Origin: Oscillospiraceae bacterium
GTDB taxonomy: Bacteria > Bacillota > Clostridia > Oscillospirales > Ruminococcaceae
Direction: 5' to 3'
NCBI GenBank assembly: GCA_017415165.1
Contig: JAFQIY010000041.1
Span: forward strand, 124,001-188,000
DNA length: 64,000 nt
The stretch's first letter is position 1. Each line of letters starts with the position of its first letter. Of this stretch, positions 1 through 64,000 are shown in pieces. Under the pieces are notes generated by a model. That model worked only from the letters and a program-made list of their open reading frames with translations. It made no database searches and was not told where the DNA came from. The position numbers and the translations under genes are program-made.

Positions 1-565
1 TTGCGATATGTTCGACTACGCCTTTTGCAACCTTGACCTTTACGCCAAGTTCGTCCGCAACAATTCGGAAGGCACGGCTGATTGCAGGTGCAAGTTCTTC
101 AGCTGTAATCGGTTTGAACTCGAAAACCGTTGAACGGCTGATAATTGCGTTGTAGACGTAAAAATACGGGTTTTCGGTTGTTGAAGCAATAAGGGTAATC
201 TGTCCGTTTTCTATATATTCAAGCAGGGACTGCTGTTGTTTCTTGTTCAGGTACTGGATTTCGTCCAGATAGAGCAGGACTCCGTTCATTCCGTCGATTG
301 TGTTTGTATCGGCGATAACGTCCTTTATATCGGAAATTGAAGCAGATGTGCCGTTGAGCTTGTGGAGCTTCATATTTGTATTTTCGGCGATAATTCGGGC
401 AACGGTGGTTTTACCGATACCCGAACTGCCGTAGAAAATCATATTGGGGATTTTTCCGCTTTCGATTATTCGGCGAAGTGGCTTGCCTTCGCCAAGTATA
501 TGAGACTGACCTACTACGTCATCAAGCGTTTTGGGGCGTATTCTGTCGGCAAGTGGGGCACTCAT
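1..565 (-). CDS. rarA: Replication-associated recombination ATPase RarA (MgsA), 3' end outside the window
   Basis: The N-terminal 188 codons read leftward from the ATG at 565. They contain a P-loop (GSSGIGKTT), a Walker B (LYLDEIQ) with the N-K-K-Q-Q-Q-S-L-L stretch after it, and sensor 1 (IASTTENP), in the order and spacing of the clamp-loader-like AAA+ family RarA/MgsA/WRNIP1. Members of this family act at stalled replication forks as tetramers. The C-terminal tetramerisation part lies beyond position 1. The start codon overlaps the stop of the upstream gene (ATGA, 565-562), so translation is probably coupled. Family call is firm; exact subfamily is inferred from the N-terminal half only. 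Confidence 0.9.
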   Translation of the reverse strand, partial: MSAPLADRIRPKTLDDVVGQSHILGEGKPLRRIIESGKIPNMIFYGSSGIGKTTVARIIAENTNMKLHKLNGTSASISDIKDVIADTNTIDGMNGVLLYLDEIQYLNKKQQQSLLEYIENGQITLIASTTENPYFYVYNAIISRSTVFEFKPITAEELAPAISRAFRIVADELGVKVKVAKGVVEHIA

Positions 566-1116
566 TTTATCACTTCCTTAATCAATTTGCAGTTATAATC
601 AAGATAGTATGTATTACCAAGAAAATCACGGACAACTATTTCGTTTTCATTCATTTCAAAAGCATTTAAACCATCAATAGTAACAAATATATCCCTGCCC
701 ATAAATATATTAATCACGTTGAAATCATTATCAAGCTTTGCTATTTCCATTTCGCCATAAACTATATAACCATTTGAAACTTTATAAATGTCAAATGTAG
801 TTTTCGATAAATCATACATAACTTTACGAAATACGACTTCCATTTTATCAACATCGATTTTATAAATAATATTTTCACACATTATAACAAGAATATTATC
901 TACAAATAATACATTCTCAGGATAAGAATAATATCCGCAAATCAGAAGGGCTGATTTATCGTCCGTTATAATTGAAAAACTTTTATGATAATCATTCCAA
1001 TGACAATTTTCTGGATTAAGTATAACATCATAGCTATGAACATTGTCTGTTGAATTAAGAGAATAATCGGTATCTTCTGAAACTTCAATATAGAATGGTG
1101 CATTGGCTACTATCAT
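562..1116 (-). CDS. Hypothetical protein, 184 aa, coupled to rarA
   Basis: I do not recognise this protein. It has no signal peptide or membrane segment and reads like a beta-rich domain of repeated short strands (for example FVDNILVIMC, GYIVYGEME), suggestive of a beta-propeller or WG-repeat-like fold. I chose the ATG at 1116 because GGGAAGTG lies 6 bases upstream; the longer reading frame starting at 1182 would run through the glyA terminator hairpin. Its stop codon overlaps the rarA start by four bases, so the two genes are probably co-translated, but nothing in the sequence links it functionally to DNA repair. Confidence 0.65.
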   Translation of the reverse strand: MIVANAPFYIEVSEDTDYSLNSTDNVHSYDVILNPENCHWNDYHKSFSIITDDKSALLICGYYSYPENVLFVDNILVIMCENIIYKIDVDKMEVVFRKVMYDLSKTTFDIYKVSNGYIVYGEMEIAKLDNDFNVINIFMGRDIFVTIDGLNAFEMNENEIVVRDFLGNTYYLDYNCKLIKEVIK

Positions 1117-1137
1117 AATATCACTTCCCATAAATAA

Positions 1138-1172
1138 ACAAGGGCAAGAGACATAGCGCCTCTTGCCTCTGT
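1138..1172 (-). terminator. Intrinsic terminator of glyA
   Basis: Downstream of the glyA stop, read leftward, a perfect 8-bp stem GGCAAGAG / CTCTTGCC with a 9-base loop is followed by CTTGTTTATTT. The ribosome site of the next gene lies just after it. Confidence 0.7.
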
Positions 1173-1192
1173 TTTGCAACAATGTTATTCAA

Positions 1193-2449
1193 TTACTCAT
1201 AAAGAGGATACTTTGCACAGATTTCATTTACACCTGCACGGATTTCGTCAGCCTTGTTTTCAAAGTCTGTTGCGCAGAGGTAGATGTATTCTGCAATCTT
1301 GTCCATTTCTTCAACACCGAGACCTCTTGTTGTAACAGCTGGTGTACCAATTCTGATACCGCTTGTTACGAAAGGCTTTTCAGGGTCGTTGTGGATAGCG
1401 TTCTTGTTAACTGTGATATAAACCTCGTCAAGACGGTGTTCAAGTTCCTTACCTGTGATATTGAAAGGACGGAGGTCAACGAGCATAAGGTGGTTATCTG
1501 TACCGCCTGATACGAGGTTGAAGCCTCTCTTAAGGAGACCTTCAGCGAGTGCCTTAGCGTTCTCAACAACCTTCTTGCCGTATTCCTTGAACTCAGGCTT
1601 GAGAGCTTCACCGAAACAAACTGCCTTACCTGCGATTGTGTGCATAAGAGGACCGCCCTGTGTACCCGGGAAGATAGCGGAGTTAATCTTCTTTGCGAGT
1701 TCTTCGCTGTTTGTAAGGATAAGACCGCCTCTTGGACCACGGAGAGTCTTGTGAGTTGTTGTTGTTACGATATCAGCGTATGGCACTGGGGACTGGTGCT
1801 GACCTGCAGCAACAAGACCAGCGATATGAGCCATATCTACCATAAAGTAAGCACCTACAGACTTAGCAATCTGAGAAAGTCTTTCGAAGTCGATTGCTCT
1901 TGGGTATGCACTTGCACCTGCAACAATAAGCTTTGGCTTATTTTCTTCGGCAAGCTTCTGAACTGTATCGTAATTAATCATTTCTGTTTCGTCGTCAAGG
2001 CCGTAAGAAACGAAATTAAAGTATTTACCTGAGAGGTTTACAGGTGAACCGTGTGTAAGGTGTCCGCCGTCAGCAAGGCTCATACCGAGAACTGTATCGC
2101 CCGGCTGGAGAAGTGCAAAGTAAACAGCTGTGTTAGCCTGTGCACCTGAGTGAGCCTGAACGTTTGCAAAGTTTGCACCAAAAAGCTTCTTAGCACGCTC
2201 AATTGCGATGTTTTCAACGATATCAACGCACTCACATCCACCATAATAACGCTTTGCAGGGTAACCCTCAGCGTACTTATTTGTAAGAACAGAACCCATT
2301 GCAGCCATTACTGCAGGGGAAACGAGGTTTTCACTTGCGATAAGTTCGAGGTTGCGGCGCTGTCTTGCAAGCTCCTTCTTCATACCCTCGCCTACTTCGG
2401 GGTCAACTTCGGCAACGTAGCCGATTGTATCAATAATATCATTATACAT
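1193..2449 (-). CDS. glyA: Serine hydroxymethyltransferase
   Basis: PLP enzyme that interconverts serine and glycine while loading tetrahydrofolate with a one-carbon unit. The 418-residue length is normal for the family. Landmarks are [15 protein letters not shown] near residue 55, [13 protein letters not shown] near 200 and the PLP-lysine motif [14 protein letters not shown] near 230. AAAGGAG lies 9 bases before the ATG at 2449, and a promoter (TTGAAA-17-TATAAT) sits just upstream. It appears to be transcribed alone: a terminator follows it. Confidence 0.97.
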
Positions 2450-2483
2450 TGGCGATTACTCCTTTACAAAAAATATCATAATA

Positions 2484-2512
2484 ATTATACAACATTTCAC
2501 TTTGGATTTCAA
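2484..2512 (-). promoter_or_regulatory. glyA promoter
   Basis: Read leftward: TTGAAA (2512-2507), 17-base spacer, TATAAT (2489-2484), about 35 bases before the glyA start codon. Confidence 0.7.
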
Positions 2513-2580
2513 CTATTTTTGAAAATATTATTCAAAAAAGCAATAAATATTGTGGGATTTTAATGGAAATGGATAAATAA

Positions 2581-3036
2581 TTATTTCAGAACGTGCTTCC
2601 ACTTTCCATTTTCGATGTAATAGCGGAATTCGCTCAGGTTATCATCAAGAAAAACCTTCATCAAATCGTTCATATCGTTGGCAAGCTTCATTTGGGACAA
2701 CTCATTCAAGGCAATCCAGTAAACCTCTCCCTCCTCAGAGGATTTAAGTTCACCAGTGAACCTATTTGTTTTATACAGCAAAACCATATATCGTGAGCCG
2801 TCATCTTTTATCCAGTCCTTTATGCCGCAAAGCTGAGGGGAAGAAATTGTAAGACCTGTTTCCTCGAAAACTTCACGGATTACTGCGTCGGTAAAGGGCT
2901 CTCCTTTTTCCACGTGACCACCAGGGAATGTTATTCCGTTCCAGCTTTCGTCGTCGACTTTGTTCTGTATCAGGACTTTATCTCCATCGTAGACCATACA
3001 CATATTTGTTAATTTGACTGTTTCTGTTCGTGACAT
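2581..3036 (-). CDS. Nudix hydrolase (MutT-like)
   Basis: A 151-residue single-domain Nudix protein. The Nudix box is complete: G-G-H-V-E-K-G-E at residues ~39-46, then R-E-V-F-E-E-T-G-L at ~53-61, fitting G-x5-E-x7-R-E-U-x-E-E-x-G-U. These enzymes hydrolyse nucleoside diphosphates linked to another group; an N-terminal strand plus the W-x-F-P-G-G-H context resembles 8-oxo-dGTP/NTP-cleaning members, but the substrate cannot be read from sequence. It starts 14 bases after the upstream lipoprotein gene and shares its promoter. Confidence 0.9.
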   Translation of the reverse strand: MSRTETVKLTNMCMVYDGDKVLIQNKVDDESWNGITFPGGHVEKGEPFTDAVIREVFEETGLTISSPQLCGIKDWIKDDGSRYMVLLYKTNRFTGELKSSEEGEVYWIALNELSQMKLANDMNDLMKVFLDDNLSEFRYYIENGKWKHVLK

Positions 3037-3050
3037 TAAATCATTCCTTT

Positions 3051-3698
3051 TTAATACAAAAATATCGTTTCATTTGTAGTTGTGAATGGATCAATTTCAA
3101 AGTACAGATCAAATAATTCTTCTCCATATAAACTATCGCATATATTTTCAGATGATGCATATTTATACGCAATAAACGTAATTGTGTTGTTTAAATTATT
3201 TTTTCCATAAATTTCATAAGAAAATTTAGCTTCTCGTTGTATTTGCTGTGATATAAATTGACGGGATTTCATTGGACAGTTTTCGTCAATAAGTAATAAT
3301 AATTTATAGTATTCGATTAATTTATAAATATCAACCTCACCAGTGACATCCGCTTCACTGGTTTTTATTTTATTAGAAAGCCACTCACTGTCTTTATATC
3401 CTTTATAATATTCATCACTCACAAAGCTTTTCATTGCCCCGCTTTTTTCGATATAAAGAATCTCCGTAGTTTTTGTTTCGTAGTCATTATACACCCTCAT
3501 AGTAACAATATCAGGCATACTCTCCCAGATTGCCATTTCTTCTTCGGTCAGGTCTGTGGGAACGGTTGCGACAGTTGTTTCCGAAATTGTGGTTTCTTCA
3601 GGAATACTTTCTGTTTTTTCGCAGGCTGATAACAACGAAATACTGATTATTGCTGCCAAAATTGTTGAAAAAATACGCTGTATCTTTTTTCTAAACAT
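3051..3698 (-). CDS. Predicted lipoprotein, unknown function
   Basis: A 215-residue protein with a type II signal peptide: basic start (FRKKIQR), hydrophobic core and lipobox L-L-S-A-C with the cysteine at residue 26, followed by a Ser/Thr/Glu-rich linker. The remainder has no family that I recognise. A perfect consensus promoter and an AAGGGGG ribosome site lie directly upstream. Cotranscribed with the Nudix gene, though no functional link is visible. It is probably anchored to the outer face of the membrane. Confidence 0.75.
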   Translation of the reverse strand: MFRKKIQRIFSTILAAIISISLLSACEKTESIPEETTISETTVATVPTDLTEEEMAIWESMPDIVTMRVYNDYETKTTEILYIEKSGAMKSFVSDEYYKGYKDSEWLSNKIKTSEADVTGEVDIYKLIEYYKLLLLIDENCPMKSRQFISQQIQREAKFSYEIYGKNNLNNTITFIAYKYASSENICDSLYGEELFDLYFEIDPFTTTNETIFLY

Positions 3699-3729
3699 AA
3701 TTTTACCCCCTTATCTCCGTAATACTAAA

Positions 3730-3758
3730 ATTATAACACCACATACAAATAATGTCAA
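3730..3758 (-). promoter_or_regulatory. Consensus promoter of the lipoprotein-Nudix operon
   Basis: Read leftward: TTGACA (3758-3753), 17 bases, TATAAT (3735-3730); both hexamers are perfect. It begins directly after the glnN terminator. Confidence 0.85.
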
Positions 3759-3759
3759 T

Positions 3760-3794
3760 AAAAGTCACTTCCGATAATAACCGAAAGTGACTTT
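3760..3794 (-). terminator. Terminator of glnN
   Basis: Inverted repeat AAAGTCACTTTCGG / CCGGAAGTGACTTT-like (14 bp with one bulge) ending in a short T-run in the leftward direction, 15 bases after the glnN stop. Confidence 0.75.
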
Positions 3795-3809
3795 GAAATA
3801 CATATTGAA

Positions 3810-5915
3810 TTAAACCTTGAAAAGCAAATCTGCATAAGTCGGGAACGGCCACATCTTGTCGGGTGTGATTGTTTCCAGTTCGTCAACTACAGCACGAAGC
3901 TCCTGCATTGCTGCAAAGACAACGTCACGGTAATATCTTGCAGTTGGCTCGCCCTCTGCACAGTTCTTGACTTCGAGAAGCTTATCGTCAAGCATATCCG
4001 TTGCTTCGAGGATACTGTTTGTGAGGCTTGAAGCCTTGGAGGCAAGCTTCTTTTCTGCTGTACAGTTTATACCGACCTGTTCCTTTGCGACCATTGCTTC
4101 GGCAAGCATTTTGGTAAACTCGATACCTGCGGGGATAATCTGCTTTCTTGCCATATCAACCATTGTGAGTGCTTCAATATTGATAATCTTGGAATAGTTT
4201 TCAAGCAGGATATCCTGTCTGGACTGGATTTCTGTTCTTGTGAGAACCTTGAATTCCTCGAAAATTTCAACGTTCTTGTCATCTGTATAATGAGGAATTG
4301 CGTCAACTGTGGAAACGAGGTTAGGAAGTCCCCTTCTTGCGGCTTCTTCAACCCACGCATCGTCGTAGCCGTTGCCGTTGAAGATAATCTGCTTGTTTTC
4401 CTTGATTGTTTCGATGAGAAGCTTGTTGAGATCTTTTTTGAAGTGCTTTGAGCCTTCAAGCTTATCGGCAAATTCCTTGAGGACGTGTGCAACGCTTGTG
4501 TTGATAATCATATTTGTACAAGCAATTGAGTCTGCTGAACCGAGGGCACGGAACTCAAACTTGTTACCTGTGAAAGCAAACGGAGAGGTTCTGTTTCTGT
4601 CGGTTGTATCCTTAGGGAAATTCGGAAGCGCTTCAACGCCGATTACAAATTCCTGGTCCTGATTTTCGTCAATCATCTTGCCTGTTTCAAGTGCATCGAG
4701 GATTGTCTGCAATTCATCACCGAGGAAGATAGAAACGATTGCGGGAGGTGCTTCATTTGCACCGAGACGATGGTCATTGCCTGCTGAAGCGGCAGAAAGA
4801 CGGAGCAAATCGGCGTAGTTATTTACAGCCTTGATTACTGCAACAAGGAATGTAAGGAACTGGATATTGTCCTTTGGGTTTGCCCCGGGGTCGAGGAGAT
4901 TCTGTCCGTCATTGGTGGACATAGCCCAGTTGTTGTGCTTACCTGAGCCGTTTACACCTGCAAATGGCTTTTCGTGAAGAAGGCAGACAAGGTTATGCTT
5001 AAGGGCTGTTTTCTTCATTATTTCCATTGTAAGTGCATTCTGGTCAGCGGCAACGTTCGAGGTAGTATAGATAGGTGCCATTTCGTGCTGTGCAGGTGCA
5101 ACCTCGTTATGCTTTGTTGTGGAAGGAATACCAAGCTTCCAGAGTTCTTCGTCAAGGTCTTTCATATATGCGGAAACACGTTCCTTAATGTTTCCGAAAT
5201 AGTGGTCTTCAAGCTCCTGTCCCTTAGGTGCTTTTGCACCGAAAAGTGTTCTTCCTGCAAACATAAGGTCTTTACGCTGGTCATAGAGGGACTTGTCGAT
5301 AAGGAAGTATTCCTGCTCAGCGCCCACTGTTGTTGTAACTCTTGTTGCTGTTGTATTGCCGAAAAGACGGAGTACACGGAGCGCCTGCTCGGAAATTACG
5401 TCCATAGAACGGAGAAGCGGTGTTTTCTTGTCAAGGATTTCACCTGTATAGGAGCAGAAAGCTGTTGGTATGTAGAGTGAGCCGTCCTTTACGAATGCGG
5501 GTGAAGTCGGGTCCCAGGCTGTATAGCCGCGTGCTTCAAAGGTTGCACGGAGACCGCCTGACGGGAAAGAAGAAGCGTCAGGCTCGCCCTTGATAAGCTC
5601 CTTACCTGAGAATTCCATAATGATTTTGCCGTCTTTTGTAGGTGAAATGAAAGAGTCGTGCTTTTCAGCTGTTACACCTGTCATTGGGTGAAACCAGTGT
5701 GTATAGTGGGTTGCGCCCTTTTCAACAGCCCATTCCTTCATTGCGGAAGCGATTACTTCGGCTACATCGGCATCAAGCGCGATACCGAGGTGCTGTGTTC
5801 TGAGAAGTGCTTTATATATATTTTTAGGAAGTCTGTTTTTCATTATTTCCTCATTAAAAACGTTGCACGCAAAATAATCAGGAACGTTTTTAAAAGTGTT
5901 TACTGTTTCTGCCAT
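3810..5915 (-). CDS. glnN: Glutamine synthetase type III
   Basis: ATP-dependent synthesis of glutamine from glutamate and ammonia. The 701-residue length and the motifs [14 protein letters not shown] (near residue 317), [16 protein letters not shown] (near 380) and the N-terminal [16 protein letters not shown] region are those of the large GSIII (GlnN) family, found in Bacteroides, cyanobacteria and Ruminococcus, not of GlnA. GGGAGG lies 8 bases before the ATG at 5915. The gene has its own promoter, and its leader holds a terminator-like hairpin next to the ribosome site (see separate entries), so expression is probably regulated. A terminator follows it. Confidence 0.97.
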
Positions 5916-5932
5916 AAAATAATCCTCCCAAT

Positions 5933-5976
5933 AAAAAACGCTTTAACAAACGGCAACTATCCCGTTGTTAAAGCGT
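5933..5976 (-). promoter_or_regulatory. Attenuator-like hairpin in the glnN leader
   Basis: Stem ACGCTTTAACAA (5938-5949) pairs perfectly with 5965-5976, extended by three C-G pairs beyond a one-base bulge, and is followed leftward by TTTTT (5937-5933). It lies between the glnN promoter and its ribosome site. It therefore either terminates read-through from the lyase gene upstream or attenuates glnN itself. Confidence 0.7.
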
Positions 5977-5989
5977 CATTGCTTCATAA

Positions 5990-6034
5990 AAAATATTACC
6001 GTAATATTTTACACTATAAAAGAATATTTGTCAA
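5990..6034 (-). promoter_or_regulatory. glnN promoter with an overlapping palindromic operator
   Basis: Read leftward: TTGACA (6034-6029), 17 bases, TAAAAT (6011-6006). A perfect 10-bp inverted repeat AAAATATTAC-C-GTAATATTTT (5990-6010) covers the -10 element and the expected start of transcription, as a repressor site would. Confidence 0.75.
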
Positions 6035-6043
6035 TACCCAAAA

Positions 6044-7342
6044 TCAAAATAATCTTAAACAATGCTTCTCGTGCATTTCCTGAAGTGCAACAAGGATACC
6101 CATTCTGCCTGTCGGATAAGTCAGACCGCCCTGTACATATGCCGCAAACGGCTCACGGAGAGGAGCGTCTGCTGAAAGCTCAATTGATGCACCCATATTG
6201 AAAGCACCTGCCGCCATAATTACCTGTGAGTCATAACCCGGCATATCCCACGGCTCGGGAGTTACATAGCTGTCAACGGGAGAGCCCTTCTGCACGCCCT
6301 GACAGAATGCGATAAGATTTTCGGGATTTTTCATAAGGACTGCTGTAATAATATCTCCACGCACATCATCACGCTTAGGGAAGCACTCAAATCCAAGCAG
6401 AGTCATAATTTCACTTGTGAAGGTTGCTGTTTTGACTGCATTTGCAACAACTTCGGGGGCAAAGTACAGTCCCTGATACATAAGCTTATTCTGATTGAGT
6501 GTACAGCCAACTTCCTTGCCCATACCCACACAGGTGAGGCGGTACGCACACTGCTCAACGAGTTCCTTTTTACCTGCGATATATCCGCCTGTTTCGGCAA
6601 TACCTGCACCCGGATTTTTGATAAGAGAACCGATAATAAGGTCTGCACCGACGTGAATTGGTTCACGGCTTTCCACAAATTCGCCGTAGCAGTTGTCAAC
6701 CATTACGATTACCTTTGGGTTAGCGTTCTTTACAGCCTTTACAATTTCGGCAATGCCGTTGATTGTGAGTGTCGGACGGAGTGAATATCCTCTTGAACGC
6801 TGTATGTATGCAACTTTAGCGTCCTTTACCTTCTGGAATATTTCACCGAGATTTGGTTTACCGTCAGGAAGAAGGTCAACCTGGTCGTACTTAACTCCGT
6901 AATCAGCAAGAGAACCGTTACCGCTGCCGCGGATACCGATAACTTCTTCAAGTGTATCGTAAGGTGCACCTGTAAGGCTTACAATTTTATCGCCTGCACG
7001 GAGAACACCAAAAAGTGCACAGGTGAGGGCGTGCGTACCTGAAACAAAAGTATGGCGTACAAGAGCGTCCTCTGCTCCCATTACTTCTGCGTAAACCTTG
7101 TCGAGAGTGTCACGTCCCACGTCGTCGTAGCCATAGCCTGTTGTACCTGTCATACAAGCGGCGCTTACTTTGTTATTAATAAATGCACGGAGCACCTTTT
7201 CGCCGTTTGTGCGTGCAATTCTATCAATTTCTGCAAATCTCGCCGAGCAATTTTCTTCTGCCTTATCAGCAAGCTTCAGAATTCTTTCATCTATTTCAAA
7301 GCCCTTCACTTCAACAGGCTTCGGGTCAAAAATTTCTGCCAT
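6044..7342 (-). CDS. PLP-dependent methionine gamma-lyase family protein (aluminium-resistance family)
   Basis: A 432-residue fold-type-I PLP enzyme of the family annotated as methionine gamma-lyase-like or aluminium resistance protein (YnbB). Landmarks: MTGTTGYGYDDVGRDTLD near residue 65, HTFVSGTHALTCALFG near 98 (cofactor phosphate region), VMVDNCYGEFVE near 217 and the lysine motif SLIKNPGAG near 240. The ATG at 7342 is preferred because GGAAGG lies 9 bases before it; a TTG at 7351 would abut the site. Last gene of the murD operon. The physiological substrate is not established for this family. Confidence 0.9.
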   Translation of the reverse strand: MAEIFDPKPVEVKGFEIDERILKLADKAEENCSARFAEIDRIARTNGEKVLRAFINNKVSAACMTGTTGYGYDDVGRDTLDKVYAEVMGAEDALVRHTFVSGTHALTCALFGVLRAGDKIVSLTGAPYDTLEEVIGIRGSGNGSLADYGVKYDQVDLLPDGKPNLGEIFQKVKDAKVAYIQRSRGYSLRPTLTINGIAEIVKAVKNANPKVIVMVDNCYGEFVESREPIHVGADLIIGSLIKNPGAGIAETGGYIAGKKELVEQCAYRLTCVGMGKEVGCTLNQNKLMYQGLYFAPEVVANAVKTATFTSEIMTLLGFECFPKRDDVRGDIITAVLMKNPENLIAFCQGVQKGSPVDSYVTPEPWDMPGYDSQVIMAAGAFNMGASIELSADAPLREPFAAYVQGGLTYPTGRMGILVALQEMHEKHCLRLF

Positions 7343-7347
7343 TTTAA

Positions 7348-8055
7348 TCAACCTTCCATTTCATATAGTATATCTTCCGCAACAGGCTCAAAGCCTATTG
7401 ACTCATAAAAAGTTTTTCTGTGGTCAAGCGCCCAGAGGTAAGCTTCACAGCCTACTGATTTGTATTTTTGTGCAAGAAAATACAGCAGCTTTCTTGCAGT
7501 CCCCCTGCCCCTTGCGGCTTCGGCTGTTGCAATATGCGACAGGAAAACAAATCCATTTATGTTAAATTGCTGTGTAGCCGTTGTGCTGTCAAATAAATAC
7601 AGATTTGCCACTTTATGTCGTATTCTATGATTGATATCAACGTACCAGCTTTCAAAATCTCCCATATTTTCAAAGCTTTCAGAGAGAATTTTGTAGCACT
7701 CATCTGTAAAGTTGTTTATCTTTACGGCATTTGCATCAACATCGGTTTTATAAGATTTCAGGCAAAACATAGTACGGTTATGCTTCTGATATGTCGGGCC
7801 AACTTGTAAAGTGTGCGCACTTGACACCTCTATTGTTGCAGGTTTTGTCATTTCGATAAGCATTTCCAGTTCTGCCAAATCAGTATTTCCATCAATAACC
7901 ATAGATGAGTTATAAATATGAACAATTCCATTGCCGCTGGAATAGAATTTGCAGAAGTCATATTCTGCTCCATAGGCACGATAAGCTGCCAATATTTTGT
8001 ATCCATAATAAGACTCTGTCACCAGCTCAGGTATGCCGTCATAAATCCGTTTCAT
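7348..8055 (-). CDS. GNAT-family N-acetyltransferase
   Basis: A 235-residue acyltransferase. The C-terminal half holds the GNAT core: strand 4 and motif A at FLSHIATAEAARGRGTARKLL (the R-G-R-G-T acetyl-CoA pyrophosphate loop near residue 180), then the strand-5 segment EAYLWALDHRKTFYESIGF. The N-terminal half is unlike standard GNATs and could be a second, degenerate GNAT fold. The ATG at 8055 overlaps the stop of the upstream peptidase (TAATG), pointing to coupling; a GTG at 8067 is the alternative. Substrate unknown; neighbours suggest peptide or amino-acid metabolism. Confidence 0.8.
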   Translation of the reverse strand: MKRIYDGIPELVTESYYGYKILAAYRAYGAEYDFCKFYSSGNGIVHIYNSSMVIDGNTDLAELEMLIEMTKPATIEVSSAHTLQVGPTYQKHNRTMFCLKSYKTDVDANAVKINNFTDECYKILSESFENMGDFESWYVDINHRIRHKVANLYLFDSTTATQQFNINGFVFLSHIATAEAARGRGTARKLLYFLAQKYKSVGCEAYLWALDHRKTFYESIGFEPVAEDILYEMEG

Positions 8056-9077
8056 TAAAGTGTACACATCTTTTCAATTATAAGTTTTGCAAGCTTTTCG
8101 CAGTCCTCAAGGTCGGAAAGCTTAACCACACAGGACGGTGAATGGAGATAACGGCACGGTGCGGAAATTGCTGTTGTGCGTACACCGCTTCTTGAAATAT
8201 GAATTGCACCGCTGTCGTTTCCGCCTGCAACCATTGTCTTTGTCTGCCAGCCTATGCCCTGCTCTTTCGCTATTTCACGGGAAATATTGTAAAGCTCTTT
8301 ATCATAAATTGTTGAGCGGTCCATATGGGAAACGACCGCACCCTTGCCAAGCTCACAGCAGCGTTTTTCTCCGCTTGCAAGCGGGATATCGGCAGCAGTT
8401 GTTGCTTCAAGCACAAGTGCAAAATCGGGGTCAACGGTATATGCAGCAGGACGTGCTCCACGGAGTCCGACCTCCTCCTGCACCACGAATGTAAAGGTAC
8501 AATCATAAGGAAGCTCGGATTTGATAAGGTCAATCATTACTGCACAGCCGAAACGGTCGTCAATCGCTTTACCCTTGACATATCCGTCACCGAATGTGAG
8601 AAACTCTGACGAAAAATGAACTCTGTCGCCGAGTGAAACAAGCTTTTCAGCTTCTTCCTTATCTGCTGCGCCGATGTCAACATAAAGAGAAGTGAATTTC
8701 GGTGCTTTTTTTCTCTCATCTGCCGAAAGGTTATGGACTGCCTTTGCACCGATTACGCCATTTATGCCATTGTCGCCCACGGAAACCTGTCTGCCGATTG
8801 CAACGCGTGCATCAATACCGCCGACAGCTGATATGGTTAAAGTTCCGTCTGATTTAATCGAAGTGACAATCATTCCGACTTCGTCCATATGTGCGGAAAT
8901 CATAACTTTATTCTGTGCAGGTTCTGCACCTTTTTTGTGCGCAATAATATTTCCGAGCGGGTCAACGGTATAGTCGCAGTGCCCTGAGATTTCGGAAATG
9001 ATGAAATCCCTTACTCTGCCTTCATCGCCTGATGTTCCGTTAAGCTGACAAAGCTTTTCAAGAAGTTCTGTTCTCAT
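8055..9077 (-). CDS. M42-family metallo-aminopeptidase (copy 2)
   Basis: A 340-residue cytoplasmic di-zinc/cobalt aminopeptidase of the M42 (PepA/YsdC/FrvX) family, forming large tetrahedral assemblies in studied members. Metal and catalytic motifs are all present: AHMDEVG (metal His/Asp, near residue 63), DDRFGCA (bridging Asp, near 168), QEEVGLRGA (general base Glu and metal Glu, near 202) and the terminal H-S-P. It overlaps the preceding paralogue by four bases (ATGA). Earlier databases label some M42 members as endoglucanases, which should be disregarded. Confidence 0.92.
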   Translation of the reverse strand: MRTELLEKLCQLNGTSGDEGRVRDFIISEISGHCDYTVDPLGNIIAHKKGAEPAQNKVMISAHMDEVGMIVTSIKSDGTLTISAVGGIDARVAIGRQVSVGDNGINGVIGAKAVHNLSADERKKAPKFTSLYVDIGAADKEEAEKLVSLGDRVHFSSEFLTFGDGYVKGKAIDDRFGCAVMIDLIKSELPYDCTFTFVVQEEVGLRGARPAAYTVDPDFALVLEATTAADIPLASGEKRCCELGKGAVVSHMDRSTIYDKELYNISREIAKEQGIGWQTKTMVAGGNDSGAIHISRSGVRTTAISAPCRYLHSPSCVVKLSDLEDCEKLAKLIIEKMCTL

Positions 9078-10087
9078 ACGTTCACCTCCTGAAGATATGC
9101 GGCAATAAGCTTAGCTGTATTTTCAACGTCAGAAATAGAAATTACTTCTACGGGGGTGTGCATATATTTCAGTGGTATTGACAAGGTTACAGCCTTTACA
9201 CCGTCCTTATTTACTGAAAATCTGTCTGCATTTGTACCCGTTTCGCCGCTCATTACTTCGATCTGATACGGCATATTATTCTTTTCGGCAATTGACCTGA
9301 ACTGCTGAGAAAGCTCCTTATCAAGGGTTGGTGCAAAACCAATCATACATCCCTTACCCATTTTTCCGCATTTAAGTTCGGAGTCATCTGCGGTAAGCGC
9401 AAAGCTTACATCAACAGCAAGTGCGATATCGGGGTCGATATCAAAAGCTCCGATTTTTGCTCCACGCTCGCCTAATTCTTCCTGAGTGGAAAACATAACC
9501 GTCAACTCGTAATCAAGCTTATTTTCCTTGATAATTTCAAGTGCACGGAGAATTGCCGCTACACCGCAACGGTCATCAAGTGCTGCACCTGTGATGCGGT
9601 CGCCCTGAAGTTTTTTGCAATTTGCCGCAAAAACAATTTTATCGCCAAGAGCAATTTTCTCCTCTGCCTGCGTTTTTGTCATACCGATATCAATGCAGAT
9701 TTCGTCCATTTCAGGCACGCTGCTTTCATCGGTTGCAAGGTGGGGCGGAATTGCACAGACTATTCCTGTAACAGGCTCTTTACCGAGGACTGTTACCTGC
9801 TGTGCAAGAAGCAGTCTGCGGTCGATGCCTCCGCAATTAGAGATTTTAAGGAAACCGTCATCTGTGATATAAGTTACCACAAAGCCAATCTGGTCAATGT
9901 GTGCATCAATCATAATGTGGGGCTTTGCACCTTTTTTTCCGAAATGACCGATTACGTTGCCGTTTCTGATATAGCAATCATCGGTAAATTCTTTCAGCAT
10001 TTCAAGAGCAAGCTCTGCGGCTTTTGTTTCGTCGCCGCTTACGCCGCTTGTATCGGCAAGCTGAATTATCGTTTGTTCCAAATTCAT
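9074..10087 (-). CDS. M42-family metallo-aminopeptidase (copy 1)
   Basis: Paralogue of the next gene with the same motifs: DAHIDQIG, DDRCGVA, STQEELGERGA, and H-T-P near the C terminus. The two copies are clearly diverged, so they probably differ in preferred N-terminal residue. I chose the ATG at 10087 because TGAGGA lies 5 bases upstream; the ATG at 10099 overlaps the murD stop (ATGA) and is equally possible, adding four residues. Its place directly behind murD suggests a role in peptide recycling, which is inference. Confidence 0.92.
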   Translation of the reverse strand: MNLEQTIIQLADTSGVSGDETKAAELALEMLKEFTDDCYIRNGNVIGHFGKKGAKPHIMIDAHIDQIGFVVTYITDDGFLKISNCGGIDRRLLLAQQVTVLGKEPVTGIVCAIPPHLATDESSVPEMDEICIDIGMTKTQAEEKIALGDKIVFAANCKKLQGDRITGAALDDRCGVAAILRALEIIKENKLDYELTVMFSTQEELGERGAKIGAFDIDPDIALAVDVSFALTADDSELKCGKMGKGCMIGFAPTLDKELSQQFRSIAEKNNMPYQIEVMSGETGTNADRFSVNKDGVKAVTLSIPLKYMHTPVEVISISDVENTAKLIAAYLQEVNV

Positions 10088-10095
10088 ATTATTCC

Positions 10096-11484
10096 TCATT
10101 TCAAGGCATTTACAACACTCTTATAGTGTCTGCCTCTTTCTTCAAAATTCTTATACATATCAAAGCTTGCGCTTGCAGGAGAGAGAGTTACAATATCATT
10201 ATTGACAGCAGCTTTTCTTGCAGCTTCAACTGCTTCCTCCATCGTTTTCACTCTGATAATTCTGCACTCATTTTCGTTATAATCTGAGTACGCTCTTACA
10301 GCTTCTTCGATTTTATCTGCTGTTGCACCGAGAAGGACAAGGGTTTTAACGTACTTGTTGATAGGCTCTGCAAGCTGATTATAGTCAAGCTTTTTGTCTG
10401 AGCCGCCTGCAATCATTATTACTTTTCTGCCGAATGCGTTGAGTCCTGCAATTACGCTGACGGGACTTGTTGCGATGCTGTCGTTATAGTAGCGTACACC
10501 GTCAAGCTCACGGACAAATTCTATTCTGTGTTCAACGCCGCCGAAGGTTCTTGCGGTTTCTGCGATTGCTTCATTTGTTGCTTCACCGTGCACCAAAGAA
10601 ATTGCTGTGAGGTAATTTTCAACGTTGTGCATACCCGGGATTTTTATTTCGTCCTTATGGACAATTCTTTCGGTTTTGCCCTTATCCGTGAAGCAAAGCC
10701 AGCCTTCATCGTCAAGGAATGAACCACGCTCAGGCTTGGTTTTAAGGCTGAATTTATATAGACTGCCTCGTACAAATTCGCTGAGGTTGTTCACCTCGTT
10801 ATCGAGATTGAGTACGGTTGCTGAAAACGCATTCTGATGCAGGATAAGATTTTTCTTTGCGTCGATATACTCCTGCATTGAGCTGTGGACATTCAGGTGG
10901 TCGGGATAGATATTTGTAATTGCGGCACGGTCGGGAGATTTCCTCATACTGATAAGCTGAAAGCTTGAAAGCTCCACAACTGCTACGTCATCTTCGCTGA
11001 TTTCATCGATAATCGGTAAAAGTGCTCTGCCGATGTTGCCGCCCTTATGTACCTTTTTACCGCTTCTTTCGAGGATTTCTGTAGTAATTGTTGTGGTTGT
11101 TGTTTTGCCGTCTGTACCTGTTATAGCGTAGGTTTTGCAAGGGCAAAGGTCAAAGAAAACTTCCATTTCAGAGGTTACGACAATACCCATTTTTCGTGCC
11201 TTTTCAAGCTCAGGAATATGGTAGTAGACCCCGGGTGCACGGAAAACAATATCACATTCAAATATTGCGTCAAGGTATGTTTCACCGAGGGAAAGCTTTG
11301 CTCCTGCTGATTCGAATTCATCTGCGAGAGAGCCTACCTGCTCACGGGTCTTTTTATCGCAAAGAGTAACATCAATTCCCTTTTTCAGAAACAGGCGGAT
11401 AGTATCGTTGTTTGTTACACCTGTTCCGATAAAGGCAACTTTTTTATCTTTTATATCATTGAAAAATCGTTCTGCTTTTGTCAT
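10096..11484 (-). CDS. murD: UDP-N-acetylmuramoylalanine--D-glutamate ligase
   Basis: Cytoplasmic Mur ligase that adds D-glutamate to UDP-MurNAc-L-Ala with ATP. Landmarks are the N-terminal Rossmann segment VAFIGTGVTNNDT, the P-loop AITGTDGKTTTTT near residue 104, HLNVHSS, GVEHRIEFV and YNDSIATSP. About 462 residues from the ATG at 11484, placed 10 bases after GGAGAT; upstream in-frame ATGs lie on or before that site. First gene of an overlapping five-gene operon. It is unusual for murD to head a peptidase operon instead of sitting in the division and cell-wall cluster. Confidence 0.95.
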   Translation of the reverse strand: MTKAERFFNDIKDKKVAFIGTGVTNNDTIRLFLKKGIDVTLCDKKTREQVGSLADEFESAGAKLSLGETYLDAIFECDIVFRAPGVYYHIPELEKARKMGIVVTSEMEVFFDLCPCKTYAITGTDGKTTTTTITTEILERSGKKVHKGGNIGRALLPIIDEISEDDVAVVELSSFQLISMRKSPDRAAITNIYPDHLNVHSSMQEYIDAKKNLILHQNAFSATVLNLDNEVNNLSEFVRGSLYKFSLKTKPERGSFLDDEGWLCFTDKGKTERIVHKDEIKIPGMHNVENYLTAISLVHGEATNEAIAETARTFGGVEHRIEFVRELDGVRYYNDSIATSPVSVIAGLNAFGRKVIMIAGGSDKKLDYNQLAEPINKYVKTLVLLGATADKIEEAVRAYSDYNENECRIIRVKTMEEAVEAARKAAVNNDIVTLSPASASFDMYKNFEERGRHYKSVVNALK

Positions 11485-11525
11485 TACACTGTTCATCTCC
11501 AACATTAAAATTGCATACATATTTT

Positions 11526-11554
11526 ATTATATCCAAATTTTATTAAAATAGCAA
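11526..11554 (-). promoter_or_regulatory. Promoter of the murD operon
   Basis: Read leftward: TTGCTA (11554-11549), 17 bases, TATAAT (11531-11526). Confidence 0.75.
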
Positions 11555-11613
11555 CAGCATACATAGTTTTTTTACCAAATTCATAAATATAACTAAGAAA
11601 AGAGGGATAAACA

Positions 11614-13158
11614 TTGAAAATTTTTATGAACCGTATTGCAAAAGATACTGCACGGCTTACTGCTGTTTCGTTTATTTTGCAGGGACTCAGTCTTTGGCTC
11701 AACATTGTTATTTCAAATAAACTTGGTACAGCCTCTGTCGGGGTAATGACGCTTATATTTTCACTGTTCGGGTTTATTATGGTACTTGCCAACGGAAATA
11801 TATTCATTTCAACAAGCAGGTTTGTTTCGGAGGAAATCGGTGCAGGAAATGAAAATGTTACGCATATAATGCGGTTATCCACTGGATTTTCGCTGTTATT
11901 ATCCTCATTTTTTGCATTGCTTTCTTTCGGACTTGCAGGTATTATTGCGGTATATGCAAAAGGTGAACCTGCTCTTGTGCTTGCGATAAGAATTATTGCG
12001 TTTTCGCTGCCGCCTGCAGCTTTCGGGTCGTGCATAAAGGGATATTTCAATGCTGTACGGAATGTGCGTATCCCCTGCTATGGTGATATTATTGAATTTG
12101 CGGCAAAATGGAGTGTGCTGACATTCGGTGTGCTGTTTCTCCTTGACCGTGGGTTAAGCATTTACATACTGATTTCGGGTGCAATTCTTATTGGTGAGAT
12201 TATCAGCTGTATTTTCTACATTGTGAATTATTATAAAGAATACAGGCGATTTTCTGCATTGCCTGAGGTAAATCCGAGAATTGTGCGTATTCCGAATTAT
12301 CTGAAGCTTTCGCTGCCTATTGTTGCGGGTGGATATGTACAGATGATTATGTCGTCGCTTAACGAGGCACTTGTGCCTGTTGCATTGCTGAAATATAATA
12401 TTTCTGCTGAACGTGCAATGAGTGAATACGGAATGTTTGAGGCTATGATTATCCCTACGGTTTTCTACCCTGCGGTAATTCTCACAAGTTTGTCAAACAT
12501 CATTATACCTGAAATTGCAAGGGCAAATTCGTCGGGAAATGTCGGACGTGTTCGGGATTTGATAAAAAAGATATTCAGCCGTGCTTTTGCATACTCCTTT
12601 TTCATTTCGGGTATGCTTCTTGCGGCAGGCGATAAAATCGGACAAATTCTCTGCCCGTCAGACAGTCTTGTCAGCGAAACGCTGGTAAAGATGTTCCCTG
12701 TTGTGCCGTTTATTTATCTTGAAATTGTGCTGGAGGGCATTATAAAGGGACTTGGCAAGCAGAATTTTTCCACAGTGAACAGCTTATGCGAATATGTGAT
12801 ACGAATTGTCTGCATGATTATTTTTGTGGATTTGTACGGGTTTACGGGCGTGCTGATTTCCTATTACGCAAGCAATATCTACAGCAATATTGTGAGGATT
12901 ATTTTTGTATGCAGGACGGCAGGTGTGCGGTTTGAGGTATGGAATTATATTGTCAAGCCGTTTGTGATGTGCTTTTTCTGCTGTCAGGTTGCAGATATGC
13001 TGACGAGGTTTATTTCTTATTCGTCGGTTATGTTTGAGGCGGTTATTTATCTTTGTGTGGCGGGGATTGTTTTTGTTGTGCTTTATGAAGTGGATAAGAT
13101 GTGGTTTGGGGCTAAAAATAAAAATGAAGTCATTATGCAAACAACACAACAGTGTTAA
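11614..13158 (+). CDS. SpoVB/MurJ-type polysaccharide flippase family membrane protein
   Basis: A 514-residue integral membrane protein of the MVF/SpoVB (MOP superfamily) type with about 14 hydrophobic segments along its whole length. The N-terminal TARLTAVSFILQGLSLWLNIVISNKLG and SRFVSEEIGAGN segments match the SpoVB class. These proteins flip lipid-linked sugars for cell wall or spore cortex. It starts with TTG at 11614, 8 bases after AGAGGG; an internal ATG at 11629 has no site. Divergent from murD. It may be the lipid II flippase or a spore-specific paralogue; sequence alone does not decide. Confidence 0.85.
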   Translation: MKIFMNRIAKDTARLTAVSFILQGLSLWLNIVISNKLGTASVGVMTLIFSLFGFIMVLANGNIFISTSRFVSEEIGAGNENVTHIMRLSTGFSLLLSSFFALLSFGLAGIIAVYAKGEPALVLAIRIIAFSLPPAAFGSCIKGYFNAVRNVRIPCYGDIIEFAAKWSVLTFGVLFLLDRGLSIYILISGAILIGEIISCIFYIVNYYKEYRRFSALPEVNPRIVRIPNYLKLSLPIVAGGYVQMIMSSLNEALVPVALLKYNISAERAMSEYGMFEAMIIPTVFYPAVILTSLSNIIIPEIARANSSGNVGRVRDLIKKIFSRAFAYSFFISGMLLAAGDKIGQILCPSDSLVSETLVKMFPVVPFIYLEIVLEGIIKGLGKQNFSTVNSLCEYVIRIVCMIIFVDLYGFTGVLISYYASNIYSNIVRIIFVCRTAGVRFEVWNYIVKPFVMCFFCCQVADMLTRFISYSSVMFEAVIYLCVAGIVFVVLYEVDKMWFGAKNKNEVIMQTTQQC

Positions 13159-13210
13159 AATCAACTTGTTACCGTTTGTAAAAATTTATGAGGAAATTTC
13201 TACAAATATA

Positions 13211-13239
13211 TTGTATTTTCACTGTTAATATAGTATAAT
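13211..13239 (+). promoter_or_regulatory. Promoter of the zinc-ribbon gene
   Basis: TTGTAT (13211-13216), 17 bases, TATAAT (13234-13239), followed by AAAGAGGTG before the start codon. Confidence 0.7.
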
Positions 13240-13267
13240 ATAAAAAACAATTAAAGAGGTGATAAAC

Positions 13268-13990
13268 ATGGCTTTAATTAAATGTAAAGAATGTGAAAAA
13301 GAATACTCCAATCAAGCATCCACTTGTCCCAACTGTGGATGTCCTACGGCTAATAATATGTACTTTCCTTTTAATTCCGAATATGAGAAAAAAATGTACG
13401 ATAAATATGTAGAATTGTTACAGCAAAATAACACAACCTACAACTGGAAAGTATGTTGTAATTGTGGTAAAGAGCAGGAACTTGATGTTCAAGTTTTATA
13501 CGATGAGCCTGACCTAGAAGAACGTATTCATAAACGCAGTGAAAGCTTGACGTGTTTTGAATGTGGTTCAACTAATTTATATATTACTGCTAATATGCCT
13601 TTTCCTCAAATTTCTTTTTGGTGTTGTAATATACTAGAATATGAAGCGTTATATATGACTTATCCTAGGACAATGGCATTGAATTCTTTAACTTTATCTC
13701 CTCGTGATGAAACCGCAATACGTTCTCTTCCGATTTTACATCCTTATTATGTTCGGTTGGATTGGCAAAATAGCCTTCCCGAAGAAGTAAAAAAGAAGAT
13801 ATCTTCTTATCGTCCCAATAAGACCCCTCCTGTAGTTTCTTCCTCTAATACTTCCAAGAAAAACGATGTCCATTGTCCTAAATGCGGCTCAACTCAAATT
13901 CAAATGGTTCAGCGTAAATGGAGTTTGCTTACAGGTTTTATGACAAATAAAGTTGATAGGGTTTGTGTTAATTGTAAGCATAAATTTTAA
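13268..13990 (+). CDS. Multi-zinc-ribbon protein, unknown function
   Basis: A 240-residue soluble protein with three or four zinc-binding Cys pairs: CKECEKEYSNQASTCPNCG at the N terminus, CCNCG near residue 65, CFECGSTN near 97 and a C-terminal CPKCGSTQIQ ... CVNCKHKF. The central part is not recognised. The ATG at 13268 follows AAAGAGGTG. The codon usage is more AT-rich than that of its neighbours and the protein resembles small zinc-ribbon cargo proteins found in mobile regions, so lateral acquisition is possible. Confidence 0.75.
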   Translation: MALIKCKECEKEYSNQASTCPNCGCPTANNMYFPFNSEYEKKMYDKYVELLQQNNTTYNWKVCCNCGKEQELDVQVLYDEPDLEERIHKRSESLTCFECGSTNLYITANMPFPQISFWCCNILEYEALYMTYPRTMALNSLTLSPRDETAIRSLPILHPYYVRLDWQNSLPEEVKKKISSYRPNKTPPVVSSSNTSKKNDVHCPKCGSTQIQMVQRKWSLLTGFMTNKVDRVCVNCKHKF

Positions 13991-13996
13991 ATCAAA

Positions 13997-14032
13997 TCAC
14001 CCCGAAAGGAAAAATTATTCCTCTCGGGGTGA
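13997..14032. terminator. Bidirectional terminator between the zinc-ribbon gene and leuA
   Basis: Inverted repeat TCACCCCGAAAGGAA / TTCCTCTCGGGGTGA lies between two convergent stop codons. U-runs are weak on both sides. Confidence 0.65.
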
Positions 14033-14036
14033 AATC

Positions 14037-15698
14037 TTATTTCAAAAGCCCACTGTTATTAATTGCCGAAACAAGTGCATTTACAGAAGCAACGATAATA
14101 TCGGTGTCGATACCTACGCCCCAGTATACGCCGCCTTCGGTCTGAATTCCTACATAAGCGGCAGCTTCGGAGGATGAGCCGTGTTCAAGGGCGTGCTCCG
14201 TATAGGAAAGGATTGTGTAATTGATTGAAAATGCGTCCTTGATTGCGTTGGAAACGGCATTCAGACGACCGTTACCGTTTGCTTCACGGGTAATAAGCTT
14301 GCCGCGGAAATCTGCGGTAACTGTTGCGATGATACCATTCTTCTGTGTGAAGTGTGCCTCGTCAATACGGAAGTGGTCGGTTTTGTTGACGTAACGTGCA
14401 AAGAAGATATCGTAAACTTCGTCAGGATTGAGCTCCTTGTGTGCGTGGTCTGAAACGCTCTTGACAGCGTAGCCGAAGTCCTCACGCATTTTAGGCGGCA
14501 TATCTATGCCGAATTTCTGCTCCATAAGGTAGCCGATACCGCCCTTTCCCGACTGGCTGTTGATACGGATAACGTCGCCCTCGTATTCTCTGCCCACGTC
14601 CTTCGGGTCGATTGCGAGATATGGCACATTCCAGTAATCGGGTGCTTTTTCCTCACGCCACTTCATACCCTTTGCGATAGCGTCCTGATGTGAGCCTGAG
14701 AATGCGGCAAAAACCAGTGCTCCGCTGTACGGCTGACGCTCGTAGACGTGCATACGGGTCATTTTTTCGTACACTTCTGTAATTTCGGGCAGGTTGGAGA
14801 AATCAAGATTAGGGTCAACGCCGTGGGTAAACATATTCATTGCAACTGTTACGATATCGACGTTGCCTGTTCTTTCACCGTTGCCGAAAAGGGTGCCCTC
14901 GATACGGTCTGCACCTGCGAGGAGTCCCATTTCGGAGTCTGCAACAGCACATCCTCTGTCGTTGTGTGGGTGGAGCGAAACAATTACGTTTTCACGGCGG
15001 TTGAGGTTCTTGCACATATACTCAACCTGACAGGCATAGACGTGGGACATACTTTCTGCAACTGTTACGGGGAGGTTTATGATAACCTTATCATTTTCGG
15101 TCGGCTGCCATATATCAATTACAGCGTTACAGACTTCAAGAGCAAATTCGGGCTCGGTGCCTGTAAAGCTTTCGGGGCTGTACTCAAAACGGAAGTTGCC
15201 CTCGGTTTTTTCACGGTATTCCTTACAGAGCTTAGCGCCGAAAATTGCGATATCCTTGATTTCCTGCTTGGATTTCTTGAACACCTGTTCACGCTGTGCA
15301 ACGGAGGTACTGTTATAGAGGTGGACGATTGCATTTTTACAGCCTTTGAGTGCTTCAAAAGTTTTTGCGATGATATGCTCACGGCTTTGTGTGAGTACCT
15401 GAACTGTTACATCATCGGGAATGAGGTTCTGCTCGATAAGTGCACGGCAGAAGGCGTACTCAGTTTCGCTTGCTGCGGGGAAACCAATTTCTATCTCCTT
15501 GAATCCTACCTTAACAAGATACTTCCAGAATTCCAGCTTTTCTTCCAGCGACATAGGAATTATAAGAGCCTGATTGCCGTCACGCAGGTCAACGGAACAC
15601 CAAATTGGTGCTTTATCGATTTTTTCCTTTGTTGTCCAGTCGTAGCACGGAACAGGCGGCATAAAGTAGCGTTTCTGATAATGGTTGTAGTTTTTCAT
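14037..15698 (-). CDS. leuA: 2-isopropylmalate synthase
   Basis: First committed step of leucine synthesis: acetyl-CoA plus 2-oxoisovalerate gives 2-isopropylmalate. The 553 residues fit the LeuA2 class: N-terminal TIM barrel with WCSVDLRDGNQALI (metal Asp), HLYNSTS, HPHNDRGCAVAD (metal His pair) and GTLFGNGERTGNVD, then a C-terminal regulatory domain with the A-x-D-A-F-S-I-N-Y type end. The ATG at 15698 follows GAAAGGAAAG by about 6 bases. Controlled by an upstream T-box with a strong promoter. Confidence 0.96.
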   Translation of the reverse strand: MKNYNHYQKRYFMPPVPCYDWTTKEKIDKAPIWCSVDLRDGNQALIIPMSLEEKLEFWKYLVKVGFKEIEIGFPAASETEYAFCRALIEQNLIPDDVTVQVLTQSREHIIAKTFEALKGCKNAIVHLYNSTSVAQREQVFKKSKQEIKDIAIFGAKLCKEYREKTEGNFRFEYSPESFTGTEPEFALEVCNAVIDIWQPTENDKVIINLPVTVAESMSHVYACQVEYMCKNLNRRENVIVSLHPHNDRGCAVADSEMGLLAGADRIEGTLFGNGERTGNVDIVTVAMNMFTHGVDPNLDFSNLPEITEVYEKMTRMHVYERQPYSGALVFAAFSGSHQDAIAKGMKWREEKAPDYWNVPYLAIDPKDVGREYEGDVIRINSQSGKGGIGYLMEQKFGIDMPPKMREDFGYAVKSVSDHAHKELNPDEVYDIFFARYVNKTDHFRIDEAHFTQKNGIIATVTADFRGKLITREANGNGRLNAVSNAIKDAFSINYTILSYTEHALEHGSSSEAAAYVGIQTEGGVYWGVGIDTDIIVASVNALVSAINNSGLLK

Positions 15699-15739
15699 AG
15701 CTTTCTTTCCTTTCGTTCTTGCGGTTGAGTCAAGAAGGT

Positions 15740-16030
15740 CAGGCAATAAAAAAAGCCTTCATCTCCTTGTAAGAGATGAAAGCTTGTAACTTCCACGGTA
15801 CCACTCTTGTTCAGACTTTCGTCTGCACCTCACCGCATCTCAATCATTCGATATCCAATGCGTATCTCTGTAACGGGAGAACCCGTTCCAACCTACTTAT
15901 CTGTGCACAAGATGTTCAGCGGACTGCTCAAGGACGAGTTATAACCGAAATTCTTTACTGCCTTTCACCTTACGGCAGCTCTCTGAAAAAGTCAATCGGC
16001 TTTTATTCCTATCAGCGCATTTGATTTATT
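15740..16030 (-). promoter_or_regulatory. T-box leader of leuA
   Basis: Read leftward from about 16030: stem I with the AGAGAG motif and a CTGCC/GGCAG distal hairpin, a likely specifier codon CUC (leucine; plus-strand 15936-15938) before GUCCUUGAG, the conserved T-box sequence AGAGTGGTACCGTGGAA (15808-15792), and a terminator GCTTTCATCTC / GAGATGAAGGC plus seven T (15787-15749). Uncharged tRNA-Leu should stabilise the antiterminator. The T-box class is certain; the exact specifier is inferred from alignment by eye and from the downstream gene. Confidence 0.92.
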
Positions 16031-16038
16031 ACAAGTTG

Positions 16039-16067
16039 ATTATACCATATCATTTTGTGTTTGTCAA
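16039..16067 (-). promoter_or_regulatory. Consensus promoter of the leuA T-box transcript
   Basis: Read leftward: TTGACA (16067-16062), 17 bases, TATAAT (16044-16039). Both hexamers are perfect. Confidence 0.88.
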
Positions 16068-16131
16068 CAGCTTAAATATAACTCTTTTTCATAGCCGTTC
16101 AAAACATATTTATATTTTTTTGTCAAAATAC

Positions 16132-16160
16132 TGGACAAGCCCCAAAATATATGTTATAAT
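16132..16160 (+). promoter_or_regulatory. Promoter of the foldase-like lipoprotein gene
   Basis: TGGACA (16132-16137), 17 bases, TATAAT (16155-16160). Back to back with the leuA promoter. Confidence 0.78.
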
Positions 16161-16199
16161 AATTTGTATTTATTAATATGTATGGAGGTTTTTAAGACT

Positions 16200-17300
16200 A
16201 TGTCTTTGATTAAAAAGCTTTCTGCTGTTGCGGTAACATCTGCTATGGCACTTTCACTCGCTTCATGCGGTCAGGATACTACATGGGGTGCTAAAATTGA
16301 CGATACAAAGCTTCGTGCAGGTATTTTCATCTATTATCAGTCTGATGCATTATCCGGTGCTTATGACTATATGTCTGAGACAGATACCGATGTTATGGCA
16401 ATCACAATTGATGGTATGTCTACAGAGGACTGGGTCAATGACCAGGCTGTAAAGAGTATGCAGGAACACGTTGCTGTTGAAAAGAAATTCGACGAACTCG
16501 GACTCAAATTTGAAAACAATGAAGAGGAGCTTGCAAAGGCTAACGTTGAACAGTGGTGGGAATATGTAAGCGAATACTTCGAGGGTATCGGTGTAAGTCA
16601 GGAGTCCTACCTTGATGTTGTTATCAACGGCGAAAAGAAGGCTGCTATTTTTGACTACTACTACGGCGAAGGCGGCGAAAAGGAAGTTGCTGAAGCTGAT
16701 ATCAAGGCTTATCTCAATGATAACTTCGCAAGAATAAAGTACATTGATATGCCTCTCAAGGACGGCGAGGGCAACCTGCTCAAGTCTGAAGGCAAGGCTG
16801 AAATCAAGGCTATGGCTGAGGAATACATCGAAAGAATGAGCACTACAGATGTTACTTTCGAGGAAATTTCCAAGGAATATGATGAGTATTACAACGGACT
16901 TATTGAAGCTGCTGCAGGTACAGCTGACGGCACAGCTGCTGAAGAACCTGTTGATGACACAGCAGCCACCGAAGAAGCTGATGAGCTTGTTCTTCTTGGA
17001 AGCGTAACTTCTGCTGATTACCCTGTTCCGTCTGCTTCCGTTCACGAAAAGGTTGTCGGTGACGCTCTCAACGTTGGCGAATACCTGCTCATTGAAGAAG
17101 ATGAGGTTTACTACATTGTTTACAAGATGGACCTTTTTGCTGATGAAGAATACTATGATTACAAGAAGACAGATGTTCTCAACGAGCTCAAGGGTGAAGA
17201 ATTTGACGCGACTGTTGCAAGCTGGACAGAGGGTCAGGATGTTGTTGTAAATGACGCTGCTGTTAAACGCTACAAGGTTGAAAAGCTTAACGAGGAATAA
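16200..17300 (+). CDS. PrsA/SurA-like exported lipoprotein
   Basis: A 366-residue lipoprotein: KK start, hydrophobic core and lipobox L-A-S-C with the cysteine near residue 23. The mature part is strongly acidic and alpha-helical, with a long N-terminal helical region, an Ala/Glu-rich spacer near residue 245 and a C-terminal segment (LNVGEYLLIEEDEVYYIVYKMD) that looks like the end of a parvulin-type domain. This suggests an extracellular chaperone like PrsA, but a full rotamase domain is not evident. GGAGG precedes the ATG at 16200. A monocistronic unit with its own promoter and terminator. Confidence 0.72.
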   Translation: MSLIKKLSAVAVTSAMALSLASCGQDTTWGAKIDDTKLRAGIFIYYQSDALSGAYDYMSETDTDVMAITIDGMSTEDWVNDQAVKSMQEHVAVEKKFDELGLKFENNEEELAKANVEQWWEYVSEYFEGIGVSQESYLDVVINGEKKAAIFDYYYGEGGEKEVAEADIKAYLNDNFARIKYIDMPLKDGEGNLLKSEGKAEIKAMAEEYIERMSTTDVTFEEISKEYDEYYNGLIEAAAGTADGTAAEEPVDDTAATEEADELVLLGSVTSADYPVPSASVHEKVVGDALNVGEYLLIEEDEVYYIVYKMDLFADEEYYDYKKTDVLNELKGEEFDATVASWTEGQDVVVNDAAVKRYKVEKLNEE

Positions 17301-17307
17301 TTATCAG

Positions 17308-17336
17308 ACCGCTCTTTTGATAAAGGGCGGTTTTCT
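17308..17336 (+). terminator. Terminator after the foldase-like lipoprotein gene
   Basis: Stem ACCGCTCTTT / AAAGGGCGGT (one G-U pair), loop TGAT, then TTTTCTT. Confidence 0.8.
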
Positions 17337-17447
17337 TGTATCTTCTCAAAATTTACGGCATATAATGAAACAGCGGAGCAGCTCCCCACGGAGTATATCC
17401 GTAGTAATTTATGAGGAGGATTGGTCTGCGCTGCGGACACAATTATT

Positions 17448-18188
17448 ATGCCAAGTGTTTTTTTAAGTCCTTCCACTCAGGAATGGAACCCATATATCAA
17501 TGGCGGCAATGAGGAGCAATATATGAACCTTATTGCTGATGAAATGGAGCCTTACTTACGGTCATCGGGTATTGAATACCGAAGAAACAACCCTGCCCGT
17601 GATGTGCGTGGTGCAATAAGTGACTCCAACACAGGAAATTATGATGTACATCTTGCCCTTCATTCAAATGCAGGCGGCGGTCGTTTTGCGGGAAGACTTC
17701 GTGGAATTGACCTTTATTATTCCCCTTATTCCAAACAGAGCAGGCAGCTTGCTTCAAATCTTGCCAACAATCTGCAATATGTTTACCCTGACCCTGCAAA
17801 GGTAAATATTCTGCCTACCACTTCTCTTGGTGAGGTTTCGAGAACAAGGGCGGTTGCAGTGCTTGCGGAGCTGGGCTACCACGACAATCAGGCTGATGCT
17901 GAATGGATTAAGGCTAACATTGTTCCGATTGCAAGAAGTCTTGTTCAGGGTCTTTGCGACTATTTCGGTATTCCGTTTGTTGAGGCTCAGCCTGTTCGGA
18001 GAGGTATTGCTGCAACGGATGGTTCAAATCTGAACATCAGAAGCTTTCCGTCAACAGATGCGGCGATTATAGGCAAAATCCCGAATGGTGCTGCTGTTTC
18101 AATTTACGGACAGACGGGCAACTGGTATGTTATCCGTTACAATGATATTGACGGTTATGCGGCTGCTGATTATATCACAATTGAATAA
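17448..18188 (+). CDS. N-acetylmuramoyl-L-alanine amidase with C-terminal SH3 domain
   Basis: An Amidase_3-type zinc amidase of 246 residues. The zinc ligands appear in LSPSTQEWN (start of domain, where many members have H), E near residue 25 in GGNEEQYMN, HLALHSNAGGG near 75 and LAELGYHDN with the catalytic Glu near 138. Residues 185-246 form a bacterial SH3 domain (ATDGSNLNIRSFPST ... NWYVIRYNDIDGYAAADYI). No signal peptide is visible, so export may be non-classical or the protein may work after lysis. The ATG at 17448 matches family starts, but the strong AGGAGGA site (17413-17419) lies about 28 bases upstream, so the start is uncertain. Confidence 0.82.
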   Translation: MPSVFLSPSTQEWNPYINGGNEEQYMNLIADEMEPYLRSSGIEYRRNNPARDVRGAISDSNTGNYDVHLALHSNAGGGRFAGRLRGIDLYYSPYSKQSRQLASNLANNLQYVYPDPAKVNILPTTSLGEVSRTRAVAVLAELGYHDNQADAEWIKANIVPIARSLVQGLCDYFGIPFVEAQPVRRGIAATDGSNLNIRSFPSTDAAIIGKIPNGAAVSIYGQTGNWYVIRYNDIDGYAAADYITIE

Positions 18189-18196
18189 TTAAAGCT

Positions 18197-18227
18197 ACGG
18201 AAACGGTGAAATTTTCGCTGTTTCCGT
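18197..18227 (+). terminator. Stem-loop after the amidase gene
   Basis: ACGGAAAC (18197-18204) pairs with GTTTCCGT (18220-18227), continued inward by GTGAAA/TTTCGC. The T-run after it is poor, so it is a probable rather than certain terminator. Confidence 0.5.
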
Positions 18228-18249
18228 ACTATTTAACAGCAAAAAACTG

Positions 18250-18278
18250 TTGCAGTTTTCATAAATGTGTGATATAAT
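18250..18278 (+). promoter_or_regulatory. Promoter of the ddl-murI-argS operon
   Basis: TTGCAG (18250-18255), 17 bases, TATAAT (18273-18278). Confidence 0.75.
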
Positions 18279-18367
18279 TAATTGAATATGCCTTTAACCT
18301 GCCGTAAACGGTGTTGCACGGACAGGTTGAGCGTTTTACATTATTTTGTACAGCAAGGAGTCTTTAT

Positions 18368-19423
18368 ATGTCAAAAATCAGGGTTGCCGTTCTGTTCGGC
18401 GGTATTTCAAACGAGCACGACATTTCACTTATTTCTGCAACTAATATTATTTCTGCCATTCCATCCGATAAATATGAGGTCATTCCTATCGGTATTACAA
18501 AAAAAGGCAGATGGCTTTTCTATCCCGGTGATATAGGTCTGATTTCTTCTGGCAACTGGGAGTCTCATCCTGACTGCGTTCCTGCGGTAATTCTTCCTGA
18601 CCCGATGTATAAGGGCATTGTGAAAATCAGTGAAGGATGCTGCACTACAACTAAAATTGATGTGGTATTCCCTGCTTTACACGGTCAGAACGGTGAGGAC
18701 GGTGCTATTCAGGGCTTGCTCAAGCTTTCGGGAATTCCTTATGTAGGCTGTGACATTATTTCTTCCGCTAACTGTATGGATAAGGCTGCGGCTCACGTTA
18801 TGCTTGAAGCAGGCGGAATAAGAATGGCTAAGTGGAAGTGCGTTTCTGTTGCTGACCTGAACAGACTTGATGATGTTTGCGATGAAATTGCGGGCGAGCT
18901 TGATTATCCTCTTTTCGTAAAGCCTGCAAACAGCGGTTCTTCCGTTGGTGTAAACAAGGCAAGCTCTTTTGAAGAACTGAAAAATGCTATCAAGCTTGCT
19001 TTCAGTCACGATAAAAAGGTTATTGTTGAAGAATTCATCAAGGGACACGAGGTTGAATGTGCTGTATTCGGCAAGGAAACACCATTCGCTTCGGAAGTCG
19101 GCGAAATCAGCTCCTGCAATGAATTCTACGACTATGAAGCCAAATACATTCTCGGCACTTCGGGACTTACAATTCCTGCTGATATTCCTGCTGAGGCTTC
19201 AAGGGAAATCCGTGAAACTGCTGTTAAGGCATTCAAGCTGATGGGCTGCTCGGGTCTTTCAAGAATTGACTTCTTCCTTACTGATGACGGTACGGTTTAT
19301 CTCAATGAAATCAATACTCTCCCAGGCTTTACTCAGATTAGTATGTATCCGAAGCTTATGGAGAATATGGGTATTTCTCAGCCTGAGCTTCTTGATAAGC
19401 TTATTTCACTCAGTATGGAATAA
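18368..19423 (+). CDS. ddl: D-alanine--D-alanine ligase
   Basis: ATP-grasp ligase making the D-Ala-D-Ala terminus of peptidoglycan. 351 residues. Landmarks: VLFGGISNEHDISL at the N terminus, FPALHGQNGEDGAIQG near residue 100, FVKPANSGSSVGV near 182, VEEFIKGHEVECAV near 218 and LNEINTLPGFTQISMYPKL near 315 (metal-binding Asn/Glu). The serpentine EKH-type loop and SMYPKL end favour D-Ala over D-lactate activity, which is inference. AAGGAG is 7 bases before the ATG at 18368. Head of an operon through 23824. Confidence 0.95.
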   Translation: MSKIRVAVLFGGISNEHDISLISATNIISAIPSDKYEVIPIGITKKGRWLFYPGDIGLISSGNWESHPDCVPAVILPDPMYKGIVKISEGCCTTTKIDVVFPALHGQNGEDGAIQGLLKLSGIPYVGCDIISSANCMDKAAAHVMLEAGGIRMAKWKCVSVADLNRLDDVCDEIAGELDYPLFVKPANSGSSVGVNKASSFEELKNAIKLAFSHDKKVIVEEFIKGHEVECAVFGKETPFASEVGEISSCNEFYDYEAKYILGTSGLTIPADIPAEASREIRETAVKAFKLMGCSGLSRIDFFLTDDGTVYLNEINTLPGFTQISMYPKLMENMGISQPELLDKLISLSME

Positions 19424-19463
19424 TGAGCAATATTATGGCTGATTTCAACACAAGGAGGTTGCT

Positions 19464-20288
19464 ATGAATAACAATGCAATCGGTGTTTTTGACTCGGGAC
19501 TCGGTGGTCTGACCTGCGTCAAGGAGCTTAACAAGCTTATTCCGAATGAAAACATTATTTATTTCGGTGACAATGCAAGAGTTCCTTACGGTGCAAGAGG
19601 ACGTGAAACTATACTCGAATACGCAAAACAGGATATTGCTTTTATAAAAAAACACAATGTAAAGATGATTATTGCGGCTTGCGGCACGGTTTCTTCAGTT
19701 CTCGGAAGCAGCAAGACATCAGACGGTGAAACTGCATTTTCGGGGGTTCTTCTTCCTGCGGCACAGACTGCGTGCAGTGTTACGAGAAACGGAAAAATCG
19801 GCGTAATCGGCACTGATGCGACTATAAAATCAGGAAGCTACGGAAAAGCTATAAGAAGCATACGCCCTGATGTAAAGGTTATCGGCAACTCCTGTCCGCT
19901 GTTTGTTCCGTTGGTCGAAAACGGATTTACTGACAGGGATAATCCTGTTACAAAGCTTGTGGTTGAACAGTATCTTTCTCCGCTGAAGGCTGAGGGAGTT
20001 GATACTCTTGTTCTGGGCTGCACTCACTACCCTATTATCCGTGACACAATTGCTGATTATATGGGCGAAAATGTTACGCTGATTTCTTCGGGCGAGGAAG
20101 TTGCAAAGTACGCATACAATATGCTGATGCGCAACGATATGCTTACAGACCGTGAAGAAAAAGGGACAAATACTTACTACACTTCGGACAGTGTTGAGCT
20201 TTTTGAGGAAAATGCACACGCTTTTCTCGGAAACTCCATAAATGGTAAAATCTACAAGGTCGGTATTGAGGAATTGATTTCCTGCTGA
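19464..20288 (+). CDS. murI: Glutamate racemase
   Basis: Cofactor-independent racemase supplying D-glutamate for MurD. 274 residues with IGVFDSGLGGLT at the N terminus, FGDNARVPYG near 35 and both catalytic cysteines: AACGTVSS near 74 (Gly replaces the usual Asn after the Cys) and LGCTHYPI near 183. AAGGAGG lies 6 bases before the ATG. It lies 40 bases behind ddl, so D-Ala-D-Ala and D-Glu supply are co-expressed. Confidence 0.95.
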   Translation: MNNNAIGVFDSGLGGLTCVKELNKLIPNENIIYFGDNARVPYGARGRETILEYAKQDIAFIKKHNVKMIIAACGTVSSVLGSSKTSDGETAFSGVLLPAAQTACSVTRNGKIGVIGTDATIKSGSYGKAIRSIRPDVKVIGNSCPLFVPLVENGFTDRDNPVTKLVVEQYLSPLKAEGVDTLVLGCTHYPIIRDTIADYMGENVTLISSGEEVAKYAYNMLMRNDMLTDREEKGTNTYYTSDSVELFEENAHAFLGNSINGKIYKVGIEELISC

Positions 20289-20310
20289 ACCTTATAATCA
20301 GAGGATTGAA

Positions 20311-20730
20311 ATGGAAAGAAAAATTTTTTTAAATCTGAAAAGCATTAATTCGGTCGGAAATGACAGCAGCAAAACTGAGCTTAACTCAGATGGTGTACTG
20401 CGAATTCTTGACAACGGTGATATTGAAGTAAGCTATGAGGAGTCAGAGGCTACAGGCTTCAAAGGCTCTACAACGTTTATTACCATTTCCGAAAATATGC
20501 TTGTTACGCTTAAAAGAGTAGGCTCAGCGCCGTCTATTCTTACGATTGAGGCTGACCAGAAGCACCTTTGCCACTACGGTACGCCTTACGGTGATATTAT
20601 GATGGGCATTACAACTCACGCTGTACGGAGCAATATTACCTTTGACGGCGGTGAGCTTTATCTTAAATACACTATTGATGTAAACGGCGGATACGTTTCC
20701 GACAACGAAATTTATCTGAATGTTAAATAA
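20311..20730 (+). CDS. DUF1934 family calycin-like beta-barrel protein
   Basis: 139-residue all-beta protein of the YwiB/DUF1934 family, usually found directly before argS in Firmicutes, as here. Conserved traits: ISENMLVTLKRVGS, a central HLCHYGTPYGDIMMGITTHAV stretch and the alternating hydrophobic C-terminal strands LYLKYTIDVNG. The fold suggests small-molecule binding, but no function is established. Located 22 bases after murI and 18 before argS. Confidence 0.88.
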   Translation: MERKIFLNLKSINSVGNDSSKTELNSDGVLRILDNGDIEVSYEESEATGFKGSTTFITISENMLVTLKRVGSAPSILTIEADQKHLCHYGTPYGDIMMGITTHAVRSNITFDGGELYLKYTIDVNGGYVSDNEIYLNVK

Positions 20731-20748
20731 CTGAAAGGATGAAATAAA

Positions 20749-22509
20749 ATGACTAACCCAATCAAATCCGCTTCAAATGAACTTCGTGAGCTGCTTATGG
20801 CGGCTCTCGGCAGACTTGTTTCCGAGGGAAAAATTGAGGCTGTTCCCCTGCCCGCTTTCAACATTGAAATTCCTCAGGACAAATCCCACGGCGACTTTGC
20901 TTCAAACATTGCACTTGCTTGTGCAAAGCCTTTGAAGTCCGCACCAAGAAAGATTGCTGAAATGCTTTGTGATGCTATTATTCTTGAGGGCAGCTCTTTT
21001 GAGCGTGTTGAAATTGCAGGTCCGGGCTTCATTAACTTTTTCCTGTCAAGAAGCTGGTTCTCAAATGTAATCGGCTCTGTATTTGCTGAAAAGGAAAATT
21101 ACGGACGTACAGACACAGGTGCAGGAAAGAAAATTCTTGTTGAATTCGTTTCCGCAAACCCTACAGGTCCTATGCACATCGGCAACGCACGAGGCGGTGC
21201 TATCGGTGACTGTCTTGCTGCTGTTCTTGACTGGGCAGGCTACAATGTTGAACGTGAGTTCTATGTAAATGACGCAGGCAATCAGATTGAAAAGTTCGGC
21301 AACTCCCTTAACCTCCGCTATTTACAGCTTTGCTCCGAAAACGGACAGGCTTTTATTGCCAAGTACGCTGACAACGAGGAGCTTTGTCAGGCAATTTACA
21401 ATGACGCTGAAACATTCCCTATGCCTGAGGATGTTTATCTCGGTGCGGACATTATTGTTCACGCTAAGAATTTCTACGATATCAACGGCAACGCTTATGC
21501 TGACAAGACAGAAGAAGAACGCAAGGATGCTCTTGTTGCTTTTGCACTTCCTAAGAACATTCAGAAGCTTGAAGACGACCTTCGCAAGTACAGAATTGAG
21601 TACAACACCTGGTTCCGTGAAAGCACTCTCCACAACAGCGACGCTATCAAGAATGTAATTGAGCTTCTCAAGAAGAGCGGTTACACATACGAACAGGAAG
21701 GCGCACTCTGGTTCAAGTCCTCTGAGCTTGGTGACGAAAAGGACAGGGTTCTTATTCGTGCAAATGGTATTCCTACTTACTTTGTACCTGATATTGCTTA
21801 CCATTACAACAAGCTTGTTACCCGTGGTTTTGATACAGCAATTGACATTCTCGGTGCTGACCACCACGGCTACATTCCAAGAATGAAGGCTGCTATGCAG
21901 GCGCTCGATGTTGACCCTAACCGTCTTGATATGATTATTATGCAGATGGTACGTCTTGTAAAGAACGGCGAAACATACAAGCTTTCAAAGCGTTCGGGCA
22001 AGGCTGTTACACTTGAAACTCTGCTTGATGAAATTCCGATTGATGCAGCACGTTTCTTCTTCAATCTCCGTGAAGCAAACTCGCACTTTGAATTTGACCT
22101 TGACCTTGCTATTGAGCAGTCCTCAAAGAACCCTGTTTACTATGTTCAGTACGCTCACGCAAGAATCTGCTCAATTATCCGTAATCTCGAAGCTGAGGGT
22201 TACTCTGTGAAGGAGCTTTCCGCTGAACAGCTGAACGTTCTTGATGCACCTGAGGAAATCGAGCTTATCCGCTTCATCGCTTCCCTGCCTAACACTGTTG
22301 ATGCGGCTGCAAAGGATTACGACCCTGCTAAGATTACACGTTACACTCAGGACCTTGCTACTCTATTCCACAAATTCTATGACAAGTGCAGAATCAAGGG
22401 CGCTGAGGAAAATGTACTTTATGCACGTCTTGCGCTTTGCGAGGCTGTTAAGATTACTCTCAGAAACACACTTGATATGCTTAAAATCACCTGCCCTGAA
22501 AAGATGTAA
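20749..22509 (+). CDS. argS: Arginine--tRNA ligase
   Basis: Class Ia synthetase, 586 residues. N-terminal Add-1 domain, then the HIGH-type signature near residue 143 (VSANPTGPMHIGNARGG), the Arg-binding DAGNQIEKFG, YFVPDIAYHYNK and ADHHGYIPRMK segments, and a KMSKS-like KLSKRSGKAVTL near 408, which is normal variation in ArgRS. The C-terminal helical anticodon-binding domain carries YVQYAHARICSI. Start ATG follows GAAAGGATG. Confidence 0.97.
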   Translation: MTNPIKSASNELRELLMAALGRLVSEGKIEAVPLPAFNIEIPQDKSHGDFASNIALACAKPLKSAPRKIAEMLCDAIILEGSSFERVEIAGPGFINFFLSRSWFSNVIGSVFAEKENYGRTDTGAGKKILVEFVSANPTGPMHIGNARGGAIGDCLAAVLDWAGYNVEREFYVNDAGNQIEKFGNSLNLRYLQLCSENGQAFIAKYADNEELCQAIYNDAETFPMPEDVYLGADIIVHAKNFYDINGNAYADKTEEERKDALVAFALPKNIQKLEDDLRKYRIEYNTWFRESTLHNSDAIKNVIELLKKSGYTYEQEGALWFKSSELGDEKDRVLIRANGIPTYFVPDIAYHYNKLVTRGFDTAIDILGADHHGYIPRMKAAMQALDVDPNRLDMIIMQMVRLVKNGETYKLSKRSGKAVTLETLLDEIPIDAARFFFNLREANSHFEFDLDLAIEQSSKNPVYYVQYAHARICSIIRNLEAEGYSVKELSAEQLNVLDAPEEIELIRFIASLPNTVDAAAKDYDPAKITRYTQDLATLFHKFYDKCRIKGAEENVLYARLALCEAVKITLRNTLDMLKITCPEKM

Positions 22510-22520
22510 GGTACAAAACT

Positions 22521-23321
22521 ATGCAGATTATGATTGAATGTGAATACTGCGGTTCACTTTATGATTTCAGCGAAAATCATACTTGTCCGAACTGTGCGGC
22601 TATTCCTGATAAAAAGAAGGTTGCTGCGGCTAAGGCTGCTGCTAAGGCTGAGGCTAAAAAATCACCCGAAATTGCTGTCAAGCTTGATTACACGCCTGAG
22701 AAGCCTCCTTCAAGTATGTTTATGACGGTAATTGTAAAGCTTATTCCGCTTTGGATTTTTCTGATTATCGTACTTACTTACGTTCCTGAAATGGCAGAAA
22801 ACTCCGTGGCAAAGAAAGCTGCTGAAAATCTTCAGGTTATTGATGAAATCACATATGCTGACCACGCAATGAACGAGGAATTCCTTTACGATGACAAAAT
22901 CACTTTGGAAATTGATGATGCGTTTTATGCTGAAAGTGAGGTTGTGGAGGCGCTTCTTCCTGACGGTATGAAGCTGCTGGTTGTTCATATTAAGGGCAGT
23001 ATTGACGAAGATAAATATGACGGTTATGATTACAACGATTATGCAAGAGTAAATCCTTACATAACCAATGGTGTTATCTGCCGTGAAAAGCTTGGATATT
23101 CTGCACTTAATTCAATTCCTGAAATATATGGCACGACAACCTTTACACTGACCAATTTCTACAGCTTTTCCAGTGAAAGAGATGGTTACTGGTGCTTTAT
23201 AGCTGATGAGAATGATACTGATATAAGCTTGTGTATCGGTGATTATACCGTCAAGGATTACGCTCTCACTCTTGAAGAAGTACACAGAATTGACATTACA
23301 GCTGCAAAGGAGGAATCCTGA
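22521..23321 (+). CDS. Zinc-ribbon membrane protein, unknown function
   Basis: 266 residues: an N-terminal zinc ribbon (CEYCGSLYDF ... CPNC), an Ala/Lys-rich linker, one membrane segment near residues 70-92 (VKLIPLWIFLIIVLTYV) and an extracytoplasmic domain rich in Asp/Tyr that probably forms a beta-sandwich. This layout is common in Clostridia operons, but no function is known. Its stop overlaps the next start by one base, so the two products probably act together at the membrane. Confidence 0.72.
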   Translation: MQIMIECEYCGSLYDFSENHTCPNCAAIPDKKKVAAAKAAAKAEAKKSPEIAVKLDYTPEKPPSSMFMTVIVKLIPLWIFLIIVLTYVPEMAENSVAKKAAENLQVIDEITYADHAMNEEFLYDDKITLEIDDAFYAESEVVEALLPDGMKLLVVHIKGSIDEDKYDGYDYNDYARVNPYITNGVICREKLGYSALNSIPEIYGTTTFTLTNFYSFSSERDGYWCFIADENDTDISLCIGDYTVKDYALTLEEVHRIDITAAKEES

Positions 23322-23824
23322 TGGCTTTTTTTAAGAGAAAAAGATACAATATCTTTGTAAAGCTTATTGCAATTGCGCTGTTTATTCTTGTATTAATTAT
23401 GGTTTGGGGCACAGTTCTGATAGTTGGAGAAACCTCTGTTCTTTCATCATATGACAGTTATTATGAATGGGAGATTACAGGTCATACTATTGAAAAGCTT
23501 GATGACGGAAAATACAAGCTGACGCTTGATGTGAAAAACACAAGTGCTTATGATGCGTATATTGACAAATACACTCTAAAGCTTGAATATGGGGATTACA
23601 ATTATATTGATTATCCGAATACACCATATCCGGAAGGCTACTTTTATGAATCCTTGAATGAAACGTTAATTCCGCCGGGAGAAACAATCAAACATTCAAT
23701 TACTTTCGAAGCACCCGAAGGACTGCGTTCATTCAGAGTCAGGTATAACGGCGAGTCCTATATGCTTTCAGAAGCAAGGGACAGGGACAGCAATTACAAA
23801 TACTATGACGTTGATTTAAAATAA
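23321..23824 (+). CDS. Single-pass membrane protein with exported beta domain, unknown function
   Basis: 167 residues: basic start, one N-terminal membrane anchor (residues ~10-32, KLIAIALFILVLIMVWG) and an outside domain with the pattern of a DUF5067/FixG-like immunoglobulin fold (LTLDVKNTSAYDAYIDKYTLKLE ... IPPGETIKHSITFEAPEGLRSFRVRY). Coupled by TGATG to the zinc-ribbon gene before it. Last gene of the ddl operon. Fold assignment is by eye. Confidence 0.7.
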   Translation: MAFFKRKRYNIFVKLIAIALFILVLIMVWGTVLIVGETSVLSSYDSYYEWEITGHTIEKLDDGKYKLTLDVKNTSAYDAYIDKYTLKLEYGDYNYIDYPNTPYPEGYFYESLNETLIPPGETIKHSITFEAPEGLRSFRVRYNGESYMLSEARDRDSNYKYYDVDLK

Positions 23825-23835
23825 TTCCAAAAAAA

Positions 23836-23889
23836 TCACCTCGGACAAGTATAAACCGTCTTAAACGGTCAAAACTATGTCCGAGGTGA
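23836..23889 (+). promoter_or_regulatory. Long hairpin enclosing the ribosome site of the M23 peptidase gene
   Basis: TCACCTCGGACA (23836-23847) pairs perfectly with TGTCCGAGGTGA (23878-23889); an inner ACCGT/ACGGT stem sits at 23855-23869. The ribosome site GAGGTG (23883-23888) is part of the 3' arm, 6 bases before the ATG at 23895. It may also act as terminator of the ddl operon. Confidence 0.7.
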
Positions 23890-23894
23890 ATTTT

Positions 23895-24614
23895 ATGAGT
23901 AATGAGAAATTCAAGATTTCAAGCAAAAGTCTGATTATAACATCGGGTATTTGTATTGCTGTTGCAGCTGTTGCGGGGATTTACACCTACAACAAGGCTT
24001 CAGACCAGCTGAATGCTGAGATTATCGGCAGCAACAAAACTACATTGTCCGCAGAGGTTGACCCTGAAACACCTGTTAATGTTGAACAGACTAACGTTGC
24101 TAAGACAGAGGTTACGACGGTTACTGAGACAGAAAGCATTGAGTCAGCAATTGCACCTGAGGTTGAAGTCGTTGAGGAAGCGGCTGTTGTTGCTCCTCAG
24201 ACAATGGTCAGACCGCTCAATGGTGAAATTATCAACGAATTTTCGGGCGGTGAGCTTGTAAAGTCCAGAACACTCAATGTATGGAAAACACACGATGGTG
24301 TGGACATTGCAGGTGCACTTGACGAAAAGGTAAAGAGTATGGCAAGCGGCACTGTCACAAAGGTTTATGAGGACCAGATGATGGGTGCGTGCGTGATTAT
24401 TGACCACGGTAACGGTCTTGAGGGGTACTACTGCAATCTGAGCAAGGATATTCCCATTGCAGAGGGTCAGAATGTTTCCGCAGGTTCAATTATCGGTATG
24501 GTCGGTGACACTGCTGAAAGCGAAATCAGCGAGCCGTCTCATCTGCACTTTGCCTTAAAAAAGAACGGCGAATGGATTGACCCGATTGCTCTTATTTCGG
24601 GTGAAGGAAGTTAA
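23895..24614 (+). CDS. M23-family membrane-anchored endopeptidase, SpoIIQ-like
   Basis: 239 residues: one N-terminal membrane segment (residues ~13-30), a Thr/Glu/Val-rich spacer to ~100 and a LytM/M23 domain. Zinc ligands are intact: H and D in THDGVDIAG (near 137) and H-L-H-F near 222. The layout matches SpoIIQ, the forespore part of the engulfment channel; clostridial SpoIIQ keeps zinc ligands while Bacillus SpoIIQ lacks the first His. A general cell-wall hydrolase is the alternative. The start at 23895 fits GAGGTG; an in-frame ATG at 23877 has no site. Confidence 0.82.
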   Translation: MSNEKFKISSKSLIITSGICIAVAAVAGIYTYNKASDQLNAEIIGSNKTTLSAEVDPETPVNVEQTNVAKTEVTTVTETESIESAIAPEVEVVEEAAVVAPQTMVRPLNGEIINEFSGGELVKSRTLNVWKTHDGVDIAGALDEKVKSMASGTVTKVYEDQMMGACVIIDHGNGLEGYYCNLSKDIPIAEGQNVSAGSIIGMVGDTAESEISEPSHLHFALKKNGEWIDPIALISGEGS

Positions 24615-24621
24615 AATGGTA

Positions 24622-24649
24622 AGAGGTACCGTAGGGTACCTCTTTTTTT
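24622..24649 (+). terminator. Terminator of the M23 peptidase gene
   Basis: Perfect 9-bp stem AGAGGTACC / GGTACCTCT with loop GTAG, then six T. Confidence 0.92.
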
Positions 24650-24691
24650 CAGAATAATGGTTTGAAATTAATATTATTGATGCTTTAAATA

Positions 24692-24720
24692 TTGACATAT
24701 TTGTATATTGATGATAAAAT
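24692..24720 (+). promoter_or_regulatory. Promoter of the GH5 gene
   Basis: TTGACA (24692-24697), 17 bases, TAAAAT (24715-24720); gives a leader of about 120 nt. Confidence 0.78.
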
Positions 24721-24807
24721 TAAATGGAATATAATATGTTTATTTCATAGATATATGAAAGGAGTTGACAACAGGTTTCAAAAGCATAGTTTTTCAAAAA
24801 TTATACG

Positions 24808-24850
24808 GGAGGAGGAATCACGTTTTTCTGAAAACGTGGTCAGATTTATG
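24808..24850 (+). promoter_or_regulatory. Split ribosome site: Shine-Dalgarno, hairpin, start codon
   Basis: GGGAGGAGG (24808-24816) is 31 bases from the ATG at 24848. A perfect 8-bp hairpin CACGTTTT / AAAACGTG (24819-24838) lies between; folding it leaves about 11 bases of effective spacing. Confidence 0.6.
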
Positions 24851-27800
24851 AAAACGATTTTAAAAAAAGCGGCGGCGCTGCTGACATCGGCTGCGGTAAT
24901 GCTTTCGGCAAGTCCTATGGTTTCATATGCGGCAATGGACACAAGTGAATTTGATTCTGGGTATACATATTCAACTGAGATGAGGGGGCTTACTGCCTTT
25001 CAGATTGCAAGCGATATGGGGGCAGGCTGGAATCTGGGAAATTCACTTGAAAGCGTAGATAACGAAACAAACTGGGGCAACCCTACTACTACAAAGGCAA
25101 TGATTGATGCAATTGCAGATAAGGGCTTTACTACTCTGCGTGTTCCTGTAAGATGGGATGACCATTATTCCAACGCTTCTTCATATACAATTCAGGACAA
25201 CTATATGGACAGAGTGGAAACCGTTGTAAACTACGGTCTTGCAAATGATATGTATGTTATTCTTAACGTGCATCACAATGATTTGCAGCATAATGTTCCT
25301 GACACTGATGCTATTTCAGCAGAGCTTTCAGCTATATGGACACAGATAGGCAATCGCTTCAAGAACTATGGCGACAAGCTTATTTTTGAGGTGAACAATG
25401 AGCCGAGAAGTCAGAATGACTGGACAGGCAATGCTGAGTATTACGCTTGTGTAAACGATTGCAACGAGGCTGCACGAGCTGCTATCCGTGCGACAGGCGG
25501 AAACAACACCGAACGTCTTGTTATGCTGCCTACTTACTGTGCGTCAGCTGATGAAGCAAAGGCTGCGGCGTGGACAAAAAATGCTTCGGATGATATGATT
25601 GCTGCTTCAATCCACGCATATCTCCCCTTTGATTTTGCATTTAACGGTGAAGGACATACTACCTGGCTGGAGTCAGACGTTGCTGAGCTGAATTCATTCT
25701 TTGACAGGCTTGACACTTATTTTCTCAGCAAGGGTATCCCTGTGGTTATCGGTGAATTCGGCAACTGCAACAAGAACAACACAGCTGACCGTGTAACCTG
25801 CACAGAGGTTTACACTTCTCTTGCAAGACAATTTGCAGAGCAGAATATTCCGTGTGTTGTATGGGATAACAACTGCTATGAAGTCGGTGAGGAAAACTTC
25901 GGGCTTTTCAACCGCAGCAGCCGCACATTTACTTATGAAGGAATAGTAAATGCGCTTGTTTCCGCTTATGATGGAGACCCTGATTATGAAGTCTCCTGCT
26001 CCGCAGAAACTGTTATTTCTTCTACAGGCGGCAGCACTACGGGCAGCTGGGGACAGGCTGTATGCTTCTCGGGAGGACTTATCAAATCAATGTCTCAGGG
26101 AGAAAGCGTTTATGCTGAGTATTCAAGCTCAAAAGCTCCTGAACTCATTTTGCAGAGTCTTTCAGTTTCAGATAAAGGCTGGGTAAAAGTTCCCCCTGAC
26201 AGTACATCAGACGGTGTTGCTGTTTGGAGCTACTCGACTATTGTAAATTATTATGGTGAAGGCTTCGTAGGTCTTGACAACGTATTTATCGGTGACACAG
26301 GTGCTGCTCTGACGGTATCTAAGGTTTACATCAACAATCCAAATGCACACACACATAATTATAACGGTGCAGAAACTGTTACTCTTGAGGCAAGCGAAAC
26401 CACAAAGGGCAGAATGACTGTTGCCTGCTCTGTAAGCGGCTGTGACAAATTCAGAGTTGTTGAAACTGATTACGCTTCGGGCTGTGCTCACACCGGCGGT
26501 ACTGCTACCTGCAAGGATAAGGCAATCTGTGGTCTCTGCGGCAAACCATACGGTAAGGTTGACAGCACAAACCACACAAGCGTGGCAGAAAATTATTCTT
26601 TTGACGAGAGCGGTCACTGGTATGAATGCGGCGGCTGTGGTGCAGATGTTGATAAATCTTCACACTCATCAAGCGGTGCTGCAACAGAAACAACGGCAGA
26701 AACGTGCACAGTATGCGGATATGTAATTACTCCTGCACTTGGTCATACAACGCACACTGCTGACACAAGCAAATGGCTTTATGACGAAACAAGTCACTGG
26801 CACAAATGTATTGGCTGTGAGGAAAAGCTTGATGTGAAAAAGCACAGCGGCGGTACTGCTTCCTGCAATGCAAAGGCTGTCTGTGAAATATGCAGTCAGT
26901 CCTATGGTAATATGGACAGCTCCAACCATATAGGCATAGAGGAAGAATGGTCTTCCGACCAAACACATCATTGGCACGAATGTAATGACTGCGGCAGTGA
27001 TATTGACAAGGCTACTCATAAAAAGGCTTCTGCCTATCAGAAAAATGAAACGGGACACTGGAAAAGCTGTACTGTATGCGGTACAGGTGAAGCCTATGCT
27101 GAAAATCACACAAGCGATGAGGGTGTTGTTACTGTAGAGCCTACAGCAGATTCGGAGGGACTCCGCACATATTCCTGCACTGTATGCGACTATGTTATCA
27201 GGACAGAGTCAATACCAAAATTGCAGGCATTGGTAAAGGTATCTGACGGCACTGAGGAAAAGAAATTTACTGACCTTAAATCTGCACTTAAAGCATACGC
27301 TTCATCGTCAGAATCTCTGACTATCACTTTGCTTGATGATGTTTCCGTAAAAAGCGTTGCTCTGCCTAAAAAGGCTGAGTCCATTACAATTACAGGCAGC
27401 GGCACATTAAGCATAAGCGGCACTTCCCTGTCAATCCCTGCAAGCACAACTATAAACACAGACATCATAGGCAGCGGTACAAAGCCGCTTGCAATAAAGA
27501 TTTCGGCAGGCAAAACCCTTAACCTCAATGGCAATATAACAAACCTTGGGGCATTAAGCGGTACAAAGACATCTGTGCTTAATGCAAACACAAATCTTAC
27601 CGCAGCAAGTCTTGCAACCTTCAAGGAGGTAAATATTGCGGATAATGCTGTGCTTACTGTAAACGGCAAGGTTTCCGCAGTTTTACTGCTCAACGGTAAA
27701 TTGAATCTTACAAACGCAAAGTCTACTGCTGCTATAACAACAGCAGGCACGGCTTCCCTTGTTTTAAGCGAGAGCAACGGCGTAATTCCTAAGGTGACAA

Positions 27801-30574
27801 TCAACGATGTAACAGACAGCCTTGAATTGAAGGTTGTTGACTCCGAGGGCAATACAATTCTTCTTGAAAACGGAACAGCGGTACTGTTTGCGGCAGGAAA
27901 AACAGATTACACTGACAAGGTTACGGTAGTAAATAAAAACCAAAGCAGTCTTGTGCTTACACCTTTTATGTACGGCAAGGAAATCCGTGCTGAATATGCA
28001 GACACAATCTCTTTATATGACGGCACAACACGCAAAAACTTCCCTAACCTTTCTGCTGCTTTGAACGCAATTAAGGAGTCCTCAAAGGACTATGTACTTA
28101 CACTTAATGACGACCAGACTGTAAATACACTCAAGCTGCCCAAAACTGCAAACAGCATTACAATTGACGGTGACGGTGCACTTAATATAGCTGCGGCTTC
28201 TGTTGCAATTCCTGTAAATATGACAATTGAGGCTGACCTGAACGGAACAGGCAAAAAGCCTTTTGCATTAAAGGCTGCGGCAGGTAAAACACTTACTCTC
28301 GGCGGCACTGTTACAAATCTCGGTGCATTGAGCGGTACAAAGACATCGCTGCTTAATGTTAATACTGACCTGACCGCTGCAAGCCTTGCAACCTTCAAGG
28401 AAGTAAACATTGCTGAGGACGCTGTACTTACGATAAACGGCAAGGTTTCTGCGATTTCACTGCTCAACGGTAAATTGAAGCTTACAAACGCAAAAACGGC
28501 GGCGGCTTTGACAGCGGGAGATGCTGAAATCGTACTTATCAGCGGTAATTTCCCCAAGGTAACGGTAGCTGATGCACTTGAAAATCTTACTGTTACTGTT
28601 GTTGACGAAAACGGTGAGGAAGCTGACCTTGCAAGCGGTACAGCTGTTATTTACAGCGGCGGCAAAAACAAATTCACCGATAAGATAACAATTACAAACA
28701 AAACCGCAAACGGACTTGACCTTGACCCATTCATTTACGGAAAGGAAATCCGTGCGGAATATGCAGATGCTATAACATTAAGCGGAGGCGGCAACGGCAA
28801 TTATCCTAATCTTGAAAAGACCTTTGAGGCTATTACAGATGCAACTAAGGATTATGTAATTACACTTAATTCCGACATATCTGCGGCAAAGCTTGCTGTT
28901 CCTAAGACTGCAAACTCCGTAACAATCAGAAGCAATGGTGAATGCAGAACAATCAATCTTTTAAATGTATCCTCTGTAACATCGGCAACAGAGCTCATTC
29001 TTGAAAATGTAAGAATTGAAAGCACAAAGCCTTATGCTCTGACGGCTTCAAAATCGCTTACTCTGGAGAATTTCGTTTCGGAGTCTGTGAAATCCGTCAA
29101 GGGCGGTGCTAAGTTCTCCCTTAATCTGGGTGAATGCAGTACAATTCCGTCTGTTACAGGCTTTGGCACAATCAATGTAAAGGACGATTACGCAATTGGT
29201 ACTGCGTTTACAACCACTACTCTCAATCTTTGCGAGAATGCGGGAATAATTGTTCCGGGTACAAAATCAACAGTATCCGCAAAATTCCTTAACGGTGAAA
29301 CAGGCTCTTACATTAAGCTTGAACAGGGCTTTACTCCTATAAAATTAAGCGGCACATCAAACGATTGCATAACAGGTACAATCAAGCTTGTGGCTGATAC
29401 TGAAATTGCTTCCGATACACCTGTTTTTGCTGCAAAATATGCAGGAAACAATGTATTTGACCCAAGCGGTGCAGTTGCTGCAAGTGAATATGGTCACACC
29501 GTTTCCATAGTTGGCGGCAAGGCTTACATCAAGCCGATACTTCTTGACCTTAACGGTTCACGCTATGCTTTATGGGCAGACGCAGTTTCAGCAATTGAAG
29601 CGGAAAATTCGGGTGCAGATTACACACTGACTCTGCTTGACAATTACGACGCTGAAGGTGCGCTGAAATTTCCTAAGGCAGGAACATACAACAGTATTAC
29701 TGTTTCCTCAGCAAACAAATTGCTCACCTTCACAGGCGGAATTACCGCAACAGGCGAACTGATTATTTCAGATACTTCCCTGATATCTGTCAACAGCAAG
29801 GACGTTTCCGTGAAGTATTCCGTAAACGCAGGAAAATACAGCCTTACAGCTGTAAATGCCGATTTCGGACTTGCAAGCGGAATTACCTCATCTGCTGATG
29901 TTACATTAAGAAGCACTGTTCTTAACGGCAATGTCAAGGCGGCAGCACTTAACCTTGAAAACGGAAACCTTATTTCAGGAACTGTAACTGCAACGCTTCT
30001 CAATCTCAGCGGAAACAATACCGTACTCAACACAATTCAGACTGCTTCACTTAATGCATCAGATGCAGGCGCAAAGCTTAATCTTCTTTACGGAAAATAT
30101 CTGAATGTAACTCAAAATGGTATCGCTGTTGATTCGGAACAAATTACATTAAGGCTGATTGACGCAAACGGAAATGCTGTTTCAGCGGAATCAGGTACAG
30201 TTATTTCAACAAAATTTATTGGCAGCACTGACAAGCTTCTGCTTGACGCTGAAAACGGCAGTCTTACAATCAGCTGCAGCAAAAACAAGCTGATACTTGA
30301 AAATCCGTATGAAGCTGAAAGCCTTGATGAAAATATCTCTGAGGAAGAAATAACAGCTCCTGATATTGAGACTGAGGATGATATTGCTGAGGACGGTGAC
30401 AATTCTGAGAGTGACACTTCCGAAATTGACGATGACACATCTGAGGATGACGTATCCGAAATTGGCGGTGACACTTCTGATGATGATGTATCCGAAATTG
30501 AAGGTGACACTTCTGATGATGATGTATCCGAAATTGATGACATAATCAATACTGACGAAACCCAAGCGGCATAA
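24848..30574 (+). CDS. Secreted GH5 glycoside hydrolase with Cys/His repeats and long beta-repeat array
   Basis: 1908-residue exported protein. Signal peptide 1-~30 ending S-Y-A-A. GH5 catalytic domain ~45-375: LRVPVRWDDHY, VILNVHHND, EVNNEP (acid/base E185) and VVIGEFGN (nucleophile E303), pointing to an endoglucanase, mannanase or xyloglucanase. A beta domain ~380-500 resembles a carbohydrate-binding module. Residues ~500-790 hold repeated H-x-C-x2-C-x units (TATCKDKAICGLCG, HWYECGGCG, ASCNAKAVCEICSQ, HWHECNDCG). Residues ~796-1820 have four repeats of about 255 residues with D-x-V-x-x-L-x-L-P-K-x-A-x-S-I-T-I, predicted beta-helix. A Ser/Asp-rich acidic tail ends it. No dockerin, SLH or LPXTG anchor. 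Monocistronic. Confidence 0.88.
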   Translation: MKTILKKAAALLTSAAVMLSASPMVSYAAMDTSEFDSGYTYSTEMRGLTAFQIASDMGAGWNLGNSLESVDNETNWGNPTTTKAMIDAIADKGFTTLRVPVRWDDHYSNASSYTIQDNYMDRVETVVNYGLANDMYVILNVHHNDLQHNVPDTDAISAELSAIWTQIGNRFKNYGDKLIFEVNNEPRSQNDWTGNAEYYACVNDCNEAARAAIRATGGNNTERLVMLPTYCASADEAKAAAWTKNASDDMIAASIHAYLPFDFAFNGEGHTTWLESDVAELNSFFDRLDTYFLSKGIPVVIGEFGNCNKNNTADRVTCTEVYTSLARQFAEQNIPCVVWDNNCYEVGEENFGLFNRSSRTFTYEGIVNALVSAYDGDPDYEVSCSAETVISSTGGSTTGSWGQAVCFSGGLIKSMSQGESVYAEYSSSKAPELILQSLSVSDKGWVKVPPDSTSDGVAVWSYSTIVNYYGEGFVGLDNVFIGDTGAALTVSKVYINNPNAHTHNYNGAETVTLEASETTKGRMTVACSVSGCDKFRVVETDYASGCAHTGGTATCKDKAICGLCGKPYGKVDSTNHTSVAENYSFDESGHWYECGGCGADVDKSSHSSSGAATETTAETCTVCGYVITPALGHTTHTADTSKWLYDETSHWHKCIGCEEKLDVKKHSGGTASCNAKAVCEICSQSYGNMDSSNHIGIEEEWSSDQTHHWHECNDCGSDIDKATHKKASAYQKNETGHWKSCTVCGTGEAYAENHTSDEGVVTVEPTADSEGLRTYSCTVCDYVIRTESIPKLQALVKVSDGTEEKKFTDLKSALKAYASSSESLTITLLDDVSVKSVALPKKAESITITGSGTLSISGTSLSIPASTTINTDIIGSGTKPLAIKISAGKTLNLNGNITNLGALSGTKTSVLNANTNLTAASLATFKEVNIADNAVLTVNGKVSAVLLLNGKLNLTNAKSTAAITTAGTASLVLSESNGVIPKVTINDVTDSLELKVVDSEGNTILLENGTAVLFAAGKTDYTDKVTVVNKNQSSLVLTPFMYGKEIRAEYADTISLYDGTTRKNFPNLSAALNAIKESSKDYVLTLNDDQTVNTLKLPKTANSITIDGDGALNIAAASVAIPVNMTIEADLNGTGKKPFALKAAAGKTLTLGGTVTNLGALSGTKTSLLNVNTDLTAASLATFKEVNIAEDAVLTINGKVSAISLLNGKLKLTNAKTAAALTAGDAEIVLISGNFPKVTVADALENLTVTVVDENGEEADLASGTAVIYSGGKNKFTDKITITNKTANGLDLDPFIYGKEIRAEYADAITLSGGGNGNYPNLEKTFEAITDATKDYVITLNSDISAAKLAVPKTANSVTIRSNGECRTINLLNVSSVTSATELILENVRIESTKPYALTASKSLTLENFVSESVKSVKGGAKFSLNLGECSTIPSVTGFGTINVKDDYAIGTAFTTTTLNLCENAGIIVPGTKSTVSAKFLNGETGSYIKLEQGFTPIKLSGTSNDCITGTIKLVADTEIASDTPVFAAKYAGNNVFDPSGAVAASEYGHTVSIVGGKAYIKPILLDLNGSRYALWADAVSAIEAENSGADYTLTLLDNYDAEGALKFPKAGTYNSITVSSANKLLTFTGGITATGELIISDTSLISVNSKDVSVKYSVNAGKYSLTAVNADFGLASGITSSADVTLRSTVLNGNVKAAALNLENGNLISGTVTATLLNLSGNNTVLNTIQTASLNASDAGAKLNLLYGKYLNVTQNGIAVDSEQITLRLIDANGNAVSAESGTVISTKFIGSTDKLLLDAENGSLTISCSKNKLILENPYEAESLDENISEEEITAPDIETEDDIAEDGDNSESDTSEIDDDTSEDDVSEIGGDTSDDDVSEIEGDTSDDDVSEIDDIINTDETQAA
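27235..30250 (+). repeat. Four intragenic repeats in the GH5 protein
   Basis: Units begin near 27235, 28010, 28770 and 29545. Units 1 and 2 are still alike in DNA (shared stretches such as GCATTAAGCGGTACAAAGACATC-like and CTTGCAACCTTCAAGGA), showing recent duplication; 3 and 4 keep only the protein pattern. Confidence 0.75.
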
Positions 30575-30590
30575 ATAAGATTTAAGATAA

Positions 30591-30635
30591 AAGGCACACT
30601 GCTCAATATACTTTAAGCAGTGTGCCTTAATTTTA
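30591..30635. terminator. Terminator between the GH5 gene and the DUF4132 gene
   Basis: Perfect 13-bp stem AAGGCACACTGCT (30591-30603) / AGCAGTGTGCCTT (30616-30628), then AATTTTAT. Sits between two convergent genes and may serve both. Confidence 0.85.
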
Positions 30636-30716
30636 TGTCTGCGTATGTAACCGTCACGCCCATTACGTAACAAATCTGTAACGGCTATATTTGATTATGC
30701 GAAATCCGGCAGTGTC

Positions 30717-33700
30717 TTACTTTATCTGTGCCAGAATACTCGGGTCCTTTATCTTACTGTCCTCAGCAAGGAATAGCATCTTTGTGATAATTTCCGCAGT
30801 TTTCGGGTCTTCATCCGCAAACGGCAGGAAAAGCTTTCCTCTGTGCTGGCTGTGAACAGGGAGAATATTTATCATTGCCCCGCCCTTTTTATGAATAACT
30901 CCGCTGCCGAGATGGAGGGTATATTCGCCGTATTTTCCGCTGATATGTGCATGGCTGCCTTTTATCTCAACATTCGTAAGCTTGAAAAGCGGCAATGTAA
31001 ATTCAATAATAGCCGCACGCATTTCAACAGTGGAGTGGCTTGTTTCAGGGTCAACGCCTCCTGCGTGAGCAACGCTTACCGCCATATCAACATCACGCAT
31101 TACCTCTGAGAAAATTATATCGGGAATATCCTTGATAACAAGTGCCCTGCCTGTTTTTCTGTCGGTGAATTCGACCCATTCAAGAGTAGGTGCTTCGATA
31201 TCCGCAGGAGTAAACCAATCTGCGATTGCGTAAATTCGTGCAACAATATTTTCTTTATAGTAAACCTTCTGCAAGCCGTCCTCAACGTCAGCTACCCAAC
31301 GTCTTGTTTTAAGGCAGGCAACCGTCTTTGCAGGCTGTATCTGATTTCCTGCATAACGGAGCGAATGTGTCATTTCAGCTTCATCTGCTGTCTTTACATA
31401 AAGCTCTCTGAACACCTGACGGAAGGGCTGAACAAGCTGCTTGTCAAACAGATGTCTCTGATAATCAGACCAGTGACCGTCCTTGTAGAGTGCATAAGGA
31501 TGAGCAGCAATAACCTTGTCGCTGTCGGAAAGCTTCACGATATTTCCTGCATAATCGGTAAGCTCGTTTCCGTCAAGGAAGCCAAGCTTATCTCCGCAGA
31601 CAAACACAAGATTTTTGATTATCGGCAGAACAACAGGATTTCTTCTGAGTATATTAAGCTCCTCAACTGTAAATTCAGTGCTGTTCTCCATAGCCTGCTC
31701 AAACATTACTCTTGTACGGCGATACTGTTCAACAAGCTTTTTCTTTGTTTCTGTAAGCCTTACAATATACTCATTCTTTTTAAGCTTTGCAGGAACAGAT
31801 TTAAGCTGTTTTCCGTCCTTTGTGCAGATTATTTCCGCCTTGCCCGTATCGTCTACTGCAAGCCTGAATATTGTTCCGTCAATCTCCTTGTCCTCAAAAA
31901 GCTCACGGCTGTCATCAATAAGCTTTGTTTCCATTCTCAGCGTAAGCCTTGTCACATCGGCATAACCTGCATTTATGGAAAGATTCTGCATTGCAATCTC
32001 AACAGCCTTTTTCTCGCTTGCACTTCGCTGTGAGCCGAACTTCTTGCTTTCCTTTAAGAACTGCTGTAAATAGAGATAGCGGTTACAGATATCATCCTCA
32101 TTCTTTATAGGAATAAGGGCATACGCCATAAGCAAATCCTTGTTACGCTTATCGGCGATAGTCTTGACGGTTTCTTCCGTTTCAAACTTGCCGAGAACAG
32201 CGTCTGCATATTTTCTTGCCCTTGAATGTTTAGCGCCGTCGGAAATATATTTTGCGGCGTCGTAAATCATATCAAACCGCTTTTTACCCAAGGTGTCATA
32301 AGCTGCTCTAAACCAGCTTATATCAAATGCACCTGCGTTAAGCTCCTCATCTGTAAGAGGAGTATATTTTGCGATAACAGCCTTACGCTTGTCGTCAAAC
32401 TTCTCGTTCATATGTGCAATGAAATAATAGCAGGCAGATGAGAAGCCCTCCCAGCCGAGATATTCACCCACCATCGGCAGCCATTCGGGAGAATACATTG
32501 CCGCTTCTATAAGACGCTTTTCGCTGATACCTGTACCCTTTACGGCTGATTTCAGCTTTTCAGCATTATCCTCATAGTCAGGCAGGCAAACGCTGAGAAG
32601 ATGACTCAATGCACCCTTTTTCGTTTTTGTATTGCCGTAAAGTGAACGTTCAAGCGGCAATTCTCCCAACGCACAAAGTATCTTCACAAGATGGTCTATG
32701 CCGTAAATACGCTTTATTCCGTCAATCGCACCTGAATACTCAGTTTCAAGGTCACCTCTTTTAATTTCCTTTGCCAGGATTGTTTCCGTCATTTTTCTGT
32801 ACAGCTTTTCAGCAAAGTCAATAAGCTTTTTCTGCTCCTCGGTCAGCTCGGAAAGGTTATCGCTGTTTATAAAGCTGCGGAATTCATTAAACTTTCTGTT
32901 TCGTTCCCAACTGCGTTCTCTCGTATCAACAGCTGCTTCAAGTTCCCTTGCACCTGCATAAACATACGATACTACAGAAAGTGCTCCGCCAAGTATCGGT
33001 GAGCTATAGTAGCTATGACTTTGTTCCGTAAACAGTATTCTGTAAAGCTGTGCTTCTGTGATAATGCCGTGATATGCGGCGTGGATATACTGATGTACGC
33101 TTATTCCGTGATACAATGGCATTGTGGTAAGATAAAATGCTCTGCCGTATATTGTTGTGATAGTGAAACCGTCCTTTTGCTCAAAAGCATATTTGAGCGG
33201 AAAAGCCTCTGACGCAAGCTTAATATTATCTCCTGTTCGTTCAATACCGCTAAGCAGTATTCTTACAGGATAATACGACAAAATCGGAGCACTGCCTGTT
33301 TTTTCTGTTCCATTTACGTTGACTTTGAACTTAATGCTGAGATTGTCAATCGGCATAAGTCTGTTTATGAAAGCCGCAGAAACATAGAACAACTCGACCT
33401 TATCGGAATGCTTATTTAACAAATACTCGCATATTTCAAACAGCTTTATAAAATACTTGTACTCATAACGGACTGTAAGCTGTTTTCCGATTATGCCTTC
33501 AAGGACTTTATTGCATTTTACGGAGTATTCGTCATAATTCCCCTCTGAACAAAGTGACACCATCATTTTAAACAGTGTTACGGGAGTTTTGATTTCTTCA
33601 TCGTAAAATTTATCCCAGTATACGCTGAAAGGCATAACCCTTTTTCCGTTTTCAACACCGAAAAGAGAATGTGCCGTGCCGAGGTTTACGATTTCCCCAC

Positions 33701-35849
33701 CATAACCGTATCTGAATTCTTCATCAGCGTGAGCTTCCACAAGCTCGTCAAGTTTTACCAATGCTGTTCTCCACGCAGGCTCGCTTTCTTCCTTCCCATT
33801 GAAATATTTTCTGAACATCTGCTCCGCTTTTTCAATAAACTTTTCATCTATAACAGGTGTATAAATATCCTTGTCGGAATAAAGTGCGGGGATATCGCTT
33901 TCAGATTTTTCGGACGGAAGAATGTTCTCTATAAGTATTCTTTCAGCGGCAGATGTGCTTTCATTCTGCTTTACAAGAGGAATACACCTGTTGAAAAGTG
34001 CCGTTCTGTTTTCGTCCTTTGAAAGCTGTATTATAATGTCAAGGGCAGCTGTACGCTTTTCTTCTTTTTTATCGGAAATAAGCTTGGCTATACTGCCGAA
34101 AAGTGCGTCATCATTCTGTTTCATAAGAAGCTTTATGCAGTTTGAACGCATATCTGCATTCTTATATCTGAGCATATCCTCAAGCTGACGGTAATTTTCA
34201 TCTGCAAGCTTAATCTTGTTTATCAGCTTGAAAGCATCACGTCGGGTATACTCCTCTTTGTCGCAGACCTCTGCTGTAAGTATTCTTCTCTGTTCGTCTG
34301 TTTCAGGCTGTGCGAGAAGAAGCAAAACAACAGAGTTTCTGAAATAGTCAATCTGCGGAATAAGAGAAGCAACATAATCTATTTTATCATTGTCCCGGAG
34401 TGTACTTGCTATGTAGGCAAGCCTTATAACCACATCAGAACGGGACAGACTTTCGCTGTTCCACGAGAAAATACAAGGTGAAAAATCCACAGATTTTTTT
34501 GACATTCCGTTGTATATCTCCAGTAAAATACCGTACATTTTTTCTGCTTCTTCACAGCTTTTGAAATATGGCTCAAGGGGTGCATATGTTCTTACAGAGC
34601 CATCAAAGCTATATGTGCCTATAGCATTGTACTTACCCAACTGCTTATATATTGCCGTTGTGCATCCGACCATAAAGCTTTTCATATATACCGCAAGTAT
34701 TTCAGGCTCATTTTTGTGCTCCTCTATGACATTCATTGCCGTTGTGCTCATAAAAACAACGTTGTCAAACTGTGCTGTCATATATCCTGCAACCATTATC
34801 TGATGCTTACTTCCGTGTAGAGCATACTCCTTTATCAGATGGAGCATATAGAATGCCTCGTGAAAGCCGTAAGCCCAGAGTGCAATATAAATTTTCATTG
34901 TATCCTCGGTAGCAAGATATTCATCACACACATCTTTATCGTGAATACAATCGTGAATAAGCTTTACTGACTTGTCACTTATTCTTTCAAGCTTTACAGT
35001 TTCCTCCTCAACAAAGCCCAGCCATACACCCACAGCACGCTTTACGGAAGAAAAACGGATAAGGTTATTTTCAATTATTACATCAAGCAGTGTAAAAAAA
35101 GCTTCCTTTGTTCCCGTATCCATTGTCTCACAAATAGTTTGACGAAGTCCCTCCTGAAGACGTGCTGCAAGAAGAAGCTTTCCAAGTTTTTCGTGCAGGT
35201 CAGCATTATGACTTTTGGTTACTGCGGAAATTATCATATAGCTCATAGGCACTTCGCTTTCGCACATAATAATTTCCGAAGCAAGCTTTATCATACGTTC
35301 ATTGCCCATATCAATTTCGGCAGCCACAACCTTGTCCATATTATGAAAATTAGAATAAAAATACTCTTTATGGAACATCTGCTCCTCCGTAAGATTTTTA
35401 CCCTCAATAATGTCGCAAATATCAGCGTCAATATGGTCACGCTCATATAAGGTATATACCACTTCCATAATTTTAGGACACAGCACCACAGGAACAGTTG
35501 TTCTTAACGAACGTCGTACTGACGATTCAGAATAAGCCCAATCCTGAATATTGTCAATAATCTGATAAAAGACCTGCTCTCTTCGGGGATAAATCACTCC
35601 CTTGAACAACTCGGAACATTTTGCCTTGAAAAAGTCGGAGGGCTTTTTGTATATACCGTCCTTGAGACCATACAAAAATACATCATACAATTCAGATGTG
35701 AAATTCTCAGATAACGATTTTTTGCAATCAACAAAAAAATCTTTCAGCTTTTGAGGTAATTTTTCCTCAGCAGCTGTTCTTTCTGCACGCCATTTCTTCA
35801 AATAAGCCCTGCCTATTTCTCTTGCTTCGGTTTCGTTCACCTTTGCCAT
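30717..35849 (-). CDS. Very large DUF4132 (MolR-like) protein
   Basis: 1710-residue soluble protein, mostly alpha-helical with HEAT-like stretches in the first two thirds (for example DMRSNCIKLLMKQNDDALFGSIAKLISDKKEEKRTAALDIII). The C-terminal ~250 residues carry the DUF4132 pattern: HPYALYKDGHWSDYQRHLF, QPFRQVFRELY, ARIYAIADWFTPADIEAPTLEWVEF, VSVAHAGGVDPETSHSTVEMR. This domain is found in E. coli MolR-type proteins, often beside MoxR/vWA chaperone genes, which are absent here. Biochemical function is unknown. One base separates it from the small gene upstream. Confidence 0.85.
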   Translation of the reverse strand: MAKVNETEAREIGRAYLKKWRAERTAAEEKLPQKLKDFFVDCKKSLSENFTSELYDVFLYGLKDGIYKKPSDFFKAKCSELFKGVIYPRREQVFYQIIDNIQDWAYSESSVRRSLRTTVPVVLCPKIMEVVYTLYERDHIDADICDIIEGKNLTEEQMFHKEYFYSNFHNMDKVVAAEIDMGNERMIKLASEIIMCESEVPMSYMIISAVTKSHNADLHEKLGKLLLAARLQEGLRQTICETMDTGTKEAFFTLLDVIIENNLIRFSSVKRAVGVWLGFVEEETVKLERISDKSVKLIHDCIHDKDVCDEYLATEDTMKIYIALWAYGFHEAFYMLHLIKEYALHGSKHQIMVAGYMTAQFDNVVFMSTTAMNVIEEHKNEPEILAVYMKSFMVGCTTAIYKQLGKYNAIGTYSFDGSVRTYAPLEPYFKSCEEAEKMYGILLEIYNGMSKKSVDFSPCIFSWNSESLSRSDVVIRLAYIASTLRDNDKIDYVASLIPQIDYFRNSVVLLLLAQPETDEQRRILTAEVCDKEEYTRRDAFKLINKIKLADENYRQLEDMLRYKNADMRSNCIKLLMKQNDDALFGSIAKLISDKKEEKRTAALDIIIQLSKDENRTALFNRCIPLVKQNESTSAAERILIENILPSEKSESDIPALYSDKDIYTPVIDEKFIEKAEQMFRKYFNGKEESEPAWRTALVKLDELVEAHADEEFRYGYGGEIVNLGTAHSLFGVENGKRVMPFSVYWDKFYDEEIKTPVTLFKMMVSLCSEGNYDEYSVKCNKVLEGIIGKQLTVRYEYKYFIKLFEICEYLLNKHSDKVELFYVSAAFINRLMPIDNLSIKFKVNVNGTEKTGSAPILSYYPVRILLSGIERTGDNIKLASEAFPLKYAFEQKDGFTITTIYGRAFYLTTMPLYHGISVHQYIHAAYHGIITEAQLYRILFTEQSHSYYSSPILGGALSVVSYVYAGARELEAAVDTRERSWERNRKFNEFRSFINSDNLSELTEEQKKLIDFAEKLYRKMTETILAKEIKRGDLETEYSGAIDGIKRIYGIDHLVKILCALGELPLERSLYGNTKTKKGALSHLLSVCLPDYEDNAEKLKSAVKGTGISEKRLIEAAMYSPEWLPMVGEYLGWEGFSSACYYFIAHMNEKFDDKRKAVIAKYTPLTDEELNAGAFDISWFRAAYDTLGKKRFDMIYDAAKYISDGAKHSRARKYADAVLGKFETEETVKTIADKRNKDLLMAYALIPIKNEDDICNRYLYLQQFLKESKKFGSQRSASEKKAVEIAMQNLSINAGYADVTRLTLRMETKLIDDSRELFEDKEIDGTIFRLAVDDTGKAEIICTKDGKQLKSVPAKLKKNEYIVRLTETKKKLVEQYRRTRVMFEQAMENSTEFTVEELNILRRNPVVLPIIKNLVFVCGDKLGFLDGNELTDYAGNIVKLSDSDKVIAAHPYALYKDGHWSDYQRHLFDKQLVQPFRQVFRELYVKTADEAEMTHSLRYAGNQIQPAKTVACLKTRRWVADVEDGLQKVYYKENIVARIYAIADWFTPADIEAPTLEWVEFTDRKTGRALVIKDIPDIIFSEVMRDVDMAVSVAHAGGVDPETSHSTVEMRAAIIEFTLPLFKLTNVEIKGSHAHISGKYGEYTLHLGSGVIHKKGGAMINILPVHSQHRGKLFLPFADEDPKTAEIITKMLFLAEDSKIKDPSILAQIK

Positions 35850-35850
35850 A

Positions 35851-36270
35851 TTACCACATCCTTCCTGTAAGCATTGTGAGTCTTATAAATGTAACGCTGT
35901 CATTTTCATTTAATTCTATGCTGTCGGATAAACCGCCCACTTCATTTTCACCGATAAAAATACGATAAAGACCGTCCTCATAGGATTGCAAAGCATTTTC
36001 GAATGCAGCAGCTTCATTTGCTTTTTTGCCGCTGTAATTTATCCCGAAAGCAATCTTCCCTATTTCGCTCATATCATTTATTTCAACAGCCGAGAGAGGC
36101 TCTGCCGCTTCACCCTTTTCGATACGGCGGTTATATTCCGTCACGCAGGTATGCACTGCCTCTGATATCAGTTCTTTAACAGTAACGGGAGAATTTTCAA
36201 GCTTAAACGGAGCTTCCGCAATTTTGCTTTTCTTTTTTCCGAGCTGTTTTATGTTTACTTTTATTGTCAT
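35851..36270 (-). CDS. Small partner of the DUF4132 protein, unknown function
   Basis: 139 residues with no signal or membrane segment. It begins with a beta hairpin (MTIKVNIKQLGKKKSKI), followed by a helix (VKELISEAVHTCVTEYNRRIE) and ends in strands (YRIFIGENEVGG ... NDSVTFIRLTMLTGRMW), an order that recalls a beta-grasp/ubiquitin-like fold; this is an impression, not proof. It precedes the DUF4132 gene by one base, so the two form an operon. AAGGAG lies 8 bases before the ATG. Confidence 0.7.
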   Translation of the reverse strand: MTIKVNIKQLGKKKSKIAEAPFKLENSPVTVKELISEAVHTCVTEYNRRIEKGEAAEPLSAVEINDMSEIGKIAFGINYSGKKANEAAAFENALQSYEDGLYRIFIGENEVGGLSDSIELNENDSVTFIRLTMLTGRMW

Positions 36271-36308
36271 AGCTGTTCTCCTTACATTTATTGAGATATG
36301 TCTTTTTT

Positions 36309-36337
36309 AGTATAGCACATATATCCATATTCTTCAA
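36309..36337 (-). promoter_or_regulatory. Promoter of the DUF4132 operon
   Basis: Read leftward: TTGAAG (36337-36332), 17 bases, TATACT (36314-36309). Confidence 0.7.
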
Positions 36338-36496
36338 TAAATATATTACTTCTTACAAAAAGTAAATGCTTAAAAACATTATTGTTTGCCTATAATGATA
36401 TAGTTAATGAGGATAATCTGGTTTGAGTTGAGTTTTGAAGCTACATATTCAATTTATAACTGAAAAATTGACCAATAATATTTATTGAATCGGAAA

Positions 36497-36524
36497 ACGG
36501 CGTACATCACCAAATGTACGCCGT
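36497..36524 (-). terminator. Terminator of the LRR/lipoprotein cluster
   Basis: Perfect 11-bp stem ACGGCGTACAT / ATGTACGCCGT with loop of six, followed leftward by TTTTCC. About 20 bases after the last stop codon. Confidence 0.75.
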
Positions 36525-36542
36525 AATTTTATTCGCTTTCCC

Positions 36543-39134
36543 CTATTTCACATAAAAATAAACATACTCTCCTGCAAAAGATACCCTGCACAAATCATTT
36601 TCTTTAATTTCAACCTTTGGAATGCCGAAAGTTTCATACAGATATTCCTCAAAATCAAGTCCCATATAATTATCATATTCCTGCTGAGTTATATATTCAT
36701 TTTCAAGCCATTCTCCCAGTTCCTCTTCAAGCATTTCATATTCCTCACGAAAATACTCTGCGTACTCTTCATTACTGAGAACGGTATCTATAAGGTCGGC
36801 AAAAACATAAGTGTGGCTCTCTCCGTATGGGATACTTTCTTTTTCTTCAAGATAGTAATCCAAGCCAATATTTTCCTCACAATAGCTTGTGCTCAGCCAT
36901 ATTCCGTCTCTGAGCACTTCAATAGAAGAATAATCAACAGGTGCATCTGAATGGTCATATATATTGTTTGTAACAGTAACAATATATTTTCCATCCTCAC
37001 AGATAACCTCGGCAGTTCCTCCGAAATAGGTGCGACTGCTTTCAGGAACATCAATCAAGGCAGTATTTCCTACCGTAAATGTACGGTTTCCACTGCTCAG
37101 CTTTACTGAATAAGTACCCTTTTCAAAACCATCACAGCTATCAGAAAACGCTTCAAGCATCGCAGTATTTCCTGCAGAAATAAGTCCCAGATGTGAAACA
37201 TCAATATCACATACCTTCGAGCCGTCCTTCATAAGCTCGGCAGCTGTTATTCTTATGGGAAGAAGCCCTTCGTTTTTAAGCATAAATGGAATAGATAACC
37301 TGTCAGCAGGCAATGCCTTTTCATTTTCACAAGTTATTACATAATCCTTATCGGTTTCACCGCCAATATAAAAACCACCATAAATCTTGTTTTCTCCGCA
37401 AGTAACACCTATTCTATATTCTCCGGAAATTTTGTCTTTGAGCGCTGAAATGTCAAAACTGAATTCTCCCTCGTGATATGGAGAAATGCTCTGGCTTGGT
37501 ACACTTCCGTTCATTACCTCTGTCCATACGTCACCGTCTTTTCGTTCAACAGTAAAAGTTGTTCCTACCGTAACCTCGCTGTCCGTGTTGTTCCAGAAAT
37601 AACATATAATATTATTGTCGTTTTCCGAATAGCCTCTCAGTTGTATCGGCAGATAAAATTTCTGCGAATACATTGTATAGTCGTCAACCTCTATTGAGGA
37701 AATCATTTTGCCGCTGTCATCGATATCCCATGTAACATATCCTTTTGCCGTATTCTGCAAACGTATGCTGTCTTCAAAACGGCCTGCAATATACACCTCA
37801 TCTCTGTATGCACGGGGACTGCCGTCAGTATCAATGCCCTCAATAGAATAAAGTGCACCCTTTTTATCGTCATCTACCTTGATTGCATAATCAGGGTTGC
37901 CGTCATAATTATAATCGTCAAAAATAATCTCAAAATCCTCATAGAATGCAATCGTATATGGTACTCTCATATCATTATTGTAACGTACAGGCGAACTGTA
38001 CACACCAATGCCGTCAGCCGAATAAAAACTGTTGCTGAACTGCGCTGATAATCTGCCGTCATCAAGCTCTTTGACTATTCTGTCCTCGTAAAGATCAATA
38101 TCAACAAAGAATATTCTACCGTCGGAAAGCATAAACGGGTTATGCGATATAATTCTGTACATAGCACTTTTTACGCCGTTTTCCCTATAATCACGAACAG
38201 CTTCCTTATCATTGAGAAAATCAAAAAAGGTTGCATATCTGCTGTTGGTATTTATGCCGTTAAGTCCTTCTGAAAGGTTAGCCATATACGCACTGTCATA
38301 GTCAACAACTGTGCAGATGCCGTCCTCCCATCGGCAACGTACAAACGCACAGGTGCCGTCGTAGTAATGATAAAAAGTATTATACCCTGAATTTGATGGC
38401 TCACGGAAAACACTCTCCTGATACAAACTCGGAACACATACGCTGAAAAACACCTCAACTGAAAATTCCTTTGCATCGCTTACCATTCCAGCATCAAGAA
38501 ATTTTCCTGAAGCTTTGCTTGAAGTACCATATGAAGTTATTGCATATTCTCCTTTTTCGGATTTCAAGGTTTCAAGCCAACTGTAAACGCATCCCTGAGC
38601 AGCCTTTATGTAATCTTCTTCATTAATAGGCTCATCACATTCGAATTTGCTGCCTATTAGTCTTTGGGCTGGGTCTGCACTTCCTGCTGCCAAGTTGTTT
38701 ATAATATCATATTCATCACTGTCCAAAGCATAGCAATAACCATCTATATACATATAGTAGTTGTAATCATCGCTTACGACAGAAATCTGCATAGCCTCTT
38801 CGTCATCAGTATTCATACCATACCTGTAAATATTTCTGCAATCATATGTAATTGGATTTACCTGTGTAGTTTCCCCTGAAGTAAGCTTATTTACAATAGG
38901 CTCAAGCATTTTCCACTCTTCATCTTCCACGCTGTTTTCAGCAACATCGACATTAGAATCATTGTTAGTTGTTTCATCTGCTTTTCCCGTTTCGCTTATA
39001 TCACTTACAACAGCAGTGTCCGCTGAAATTGCGGCTGTACTCACACTTTCGGAAGTCAAAGTTTCTTCCGCCTTTTGTGTGCAGGCAGTCAGCAGAAGAC
39101 AAACTGCAGTAATAAAAACTATATGTTTTTTCAC
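36543..39134 (-). CDS. Large exported lipoprotein, unknown function
   Basis: 863 residues with a lipoprotein signal (KKHIVFITAVCLLLTAC, cysteine near residue 18) and a Ser/Thr/Asp-rich linker. The mature part is highly acidic with many Tyr and Asp, has FG-GAP-like segments (DDYNYDGNPDYAIKVDDD) and, from ~540, two immunoglobulin-like beta domains. GTG at 39134 is chosen because GGAGG lies 8 bases upstream, whereas the ATG at 39149 overlaps that site. Lies 18 bases behind the LRR gene; likely acts at the cell surface with it. Confidence 0.72.
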   Translation of the reverse strand: MKKHIVFITAVCLLLTACTQKAEETLTSESVSTAAISADTAVVSDISETGKADETTNNDSNVDVAENSVEDEEWKMLEPIVNKLTSGETTQVNPITYDCRNIYRYGMNTDDEEAMQISVVSDDYNYYMYIDGYCYALDSDEYDIINNLAAGSADPAQRLIGSKFECDEPINEEDYIKAAQGCVYSWLETLKSEKGEYAITSYGTSSKASGKFLDAGMVSDAKEFSVEVFFSVCVPSLYQESVFREPSNSGYNTFYHYYDGTCAFVRCRWEDGICTVVDYDSAYMANLSEGLNGINTNSRYATFFDFLNDKEAVRDYRENGVKSAMYRIISHNPFMLSDGRIFFVDIDLYEDRIVKELDDGRLSAQFSNSFYSADGIGVYSSPVRYNNDMRVPYTIAFYEDFEIIFDDYNYDGNPDYAIKVDDDKKGALYSIEGIDTDGSPRAYRDEVYIAGRFEDSIRLQNTAKGYVTWDIDDSGKMISSIEVDDYTMYSQKFYLPIQLRGYSENDNNIICYFWNNTDSEVTVGTTFTVERKDGDVWTEVMNGSVPSQSISPYHEGEFSFDISALKDKISGEYRIGVTCGENKIYGGFYIGGETDKDYVITCENEKALPADRLSIPFMLKNEGLLPIRITAAELMKDGSKVCDIDVSHLGLISAGNTAMLEAFSDSCDGFEKGTYSVKLSSGNRTFTVGNTALIDVPESSRTYFGGTAEVICEDGKYIVTVTNNIYDHSDAPVDYSSIEVLRDGIWLSTSYCEENIGLDYYLEEKESIPYGESHTYVFADLIDTVLSNEEYAEYFREEYEMLEEELGEWLENEYITQQEYDNYMGLDFEEYLYETFGIPKVEIKENDLCRVSFAGEYVYFYVK

Positions 39135-39152
39135 GTCTGTTTCCTCCATGCG

Positions 39153-42100
39153 TTAATTGTCTGTCGTTTTTTCAGCCTGCTTAACAGATATACTGAAACT
39201 TTCAACAAATTCACCGTCGGCATAAATGCTGTAGCAGTTGGTGTCTCCATACTTCATAAATGAATATCCATCCTGACTGCGTGAAATTATTTCTCCTGTT
39301 ATTTTCAAACTATTATTTATAAGCAAAAGCGGAACACCGCCTTCTGCCGCCTCACAGCTGAAACTACCGCCATTGATAATAAAGCTGTAACCGTAATATC
39401 CTACAAGTGCACCTGTTATCTTCACCACAGCATTGTCATTCATTACAACCTTTTCGCCGGGAATTGCCTTGGAATTTGCATTACCCTTTATTTCAAGAAC
39501 ACCATTATCAGATACAATTATCTCCGGATTGTGATCGTAGAAATCAAACGTTGAGCCGCGATAATTTGAAACAACAGCCCGTGCGTTGTCATTTATATGA
39601 AACGTATTTACATTCCTTATCGCAGCACCTAAATAGTTGCCATTATCATAAGGATTTCCCGTTGCAGTAAGAACACTGCTGTCATTAAGCTTTATATTTC
39701 TTGCCGCACAATGTTCAGCAGTGAAAGTTCCGTTTTCACACAAGATAAGTTCACCAAGCCTTATAGTTGTGCTATTCATTGATGCATTACCATTCACAGT
39801 TACGCTTTTATATGCTGATTCTTTTGTTTCCGTAACACTTACGCTGTCTTCAAAAGTTAAATACATCTCATTAAAAGAATCTATTGTTGTACAAAGCTTG
39901 TTTGTACTGTAAAGACTGCCATCGCCAAAAAAAGTAACTGAGTTGCCGGCTCTTATTGCGGCAGTAGCTATATTAAACTTATTTTCTCCTATTAGCTTTA
40001 TTCTTATAGAGTCTATTCCCTCAATATTAATGCCTATATGCTCTTTTCCCGTTCCGATTTCTACGTTGTTTAAAGTAAGTATATCATCCTCAAAAGTTAT
40101 GCCTTCAACAGGCTCGCCGTAAAGAATATCCTGTCCGCATACAGTTATGCTGATACCATCTGAATACTGAATCCTATCGCTTGCCCAAGGTAGCTCGACC
40201 TCATAACCGTTTGATTTCACAGGCTCTGCCCCTGCTTTTTCAACAGCCTGCTCCCACTTGTGCTTCTGTAGGAACGCTTCTGTTTCTTCCGAAATAAACT
40301 TTACATTCTCATCGGAAAAATTAACCGTACCGTCAAGACTGCTTCTTCCAAGCACAACAAGTTTTAAATTTTTCAGCATGCCAAGAGGTTCATAATAGCT
40401 GTTGTCCTGCTCGGCTTCGGGGAAAAGCCTGATACAGCTGAGATTACTGCACTTGCTGAGAAAATCAATATTTTCAAAATCACCGTCAAGGGTCACAACG
40501 CTTAAATTTTTAAGCTTTGCAACGCTTTCCGTATCTGTAAAGCTACCCTCATAGCAGGTGTGGAGCCGCAGCTCACAAAGCTTTTCAAGCTTTTCTATTC
40601 CTGCAAGAGAGGTGTTTTGATTTGTATATATTTCAAGACTTGTAAGGTCATTAAGCTTTTCCAGTTCTTCAAAGTCAACCACATCGCCGTCCGATACAAG
40701 TGTAACAGAAACGGCATTTTCAGTCGGATAATACAATTTGCCGTGTATCTCGATATAGTCAATTTCATTGACCGTGTACTCCTTAACCTCAATTTTATCC
40801 TTGCCGAGATAAAGGGACTCAGGCGGATTTTCTTCATCAAAGAATGGCTCCAGATTATATTCGGCAACAAGCTCAAAGCCGCTTATATACTCCTTTACAA
40901 CAGCATCTGCGTAAGTTTTCAGTTTTTCGTAAAGATTATCCTCGGTACAGCTGTCATATTCAATCGTGTACCTATCACCAATTGTATGTACAGTCTGAAA
41001 ATATAGCTTTCCGTCCTTTTCGTCATAAAATTCAAGCTGCTGACCGCCTATGTCAATACATCTCAGATTGTACCCTGTATACTCAATAGTATAAAACTTT
41101 ACGGGGTAATTCCTGTCCTCTCTGAATGCCGCAACAAAGTAAAATTCCCTGCCGTCCTTGTCTTTGAGATGATAAAGCTTTCTGTCGTATTCACCGAAAA
41201 AAATCTCGTCCTTGAAGCTGTCGCCATATACATATATTTTCTCGTGAGAGTTACTGCTGACAGAGTAAGCCGTGCCACAACCGTTATCTTTCAGAACAAG
41301 AATTTCATAAATCCCGTCAAAGCTCATATCAATGAAAGCTTTTTTCTTGTAACACTCCGAAACAGCTTCCATAAACTGCTCTTGTGTCTGTTCGGTATAG
41401 GTTATTTCACCGTATTTTCCCAGATGTACAACATAAGCAGGATTATATTTCGGAGTTGTAAGCCTGTATTCTCTAAAATCATTCGGCGGTCCCATAAAAT
41501 AATCTGCAAAATAGGTTATCGTTGTGGGAAAATGAATGTTTGTCACATCCTGCAGTGAGCATTTGCCAAGATATGTCACGCCCTCGGGAAGAACAAGCTT
41601 TGCCCCTGAACAACCCGTAAATGCACGCTCTTCAAGTCTTTTCAGCTTTGATGGGAAGGTTACATTCTCAAGATTATAGCATAATTCAAAACAATTTTCC
41701 GATATTACAGTAAGCCCATCAGGAAGCTTTACCTCCGTGCAATCACATCTGCAAAAAGCATAGGGCTCTATGCTTGTCACGCTGTTGGGTAAAATTACAG
41801 ACATTATTCCCGTAAAAGCAAAAGCTTCCTCACATATTGTTTCAAGCCCATCTGAAAATTCAACTTCGGTAAGATTTTCACAGCTGCAAAAAGCTCTGTT
41901 TCGTATAACCTTCACGGATGACGGTATAACAACCTTTGTAATATCTGTTCTGTCCTCAAACGCACTTCTGCCTATTTCCGTTACTCCATCAGGAATTATC
42001 ATTTCTCCCGTGCCTTTGTAGCCTGTTAAAATACAACTGCCGTCTTCCGTTGTTTTATATTCAAAATCCTCAGGAATATCAATATTTTCCGCATTAACCG

Positions 42101-42158
42101 TAAACGTTAGAAAAACACAGCACAAAATCGCTACAATAATACATATTGTCTTTCTCAT
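39153..42158 (-). CDS. Secreted BspA-type leucine-rich-repeat protein
   Basis: 1001 residues. Signal peptide 1-~23 (ICIIVAILCCVFLTFTVNA) without lipobox. Residues ~50-220 hold seven or so LRR_5 (BspA/TpLRR) repeats with I-P-x-x-V-x-x-I-x-x-x-A-F (e.g. IPDGVTEIGRSAF, IPSSVKVIRNRAF, LPNSVTSIEPYAF). A second, classical LRR stretch appears near 480-620 (LEKLNDLTSLEIYTNQ, LKNLSVVTLDG), and the C-terminal third is a parallel-beta-helix-like region (VTVNGNASMNSTTIRLGELILCENGTFTA). Such proteins bind host or microbial surfaces. Middle gene of a three-gene leftward cluster. Confidence 0.82.
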   Translation of the reverse strand: MRKTICIIVAILCCVFLTFTVNAENIDIPEDFEYKTTEDGSCILTGYKGTGEMIIPDGVTEIGRSAFEDRTDITKVVIPSSVKVIRNRAFCSCENLTEVEFSDGLETICEEAFAFTGIMSVILPNSVTSIEPYAFCRCDCTEVKLPDGLTVISENCFELCYNLENVTFPSKLKRLEERAFTGCSGAKLVLPEGVTYLGKCSLQDVTNIHFPTTITYFADYFMGPPNDFREYRLTTPKYNPAYVVHLGKYGEITYTEQTQEQFMEAVSECYKKKAFIDMSFDGIYEILVLKDNGCGTAYSVSSNSHEKIYVYGDSFKDEIFFGEYDRKLYHLKDKDGREFYFVAAFREDRNYPVKFYTIEYTGYNLRCIDIGGQQLEFYDEKDGKLYFQTVHTIGDRYTIEYDSCTEDNLYEKLKTYADAVVKEYISGFELVAEYNLEPFFDEENPPESLYLGKDKIEVKEYTVNEIDYIEIHGKLYYPTENAVSVTLVSDGDVVDFEELEKLNDLTSLEIYTNQNTSLAGIEKLEKLCELRLHTCYEGSFTDTESVAKLKNLSVVTLDGDFENIDFLSKCSNLSCIRLFPEAEQDNSYYEPLGMLKNLKLVVLGRSSLDGTVNFSDENVKFISEETEAFLQKHKWEQAVEKAGAEPVKSNGYEVELPWASDRIQYSDGISITVCGQDILYGEPVEGITFEDDILTLNNVEIGTGKEHIGINIEGIDSIRIKLIGENKFNIATAAIRAGNSVTFFGDGSLYSTNKLCTTIDSFNEMYLTFEDSVSVTETKESAYKSVTVNGNASMNSTTIRLGELILCENGTFTAEHCAARNIKLNDSSVLTATGNPYDNGNYLGAAIRNVNTFHINDNARAVVSNYRGSTFDFYDHNPEIIVSDNGVLEIKGNANSKAIPGEKVVMNDNAVVKITGALVGYYGYSFIINGGSFSCEAAEGGVPLLLINNSLKITGEIISRSQDGYSFMKYGDTNCYSIYADGEFVESFSISVKQAEKTTDN

Positions 42159-42182
42159 AATCTGCTCATTCCCTTCAATGCG

Positions 42183-44165
42183 TTATATTTTGTAACGTAT
42201 TACTGTCAAATCAGGCATATTTTCTTTAAGCCACTGCTCCTGCTCTGCGGTAATAGACCTTTCCCAGCAGTTTACAAGCAGAAATTCAAGGCTGTCCATT
42301 TCTTTAAGCACCTTGAAGAAATCGTCAGGCTTGTCCAGTGTGTCACGGAATTCCAGAATTCTTACCCCGTCCATTCCGCTGAGAAAATCATAATTTTCCG
42401 CACCGCTTACATACAGACGGATAATTCCATCCATTTCCGAAAGCACTGAAAGGTCAGAAATACCGTTTGCCGTAAGTTCTCTTAAATTTGTAAGCTTTTC
42501 AATTCCTTCAATAGAACGTTCTTCCTCTGAATTATTATGTATATTAAGATATACAATGCCCTCTTCCGCAAGCCTTTCAAGGTTCTCCTTGTTTATCTGT
42601 TCATTCTCCAGATAATGACATCCTTTACTGTGTCTGAAATAATCATTATCACCCGTTTCGCCGTATTTCTCCTCATATTCAGCCTTGGTCATCAAATTCG
42701 TTTCATTGGGATAATCGGGAATTTCACCGATAGTAATGCTGAATTTATGTCCCTCCGCTGTTTCCTTGGCAAGCTCGTTAAGGTCATATGCCCCCGTAAG
42801 CTCATATTCGGAAAAAGCCTCCGCAAATACTTCTTCGTTGCTTATAGAAGCATCTTTATAGATGAATTTTCCGTTTACAACTCCGTAGTAAAGCTGTTCG
42901 TCATTTTCTCCGTAATAAAATCCTGTACATTCACCCAAATAACAAAATGCTATCTCATCTTTGAGGGGTATTATTGCATAGTACGCTTCCCCATATCCTA
43001 CTTCGAAGGGGTAAGATGTTACATAAAAATAACAATCATTTTCGCTGTCATAAAATTCATAAAGCATTGAATTGCCATAAAAATCACAGTTCCAGCTGTC
43101 ATTGCTGCCAAATTGACGAAACTCCACATAGCCGTAATCGCATTCAAAAAACTCGGGAATACCATCCTTGTTCATATCAATATAAACACGCCATCTGGTG
43201 CCTTCTGACGGCTTTGGTATCGTCCTTCCAGCCTTTTGCAGACGTGTTTCCCCTATATACTCGGGATAATATTGCTCAAGTCCGTCAATATAGCTGTATG
43301 CATAAACAGGACAATCATTGTTGATAACTGTCCTGCCAACCTCGGTCACAGTTGCGGGAATACGCAGTTCCTCAATCTGCGTGTTCTGAAAAGCATAGTT
43401 GCCAATCTTCTCAAGACCGTTATTGAGTTTCAGGCTTATGAGTCCGCTTGTTGAAAAAGCATTTTCACCGATTTCCGTGAGGCTGAATAGCATTTCTATA
43501 GCAAGCAGATTTTTGCACCCTGCAAAAGCGTACTTTCCCATACGCTTCAGATTGTTTGAAAAAACAACCTCTTTCATCTTTCCATTATGGCAGGCATACT
43601 CACCTATAACCTCAACCTCATCGGGAATTATAACCTTTTCAATTCCCATTGGCACAAGAATAAGCTTTTTCATATCCTTGCTGAAAAGCATACCATCCTT
43701 TGACGTGAAAAGACTGCTGTCTGAAATTTCGATTTCCTTAAACGAGGGAAGCTGACCGAAGTTATGCGTTTCAATGGTTTCTGTTGATGATGGCAATGTG
43801 ATTTTTTCAAGCTTTTCGGCACCGCCTAATCCCTTCACAACCGTAACGCTTTCGGGGAATACAACCTCCCTGACGGCTGAGCCTTTGAAAGCATCCTTGC
43901 TTACGGCTGTAACGGGTAGTCCCTCTATCTCGTCGGGAATTTTTACAATGTCATCCTTGCCTGTGTACGCTGTAACTGTAACATTGTCATTGAGGATTGT
44001 ATATGTAAAATCCACTGTGATTTCCTTTTCCTCGAAAACAGCAGCCGACGCTGTTGTTGCTGAAGATACGCTTTCGCTGCTTGCTGCCTCCCCTTCGCTT
44101 TTATTCTCCGTACACGCGGTAAGAAGCACCGCCGCAGCCATAAGAACAAGCAATTTCTTTCTCAT
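42183..44165 (-). CDS. BspA-type leucine-rich-repeat lipoprotein
   Basis: 660 residues. Lipobox L-L-T-A-C at residues ~14-18, then an Ala/Ser/Glu linker. LRR_5 repeats run ~55-300 (IPDEIEGLPVTAVSKDAFKGS, IPDEVEVIGEYACHNG, IPATVTEVGRTVI). An acidic, Tyr-rich middle follows, and the C terminus has classical LRRs (IEKLTNLRELTANGISDLSVLSEM). Shares design with the next gene and starts the cluster. AGGGGTG precedes the ATG; promoter at 44197-44225. Probable surface adhesin or glycan-sensing protein; ligand unknown. Confidence 0.82.
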   Translation of the reverse strand: MRKKLLVLMAAAVLLTACTENKSEGEAASSESVSSATTASAAVFEEKEITVDFTYTILNDNVTVTAYTGKDDIVKIPDEIEGLPVTAVSKDAFKGSAVREVVFPESVTVVKGLGGAEKLEKITLPSSTETIETHNFGQLPSFKEIEISDSSLFTSKDGMLFSKDMKKLILVPMGIEKVIIPDEVEVIGEYACHNGKMKEVVFSNNLKRMGKYAFAGCKNLLAIEMLFSLTEIGENAFSTSGLISLKLNNGLEKIGNYAFQNTQIEELRIPATVTEVGRTVINNDCPVYAYSYIDGLEQYYPEYIGETRLQKAGRTIPKPSEGTRWRVYIDMNKDGIPEFFECDYGYVEFRQFGSNDSWNCDFYGNSMLYEFYDSENDCYFYVTSYPFEVGYGEAYYAIIPLKDEIAFCYLGECTGFYYGENDEQLYYGVVNGKFIYKDASISNEEVFAEAFSEYELTGAYDLNELAKETAEGHKFSITIGEIPDYPNETNLMTKAEYEEKYGETGDNDYFRHSKGCHYLENEQINKENLERLAEEGIVYLNIHNNSEEERSIEGIEKLTNLRELTANGISDLSVLSEMDGIIRLYVSGAENYDFLSGMDGVRILEFRDTLDKPDDFFKVLKEMDSLEFLLVNCWERSITAEQEQWLKENMPDLTVIRYKI

Positions 44166-44196
44166 AAAGTCACCCCTGATTTTTGTACTTTCTTAA

Positions 44197-44225
44197 ATTA
44201 TACATCTTGTTTAAATCTGTTACAA
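44197..44225 (-). promoter_or_regulatory. Promoter of the LRR cluster
   Basis: Read leftward: TTGTAA (44225-44220), 17 bases, TATAAT (44202-44197). Confidence 0.7.
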
Positions 44226-44267
44226 TGACAAATCGGTTACATATATTTACAGTTTGGTAATGTTTTA

Positions 44268-44370
44268 TCCCAGATTTATATAATAGGCTATTGCTTCAAT
44301 ATCACTTTCATCTAAGTATCCCATTTCATATGCTGAATTTATATCAATATATGTGCTTAAAGTAGCTAAT
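44268..44370 (-). pseudogene. Possible gene remnant (about 34 codons)
   Basis: Read leftward, an open frame gives A-T-L-S-T-Y-I-D-I-N-S-A-Y-E-M-G-Y-L-D-E and then S-D-I-E-A-I-A-Y-Y-I-N-L-G before a stop. It looks like a real protein C terminus but has no start, and a TAA lies two codons upstream. The surrounding ~370 bases (44166-44500) otherwise hold only the LRR promoter. Confidence 0.35.
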
Positions 44371-44501
44371 TACAATATTCTACTTTGGAACGATGAATTT
44401 TATATAAAATACGGGATAATATTGCATATGTTGTATTGCTTATATCCATACACTTTTTTTTATAATACCAAAATCCTACATAGTTCAATCTGAAAAAAGA
44501 A

Positions 44502-44537
44502 AATAGGCTGTCATACCAATCGGTACAACAGCCTATT
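44502..44537 (-). terminator. Terminator of the double-HTH gene
   Basis: AATAGGCTGT / ACAGCCTATT with inner TACC/GGTA, followed leftward by TTTTCTTTTTT. Confidence 0.85.
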
Positions 44538-44539
44538 AA

Positions 44540-44956
44540 TTATTTAAAGAACTTTTCCCATATTTCATAAGACGGTGCGCATACACCTTTACGCCAATTT
44601 TTGACAGTAGTGTCGCTCACTCCACATTTTTGAGCAAATTTACGGATTGAAACATTGTTTCTTTCCATATATTCACATACAAAATGAGAAGATTCCATCT
44701 TAAATTTATGGTAATCAGTCAAAAGGTCAATTCCCAGCACATCTGAAAGTTTTTTCAGCGTTTCGATACACTTGTATTGCTCCTCAATCTCCTCACGCTC
44801 GTACTTGATATAATTATCATAGCTTAAGCCTGTAAGTCGGGTTATATCGGCAATACTAAGACCTTTTTCTATTCTTGCTTTCGCAAGTTGGGTAAGTCCA
44901 GAATTACTTTTTCCAGCTTTCCTCAACTGCAACAGCACAAGCAACAGTAGCACCAA
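44540..44956 (-). CDS. Double XRE-type helix-turn-helix protein, 5' end unclear
   Basis: Two Cro/C1-type HTH domains: LTQLAKARIEKGLSIADITRLTGLSYDNYIKYE (first) and FVCEYMERNNVSIRKFAQKCGVSDTTVKNWRKG (second). A DNA-binding regulator. The 5' end is odd: the frame can only open at a TTG/GTG-rich Leu/Val stretch without a ribosome site, while a 28-codon ORF starting at ATG 44990 overlaps it in another frame and ends at an AAAAAG run just before the HTH. The gene may be frameshifted there or truncated by insertion of the neighbouring element. Followed by a strong terminator. Confidence 0.6.
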   Translation of the reverse strand: MVLLLLVLLQLRKAGKSNSGLTQLAKARIEKGLSIADITRLTGLSYDNYIKYEREEIEEQYKCIETLKKLSDVLGIDLLTDYHKFKMESSHFVCEYMERNNVSIRKFAQKCGVSDTTVKNWRKGVCAPSYEIWEKFFK

Positions 44957-45124
44957 CCATTGGGTTGTTACCCATATTTTTATACGTCATTTTATTTAGT
45001 TTTATTGTAATTCCCTTTTATTTACAATCACTTGCAAATAACGTAAATAAGCCATTTACTCAATCAACATATACCTAATTGTCATTTATTGGTATTTATA
45101 AAAACATAGTATAATTCATATTTG

Positions 45125-45146
45125 GTGGGCAAATAGTGGGCAAATA
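45125..45146. repeat. Tandem 11-base repeat next to the integrase gene
   Basis: GTGGGCAAATA occurs twice in direct tandem (45125-45135, 45136-45146), 14 bases from the integrase stop. Repeats like this near tyrosine-integrase genes are commonly arm-type binding sites of the attachment region. The crossover core itself is not identifiable from one end. Confidence 0.55.
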
Positions 45147-45159
45147 TATAAAGGTAATC

Positions 45160-46374
45160 TCAAAACAAATTCTTGATTATATCATCACCTTGATTAAGTA
45201 ATTTTTCTGTTAGATGATGATAAACCTGCATAGTTACTTGAATGTTTTTATGTCCTAATCTTTCTTGTGTGTACTTAGGACTTGCACCTGCTTCAAGCAA
45301 CATAGAACAATGCGTATGACGTAATGAATGATAGTCAAATTCAGGATAATTAAGCTGATTATGTATTATCTGTGATGTATGCTGTAATGTACGGGGTTGA
45401 ATAAATTGCCCTGAATCTCTTACATTAATCAAATGTATTTCATTACCATCACATTCTGTATTTAATACCCTTTTATGTTCACTTTCAAAAAGATGTGTAT
45501 AAAATTCAGCATAAAATGTTTTTGCACGTTCACTTTTTTCATAAGTACGTTTAAGAAGTTCAAGTAATTCATCATCAATTGTAATAGTTCTGAATGAATC
45601 ATATTTAGGATTTGTAAAAAAATAATACCCAGCAGTTTCAGTATTATCTTTTTCATGCCATTGAACTTGACGATTTACTGAAAGTGTCTTGTTTTCAAAA
45701 TCAATATCCTCCCAAGTCAAAGCAAATGTTTCACCTAATCTTAATCCGCATTTATACCCTATCATTAAAGCCAAATGTGTTGATGTTCCTTCAGGAAATC
45801 TTTTGAATATCTCATTCATCTTGTCTTTAGGAATATAGACATGAGGTGCTGACCTTGTAGGATTATCAGCAACAACTCTTTTAGAAGGTAATTTAACATA
45901 TACCATTGGATTACTGTCTATGTATTTCAAAGGCTCTACAGCATAGCCTAATGAGTTTGATAAAATACCTTTAAGAACAGAAAGTGTGTTCCTGCTATAT
46001 CCATCATTAAATTTATCTGTTATGAATTGTTGCAATACAGCAGATGTAAGTGCTTTTATTTTATACTGACCAAGTGCAGGTTTTATATGTAATCTTATTT
46101 TCTTATTATAATTCGTTATTGTAGCAGGTTTAAGATTTGTTTTGCAATATGTTTCTATCCAATAATCAAGGTAATCAGCGAAACTTGATTCTGACGGTAC
46201 AAAGAATGTACCACCTTGATTATATTGTGATAATGCTTTTGCTCCAGCTTCAAGTGCTTCTTTTTTGGTCTTAAACCCACTTTTACTAAATTGTTGTCGT
46301 TTACCGTTTATTTTAGCACCTTCAAATCGGTACTCCCATTTAGTACCTCTTTTTCTTGCTGCTAAATCAGCCAT
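45160..46374 (-). CDS. Tyrosine recombinase/integrase of Tn916-Int/phage type
   Basis: 404 residues. N-terminal arm-binding AP2-like domain (KRGTKWEYRFEGAKINGKRQQFSKSGFKTKKEALEA), SAM-like core-binding domain ~65-165 and catalytic domain with R in CGLRLGETFAL, H-x-x-R in YHSLRHTHCSML, H/W-position H in LGHKNIQVTMQVYHH, where the final Y of VYHH is the nucleophile. Complete. AGGAGG precedes the ATG. It marks the left end of an integrated element whose remaining genes lie to its right; the target gene is not identified. Confidence 0.95.
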   Translation of the reverse strand: MADLAARKRGTKWEYRFEGAKINGKRQQFSKSGFKTKKEALEAGAKALSQYNQGGTFFVPSESSFADYLDYWIETYCKTNLKPATITNYNKKIRLHIKPALGQYKIKALTSAVLQQFITDKFNDGYSRNTLSVLKGILSNSLGYAVEPLKYIDSNPMVYVKLPSKRVVADNPTRSAPHVYIPKDKMNEIFKRFPEGTSTHLALMIGYKCGLRLGETFALTWEDIDFENKTLSVNRQVQWHEKDNTETAGYYFFTNPKYDSFRTITIDDELLELLKRTYEKSERAKTFYAEFYTHLFESEHKRVLNTECDGNEIHLINVRDSGQFIQPRTLQHTSQIIHNQLNYPEFDYHSLRHTHCSMLLEAGASPKYTQERLGHKNIQVTMQVYHHLTEKLLNQGDDIIKNLF

Positions 46375-46479
46375 ATAGCATCCTCCTATAAATTACTCTA
46401 TGCTTAATTATATCATTAATGTGATTATAAAATCTTTAAAGAAAAAGGGAGTAATATAAAAATACTACTCCCCTACTAA

Positions 46480-46695
46480 TTACAATTCGATAGGCTTAAT
46501 GTTAAAAGGGTCTGTCAGGTCATTACCCTCATTATCATTTAAAAAGTTAAGTAAACTTGATTTCTTTACTTTGTATGAACCTAATTTCAATGCAGGAAGA
46601 AGACCTGCTTTAATTAACGAATACACATAAGTTGGATTTGTGTGTATAATTTCTGCTACTTCTTTTACTGTGTAAATAATCTTTTCATCTAACAT
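46480..46695 (-). CDS. xis: Excisionase-like small HTH protein
   Basis: 71 residues with a MerR/Xis-type winged HTH (helix-turn-helix domain 17): YTVKEVAEIIHTNPTYVYSLIKAGLLPALKLGSYKVKKSSLLNFL. Small proteins of this kind directly upstream of an integrase bend attachment-site DNA and direct excision. Located 105 bases before the integrase gene on the same strand. Function is by family and position. Confidence 0.8.
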   Translation of the reverse strand: MLDEKIIYTVKEVAEIIHTNPTYVYSLIKAGLLPALKLGSYKVKKSSLLNFLNDNEGNDLTDPFNIKPIEL

Positions 46696-46711
46696 AAGCG
46701 TTTCTCCAATC

Positions 46712-47149
46712 TTAAAATAAGTCTCTCAATTGTTCTATTTCTTCTATTATAGCACCTAACCGATGCTTTGTCTCTGTGTATTTATAATCAGGTGGAGTAA
46801 ATTCCACACTTTTATTTTTGATAATGCTTGTTTCAAAGTTATCTATAGTATTCTGTATCAAATTTAACTGTCTTATATAATAACCTATGTTTTCGTTCTC
46901 TACAACCTTTGCAATATCCTCATAATATGCTATATCAAGATAATGACATACTATAAAAATTGCTCTGTTGTAATCATACTTTAATATTAACTCATCAAAC
47001 TTATGATCAATACAGTTCTTGCATATAAAGGATTTGTTTGTAATGCTGCACCGATAAAACCCGCTCTCTCGCTTCTCTTTTTCGCACCATCTACATTTAT
47101 ATGTATTATATACGGTATCTTTTTTAGCAACAGATTTATTTTTAGTCAC
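46712..47149 (-). CDS. Phage-type zinc-finger protein, unknown function
   Basis: 145 residues. Four cysteines form a ribbon (CRWCEKEKRESGFYRCSITNKSFICKNC region, residues 19-46), then a helical part with the pattern A-I-F-I-V-C-H-Y-L-D-I-A-Y-Y. This arrangement is common in phages of Firmicutes, often near packaging genes, but without assigned function. It starts with GTG at 47149 and overlaps the preceding gene by eight bases. Confidence 0.65.
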   Translation of the reverse strand: MTKNKSVAKKDTVYNTYKCRWCEKEKRESGFYRCSITNKSFICKNCIDHKFDELILKYDYNRAIFIVCHYLDIAYYEDIAKVVENENIGYYIRQLNLIQNTIDNFETSIIKNKSVEFTPPDYKYTETKHRLGAIIEEIEQLRDLF

Positions 47150-47561
47150 ACTTGATACCTCGCTTGTTCAATCCATTTTTCAAAGCTGTAATGTGTTCCT
47201 GATTAGTAGATAATTTATCTTCCGTATCAGTATAAAAATCACGCTTGAATGGCATCCGTCCCATACCCTCAACAACAATCTCATCAAGAGAATACTGACT
47301 ATTCCCATTATCCAATGGGGCAACGTCACGGACACTTATTCCATTTGGTATTTCAGTAACCTCCATATTGCTTTGGTCAATCAATCCCCCATTCTGCATA
47401 CGTCTTTTATACTGCATTGGAACATAAGCATCATAGACTGTCTCCTCGACTGACTCAGCCATATTCTCTTTTACTGTTTCTGCAACCTCATCAACCATTA
47501 TGTCCTGAATTTTCGTCTCAATGTGCTTAAACAAGCTGTTTAAGTCTTTAAAAGTAGGCAA
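47142..47561 (-). CDS. Phage structural-type protein (HK97 gp10-like?)
   Basis: 139 residues: N-terminal amphipathic helices (LFKHIETKIQDIMVDEVAETVKENM) followed by VYDAYVPMQYKRRMQNGGLID, a segment seen in minor structural and head-tail joining proteins of Gram-positive phages. TTG start at 47561 after AAGGAG/GAGGCG. Assignment to a tail or joining role is by pattern only. Confidence 0.55.
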   Translation of the reverse strand: MPTFKDLNSLFKHIETKIQDIMVDEVAETVKENMAESVEETVYDAYVPMQYKRRMQNGGLIDQSNMEVTEIPNGISVRDVAPLDNGNSQYSLDEIVVEGMGRMPFKRDFYTDTEDKLSTNQEHITALKNGLNKRGIKCD

Positions 47562-47606
47562 ATCGCCTCATCTCCTTCATTTTTTGATTTTTTATAAAAA
47601 AGCGAA

Positions 47607-47638
47607 TCCGCAAACGACGTAGGTAAGCCATTTGCGGA
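47607..47638 (-). terminator. Terminator of the ATPase/E3-like module
   Basis: TCCGCAAA / TTTGCGGA with a 16-base loop, followed leftward by TTCGCTTTTTT. Confidence 0.75.
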
Positions 47639-47665
47639 CACGAATTTCCTTATGAAATTTAGATT

Positions 47666-48535
47666 TTATTTTAAGTATAATGGATGGCTACGTTTGTCAG
47701 ATTTCTTTTCAAAATCTCCATTAAATTTATATTGACCTAGATGAGTAGCTTTTTTATCATAAACCTCAAACCCACCATTTTCAAAATCAGTAGATAAATA
47801 TACATCTTGTTTATCGTTTTTAAAGACTTGTCTTTTAGGATGATTACCTTTTTTATCTTTTTTTGCACGAATACTATTTATAGAAGTAATCTTTTTATCA
47901 TAAATATAGTTATTTCTTAATGCAACTTCTAGGGCAATTTCTGAAATATCACTAATTTTGTCTCCTTTATAATCAGGCTGTAATATATTAGAACGCCAGT
48001 CATTAAAACCTGCACATAATTCTTTAGCAGGAAATTTACTATTAATATTGGGCATCGATATATGTATTAACTCATTATGTATAATCCATTGTGATATATT
48101 TGATTCAACTTCTTCATCATAATTTCCTATAATAAATAACCTATCACCGCAATTTTTAATAGCTAATTTCCTATTTTTTATATTATACACTAGTGGGATT
48201 ATGATTTTGTATTCTGGATTTTCAGCCAATATATAGTTTATTTTATTAATAAAAGATTGAGAAAATGGTAATCTATCATATAATGTGCTATCATTAATAC
48301 TTGATACTTCATTTAAATCACGTTTCATTAACTTATGTGTTTCGAGAATTTTTTTATTAACAAATTGGCATTTAGCCATGAGGTGATATGATTCTTTAGA
48401 ACGATAAAAAGGTTCAAATAAAACAAATTCTGCATCAAAATATTTTTTTATTACATCAATCAATTTCTCAAGATATTCTTTTACTTCTAAACTATTTCTG
48501 TAAAAATCGTCATCTAGCAATATTTTATACATCAT
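47666..48535 (-). CDS. Predicted effector with C-terminal colicin-E3-like nuclease domain
   Basis: 289 residues. The N-terminal ~225 residues are unrecognised. The last ~55 (NHPKRQVFKNDKQ, then DVYLSTDFENGGFEVYDKKA, THLGQYKFNG and a KR near the end) resemble the cytotoxic rRNase domain of colicin E3 and related polymorphic toxins, where D-x-x-H-x-x-x-E carries catalysis; here the order is D-F-E-N-G-G-F-E, so the His is replaced by Asn. The ATG at 48535 follows AGAAGG and overlaps the ATPase gene by 11 bases, implying coupled synthesis. A terminator follows it. Resemblance is by eye. Confidence 0.5.
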   Translation of the reverse strand: MMYKILLDDDFYRNSLEVKEYLEKLIDVIKKYFDAEFVLFEPFYRSKESYHLMAKCQFVNKKILETHKLMKRDLNEVSSINDSTLYDRLPFSQSFINKINYILAENPEYKIIIPLVYNIKNRKLAIKNCGDRLFIIGNYDEEVESNISQWIIHNELIHISMPNINSKFPAKELCAGFNDWRSNILQPDYKGDKISDISEIALEVALRNNYIYDKKITSINSIRAKKDKKGNHPKRQVFKNDKQDVYLSTDFENGGFEVYDKKATHLGQYKFNGDFEKKSDKRSHPLYLK

Positions 48536-50024
48536 TACTACCTTCTTGACTCTTTTGTAAATTTCTATACCCAATATCTATTATTTTTTCAGTTTCACTT
48601 GCAAACTGATAAAAGAAATCTTCATTTTTACAAACAGCACCATCAAATTCATCTATTATAACATTCTCTATATATGCGCAATCCTCATTTTTGTCAATAA
48701 AATGTATAGATATTTTATTACGTATATTTTTGTCTTCCATTGCACGTCTTACCAACCTATTAATAATATGGTCACTATGTGTTTCAATAATAATTTGCTT
48801 ATTTTGAAGAATAAGTGATAATAAAAAATCTGCCATATTCATTTGCATTTTAGGATGAAGATGAATTTCAGGTTGTTCAATCATTAGTGTTACGTTTGAT
48901 GGGGAGTAAAGTCCATTAATGATAATTGGCAAACATTGACTTACACCAGTTCCAACATCAAGAATATTGTGTCCAGAAATATTTAATTTAATATTATCTC
49001 CATTTTGAGATAATGTTAATTCTCCTGTTTCTAAATAGGTGTTCCATTGCTGTACTGCTGACAATAATGTTCCAGATTTATTTTCCCACTCTTTTTGATT
49101 ATTTAATATTGAATAATTAATTTTACTTGTACCATATTGTGCTAAAATTTGAATCATATCTTCTCCATTTGGGGACATATCTTTAATAGAACGAGATATT
49201 GTAAAACTTCTATTTGGAGAAAAACGTAATGGAGAAATATGTTTAATATTATAATATTGATTTGCAACTATAGAGAATAATGTATAGATATTAGGTAAAA
49301 ATTCACTCATATTATATTCTTTAGGAGCATCACTTGAATAAATTTTTATTAATTTCATACCATCATAATAACAATGACAGTTTTCTATACTTGTAGTTAT
49401 TGATTCAAAAACATTATTATCACTAATCAAAGGAAAATTTAATAAATCAACCAAATATAAACCTGATTTACATCTTTGAATTTTCAAATCACTTTTATAT
49501 AATTCATTTTTTAAATTATCAGCATTAAAAATTTGTATTTGTATATTATAATTTGTAATAGTATTTTTTATTGCTTGAATTTGTGTTTTAGGAGAATCTG
49601 TACCAGCAATAACTAAATTTATTGATATTATAAATGCTGGAGCTTTAATATTCATATCACCAATTAATGACTTATATAATCTAGTTAATTCTCGAAAATT
49701 TGATTTATCCACAGAATATTTTTTACGATTATTGAGATTATTTAAACTATCTGATACTATAAATGATGTATTTATTTCAAATGATGTTCCATTATTATTA
49801 AATACAACATCTTTAAATGAACCATTGTCAACATAATTGCCTGAAAAAACTATTTGTCCTTTTGAAGGATTATTTTCATAGCTTTGCTTCATCATCAACA
49901 AACTTTTTAAAATTGAAGATTTACCACTACTATTAACACCACATAATACTGTTAATGGTGCAATATCAATTGTAGTTTCATCTTTAAAACATTTATAATT
50001 TTCTAATGTAATAGATTTCAGCAT
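48525..50024 (-). CDS. AAA/ABC-type ATPase of the DUF3696/AAA_15 (OLD-like) class
   Basis: 499 residues. MLKSITLENYKCFKDET start, Walker A GVNSSGKSS near residue 33, signature-like region DVGTGVSQCLPI near 342, Walker B VTLMIEQPEIHLHP near 370 and the switch histidine ETHSDHIINRL near 405; an SMC/OLD-like head without long coiled coil and without TOPRIM. The class is typical of anti-phage modules (Septu, PARIS, AbiL type), with function set by the partner. Start at 50024 is 9 bases after GGAGG; the ATG at 50030 is only 3 away. More AT-rich than the chromosome. Confidence 0.85.
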   Translation of the reverse strand: MLKSITLENYKCFKDETTIDIAPLTVLCGVNSSGKSSILKSLLMMKQSYENNPSKGQIVFSGNYVDNGSFKDVVFNNNGTSFEINTSFIVSDSLNNLNNRKKYSVDKSNFRELTRLYKSLIGDMNIKAPAFIISINLVIAGTDSPKTQIQAIKNTITNYNIQIQIFNADNLKNELYKSDLKIQRCKSGLYLVDLLNFPLISDNNVFESITTSIENCHCYYDGMKLIKIYSSDAPKEYNMSEFLPNIYTLFSIVANQYYNIKHISPLRFSPNRSFTISRSIKDMSPNGEDMIQILAQYGTSKINYSILNNQKEWENKSGTLLSAVQQWNTYLETGELTLSQNGDNIKLNISGHNILDVGTGVSQCLPIIINGLYSPSNVTLMIEQPEIHLHPKMQMNMADFLLSLILQNKQIIIETHSDHIINRLVRRAMEDKNIRNKISIHFIDKNEDCAYIENVIIDEFDGAVCKNEDFFYQFASETEKIIDIGYRNLQKSQEGSNDV

Positions 50025-50185
50025 ACCCATATACCTCCATTACCTCCCATTGTAACACAATAATTCTATCAATTCAATATTTTCAAATATATTCTGTTAA
50101 TTATAACACAGGTCATTCATGAATTTTGACAAAAATAACAATATTATATGCCCCACCATCAAGCAGGGCGTATAATTTTTTACAC

Positions 50186-50683
50186 TTAAATATCCCAATT
50201 TTTAAAATTAATCTCTCTACCATCAGGTAATGTCATTTTAGTTACTTCTTCATTATCAGTGCCCTTTTCTTCAGTAGTTAGCTTATATTCACTTGCCAAT
50301 TCATAAACCTTACCATCAGTTTCAACTTTTCTATATTCAATAAATGAATCAGTTTCTTTGTCATATACAATTTTATATGGTGTCACTTCTTTAATAGTAG
50401 GCTCGATAATTACCCTATTAGGATTATTCAGTGGTACAAGTACATTTACACGTTCCCCAACCTCATGCACAATGCCATCCGTAAGCTTAACTACTCTTTC
50501 ATTTCCTGCACCATATCTGACTTTGTAAGTTCCAAACTTAACATCCTTAATATCCGTATCAGGCTCAAATAATATAGCAGAGATAATACCTGAATAAGTC
50601 TTATCAAAATGAAACTCTGAATCTCTTTTTGTCATAAACCTGTCTATCGTTTGTGCCAATCTTTCAGCAGGTGTTTTTGACAT
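50186..50683 (-). CDS. Phage-type beta-rich protein, possibly tail-associated
   Basis: 165 residues. N-terminal helix (PAERLAQTIDRFM), then beta strands with VKFGTYKVRYGAGNERVVKLTDG and GERVNVLVPLNNPNRVIIEPTI, an OB-like pattern seen in baseplate or spike accessory proteins, then a DGKVYELASEYKLTTEE tail. Directly follows the tape-measure gene, where distal-tail genes usually lie. Function inferred from place only. Confidence 0.5.
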   Translation of the reverse strand: MSKTPAERLAQTIDRFMTKRDSEFHFDKTYSGIISAILFEPDTDIKDVKFGTYKVRYGAGNERVVKLTDGIVHEVGERVNVLVPLNNPNRVIIEPTIKEVTPYKIVYDKETDSFIEYRKVETDGKVYELASEYKLTTEEKGTDNEEVTKMTLPDGREINFKNWDI

Positions 50684-50707
50684 TATATCATCCTTTCATT
50701 AATTTAA

Positions 50708-50736
50708 CTGCACCTACTATTTTTTAATAGGTGCAG
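50708..50736 (-). terminator. Stem-loop between the tape-measure gene and the next gene
   Basis: Perfect 9-bp CTGCACCTA / TAGGTGCAG without a strong T-run; terminator or processing site. Confidence 0.5.
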
Positions 50737-50750
50737 TATCTTTATATTCC

Positions 50751-53700
50751 TTAATACTTTTTTATGTTAGTATACATCTGTCTTTCAAGTGCCAGTGTAA
50801 GTTCTGTTAAAACTTCATTTGCAACATCCTTACCATCCTTAACAGGATTATGAACATGAACATCACCGATTGTATTATTAATAATCTGACTCTGATTATT
50901 AATCTTATAATCATCTCTGCTTGCAGAGAAATCAGGCTTATGCTGGTCATTCCATTGCTTGTTTGCATTAGCATTTATTGAATCTGTCAGTTTTGCAGTA
51001 ACAGCATTACTATCACCACTCTGTACACCCTGAATAAATTCTGGTGAAGCCTTCAGCTTTTTAAGCCAAGCATCAATATCAATAGCACGCATTATCTGAG
51101 GTGCATTTGAAGAATTAAGCATTTTATCAATGTCAATTACATTGTTATCCTTATCTCTCCATACACCGTCACTATATTTAGCACCCTCTGTTTTTGAGAG
51201 CTTGCTCCATACATCAACATTTGAAGTGCTGTCATTAGGATTTAAATAATTATCAAGCACCTGAAGAAGAATATCAAACTGTTTCTCACCTTGTTCCTTT
51301 TCAGATTCAAGGCTTTCAATCAGTTTATTGTACCCTTCTGTTTCAGTATCACGGATAGATTCAAGTACAGACTTTTCATTTTCCAATGCTGTAATCTGCT
51401 GTTCCATAAGCAATTCATCAAGGTTTTTTCTTGCTTCAGCAATAGCTACCTTATCTTGCTCATAGGTAATATTACCATCAGCACCATATACTTTTCTTGT
51501 ATATTGTTCCGCTTTCCTAAGTTCCTGACGTGCTTTTTCTATTTCAAGTGCTGCATTTTCTTCATCATTAACCTTTTGGAGACGTTCAATCTTTTTGTCA
51601 ATGGCTTCAATTTCAGTGTTTACAGCCTTTTCCATAGCTTCTTGCTGTTCCTTGATTTTATCAATTCTCTCATCATAAAGGTCAGAATACTTGTCCTTTT
51701 GAGCATTGACTAAATCTTCTTCCTCCTCAACAGCATTTCTAAAGGTATCGCTAATCTTTTCAGCGTATTCCTCATATTGCTTATTAAGTTCATCAAGCAA
51801 TTCCTTATTGCTGTCAGCACCTATTTTAACAATATCATTGATACGCTGTGCGATTTCATTCTGAATTTCACGGTAAATATCAGCGATTTCACGCCATTTT
51901 TCTTGTGAGGTCAGCTTTGTACCATCTGGAGTAACAGAGGTTTTCTCTACCTTTTCAGCATATTCTTCAAGTTCATTAACCCGCTCGTTAAAATAATTTT
52001 CTGCAAGCTGTTGTCTCCCCTTGTAAACCTGTTCCTGATACTTATATAACTCATATTCATAATCAGTCAAACCAGAATAAGCTGTATACGCTGCCTGTTC
52101 AAGCCAATCATAATACGCTTCATCTTCTCGCATTTTGCCCGTATTAATCAAATGCTGTTTTCTTGCAAGTTCTTTCTCAAAGTTTGTTACAGATGTAGGC
52201 TTGCTATTTCCGCTACTACCATAATCGGATGGTGCATCAAGACTTACAATATTGCTATTGATACCATCAATCATATCAGCATAATCAGCCATATTCTGAC
52301 CGTGCTGTGCTAATTCAAGGGCAATAGCTTTCCTGCGTTCCTCATTTGCATATCTCATTTCAATAGCCAAATCAGAAATTGCTGCTTGTTCATCACGATA
52401 TTTCTTCTCAATATCAGCCTTTTGCTGTTTTGCTTCATAAATAAGTGTCTGTTTCTTTTCAGCATTAAGCTTATTATAAGCATCAACATTTAATGTAACT
52501 GCATTTGTTTCCTTGTCAGTAACAAGTGCCTGTGAATATCCAGCTTCAATAAGAGATTGAATTGTAGTAGCTGAAAGTTTGCCGTATTTAGCTTGTTCCT
52601 CAATGGCTTCTGTAACAGCCTTTTGATTTTTGGTATATGCTGAAGCTGACTTAGCAAGTTCATCATAAGCCTTTTGAATATCATCAAAGGATTTAGCAGT
52701 TTCTTCATTAGCTGTTGCAATGGTATTACCAGCATCAACAGTTGCTTCAGCACTCTCATCAACAACATCTTCAATACCCCTATATGACTTTTCAAGGTCA
52801 GGAAGCATTTCAAGTAATGTTTGTTCAATATCAAGACTAAAATCTGTACTGTCTTTCTTTAAGCCAAATCCAAGAGAGGTTAAAAACTCATCTCTGAATG
52901 TCTTGTAATTATCCTGTGTTACATTCTCAAAATTGATACCCTCGGTTGTTTCAAAGTTATATACCTGAAGCATTTCGGTATATTTCTTACCGTTCTCAAA
53001 AATGTCAACCATATCATCGGTAACAATCTTTTTGTACTCTTTCTGCTTTTTCAGTAATGCATCATACAGTTCTTCTTCAGCCTTATTTAATCCCTTTGAT
53101 ACTTTTATAGATGTAATATCATTAAGTACAGCATTAAGGTTTTCAAGCTGTTCAAGCGTTGTACCACCCTTAATATTGATTTGTGCTAAAGGATTATCCT
53201 TAGTAGGATTTTTAATACTTAACTGCTTGATAATGTCATCAAAATTATCTGAATAATCATCAAGTTCATCCTTTGCAACACTCATAACGGTATTTTTCAC
53301 ACGCTGTCTTGAAGTGTCCTGTGTAGTAAGTACACTTTTTGCTTCATCGTAGGCATCCTTGTTGTCGGTCAGCCATGTTTCCGCTGCATTGATTTGGTTT
53401 TTAAGAATTTCTTTATCAAGTAATCCCAAACCTTCTTCACGGGCTGTATTAACCTGTTCAATAGCATCCTTTTCAAATCCATACGTTTCAATTAACGTCT
53501 GTTTCCAGCGATTAAGTTCTTCCGTCTTTTCACTTACTGTATTTTCGCTTTCAACAATGTTAATGTACTCAGTACGCAAATTCTGAAGTGCCTTAATCTG
53601 CTCATTACATTCTTCAGCCGATTCAACAGCCTGTTCTCTTGCTTCTTCTACTTTCTGCTTGTAAGCTGAAACAGCCATTGAAACACCTGAGAACAGCATG

Positions 53701-55319
53701 GTCAAAGCCATAATCGGATTTGCACTTATTACACTCCACAATGCTTTCATACTGGCTGAAAGTGAAACAGTAGAAGCTGTAGCTGTTTTTTGTGTTGTTG
53801 CCAAACCTAATGTCTGTAACTTCAATTCCGCTTCCTTTTTGCTCAATCCGCTTGCGTGAAGAATAGCAACCTTTTGCGAGTTGCTTAACTGATTTGTACT
53901 TAACAGCAACTTTATTTGTTTATCAGAAAGAGCAGAAACGGTTGTGCCAAGTGCCTTTATATTACTCTTATAAAGTTCTGTTCCTCTTGTAGATTTCTGC
54001 ACGGTTTCAAGCTGAACAAATGCAGTTGATACGTTCTTTACGTCTGTTGCAATACCAAGCAGACTATTTTTAGTTGATACTAAACCCTTTGCAAATGCGT
54101 AAAATGTAACGCTTTTAAGCAGGTTTTGAAGCACTCTGTATTCATCTGCAAACTTGATTACACCTGTTGTAGCATCGGTCAAATTACCTACAAATTCGTT
54201 TGTAACAAGACCGTTCCAAAGTTCCTTCATTGATGTATTCAAAGCTGCACTTTTAGCTTCAATACTGTCAATGTAGGTGCTGTATTTGGCTTCGGCTTGA
54301 CCAGAAGATTCAGCAGATAATTTTGTCAGTTCATTAATACGCTCCCAACTTTCGATAATATTAATGAATGTGTTTTTATGTCTTGTACCGCCGAAAACAA
54401 AGCCTATCGAATTTCGATCAACATTTGAAAATTCACTCCATTTGGGAACAATGTCATTAATAATATCATACAAATCTCTAAAGTTATCTTTGCTGTCCCG
54501 AACAGAAATTCCGACATTGCTTAACATTCTTTCAACGTTGTTTAACTCTTGTGTTATATCCTCGGTTGTACCGTCTTCAAGTTCAAGTTCATATTTACCG
54601 AGTTTGACATTATATACTCTGCTTGTGATGCTGTTGAGAGCGGTTGAAATCTCGCTTTCCGACCGACCTGAAATATCTCGTAACGCTGCTACTGTTGCTC
54701 CCAGTTGGTCGATATTCATACCAGCGAGCTTAGCATTTTGTGCCGTGGTTTGCAACGCAGAAGCCAGTTTTGATGCCACTGTGTTGGATGCTGTGTCCAA
54801 TACCAACAGTTTGTCAACAACAGATTCCATCTGTTCAGCTTCAAATTCAAAGGCATTACCAATGGTAACAAGACTTTCAGCAGATTCAGTTGCCTCACCA
54901 AATCCGATTTTGCTCAAATAGATTGTATCTTTAAGATAGTGTTCAATCTCCTCCATTGATTTACCTGTTCTTAACAGTGTTTCAGTAGCACTTTCCAACT
55001 CGGAAATATCAACCTTATATTCAAAACTTTTATCTGCAAGGTCAGCAATAATATCATCTGAATCTGCCCTTGTACCACCTGTAATTACAGATAGATTAGT
55101 TTGGTATGTATCGTATTCCTTAACAGCTTCCGTTGCTTCTCTTGCTGCCTTACGAACTAATTGTAAAGCTGTTTGTGCGGATAAAACCAGACCAGCATTA
55201 CTAAGTGCTGACTTTAATGCAAAACCTAAAGTAGCTGTTTCACTTGCGGTCTGCTTAATTGTTGTACCAACATTAGCAATATTTCTTTGTGCAGATGTTG
55301 TATCAACATTAAGTTGCAT
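50751..55319 (-). CDS. Phage tail tape-measure protein (main part)
   Basis: 1522 residues downstream of an amber codon. TP901-type tape measure: TQNAKLAGMNIDQLGATVAALRD-type segment near 200, hydrophobic stretch SANPIMALTMLFSGVSMAVSAY near 540 and long coiled coils between ~560 and 1400 (e.g. EQQEAMEKAVNTEIEAIDKKIERLQKV). It sets tail length and passes through the tail during DNA entry. There is no good ribosome site at 55319. The frame continues unbroken, except for one TAG at 55394-55392, into 63 further N-terminal codons, so the true gene is 55583-50751. Confidence 0.88.
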   Translation of the reverse strand: MQLNVDTTSAQRNIANVGTTIKQTASETATLGFALKSALSNAGLVLSAQTALQLVRKAAREATEAVKEYDTYQTNLSVITGGTRADSDDIIADLADKSFEYKVDISELESATETLLRTGKSMEEIEHYLKDTIYLSKIGFGEATESAESLVTIGNAFEFEAEQMESVVDKLLVLDTASNTVASKLASALQTTAQNAKLAGMNIDQLGATVAALRDISGRSESEISTALNSITSRVYNVKLGKYELELEDGTTEDITQELNNVERMLSNVGISVRDSKDNFRDLYDIINDIVPKWSEFSNVDRNSIGFVFGGTRHKNTFINIIESWERINELTKLSAESSGQAEAKYSTYIDSIEAKSAALNTSMKELWNGLVTNEFVGNLTDATTGVIKFADEYRVLQNLLKSVTFYAFAKGLVSTKNSLLGIATDVKNVSTAFVQLETVQKSTRGTELYKSNIKALGTTVSALSDKQIKLLLSTNQLSNSQKVAILHASGLSKKEAELKLQTLGLATTQKTATASTVSLSASMKALWSVISANPIMALTMLFSGVSMAVSAYKQKVEEAREQAVESAEECNEQIKALQNLRTEYINIVESENTVSEKTEELNRWKQTLIETYGFEKDAIEQVNTAREEGLGLLDKEILKNQINAAETWLTDNKDAYDEAKSVLTTQDTSRQRVKNTVMSVAKDELDDYSDNFDDIIKQLSIKNPTKDNPLAQINIKGGTTLEQLENLNAVLNDITSIKVSKGLNKAEEELYDALLKKQKEYKKIVTDDMVDIFENGKKYTEMLQVYNFETTEGINFENVTQDNYKTFRDEFLTSLGFGLKKDSTDFSLDIEQTLLEMLPDLEKSYRGIEDVVDESAEATVDAGNTIATANEETAKSFDDIQKAYDELAKSASAYTKNQKAVTEAIEEQAKYGKLSATTIQSLIEAGYSQALVTDKETNAVTLNVDAYNKLNAEKKQTLIYEAKQQKADIEKKYRDEQAAISDLAIEMRYANEERRKAIALELAQHGQNMADYADMIDGINSNIVSLDAPSDYGSSGNSKPTSVTNFEKELARKQHLINTGKMREDEAYYDWLEQAAYTAYSGLTDYEYELYKYQEQVYKGRQQLAENYFNERVNELEEYAEKVEKTSVTPDGTKLTSQEKWREIADIYREIQNEIAQRINDIVKIGADSNKELLDELNKQYEEYAEKISDTFRNAVEEEEDLVNAQKDKYSDLYDERIDKIKEQQEAMEKAVNTEIEAIDKKIERLQKVNDEENAALEIEKARQELRKAEQYTRKVYGADGNITYEQDKVAIAEARKNLDELLMEQQITALENEKSVLESIRDTETEGYNKLIESLESEKEQGEKQFDILLQVLDNYLNPNDSTSNVDVWSKLSKTEGAKYSDGVWRDKDNNVIDIDKMLNSSNAPQIMRAIDIDAWLKKLKASPEFIQGVQSGDSNAVTAKLTDSINANANKQWNDQHKPDFSASRDDYKINNQSQIINNTIGDVHVHNPVKDGKDVANEVLTELTLALERQMYTNIKKY

Positions 55320-55391
55320 TTTATTCTGCTTTTCAATCTGCTTATACTGATTTTTGAGGTCTTTTTGTCTTAACTTTAAATCAACATAAAG

Positions 55392-55583
55392 CTATTTCTT
55401 CTGTTTATTAAGTGTAGCAATTTGCTTCTGAATTTCAGCGTTTGACTTACCCTTATCAAGTGTTGCTGTAAGTTTAAGGTATCTTAATTGACCTTCAATC
55501 TTTTTAATATCAGCGTTTATTTGTGCAACAGACCTTGTTACATTCAAGTCTGCTGTAACTTTTATATTTAAGTTGTTTTGCAT
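55392..55583 (-). CDS. N-terminal fragment of the tape-measure gene, ended by an in-frame TAG
   Basis: 63 codons from the ATG at 55583 (AAAGGAAAAT upstream) with the start typical of tape-measure proteins (LNIKVTADLNVTRSVAQINADIKKIE). It ends at TAG (55394-55392), after which 24 sense codons in the same frame (LYVDLKLRQKDLKNQYKQIE) lead to the ATG at 55319. A CAG-to-TAG change, Gln between KK and LYVD, is the simplest explanation. Confidence 0.75.
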   Translation of the reverse strand: MQNNLNIKVTADLNVTRSVAQINADIKKIEGQLRYLKLTATLDKGKSNAEIQKQIATLNKQKK

Positions 55584-55672
55584 TCTATTTTCCTTTCTAT
55601 TCCTTTCTTTTCAGTTGCAATATTTTTTTATTTATGGTATAACTAAATTAAAGATAATATGGAGGTGTTGAT

Positions 55673-56026
55673 ATGTTTAATCTCGTTGATGATTTTGATG
55701 GTGATAGTGCAATGTTCCGATGTGAATGTGGCAATATAGAGTTTATTGATTACTCTGATATGGAGTATCACGATGATGAACATTGTGTACTCAAAGACGA
55801 TTATAAACTCGTTTGCGAAAAGTGCAATATTGAACACACAGATAGAAATATATATTTGGAAGACCAAACTGTCCGTATTAATGTTCCTCAATGCCCCACC
55901 TGTGGCTCTTACAATGTCAAGAAAATTTCAACAGGTAAAAAGATTGTTAGTTACGCTGCTGTCGGTGTGTTTAGTAGTGATTTTGCTAAAACCTACTGCT
56001 GTAAAAACTGCTCTTACAAATGGTAA
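55673..56026 (+). CDS. Zinc-ribbon cargo protein, unknown function
   Basis: 117 residues with three Cys pairs: FRCECGNIEF, LVCEKCNIEH and CPTCGSYNVKKIS ... YCCKNCSYKW, the last being a zinc ribbon with a short membrane-prone stretch between (VSYAAVGVFSSDF). It lies on the opposite strand to the phage genes with its own GGAGGTG and terminator, so it behaves like an inserted cargo gene. A C-terminal segment similar in pattern occurs in the zinc-ribbon protein at 13268-13990. Confidence 0.72.
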   Translation: MFNLVDDFDGDSAMFRCECGNIEFIDYSDMEYHDDEHCVLKDDYKLVCEKCNIEHTDRNIYLEDQTVRINVPQCPTCGSYNVKKISTGKKIVSYAAVGVFSSDFAKTYCCKNCSYKW

Positions 56027-56042
56027 TTGCATTTATATATAA

Positions 56043-56076
56043 GGCTGTACTTTGTCGGTACAGCCATTATTTTTTA
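56043..56076 (+). terminator. Terminator of the zinc-ribbon cargo gene
   Basis: Perfect 8-bp stem GGCTGTAC / GTACAGCC, then ATTATTTTTT. Confidence 0.88.
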
Positions 56077-56099
56077 TCCGATAAAATTAACCTTTTAAA

Positions 56100-56495
56100 T
56101 TAAGCTGTTTTACGGCTTTTTCTATTATGTTCCTTGAAATGCTCTTCCTGTGTTACCCATGCCAAATTTCCTGCCCTATTATCAGTAGCATCACCATTAA
56201 TATGATGTATTTCTTCTTTCGACAATGGGTTTGGGATAAATGCTTGTGCTACAAGTCTATGTGCTTTATACCATTTACCTTTTGCATTATTCATGAGATA
56301 ATAACACAAATAAGGTGTGTTACTTTTGAAATAATTTAAGGACGGTTTAATAAGTGCATTCCTGTGTAACGAAAAACATCTGCCATAGTTGCTGATAAAG
56401 TAGTTATCAACTCCAACAACAGGTCTCCATTCTTCCTTGTCGAGATATTCGATATAATTTTTTAAATCTTCTATTGTTATTGGGGATTTTGCCAT
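56100..56495 (-). CDS. NUMOD4-HNH homing endonuclease
   Basis: 131 residues. NUMOD4 motif EEWRPVVGVDNYFISNYGRC near residue 21 and an HNH nuclease EEIHHINGDATDNRAGNLAWVT near 95 (His-His, Asn, with the His metal ligand region intact). Free-standing phage endonuclease that drives its own spread; it lies just upstream of the tape-measure gene. The strong site GAAAGGAGG fits an ATG at 56523 in another frame, which opens 38 codons overlapping this start, while the ATG at 56495 has no site; a frameshift or a leader ORF is possible. Confidence 0.85.
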   Translation of the reverse strand: MAKSPITIEDLKNYIEYLDKEEWRPVVGVDNYFISNYGRCFSLHRNALIKPSLNYFKSNTPYLCYYLMNNAKGKWYKAHRLVAQAFIPNPLSKEEIHHINGDATDNRAGNLAWVTQEEHFKEHNRKSRKTA

Positions 56496-56724
56496 AAATT
56501 TGTTTTCGTATTATTTGTATCATTATAATACCTCCTTTCTTGATATTAAATGATGTAATACTATACAGTTCTCTTTTTGACATTGACTTAATTCTTCATA
56601 AATTATGATACAATTTAGATACTTAATTCCTCGCTTTCATTAATATTTTTTCAATAAATTAACTGACCTTAATTTTTACTTTCACACAATCATTAAACCA
56701 CACCCTTTCAAAATATAAAAACGG

Positions 56725-56934
56725 CTACTTACAAAGATTAACAAGCTTCATCGTGTAATCAACGATAAACTGTGCTATTCTGTCTTCCGTATGTGTACTT
56801 AATTCACGGTCTCCACGCAACCAACTATTTAAAGATGTAGCACTGATTTCAGCACCCTTGCATAGTACGGTTTTATTTAGCTTGCTTAATTTGAGAAATT
56901 CTTTTACTTTTTCTTTCAAATTGAATACGGTCAT
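56725..56934 (-). CDS. Small HTH protein
   Basis: 69 residues with one XRE-like HTH (VKEFLKLSKLNKTVLCKGAEISATSLNSWLRGDRELS), a probable phage regulator. ATG at 56934 is 6 bases after AGGAGGTG; the GTG at 56943 is inside that site. The ~230 bases downstream (56496-56724) hold nothing I can identify. Confidence 0.65.
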   Translation of the reverse strand: MTVFNLKEKVKEFLKLSKLNKTVLCKGAEISATSLNSWLRGDRELSTHTEDRIAQFIVDYTMKLVNLCK

Positions 56935-57009
56935 AATTTTCACCTCCTGAACTTAAAACAGTAAAATAATAAAACGGTCATTGCTAACCGTCATTATTTG
57001 ATTTTTATA

Positions 57010-57549
57010 TTACCTATTCTGAATTAACTTTCCTATATTAATATCTTTCAGCTTAAATTCAATACTTCTTGCATATCGTGTACTGCTCATAGCATATTCA
57101 GGTGATTCAACAACGTCAATATCGCCAATCCAAGTGCCTTGCTGTGCTGAAATACACTTGATGATTTCATCTGCAATCCAATCTGCTCTTGTATAACAAA
57201 TACAACCTTTTTCAAGTAAATCCTTACGGAAATAACCAGCAGTTGTTCTCATATTATCTTTGTCCACAGAGCAAATAATAGTTACAGTTGCAGTTGTAAG
57301 ATATGGATTTCTGACATTTTCAGTAGTCTTGACACCAACGAATACTAACGGTTCTGTAGTGGTAATAGTTTCAGGATATTGCAACCACGGTATAACACAG
57401 TTATGTATAAGTGTAAAAGGGTCATCTGGGTCATAATCATCACAATTTGTTCCATTAAAGTTTAATGCTTTACGCACATCTTCTGATTGTACGATTGAAG
57501 AACAAAGCTGTGATTTAATAACGCCTATGACGTTATATTTAATGTCCAT
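57010..57549 (-). CDS. Phage-type protein, possibly tail completion/terminator
   Basis: 179 residues, mixed alpha/beta: strands with VFVGVKTTENVRNPYLTTATVTIICSVD, then a helix with DWIADEIIKCISAQQ and ... SPEYAMSSTRYARSIEFKLKDI. The order resembles tail-terminator or tail-completion proteins (gpU/gp17-like: a beta sheet sampling 'duty' strands followed by helices) but identity is uncertain. AAGGAGATG precedes the ATG at 57549. Confidence 0.45.
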   Translation of the reverse strand: MDIKYNVIGVIKSQLCSSIVQSEDVRKALNFNGTNCDDYDPDDPFTLIHNCVIPWLQYPETITTTEPLVFVGVKTTENVRNPYLTTATVTIICSVDKDNMRTTAGYFRKDLLEKGCICYTRADWIADEIIKCISAQQGTWIGDIDVVESPEYAMSSTRYARSIEFKLKDINIGKLIQNR

Positions 57550-57587
57550 CTTTTCTCATCTCCTTTCATAAGAAATTCTTTTAATAG

Positions 57588-58215
57588 TAAAACTCCTCTG
57601 TTCCGCTTGAACCATAAAACAGAGGAGTCTTCACATAAAGGTCTCGCTTTTGTCAATCGACAAGGTGGAGAAGCACCATCTAAACATTGCCCTGTATCTT
57701 AAATGTATTTCACCAATCTACAAACAACAAAGAAATTCTCTGTTCACACAAACTATAAACAAATACATTTAAGACCAAGTAGCAATTTACTGGCACATCT
57801 TTAACATCATTGCAGTTTCGGATGTGATATACCCACAATGAGGAAGTGTTATAAACATTGTGGGTAAAAAGGAAACTCATGACAGTCAATCAGTCATAGG
57901 AATTATCGTACTATACTCACGATGCTGTGGAACACCGTGAGTATTTTTTTGATGTTGTCTATCTTAGGATTATTCCACCTGATAGCAAGGCACATACTCG
58001 ATTTATAGTGCTAACAGTTCATATAACATCACGAATTATCCCTGTTTAAACACTTAGTGACATATACATAATATGTCAAGGCACACCCTCAACCTCATGC
58101 AGTATCAGGTATGGTATACTCACGGCGTTCTCAAAACCGTGAGTAGATTACAAAAGTCAAACACATACCTTTTGTAATTCAAAAGCGAAAAGGTGTTTTG
58201 AAGTCTTTCCGCTTT
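57588..58215 (-). ncRNA. Candidate large structured RNA (ROOL/GOLLD-like), about 630 nt
   Basis: No ORF of note, but at least ten stem-loops. Perfect or near-perfect stems (plus coordinates): 58182-58192/58205-58215, 58147-58156/58169-58178, 58117-58125/58137-58145, 58058-58065/58071-58078, 57914-57921/57936-57943, 57831-57840/57856-57865, 57794-57799/57821-57826, 57698-57710/57761-57773, 57650-57654/57659-57663, and a terminator-like 57592-57602/57618-57628 ending in TTTT leftward. GGCACA recurs three times in single-stranded parts (57792, 57986 and 58079 areas). The leftward strand is favoured by the terminal hairpin and by neighbouring genes. Size and phage context match the ROOL and GOLLD RNA classes; membership is inference. 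Confidence 0.55.
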
Positions 58216-58263
58216 CTATCTTTATATACCAAAATATAATAGATTTTGTACAAATTTGTATAT

Positions 58264-58896
58264 TTATGCAACTTTTTGGCAAAATTCAAAAGTGTTATCA
58301 GCGTTCTTTTTTATTGAAAGAAACTCATCATCAACAGACAAAGCATATATTTTCATATCGACATCAGAAACGATTAACTCTAATCTTCCGATTTGAATAA
58401 CTTGACAATCGGTAACATCAACAGTTCTAATCATATCATCTTTTGTATTCCTGCAAACTGTCAATTCACCTTTTTTATTTTCCTTATATCTTACAAGCAG
58501 TACCTTACCCTTACCACCTTGCAGATACCATTTTAAATGAGAACTATGTTCACCCAAAGCAATATTAATAATGGGATGTTCAGCAACAATCGTATACTCC
58601 TTATACTTTGTTTTCACCTGCTCGCAGTATTTTTCAAATCTTGCTTTACAACAATCCTTTATAACAAAACCAATTGCTTGCAGAAGTTCTGTATAATCTT
58701 CAAGGTCAAGCTGCATCTTATGGTTAATGCCATCAATGACACCTTTGTTTTTTACACACATTTCAATAATTGACACCCTTGAAATGAAGTTAAAATATTT
58801 ATCTCTTCTTACTTTTTTAGGCTTGTAATCAATTAGTTCATTTGCAATATCAATAAGTCTATCATCGTGATTTTCATTGTAATTCTTGTAAATCAT
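58264..58896 (-). CDS. Hypothetical phage-element protein
   Basis: 210 residues, no known domain. N-terminal helical part (RLIDIANELIDYKPKKVRRDKYF, then VKNKGVIDGINHKMQLDLEDY) and beta-rich C terminus (GKVLLVRYKENKKGELTVCRN, VIQIGRLELIVSDVDMKIYALS). GGGGAG lies 5 bases before the ATG. It overlaps the upstream gene by 23 bases, so both are probably made together. Confidence 0.6.
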   Translation of the reverse strand: MIYKNYNENHDDRLIDIANELIDYKPKKVRRDKYFNFISRVSIIEMCVKNKGVIDGINHKMQLDLEDYTELLQAIGFVIKDCCKARFEKYCEQVKTKYKEYTIVAEHPIINIALGEHSSHLKWYLQGGKGKVLLVRYKENKKGELTVCRNTKDDMIRTVDVTDCQVIQIGRLELIVSDVDMKIYALSVDDEFLSIKKNADNTFEFCQKVA

Positions 58897-59740
58897 TATT
58901 GCTCCCCTTACTTTTGATAAATTGTTCTCGTTCTACACATTTTCCCTTTAACCCTAATGTACAATCAGCCATCACATTAAATATACTGTTTAGGATTTGA
59001 GAGTAACGGGGCTGTGATATGGTCTTTCCATATTCTTTTTTATAGTATTCAATCATATGTTCCTGTGTTGGCAACTCAAAAGTATCAGTTTCAGCATTAT
59101 AGCTGTAATCATAATACTTACAAATCAAGTCAATAATCTGACATTGTGTATCAGCTCCCTTTTGCAGAAGCTTCTTTATGTTGGGAAGAAATCTCTTGAC
59201 TTCTGCTACAACCCCAACATAATCATAAGTAATTTCTATATCAAAGCGATTATCCATGCTCTGTTTATCAATAAGTGTATATTCTTCTTGTTCATCTTCG
59301 TCATATACCCTATCAGATTTAGCCAGAGCAGAAAACTTGATGTTATCGTTCAATAGCGTTATCATCTCATATTTCCACACAGCATAGATTTCCTCGCTTG
59401 TTACTGGATTGAAGCTACTATTATTAAATAGTCTATACAACACTGTAATAGCATCAAGCTTTAAATCTTGTTTTGACCCATTATAAACCTGCTCATAGTA
59501 TTTAGGACATACACTGTCTTTCTCATACTTATATGGCTTACTAAATTTATCGTACATAGTACAAATGTGGTTATTTAATCCCTCATCATTTATCACCAAA
59601 CTGCTGCCTTGATAAATTAATTCTTCACCATTATCACTGGTCTTTGTTTCTATTTTATCTCTATACAGAGTATCAAATATCTCTTTATTTCCGTTCCTGT
59701 ACTCTTTAAATACGTCAATAAGTTCTGCTATAATAATCAC
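58874..59740 (-). CDS. Possible divergent sigma-factor-like protein
   Basis: 288 residues. The start (LIDVFKEYRNGNKEIFDTLYRDKIE) looks like sigma region 1.2/2.1, where 'N-G-N-K-E-A-F-x-x-L-Y' is common, and residues ~235-265 (HMIEYYKKEYGKTISQPRYSQILNSIF) can be read as a region-4 HTH. The middle is not recognised. Could be a late-gene activator. The 5' end is odd: AAGGAAGGTGAT is a near-ideal Shine-Dalgarno, but the only in-frame codons at proper distance are ATT/ATA (59734-59731); the GTG at 59740 lies inside the site. Confidence 0.45.
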   Translation of the reverse strand: MIIIAELIDVFKEYRNGNKEIFDTLYRDKIETKTSDNGEELIYQGSSLVINDEGLNNHICTMYDKFSKPYKYEKDSVCPKYYEQVYNGSKQDLKLDAITVLYRLFNNSSFNPVTSEEIYAVWKYEMITLLNDNIKFSALAKSDRVYDEDEQEEYTLIDKQSMDNRFDIEITYDYVGVVAEVKRFLPNIKKLLQKGADTQCQIIDLICKYYDYSYNAETDTFELPTQEHMIEYYKKEYGKTISQPRYSQILNSIFNVMADCTLGLKGKCVEREQFIKSKGSNNDLQELQ

Positions 59741-59813
59741 CTTCCTTTAAATTTGTTTACAAACTTTGAAAAAACCTCAAAAATTACCACATTGATTTTT
59801 ACGCTCAACAAAA

Positions 59814-59897
59814 ATGCAAGATTTTTACAAGTGAGTTTTCAATTTTGAATGTCAGTAAAATCCTATCATTGCAAAGATTTATGCAAGATTTTTACAA
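59814..59897. repeat. Iteron-like direct repeats
   Basis: ATGCAAGATTTTTACAA occurs at 59814-59830 and 59881-59897 (67 bases apart), with a further ATTTTTAC at 59794-59801. They lie in the 283-base gene-free stretch directly downstream of the replication-protein gene. Confidence 0.6.
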
Positions 59898-59921
59898 CCA
59901 TTGTATAACAAATGAATTATA

Positions 59922-59959
59922 TCCCGTAGGGATACCACCGTCGGAGACCCCCTACGGGA
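59922..59959. other. GC-rich hairpin, candidate origin structure
   Basis: Perfect 10-bp inverted repeat TCCCGTAGGG / CCCTACGGGA with an 18-base loop containing CCG-T-CGG, in an otherwise AT-rich region beside iteron-like repeats. Candidate replication or transfer origin, or terminator for the primase gene; no T-run follows on either strand. Confidence 0.5.
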
Positions 59960-60023
59960 ATATAGTACACATAATAATGTACTTATAATTCAATTAAGAT
60001 AAAAAAATGCTTATAAATAATTA

Positions 60024-61610
60024 TTAGGAAGCTATTTTATATACATTATAAGTTCTTCCATTGAGATTAGTATTTCTTTCAATAGCGATAATTCCAGCTT
60101 TATTAAGCCTTTGAATATATCTGCTTATGTTACCTTCATCCATTTTCAAATCTTTTGCAAGAGTTGCGTAAGTAACATCTCTATTGAGTTGTAAATTTCG
60201 TGCAAGACACAAATAAACTAAGTATTCCTGCTTATTTATGAGTTTATTTATTAAACAAAGTGTTGCAAAATATGAATATCGAGTATATCCAGCACCATAA
60301 TTTGCAATCTCGGTCTTTAAGTAAATTTTTTTAGTGTCATTATATGTGATATAGTTTCTCTCCAACAGGTCATTAAGATATTTTGTTAATGTATCTCTTG
60401 TAATACAACATTTCTTTGTCGTAGTGTTTGTTAATTTCTCCACTAAACGCTTTCTTGACAAACCCTTACTGTTAAAATCAAGTACGCTTATAATCATATA
60501 ATGATAACCATTAAGCTTTTGAATTACCTTATCTTTAAGCTGGTTATTATCCATCATCAGTTCCTCACTTTTAACATTTCCTGTTTGCTTCTCTACGGTT
60601 CTACATAATGTTCTATCACAAAATCTATTTATAGTTTGCTGGTCACGTTCATTCGGAACAGTACAACCTAAAAGCTTGTATTTTCCATTCCAATATGCTT
60701 TAAAGTCCTGTTCTACAATTTCAGGTGGTTTAGGTGGTTGACATCTCAAATTCCACTCGTGGACTTTTCTTAACGCATTATATTCTGTGTATGCCTTTAT
60801 ATCTCTTAAATAATTTGTGATACGTCCTAAAGCAAAATTACGCTCACCCTCTCGCACACCTTCAGCAATCATAGCTTCAATGCAATAGTACGAGGATTCT
60901 GTTGTAAATTCTGAAGGAGGTATTCTTTGCACCTGCTCCCAAAATACTTTATTGTATTTTTTCTGCTCAATTAATGCTTCTATTTTAAGCAGATTATACG
61001 GTTTAAATCTCTCAGGATTACTTTCAAAATTGTTAGCTACAATCGCAACAACCTTTTGATTTTCCTTATTCTTCAAATTAATGCTTGTAGGGATTCTCGC
61101 AATTTGTGTAATCAAGGTTGCTTTCAAATCAGCACCAAGAATTTCCCCTAATTCATGATTTACTGTTGTCATACGCTCATTATTTTTATATCTCTTTGTA
61201 GCAATATAATAGTGATAACCGTGTCCAGTATCAACAATCATATGGTTAAACAGTGTTTTTATTCTGCTCTTGATATGTGTTGAAAAATCCGTAACGTCAG
61301 TATATTCAGGATAATCCTTTCTGTCAAAATCAAGCATCAACACTTTTCTTTTGTACATATGAGAAGCTTCTCCTGATTGACCTTTAGTTGTTGCAAGTCC
61401 TATATAAATATGGTAATTGTACTTATATTTCTTGATAAATTCCTCAATTTCTGATTTATGTTTGAAGAATTTCTGCAAGGAAATATCCTCGTTTTCAGCC
61501 TTAATTGCAACTATTCTTACAAATTCGTTATCTTCAAGGCTGAAATCGTCTGTTTCTTCGTCAAAATCAAACAGCACCTTTAAATAATTGTCTAAACTAA
61601 ATCTTGCCAT
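60024..61610 (-). CDS. Replication protein: AEP-type primase with PriCT and C-terminal winged helices
   Basis: 528 residues. Archaeo-eukaryotic primase core ~60-200: metal motif VLMLDFDRKDY (D-x-D), then VDTGHGYHYYIA (the G-x-H nucleotide-binding motif). A PriCT-like helical part ~265-325 (GERNFALGRITNYLRDIKAY ... WNLRCQPPKPPEI). Two winged-helix segments follow (KGLSRKRLVEKLTNT; YATLAKDLKMDEGNISRYIQRLNKAGII). Such proteins start replication of plasmids and phage-plasmids. Iteron-like repeats and a hairpin flank it. SD GGGGAAG is about 15 bases from the ATG, a weak fit. Confidence 0.82.
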   Translation of the reverse strand: MARFSLDNYLKVLFDFDEETDDFSLEDNEFVRIVAIKAENEDISLQKFFKHKSEIEEFIKKYKYNYHIYIGLATTKGQSGEASHMYKRKVLMLDFDRKDYPEYTDVTDFSTHIKSRIKTLFNHMIVDTGHGYHYYIATKRYKNNERMTTVNHELGEILGADLKATLITQIARIPTSINLKNKENQKVVAIVANNFESNPERFKPYNLLKIEALIEQKKYNKVFWEQVQRIPPSEFTTESSYYCIEAMIAEGVREGERNFALGRITNYLRDIKAYTEYNALRKVHEWNLRCQPPKPPEIVEQDFKAYWNGKYKLLGCTVPNERDQQTINRFCDRTLCRTVEKQTGNVKSEELMMDNNQLKDKVIQKLNGYHYMIISVLDFNSKGLSRKRLVEKLTNTTTKKCCITRDTLTKYLNDLLERNYITYNDTKKIYLKTEIANYGAGYTRYSYFATLCLINKLINKQEYLVYLCLARNLQLNRDVTYATLAKDLKMDEGNISRYIQRLNKAGIIAIERNTNLNGRTYNVYKIAS

Positions 61611-61666
61611 CTATATTATTCATCTTCCCCTTCATAATTTTTCGTTCTACACTATATTTTAATTAG

Positions 61667-61966
61667 TTATATATCTTTTTCATTATGCGAAATCAACTCG
61701 CTCAACTTGTCAAACACTGCATTTTTAACTCTCTTATCAGCCTTTGTAGCACAAATGAGCATTTCACATATATACTCTCTGATACAGTGTGTCAATGGAG
61801 CATAGTTGTGAATGTCAAGTAAGCCCTTGATTTTTGATTCTCGCTTTGGAAGATGACTAACAAAATCCTCAAAATAATGACGATCATAATGTTCATCAAT
61901 TACCTCATAAAGTGCGTGTGCCAGTACAGCGTTTTCTGAAATAGTTACATTAATTGTGTTTGACAT
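61667..61966 (-). CDS. Hypothetical small protein
   Basis: 99 residues, helical and acidic/His-rich (HALYEVIDEHYDRHYFEDFVSHL ... CIREYICEMLICATKADKRVKN). AAGGAGA is well placed before the ATG. Second gene of the replication operon; no family recognised. Confidence 0.65.
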   Translation of the reverse strand: MSNTINVTISENAVLAHALYEVIDEHYDRHYFEDFVSHLPKRESKIKGLLDIHNYAPLTHCIREYICEMLICATKADKRVKNAVFDKLSELISHNEKDI

Positions 61967-61986
61967 AATAAAAATCTCCTTTTAAA

Positions 61987-62187
61987 TTACTTTTTGTTCT
62001 TTGCCATATAGTCCATATACATTTTGCCGATTTCAACAGATGTTGTATTGAAACGTTGAGCAAGCTTATCAGCTTTGGCTCTAAGTATAGGTAAGCCCTC
62101 ATCTAAAGGGACATCCTTTAATTCCAGTTCAACCTCTTTAGCCATCTGTTCAATTGCATTTTCGATAAGATATTTTGAATACGCCAT
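61987..62187 (-). CDS. Hypothetical small protein, first gene of the replication operon
   Basis: 66 residues, two or three helices (YLIENAIEQMAKEVELELKDV ... AKADKLAQRFNTTSVEIGKMYMDYM). AAAGGA precedes the ATG. Its mRNA has a leader of about 400 nt carrying two terminator-like hairpins and an antisense RNA region, so it is the gene nearest to that control. Confidence 0.65.
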   Translation of the reverse strand: MAYSKYLIENAIEQMAKEVELELKDVPLDEGLPILRAKADKLAQRFNTTSVEIGKMYMDYMAKNKK

Positions 62188-62251
62188 AATTCTAATCCTT
62201 TCATTTATATAAATCCGCTAATCTCACTTACGGGATATTCTCTGTTAATGT

Positions 62252-62310
62252 AAAAAGTCAGGGCATATCTCTACATTGGACTTCTCCTTTCCATAGAGTC
62301 ACACCCTGAC
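62252..62310 (-). promoter_or_regulatory. Second leader hairpin with ribosome site and AUG-UAG in its top
   Basis: In leftward RNA: GUCAGGG (62310-62304) pairs with CCCUGAC (62263-62257), inner CUCUA/UAGAG and UGGA/UCCA stems, then UUUUU. The apical loop holds AAGGAG, and AUG followed at once by UAG lies at 62276-62271. Confidence 0.6.
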
Positions 62311-62325
62311 ATAACAATTGAAATT

Positions 62326-62388
62326 AAAAAAGGTGACACTGAATAAACCATATCCATACAGATATAGCTTGTCCATCGTCACCTTGAC
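62326..62388 (-). promoter_or_regulatory. Leader terminator and competing antiterminator of the replication operon
   Basis: Leftward RNA: AAGGUGAC (62385-62378) pairs with GUCACCUU (62337-62330), with an inner AUAUC/GAUAU stem, followed by a run of U: an intrinsic terminator. Its 5' arm is also part of GUCAAGGUG (62388-62380), which pairs perfectly with CACCUUGAC at 62442-62434, an antiterminator. Confidence 0.7.
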
Positions 62389-62412
62389 AATCGATTTCGC
62401 TTGTGGTATAAT
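62384..62412 (+). promoter_or_regulatory. Consensus promoter of the antisense RNA
   Basis: TTGACA (62384-62389), 17 bases, TATAAT (62407-62412); both hexamers perfect. No ORF follows on this strand. Confidence 0.82.
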
Positions 62413-62418
62413 CTAATG

Positions 62419-62580
62419 GAATAAGATTACATCGTCAAGGTGTGGTCTATTCACTTTATACATAGTTCTTGATTTTTTACCAGAAAATCAAGGACAATTT
62501 TTAATGTGTGGGCAACAATAGCTCACAATCCATATTTACCAAGCCTCTTTAATGTTACCAGCATTAAGGAGGCATTTTTT
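62419..62580 (+). ncRNA. Predicted antisense RNA to the replication-operon leader (about 160 nt)
   Basis: From the expected start of the consensus promoter (about 62419) to an intrinsic terminator: GCCTCTTTAATG (62543-62554) / CATTAAGGAGGC (62562-62573), one G-U pair, then six T. Two more hairpins: CTTGATTTT/AAAATCAAG (62468-62492) and TGTGGGC/GCTCACA (62507-62527). It contains no open frame. It is fully complementary to the leftward leader and includes the complement of the antiterminator strand at 62434-62442. Confidence 0.75.
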
Positions 62581-62600
62581 CCTTTTGGTAGTATACTAAC

Positions 62601-62637
62601 ATTATACATATTAGCACTCTCAATGTCAATGTGCTAA
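62601..62637 (-). promoter_or_regulatory. Early leftward promoter with overlapping operator
   Basis: Read leftward: TTGACA (62629-62624), 17 bases, TATAAT (62606-62601), both perfect. Inverted repeat TTAGCAC (62611-62617) / GTGCTAA (62631-62637) covers the spacer and -35, as a repressor operator would. Expected transcription start about 62594. Confidence 0.82.
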
Positions 62638-62687
62638 TTATACAAAAAAATCAAATTTAATTTTATTAAATTCAACTTATTTGAATG

Positions 62688-62716
62688 TTGACATTTTGAT
62701 TTGTTTGTGTTATAAT
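62688..62716 (+). promoter_or_regulatory. Promoter of the repressor gene
   Basis: TTGACA (62688-62693), 17 bases, TATAAT (62711-62716); both perfect. Divergent from the early leftward promoter. Confidence 0.88.
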
Positions 62717-62747
62717 ATATACACGATACGAGGAGTGTATATATTAT
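62712..62747 (+). promoter_or_regulatory. 13-bp inverted repeat enclosing the repressor ribosome site
   Basis: ATAATATATACAC (62712-62724) and GTGTATATATTAT (62735-62747) are exact inverted copies. The 10-base centre holds GAGGA of the ribosome site; the right arm includes the first two bases of the start codon and the left arm overlaps the -10 element. Confidence 0.75.
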
Positions 62748-63474
62748 GTCTTTATTTAATCAACGATTCAAGGAATTAAAAGAAGAAAAAGGTGTTATGC
62801 TAAAAGACCTTGCTGCTGCACTTGATTATACCAGTTCTAAATTATCATACTATCTTAATAGTAATAACGCTGAACCACCTTATGACACATTGATAAAAAT
62901 AGCTGAATATTTTAATGTATCAACGGATTATCTGTTAGGCATTTCAAATTTCAGAAATACTGACCAAGAGATTTCAGCAAGACTAATATCAGAAAGCGGA
63001 AACTCTTCGTGCGATGAAGTTAATATCACATTGGTAGATTTTTCGCATATCTTCAATGAATTATATATTAATCAAGAAGTACATAATCTTTTAGGTTCAT
63101 TTGATAGGATAACATTGCTACGTGAAGTTTTAGATTCATATTTAAATTTTTGTGAGTATGTTGTATGTAATACGACTAAATATAATAAACACAATACAGA
63201 TGAAAAAATGATTAATAACATTATCGATTCTGGATATGAAACAATTTATTATCTCAATGCATTTAGCAATGACATCATTGACGAAATATATGAAAATATA
63301 GATAAAATATATAACAATCCACAAACAGCTACAGTAATAAAAAATAAATTAAAAAAGCATATTAATTTTGAGATATTTCCTTCCAAAGAAACTAAAAATA
63401 ATGTATCATATATATTACAATCATATCTATTAAAAAAATCAAAAATGGACATCAAAATCGAAAAATATAAATAA
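62746..63474 (+). CDS. XRE-family repressor (CI-like)
   Basis: 242 residues. N-terminal XRE HTH (FNQRFKELKEEKGVMLKDLAAALDYTSSKLSYYLNSN, then PPYDTLIKIAEYFNVSTDYLLG) and a long helical C-terminal part of unknown type, without the LexA-like Ser/Lys protease motif, so induction would not be by RecA-stimulated self-cleavage. GAGGAG lies about 10 bases before the ATG. It is divergent from the replication operon and very probably represses the early leftward promoter and its own. AT-rich coding. Confidence 0.85.
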   Translation: MSLFNQRFKELKEEKGVMLKDLAAALDYTSSKLSYYLNSNNAEPPYDTLIKIAEYFNVSTDYLLGISNFRNTDQEISARLISESGNSSCDEVNITLVDFSHIFNELYINQEVHNLLGSFDRITLLREVLDSYLNFCEYVVCNTTKYNKHNTDEKMINNIIDSGYETIYYLNAFSNDIIDEIYENIDKIYNNPQTATVIKNKLKKHINFEIFPSKETKNNVSYILQSYLLKKSKMDIKIEKYK

Positions 63475-64000
63475 CTTCTCATATTTCTCCATCTCCAAAG
63501 CAAAATAACCATAAATCCAGCACTCTATTTTCACTCTACAAATTATCTTCTGAAGCACTCACATCTCCAAATTAAAAGAAATACTCTTTTGTATTTCAGC
63601 TAAAAATCCACCTGCTCAAAATCATTATAAATAGTATAGCTGTAATCAAATTTGAATGGGATATTTGCCATTCTTCTGCGTTGTTGGTAAAGTTAGCAGG
63701 TAAAATCTAAAGCACCTGAAATGCCATTCAGATTCGTTAATTTCGATATGATTTGTGAGTGTCCGTTGTGGACACACAAAATCAGCCGTCCGAATTTCGG
63801 ACACTTGGTTTTACAACAATTACTTCCTGTTTTAAGTAGTCATTTACAGTAGCATTTTTATTGCTGCGAATTAATCTCTCTTTATAAAAATAGTTTATAT
63901 TTATACATTGGTCATTCCGTACCCCTAGGGTACTAACCAAATCAATTTTTCGTGTTTGAATAGTACCCCAAGGGTACATAAAGTTGTTTAACGTTTTTGT
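63475..64000. other. Gene-free right end with palindromes
   Basis: No convincing gene. Four short palindromes: GTGTCC-GTTGT-GGACAC (63759-63775), GTCCGAA-T-TTCGGAC (63788-63802) and two copies of GTACCCC(T/A)AGGGTAC (63919-63933, 63963-63977). Possibly operators or origin parts of genes outside the window. Confidence 0.5.
63919..63977. repeat. Twin 15-base palindromes
   Basis: GTACCCCTAGGGTAC at 63919-63933 and GTACCCCAAGGGTAC at 63963-63977 differ in one base; start-to-start distance is 44 bases, about four helical turns. Confidence 0.7.

Follow-up and report, generated by a model that had tools for sequence, protein, structure and literature searches.

Antisense transcription attenuation is an established mode of control in a few Gram-positive plasmids. 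In pIP501 and the Inc18 group (RNAIII, CopR, repR) the antisense RNA favours a terminator in the long rep leader, and in pT181 the antisense RNAI acts on the leader of the initiator (repC) mRNA and attenuates its transcription, as described in PMC5703833. In the stretch of DNA analysed here (64 kb, hereafter the window, situated on a 290-kb contig in a draft genome of 2.6 Mb) a plasmid-type replicon carried by an integrated, phage-like element seems to be under this kind of control, the attenuator being stacked behind an apparent host heat-shock operator and before a second, possibly ribosome-linked terminator. Judging from the sequence, the best explanation, in which we have considerable confidence, is an antisense-RNA attenuator on the early operon of an integrated 30.4-kb element with a plasmid-type initiator (Table 1); in our best reading, the host HrcA would gate the promoter and the antisense RNA would limit read-through by copy number.

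Table 1. Features of the leader, its operon and the surrounding element (positions in the window; L003 is the related leader discussed in the text)
Feature	Position	Strand	Value or basis
Left element end, 48-bp direct repeat	44929-44976	.	other copy outside window
Tyrosine integrase of the element, near left end	45160-46374	-	PF00589, phrog_1
Replication initiator, 528 aa, pCD6 RepA relative	60024-61610	-	25.8% identity over 99%, E 9e-16
Second operon ORF, 99 aa, no family match	61667-61966	-	
First operon ORF, 66 aa, no family match	61987-62187	-	
Conserved 38-nt block after T2 (ACAGAGA..CCGTAAGTGA..TA.CGG)	62214-62251	-	sequence comparison with L003
Second terminator T2, tiered hairpin with U-run	62252-62310	-	z -2.70; L003 z -4.63
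AAAGGAG ribosome site with start-stop AUG-UAG, in T2 tip	62271-62290	-	
Strand C, 3' half of terminator T1, GUCACCUU, then U-run	62330-62337	-	
Strand B, common to antiterminator and terminator; carries, on the opposite strand, most of the antisense promoter -35	62378-62388	-	
Antisense promoter TTGACA-17-TATAAT, TG before -10	62384-62412	+	12/12
Predicted antisense RNA, ~160 nt, four stem-loops	62419-62580	+	fold z -8.52
Strand A, 5' half of antiterminator, CACCUUGAC	62434-62442	-	sequence, folding
Sense hairpin II, loop with UGGUA; second terminator-like hairpin	62465-62495	-	folding
Sense hairpin I, loop with UGGUA; on + strand, antisense RNA terminator	62543-62573	-	folding
Early leftward promoter TTGACA-17-TATAAT, predicted start ~62594	62601-62629	-	12/12
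CIRCE-type (HrcA) candidate operator TTAGCACatTGACATTGAGAGTGCTAA, overlapping early promoter -35 and spacer	62611-62637	-	16/18 arm positions
Divergent HTH repressor, 242 aa	62746-63474	+	HTH_19, phrog_8

The element is bounded by perfect 48-bp direct repeats, the right copy of which (window-equivalent 75245-75292) is situated inside a GGGtGRT gene. Besides the integrase, it encodes a tape-measure-like protein, an AAA ATPase, an HNH nuclease, Fic, Uma2, a GmrSD-type protein, a resolvase, a Schlafen AlbA protein, the replication operon and the HTH repressor. Among the element proteins scanned (a subset of its ORFs) the integrase and the tape-measure-like protein were found, and no head genes (terminase, portal, capsid). 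The first-pass annotation had described the leader as lying beside an integrase; the two do belong to the same element, at a distance of about 16 kb from each other. Between the repressor promoter and start codon there is an inverted repeat, TATATACAC-N10-GTGTATATA (62716-62743), without a counterpart in the relative L003, which is possibly the operator of the element's repressor. A dense hairpin cluster (L087 13015-13240, window-equivalent 75015-75240; fold z -7.43) adjoins the element's right end on its inner side, and two large BspA-type leucine-rich-repeat proteins are encoded just outside its left end (39153-44165). In the Rfam scan of the window the gathering score was reached only by a distant T-box leader on the minus strand (15769-16024; RF00230, 103 bits), and each of the two leaders, that of the window and that of L003, gave one weak match below it.

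The leader had been proposed to control a primase-type replication gene. A distant, full-length relative of pCD6 RepA is indeed encoded downstream, with the genes for the 66- and 99-aa proteins in between. In this initiator D94, D96, H133 and R172 are invariant across the five aligned sequences, and we take these residues to resemble archaeo-eukaryotic primase motifs. Searching with it by tblastn (E ≤0.01) yielded 14 of 72,556 plasmid records and none of 50,697 phage records; ten of the 14 score the same as pCD6, and one of them was taken. Matches to PHROGs were weak and partial (best phrog_3123, E 1.6e-5), in a PDB profile search no hit had an E value under 0.08, most being regulator DNA-binding domains, and the PriCT_1 (RepR) family was not matched in Pfam at E ≤0.01 or in NCBIfam at E ≤1. 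A peptide pattern derived from the initiator had no match in viral contigs and, in 297 family genomes, was found in its own genome only.

Perfect consensus promoters are five in the 64 kb, three of them within 62384-62716. The early and the antisense promoters face each other ~190 bp apart, and both retain 12 of 12 consensus positions in L003, where the spacer of the antisense promoter is 18 nt; the rightward consensus promoter named in the first-pass annotation is thus real as a sequence in both loci, and the leader, put there at ~400 nt from ~62594, is ~407 nt long when counted from this predicted start as far as the first ATG (62187). As for the early promoter, it is overlapped by a candidate CIRCE site, of which the first-pass annotation made no mention. 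CIRCE, the site of HrcA, has the form TTAGCACTC-N9-GAGTGCTAA (PMC3842655). In the candidate site the right arm matches at 9 of 9 positions and the left one at 7 of 9, with a spacing of exactly 9; in both relatives the left arm departs from CIRCE at two positions, and these mismatches fit the overlap with the promoter -35. The sequence hallmarks of the HrcA/CIRCE regulon, i.e. CIRCE on the promoter and HrcA in the genome, are therefore found together here, with 16 of 18 arm positions matching. The HrcA gene (PF01628) is present in the same genome, which contains six CIRCE sites at ≤3 mismatches (five perfect ones, including those before hrcA, groES-groEL and htpG, and the early-promoter site with two mismatches) against one match of the reversed control pattern; the number of CIRCE-like sites expected by chance in 64 kb is 0.03. 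At ≤2 mismatches, sites occur in 21 of 21 genus genomes, 90 in all, and the reversed control gives 1 match. In L003 the candidate site is identical at 26 of 27 bases and the CIRCE-promoter block at 34 of 37, as compared with 421 of 580 when all aligned bases are counted. The CIRCE-plus-promoter pattern (≤2 mismatches) was found among 396 family genomes only in G000 and G010, the latter being the source of L003, and its strict version had no match in viral contigs.

These counts against the control, the conservation in L003 and the restriction of the pattern to G000 and G010 make control of the early promoter by the host HrcA likely. Since that promoter overlaps a CIRCE-type site, HrcA should repress the operon, and would do so until proteotoxic stress. 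A 27-bp palindrome with two arm mismatches, adjoined by a divergent HTH repressor gene, could also serve the element's own repressor as its binding site, in which case it would merely resemble CIRCE; we consider this rather unlikely in view of the complete right arm with the left one at 7 of 9, the exact spacing, the single match of the reversed control in the 21 genomes, and the excess of conserved bases in L003 over the aligned stretch as a whole.

In viral contigs, CIRCE-like sites were found at no fewer than 120 loci (at least 120), at least 27 of which hold relatives of GroES, GroEL or HtpG. Promoter-like matches overlap such sites in at least 18 cases, one of them being L003; of the 18 listed, at least seven precede hsp20-like genes and at least two ClpB-like genes, as read from translations. 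In L091 (upstream of 842-1342, minus strand) and L150 (upstream of 2870-3406, plus strand), the CIRCE sites match at 17 of 18 arm positions and overlap promoter-like sites (10 of 12); they precede phage terminase small subunits (phrog_51 and phrog_606, respectively), with another ORF in between in L091. Two of the perfect CIRCE sites of the window's own genome (L013 and L014, ~1501) are followed by a near-identical stretch of ~100 bp; judging from translations, one of them is near an smpB-like ORF and the other near a recombinase-like ORF.

The leader itself contains three strands capable of two mutually exclusive pairings. Strand B pairs with A through GUCAAGGUG (62388-62380; 9 bp) and with C through AAGGUGAC (62385-62378; 8 bp), and the positions previously assigned to the three strands and the U-run all agreed with the sequence. 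A scan of both strands of the window for such an arrangement (9-bp pairing, overlapping 8-bp stem, T-run) returned the leader as the only place, and the same scan of 30 dinucleotide-preserving shuffles returned none. The two folds are nearly equal, with -70.1 for the antiterminator and -69.3 for the terminator in the window, and -70.0 and -70.6, respectively, in L003. According to folding, A:B has a probability of 0.97 (window) or 0.95 (L003) before strand C is made, and the terminator reaches 0.97 in both once the antisense-covered part is masked; by this measure, both earlier suggestions, that the A:B pairing is the alternative to the B:C terminator and that antisense binding should free the latter, are upheld. 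At equilibrium the free full leader of the window has A:B at 0.70 and B:C at 0.50. That of L003 prefers the terminator (B:C 0.88 vs A:B 0.17), hence the antiterminated state there must be kinetic. Kinetic action is usual for attenuators, and we infer that the switch works in this way here.

The operation of the leader could be envisaged as follows. Leftward transcription from ~62594 would yield strand A and then strand B; these would pair first, keeping B off C, and RNA polymerase would pass T1. The ~160-nt RNA transcribed rightward from ~62419, from the consensus promoter inside the A-B loop, would pair with the leader including strand A, whereupon B would pair with C and transcription would stop at T1. 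The antisense RNA would rise with copy number, and replication would thereby limit itself. That this leader is subject to antisense-RNA transcription attenuation seems to us probable.

The one relative of the leader beyond short matches was revealed by BLAST of 21 genus genomes in G010, a member of the same genus (L003; 74% over 373 nt). Its strands A, B and C are UACCUUGAC, GUCAAGGUAUCAG and CUGAUACCUU. One G of strand B is replaced by A in L003, and this is matched by C to U changes in both A and C; the next A-U pair of B:C has become U-A. Double-changed pairs in the two alternative stems number three, with one change compensated in both partners. Under a simple uniform model with strands changing independently, which is not a phylogenetic test, an unconstrained simulation at 26% change per site kept both stems in 0.15% of runs, and kept them with at least three double changes in 0.003%. 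The first-pass annotation had stated beforehand that failure of homologues to conserve or compensate the two stems would refute it; in L003, the sole homologue found, both stems are kept, with compensation. The genes that follow the leader are different in L003, encoding proteins of 189 and 230 aa without a Pfam match, the latter with a PHROG of unknown function; rep was not found in its genome, and the L003 contig ends ~3.6 kb after the start of the 189-aa gene.

The known members are two, both in one genus. In the BLAST of the 21 genomes seven gave matches, the own genome included, and apart from the latter and one place in G010 these were only 25-40 nt long, one of them (L005) being a perfect CIRCE. 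With the L003 leader as query, BLAST of 396 family genomes returned G000 and G010 only. The antiterminator plus antisense -10 pattern was found in 70 contigs, 17 of them viral and 53 from genomes. L056, on the same contig as L003, is alone among these in having both the terminator strand and CIRCE; a loose 6-7-bp terminator test was also passed by L057, L059 and L063, which have no CIRCE. A covariance model matched G000 and G429 among 394 order genomes, G010 being unlisted and presumably not drawn; G429 (34.9 bits) was counted as noise, because its 3-kb locus has no CIRCE (best 7 mismatches) and a score of 42 bits is reached by unrelated hairpins close to the element's right end. Against phages the L003 leader had no BLAST match, and the region 60000-64000 had two, each of 59 bp and in repressor genes. 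The window leader had no DNA match in plasmids, the conserved-block pattern none in viral contigs, and L213, a single relative from another search, was judged to be a chance match in GC-rich DNA.

The predicted antisense RNA folds at -56.7 kcal/mol, and the matching stretch of L003 at -49.6 kcal/mol (z -8.31) with the same layout. The z-scores of the sense strand of these stretches are -1.57 in the window and -2.38 in L003, and as those of the antisense strand are far lower in both cases, it seems to be the antisense strand on which the structure is conserved. When the antisense helices are mirrored on the sense strand, 41 of 49 and 38 of 43 of their pairs are kept, but at -24.6 and -27.5 kcal/mol only. 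Hairpin I shows a U-A to C-G pair change in L003, where it has a 9-nt loop and is followed by ATTTTTTTACC. Hairpin II is followed by a T-run in the window and by none in L003; it was rejected as the antisense terminator for this reason, which leaves hairpin I as the kept one. A simple terminator scan of L003 listed none, because its maximum loop was 8 nt. The strong rightward terminator expected at 62543-62580 is therefore recognizable as a hairpin with a T-run, kept in L003, and the anticipated ~160-nt RNA complementary to the leader, strand A included, has a predicted counterpart with a conserved fold. Two large loops of this RNA repeat UUACCA; the sense loops of hairpins I and II hold UGGUA in both relatives, with YUNR in the window and only UNR in L003. 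In pIP501 the U-turn loop of the target RNA matters, according to PMC7430163.

Rightward transcription might instead act mainly by interference (polymerase collision or promoter occupancy), T1 being an ordinary leaky terminator. Two facing promoters of perfect consensus at such a short distance would suit this mode of action; it leaves unexplained, however, the kept A:B pairing, the compensated change running through three strands and the strong antisense fold in both relatives, and we regard it as improbable. Nor do we see much likelihood of a mainly trans-acting or protein-binding role for the antisense RNA, with its overlap with the leader as a secondary matter: a very stable fold with UUACCA repeated in its two large loops might be expected of such a molecule, but strand A is among the parts that this RNA covers, the predicted switch flips once that strand is masked, and the substitutions in all three strands (A, B and C) are in keeping with the switch. 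That a protein of the element or of the host, and not the antisense RNA, controls T1, as the repeated UGGUAA motifs and the conserved downstream block might suggest, is scarcely credible given that the antisense promoter and fold are kept and cover strand A. Antisense attenuation is thus the reading we retain.

A transcript that has passed T1 would meet T2, a terminator absent from the first-pass annotation, which would have to be opened too. The inner shape of T2 is the same in the window and L003; 41 of 57 bases are identical in a gapped alignment, and in the 7-bp inner stem both bases differ in three of the seven pairs and a single base in one. The equivalent place of L003 holds AAAGGA and AUG-UAA. 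The simplest reading is that T2 would be opened by a ribosome initiating at this AUG-stop, a suggestion that we make only tentatively. Over 62258-62215, a span that takes in most of the conserved block, 36 of 44 bases are identical to L003.

As to the replicons with related initiators, the three-strand terminator switch upstream of rep was not found in the five plasmid relatives examined; folding points to a translational counterpart in two of them. The leader of a Paraclostridium sordellii plasmid (L220, 2070-2310) can form either an upstream pairing or a hairpin that covers the ribosome site, and the probability of this hairpin climbs from 0.52 to 1.00 on masking of the part that an antisense RNA would cover. 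Also present are a terminator and two sites resembling an antisense promoter (11 of 12), and the corresponding RNA folds at z -3.12. In pCD6 (L217, 1716-1995) the ribosome-site hairpin rises from 0.44 to 0.98 on masking; the antisense promoter-like site of this leader is weaker (10 of 12), and an antisense terminator was not found in it. These two plasmids may use a translational form of the antisense switch, and, as a lead, antisense switching may be common to the family of pCD6-type initiators.

If the proposed scheme is true, the mobile element would sense host protein damage directly via HrcA, instead of DNA damage, and would limit its own copy number by RNA, its replication being tied to host stress. 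We give about an even chance to the broader view that the replicon of the element is under HrcA stress control, with the attenuator and the start-stop terminator setting the reach of transcription, and that mobile elements make wider use of CIRCE for sensing stress; the sites in viral contigs suggest, weakly, that other phages also use it.

Like the locus described here, pIP501 and its Inc18 relatives have an antisense promoter midway in a long leader and an adjoining HTH repressor gene (PMC5703833). The differences are the other initiator family, the integrated element, the CIRCE-like site on the early promoter and T2; moreover, the Inc18 terminator stands directly before rep, whereas here the 66- and 99-aa ORFs separate the two. 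With an initiator of a different family and a terminator that stands elsewhere, the locus is not an Inc18 member. The pT181 system resembles it in having an antisense RNA on the initiator leader (PMC5703833), but that RNA is of 87 nt and its initiator, RepC, is of the Rep_trans type, as opposed to a predicted RNA of ~160 nt and a pCD6-type Rep. Of the pT181/pIP501 logic invoked at the outset, the locus shows an antisense promoter and terminator running counter to the leader and, by folding, mutually exclusive structures, the terminator being favoured on masking. The pCD6-type replicons share a full-length relative of the initiator; in their five examined representatives the three-strand switch was not found, two of them perhaps hiding the ribosome site instead. 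Among the matches listed for open-licence PMC papers, we found no report of antisense transcription attenuation in an integrated element or of CIRCE on the early promoter of a prophage or element. The Lactobacillus plantarum (L. plantarum) prophage P2a was rejected as a precedent, its two genes listed in the relevant part of PMC3842655 being under CtsR, not HrcA; in pneumococcus, removal of a phage-related island lowers HrcA-regulon transcripts, i.e., the influence described in PMC10602874 has the opposite direction. With the HrcA/CIRCE regulon the locus shares a 27-bp site on a promoter and the presence of HrcA in the genome; the target there is a chaperone gene, and here it would be the early operon of a mobile element, with two arm mismatches in the site. 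New here are the integrated-element setting, the CIRCE-type promoter and T2.
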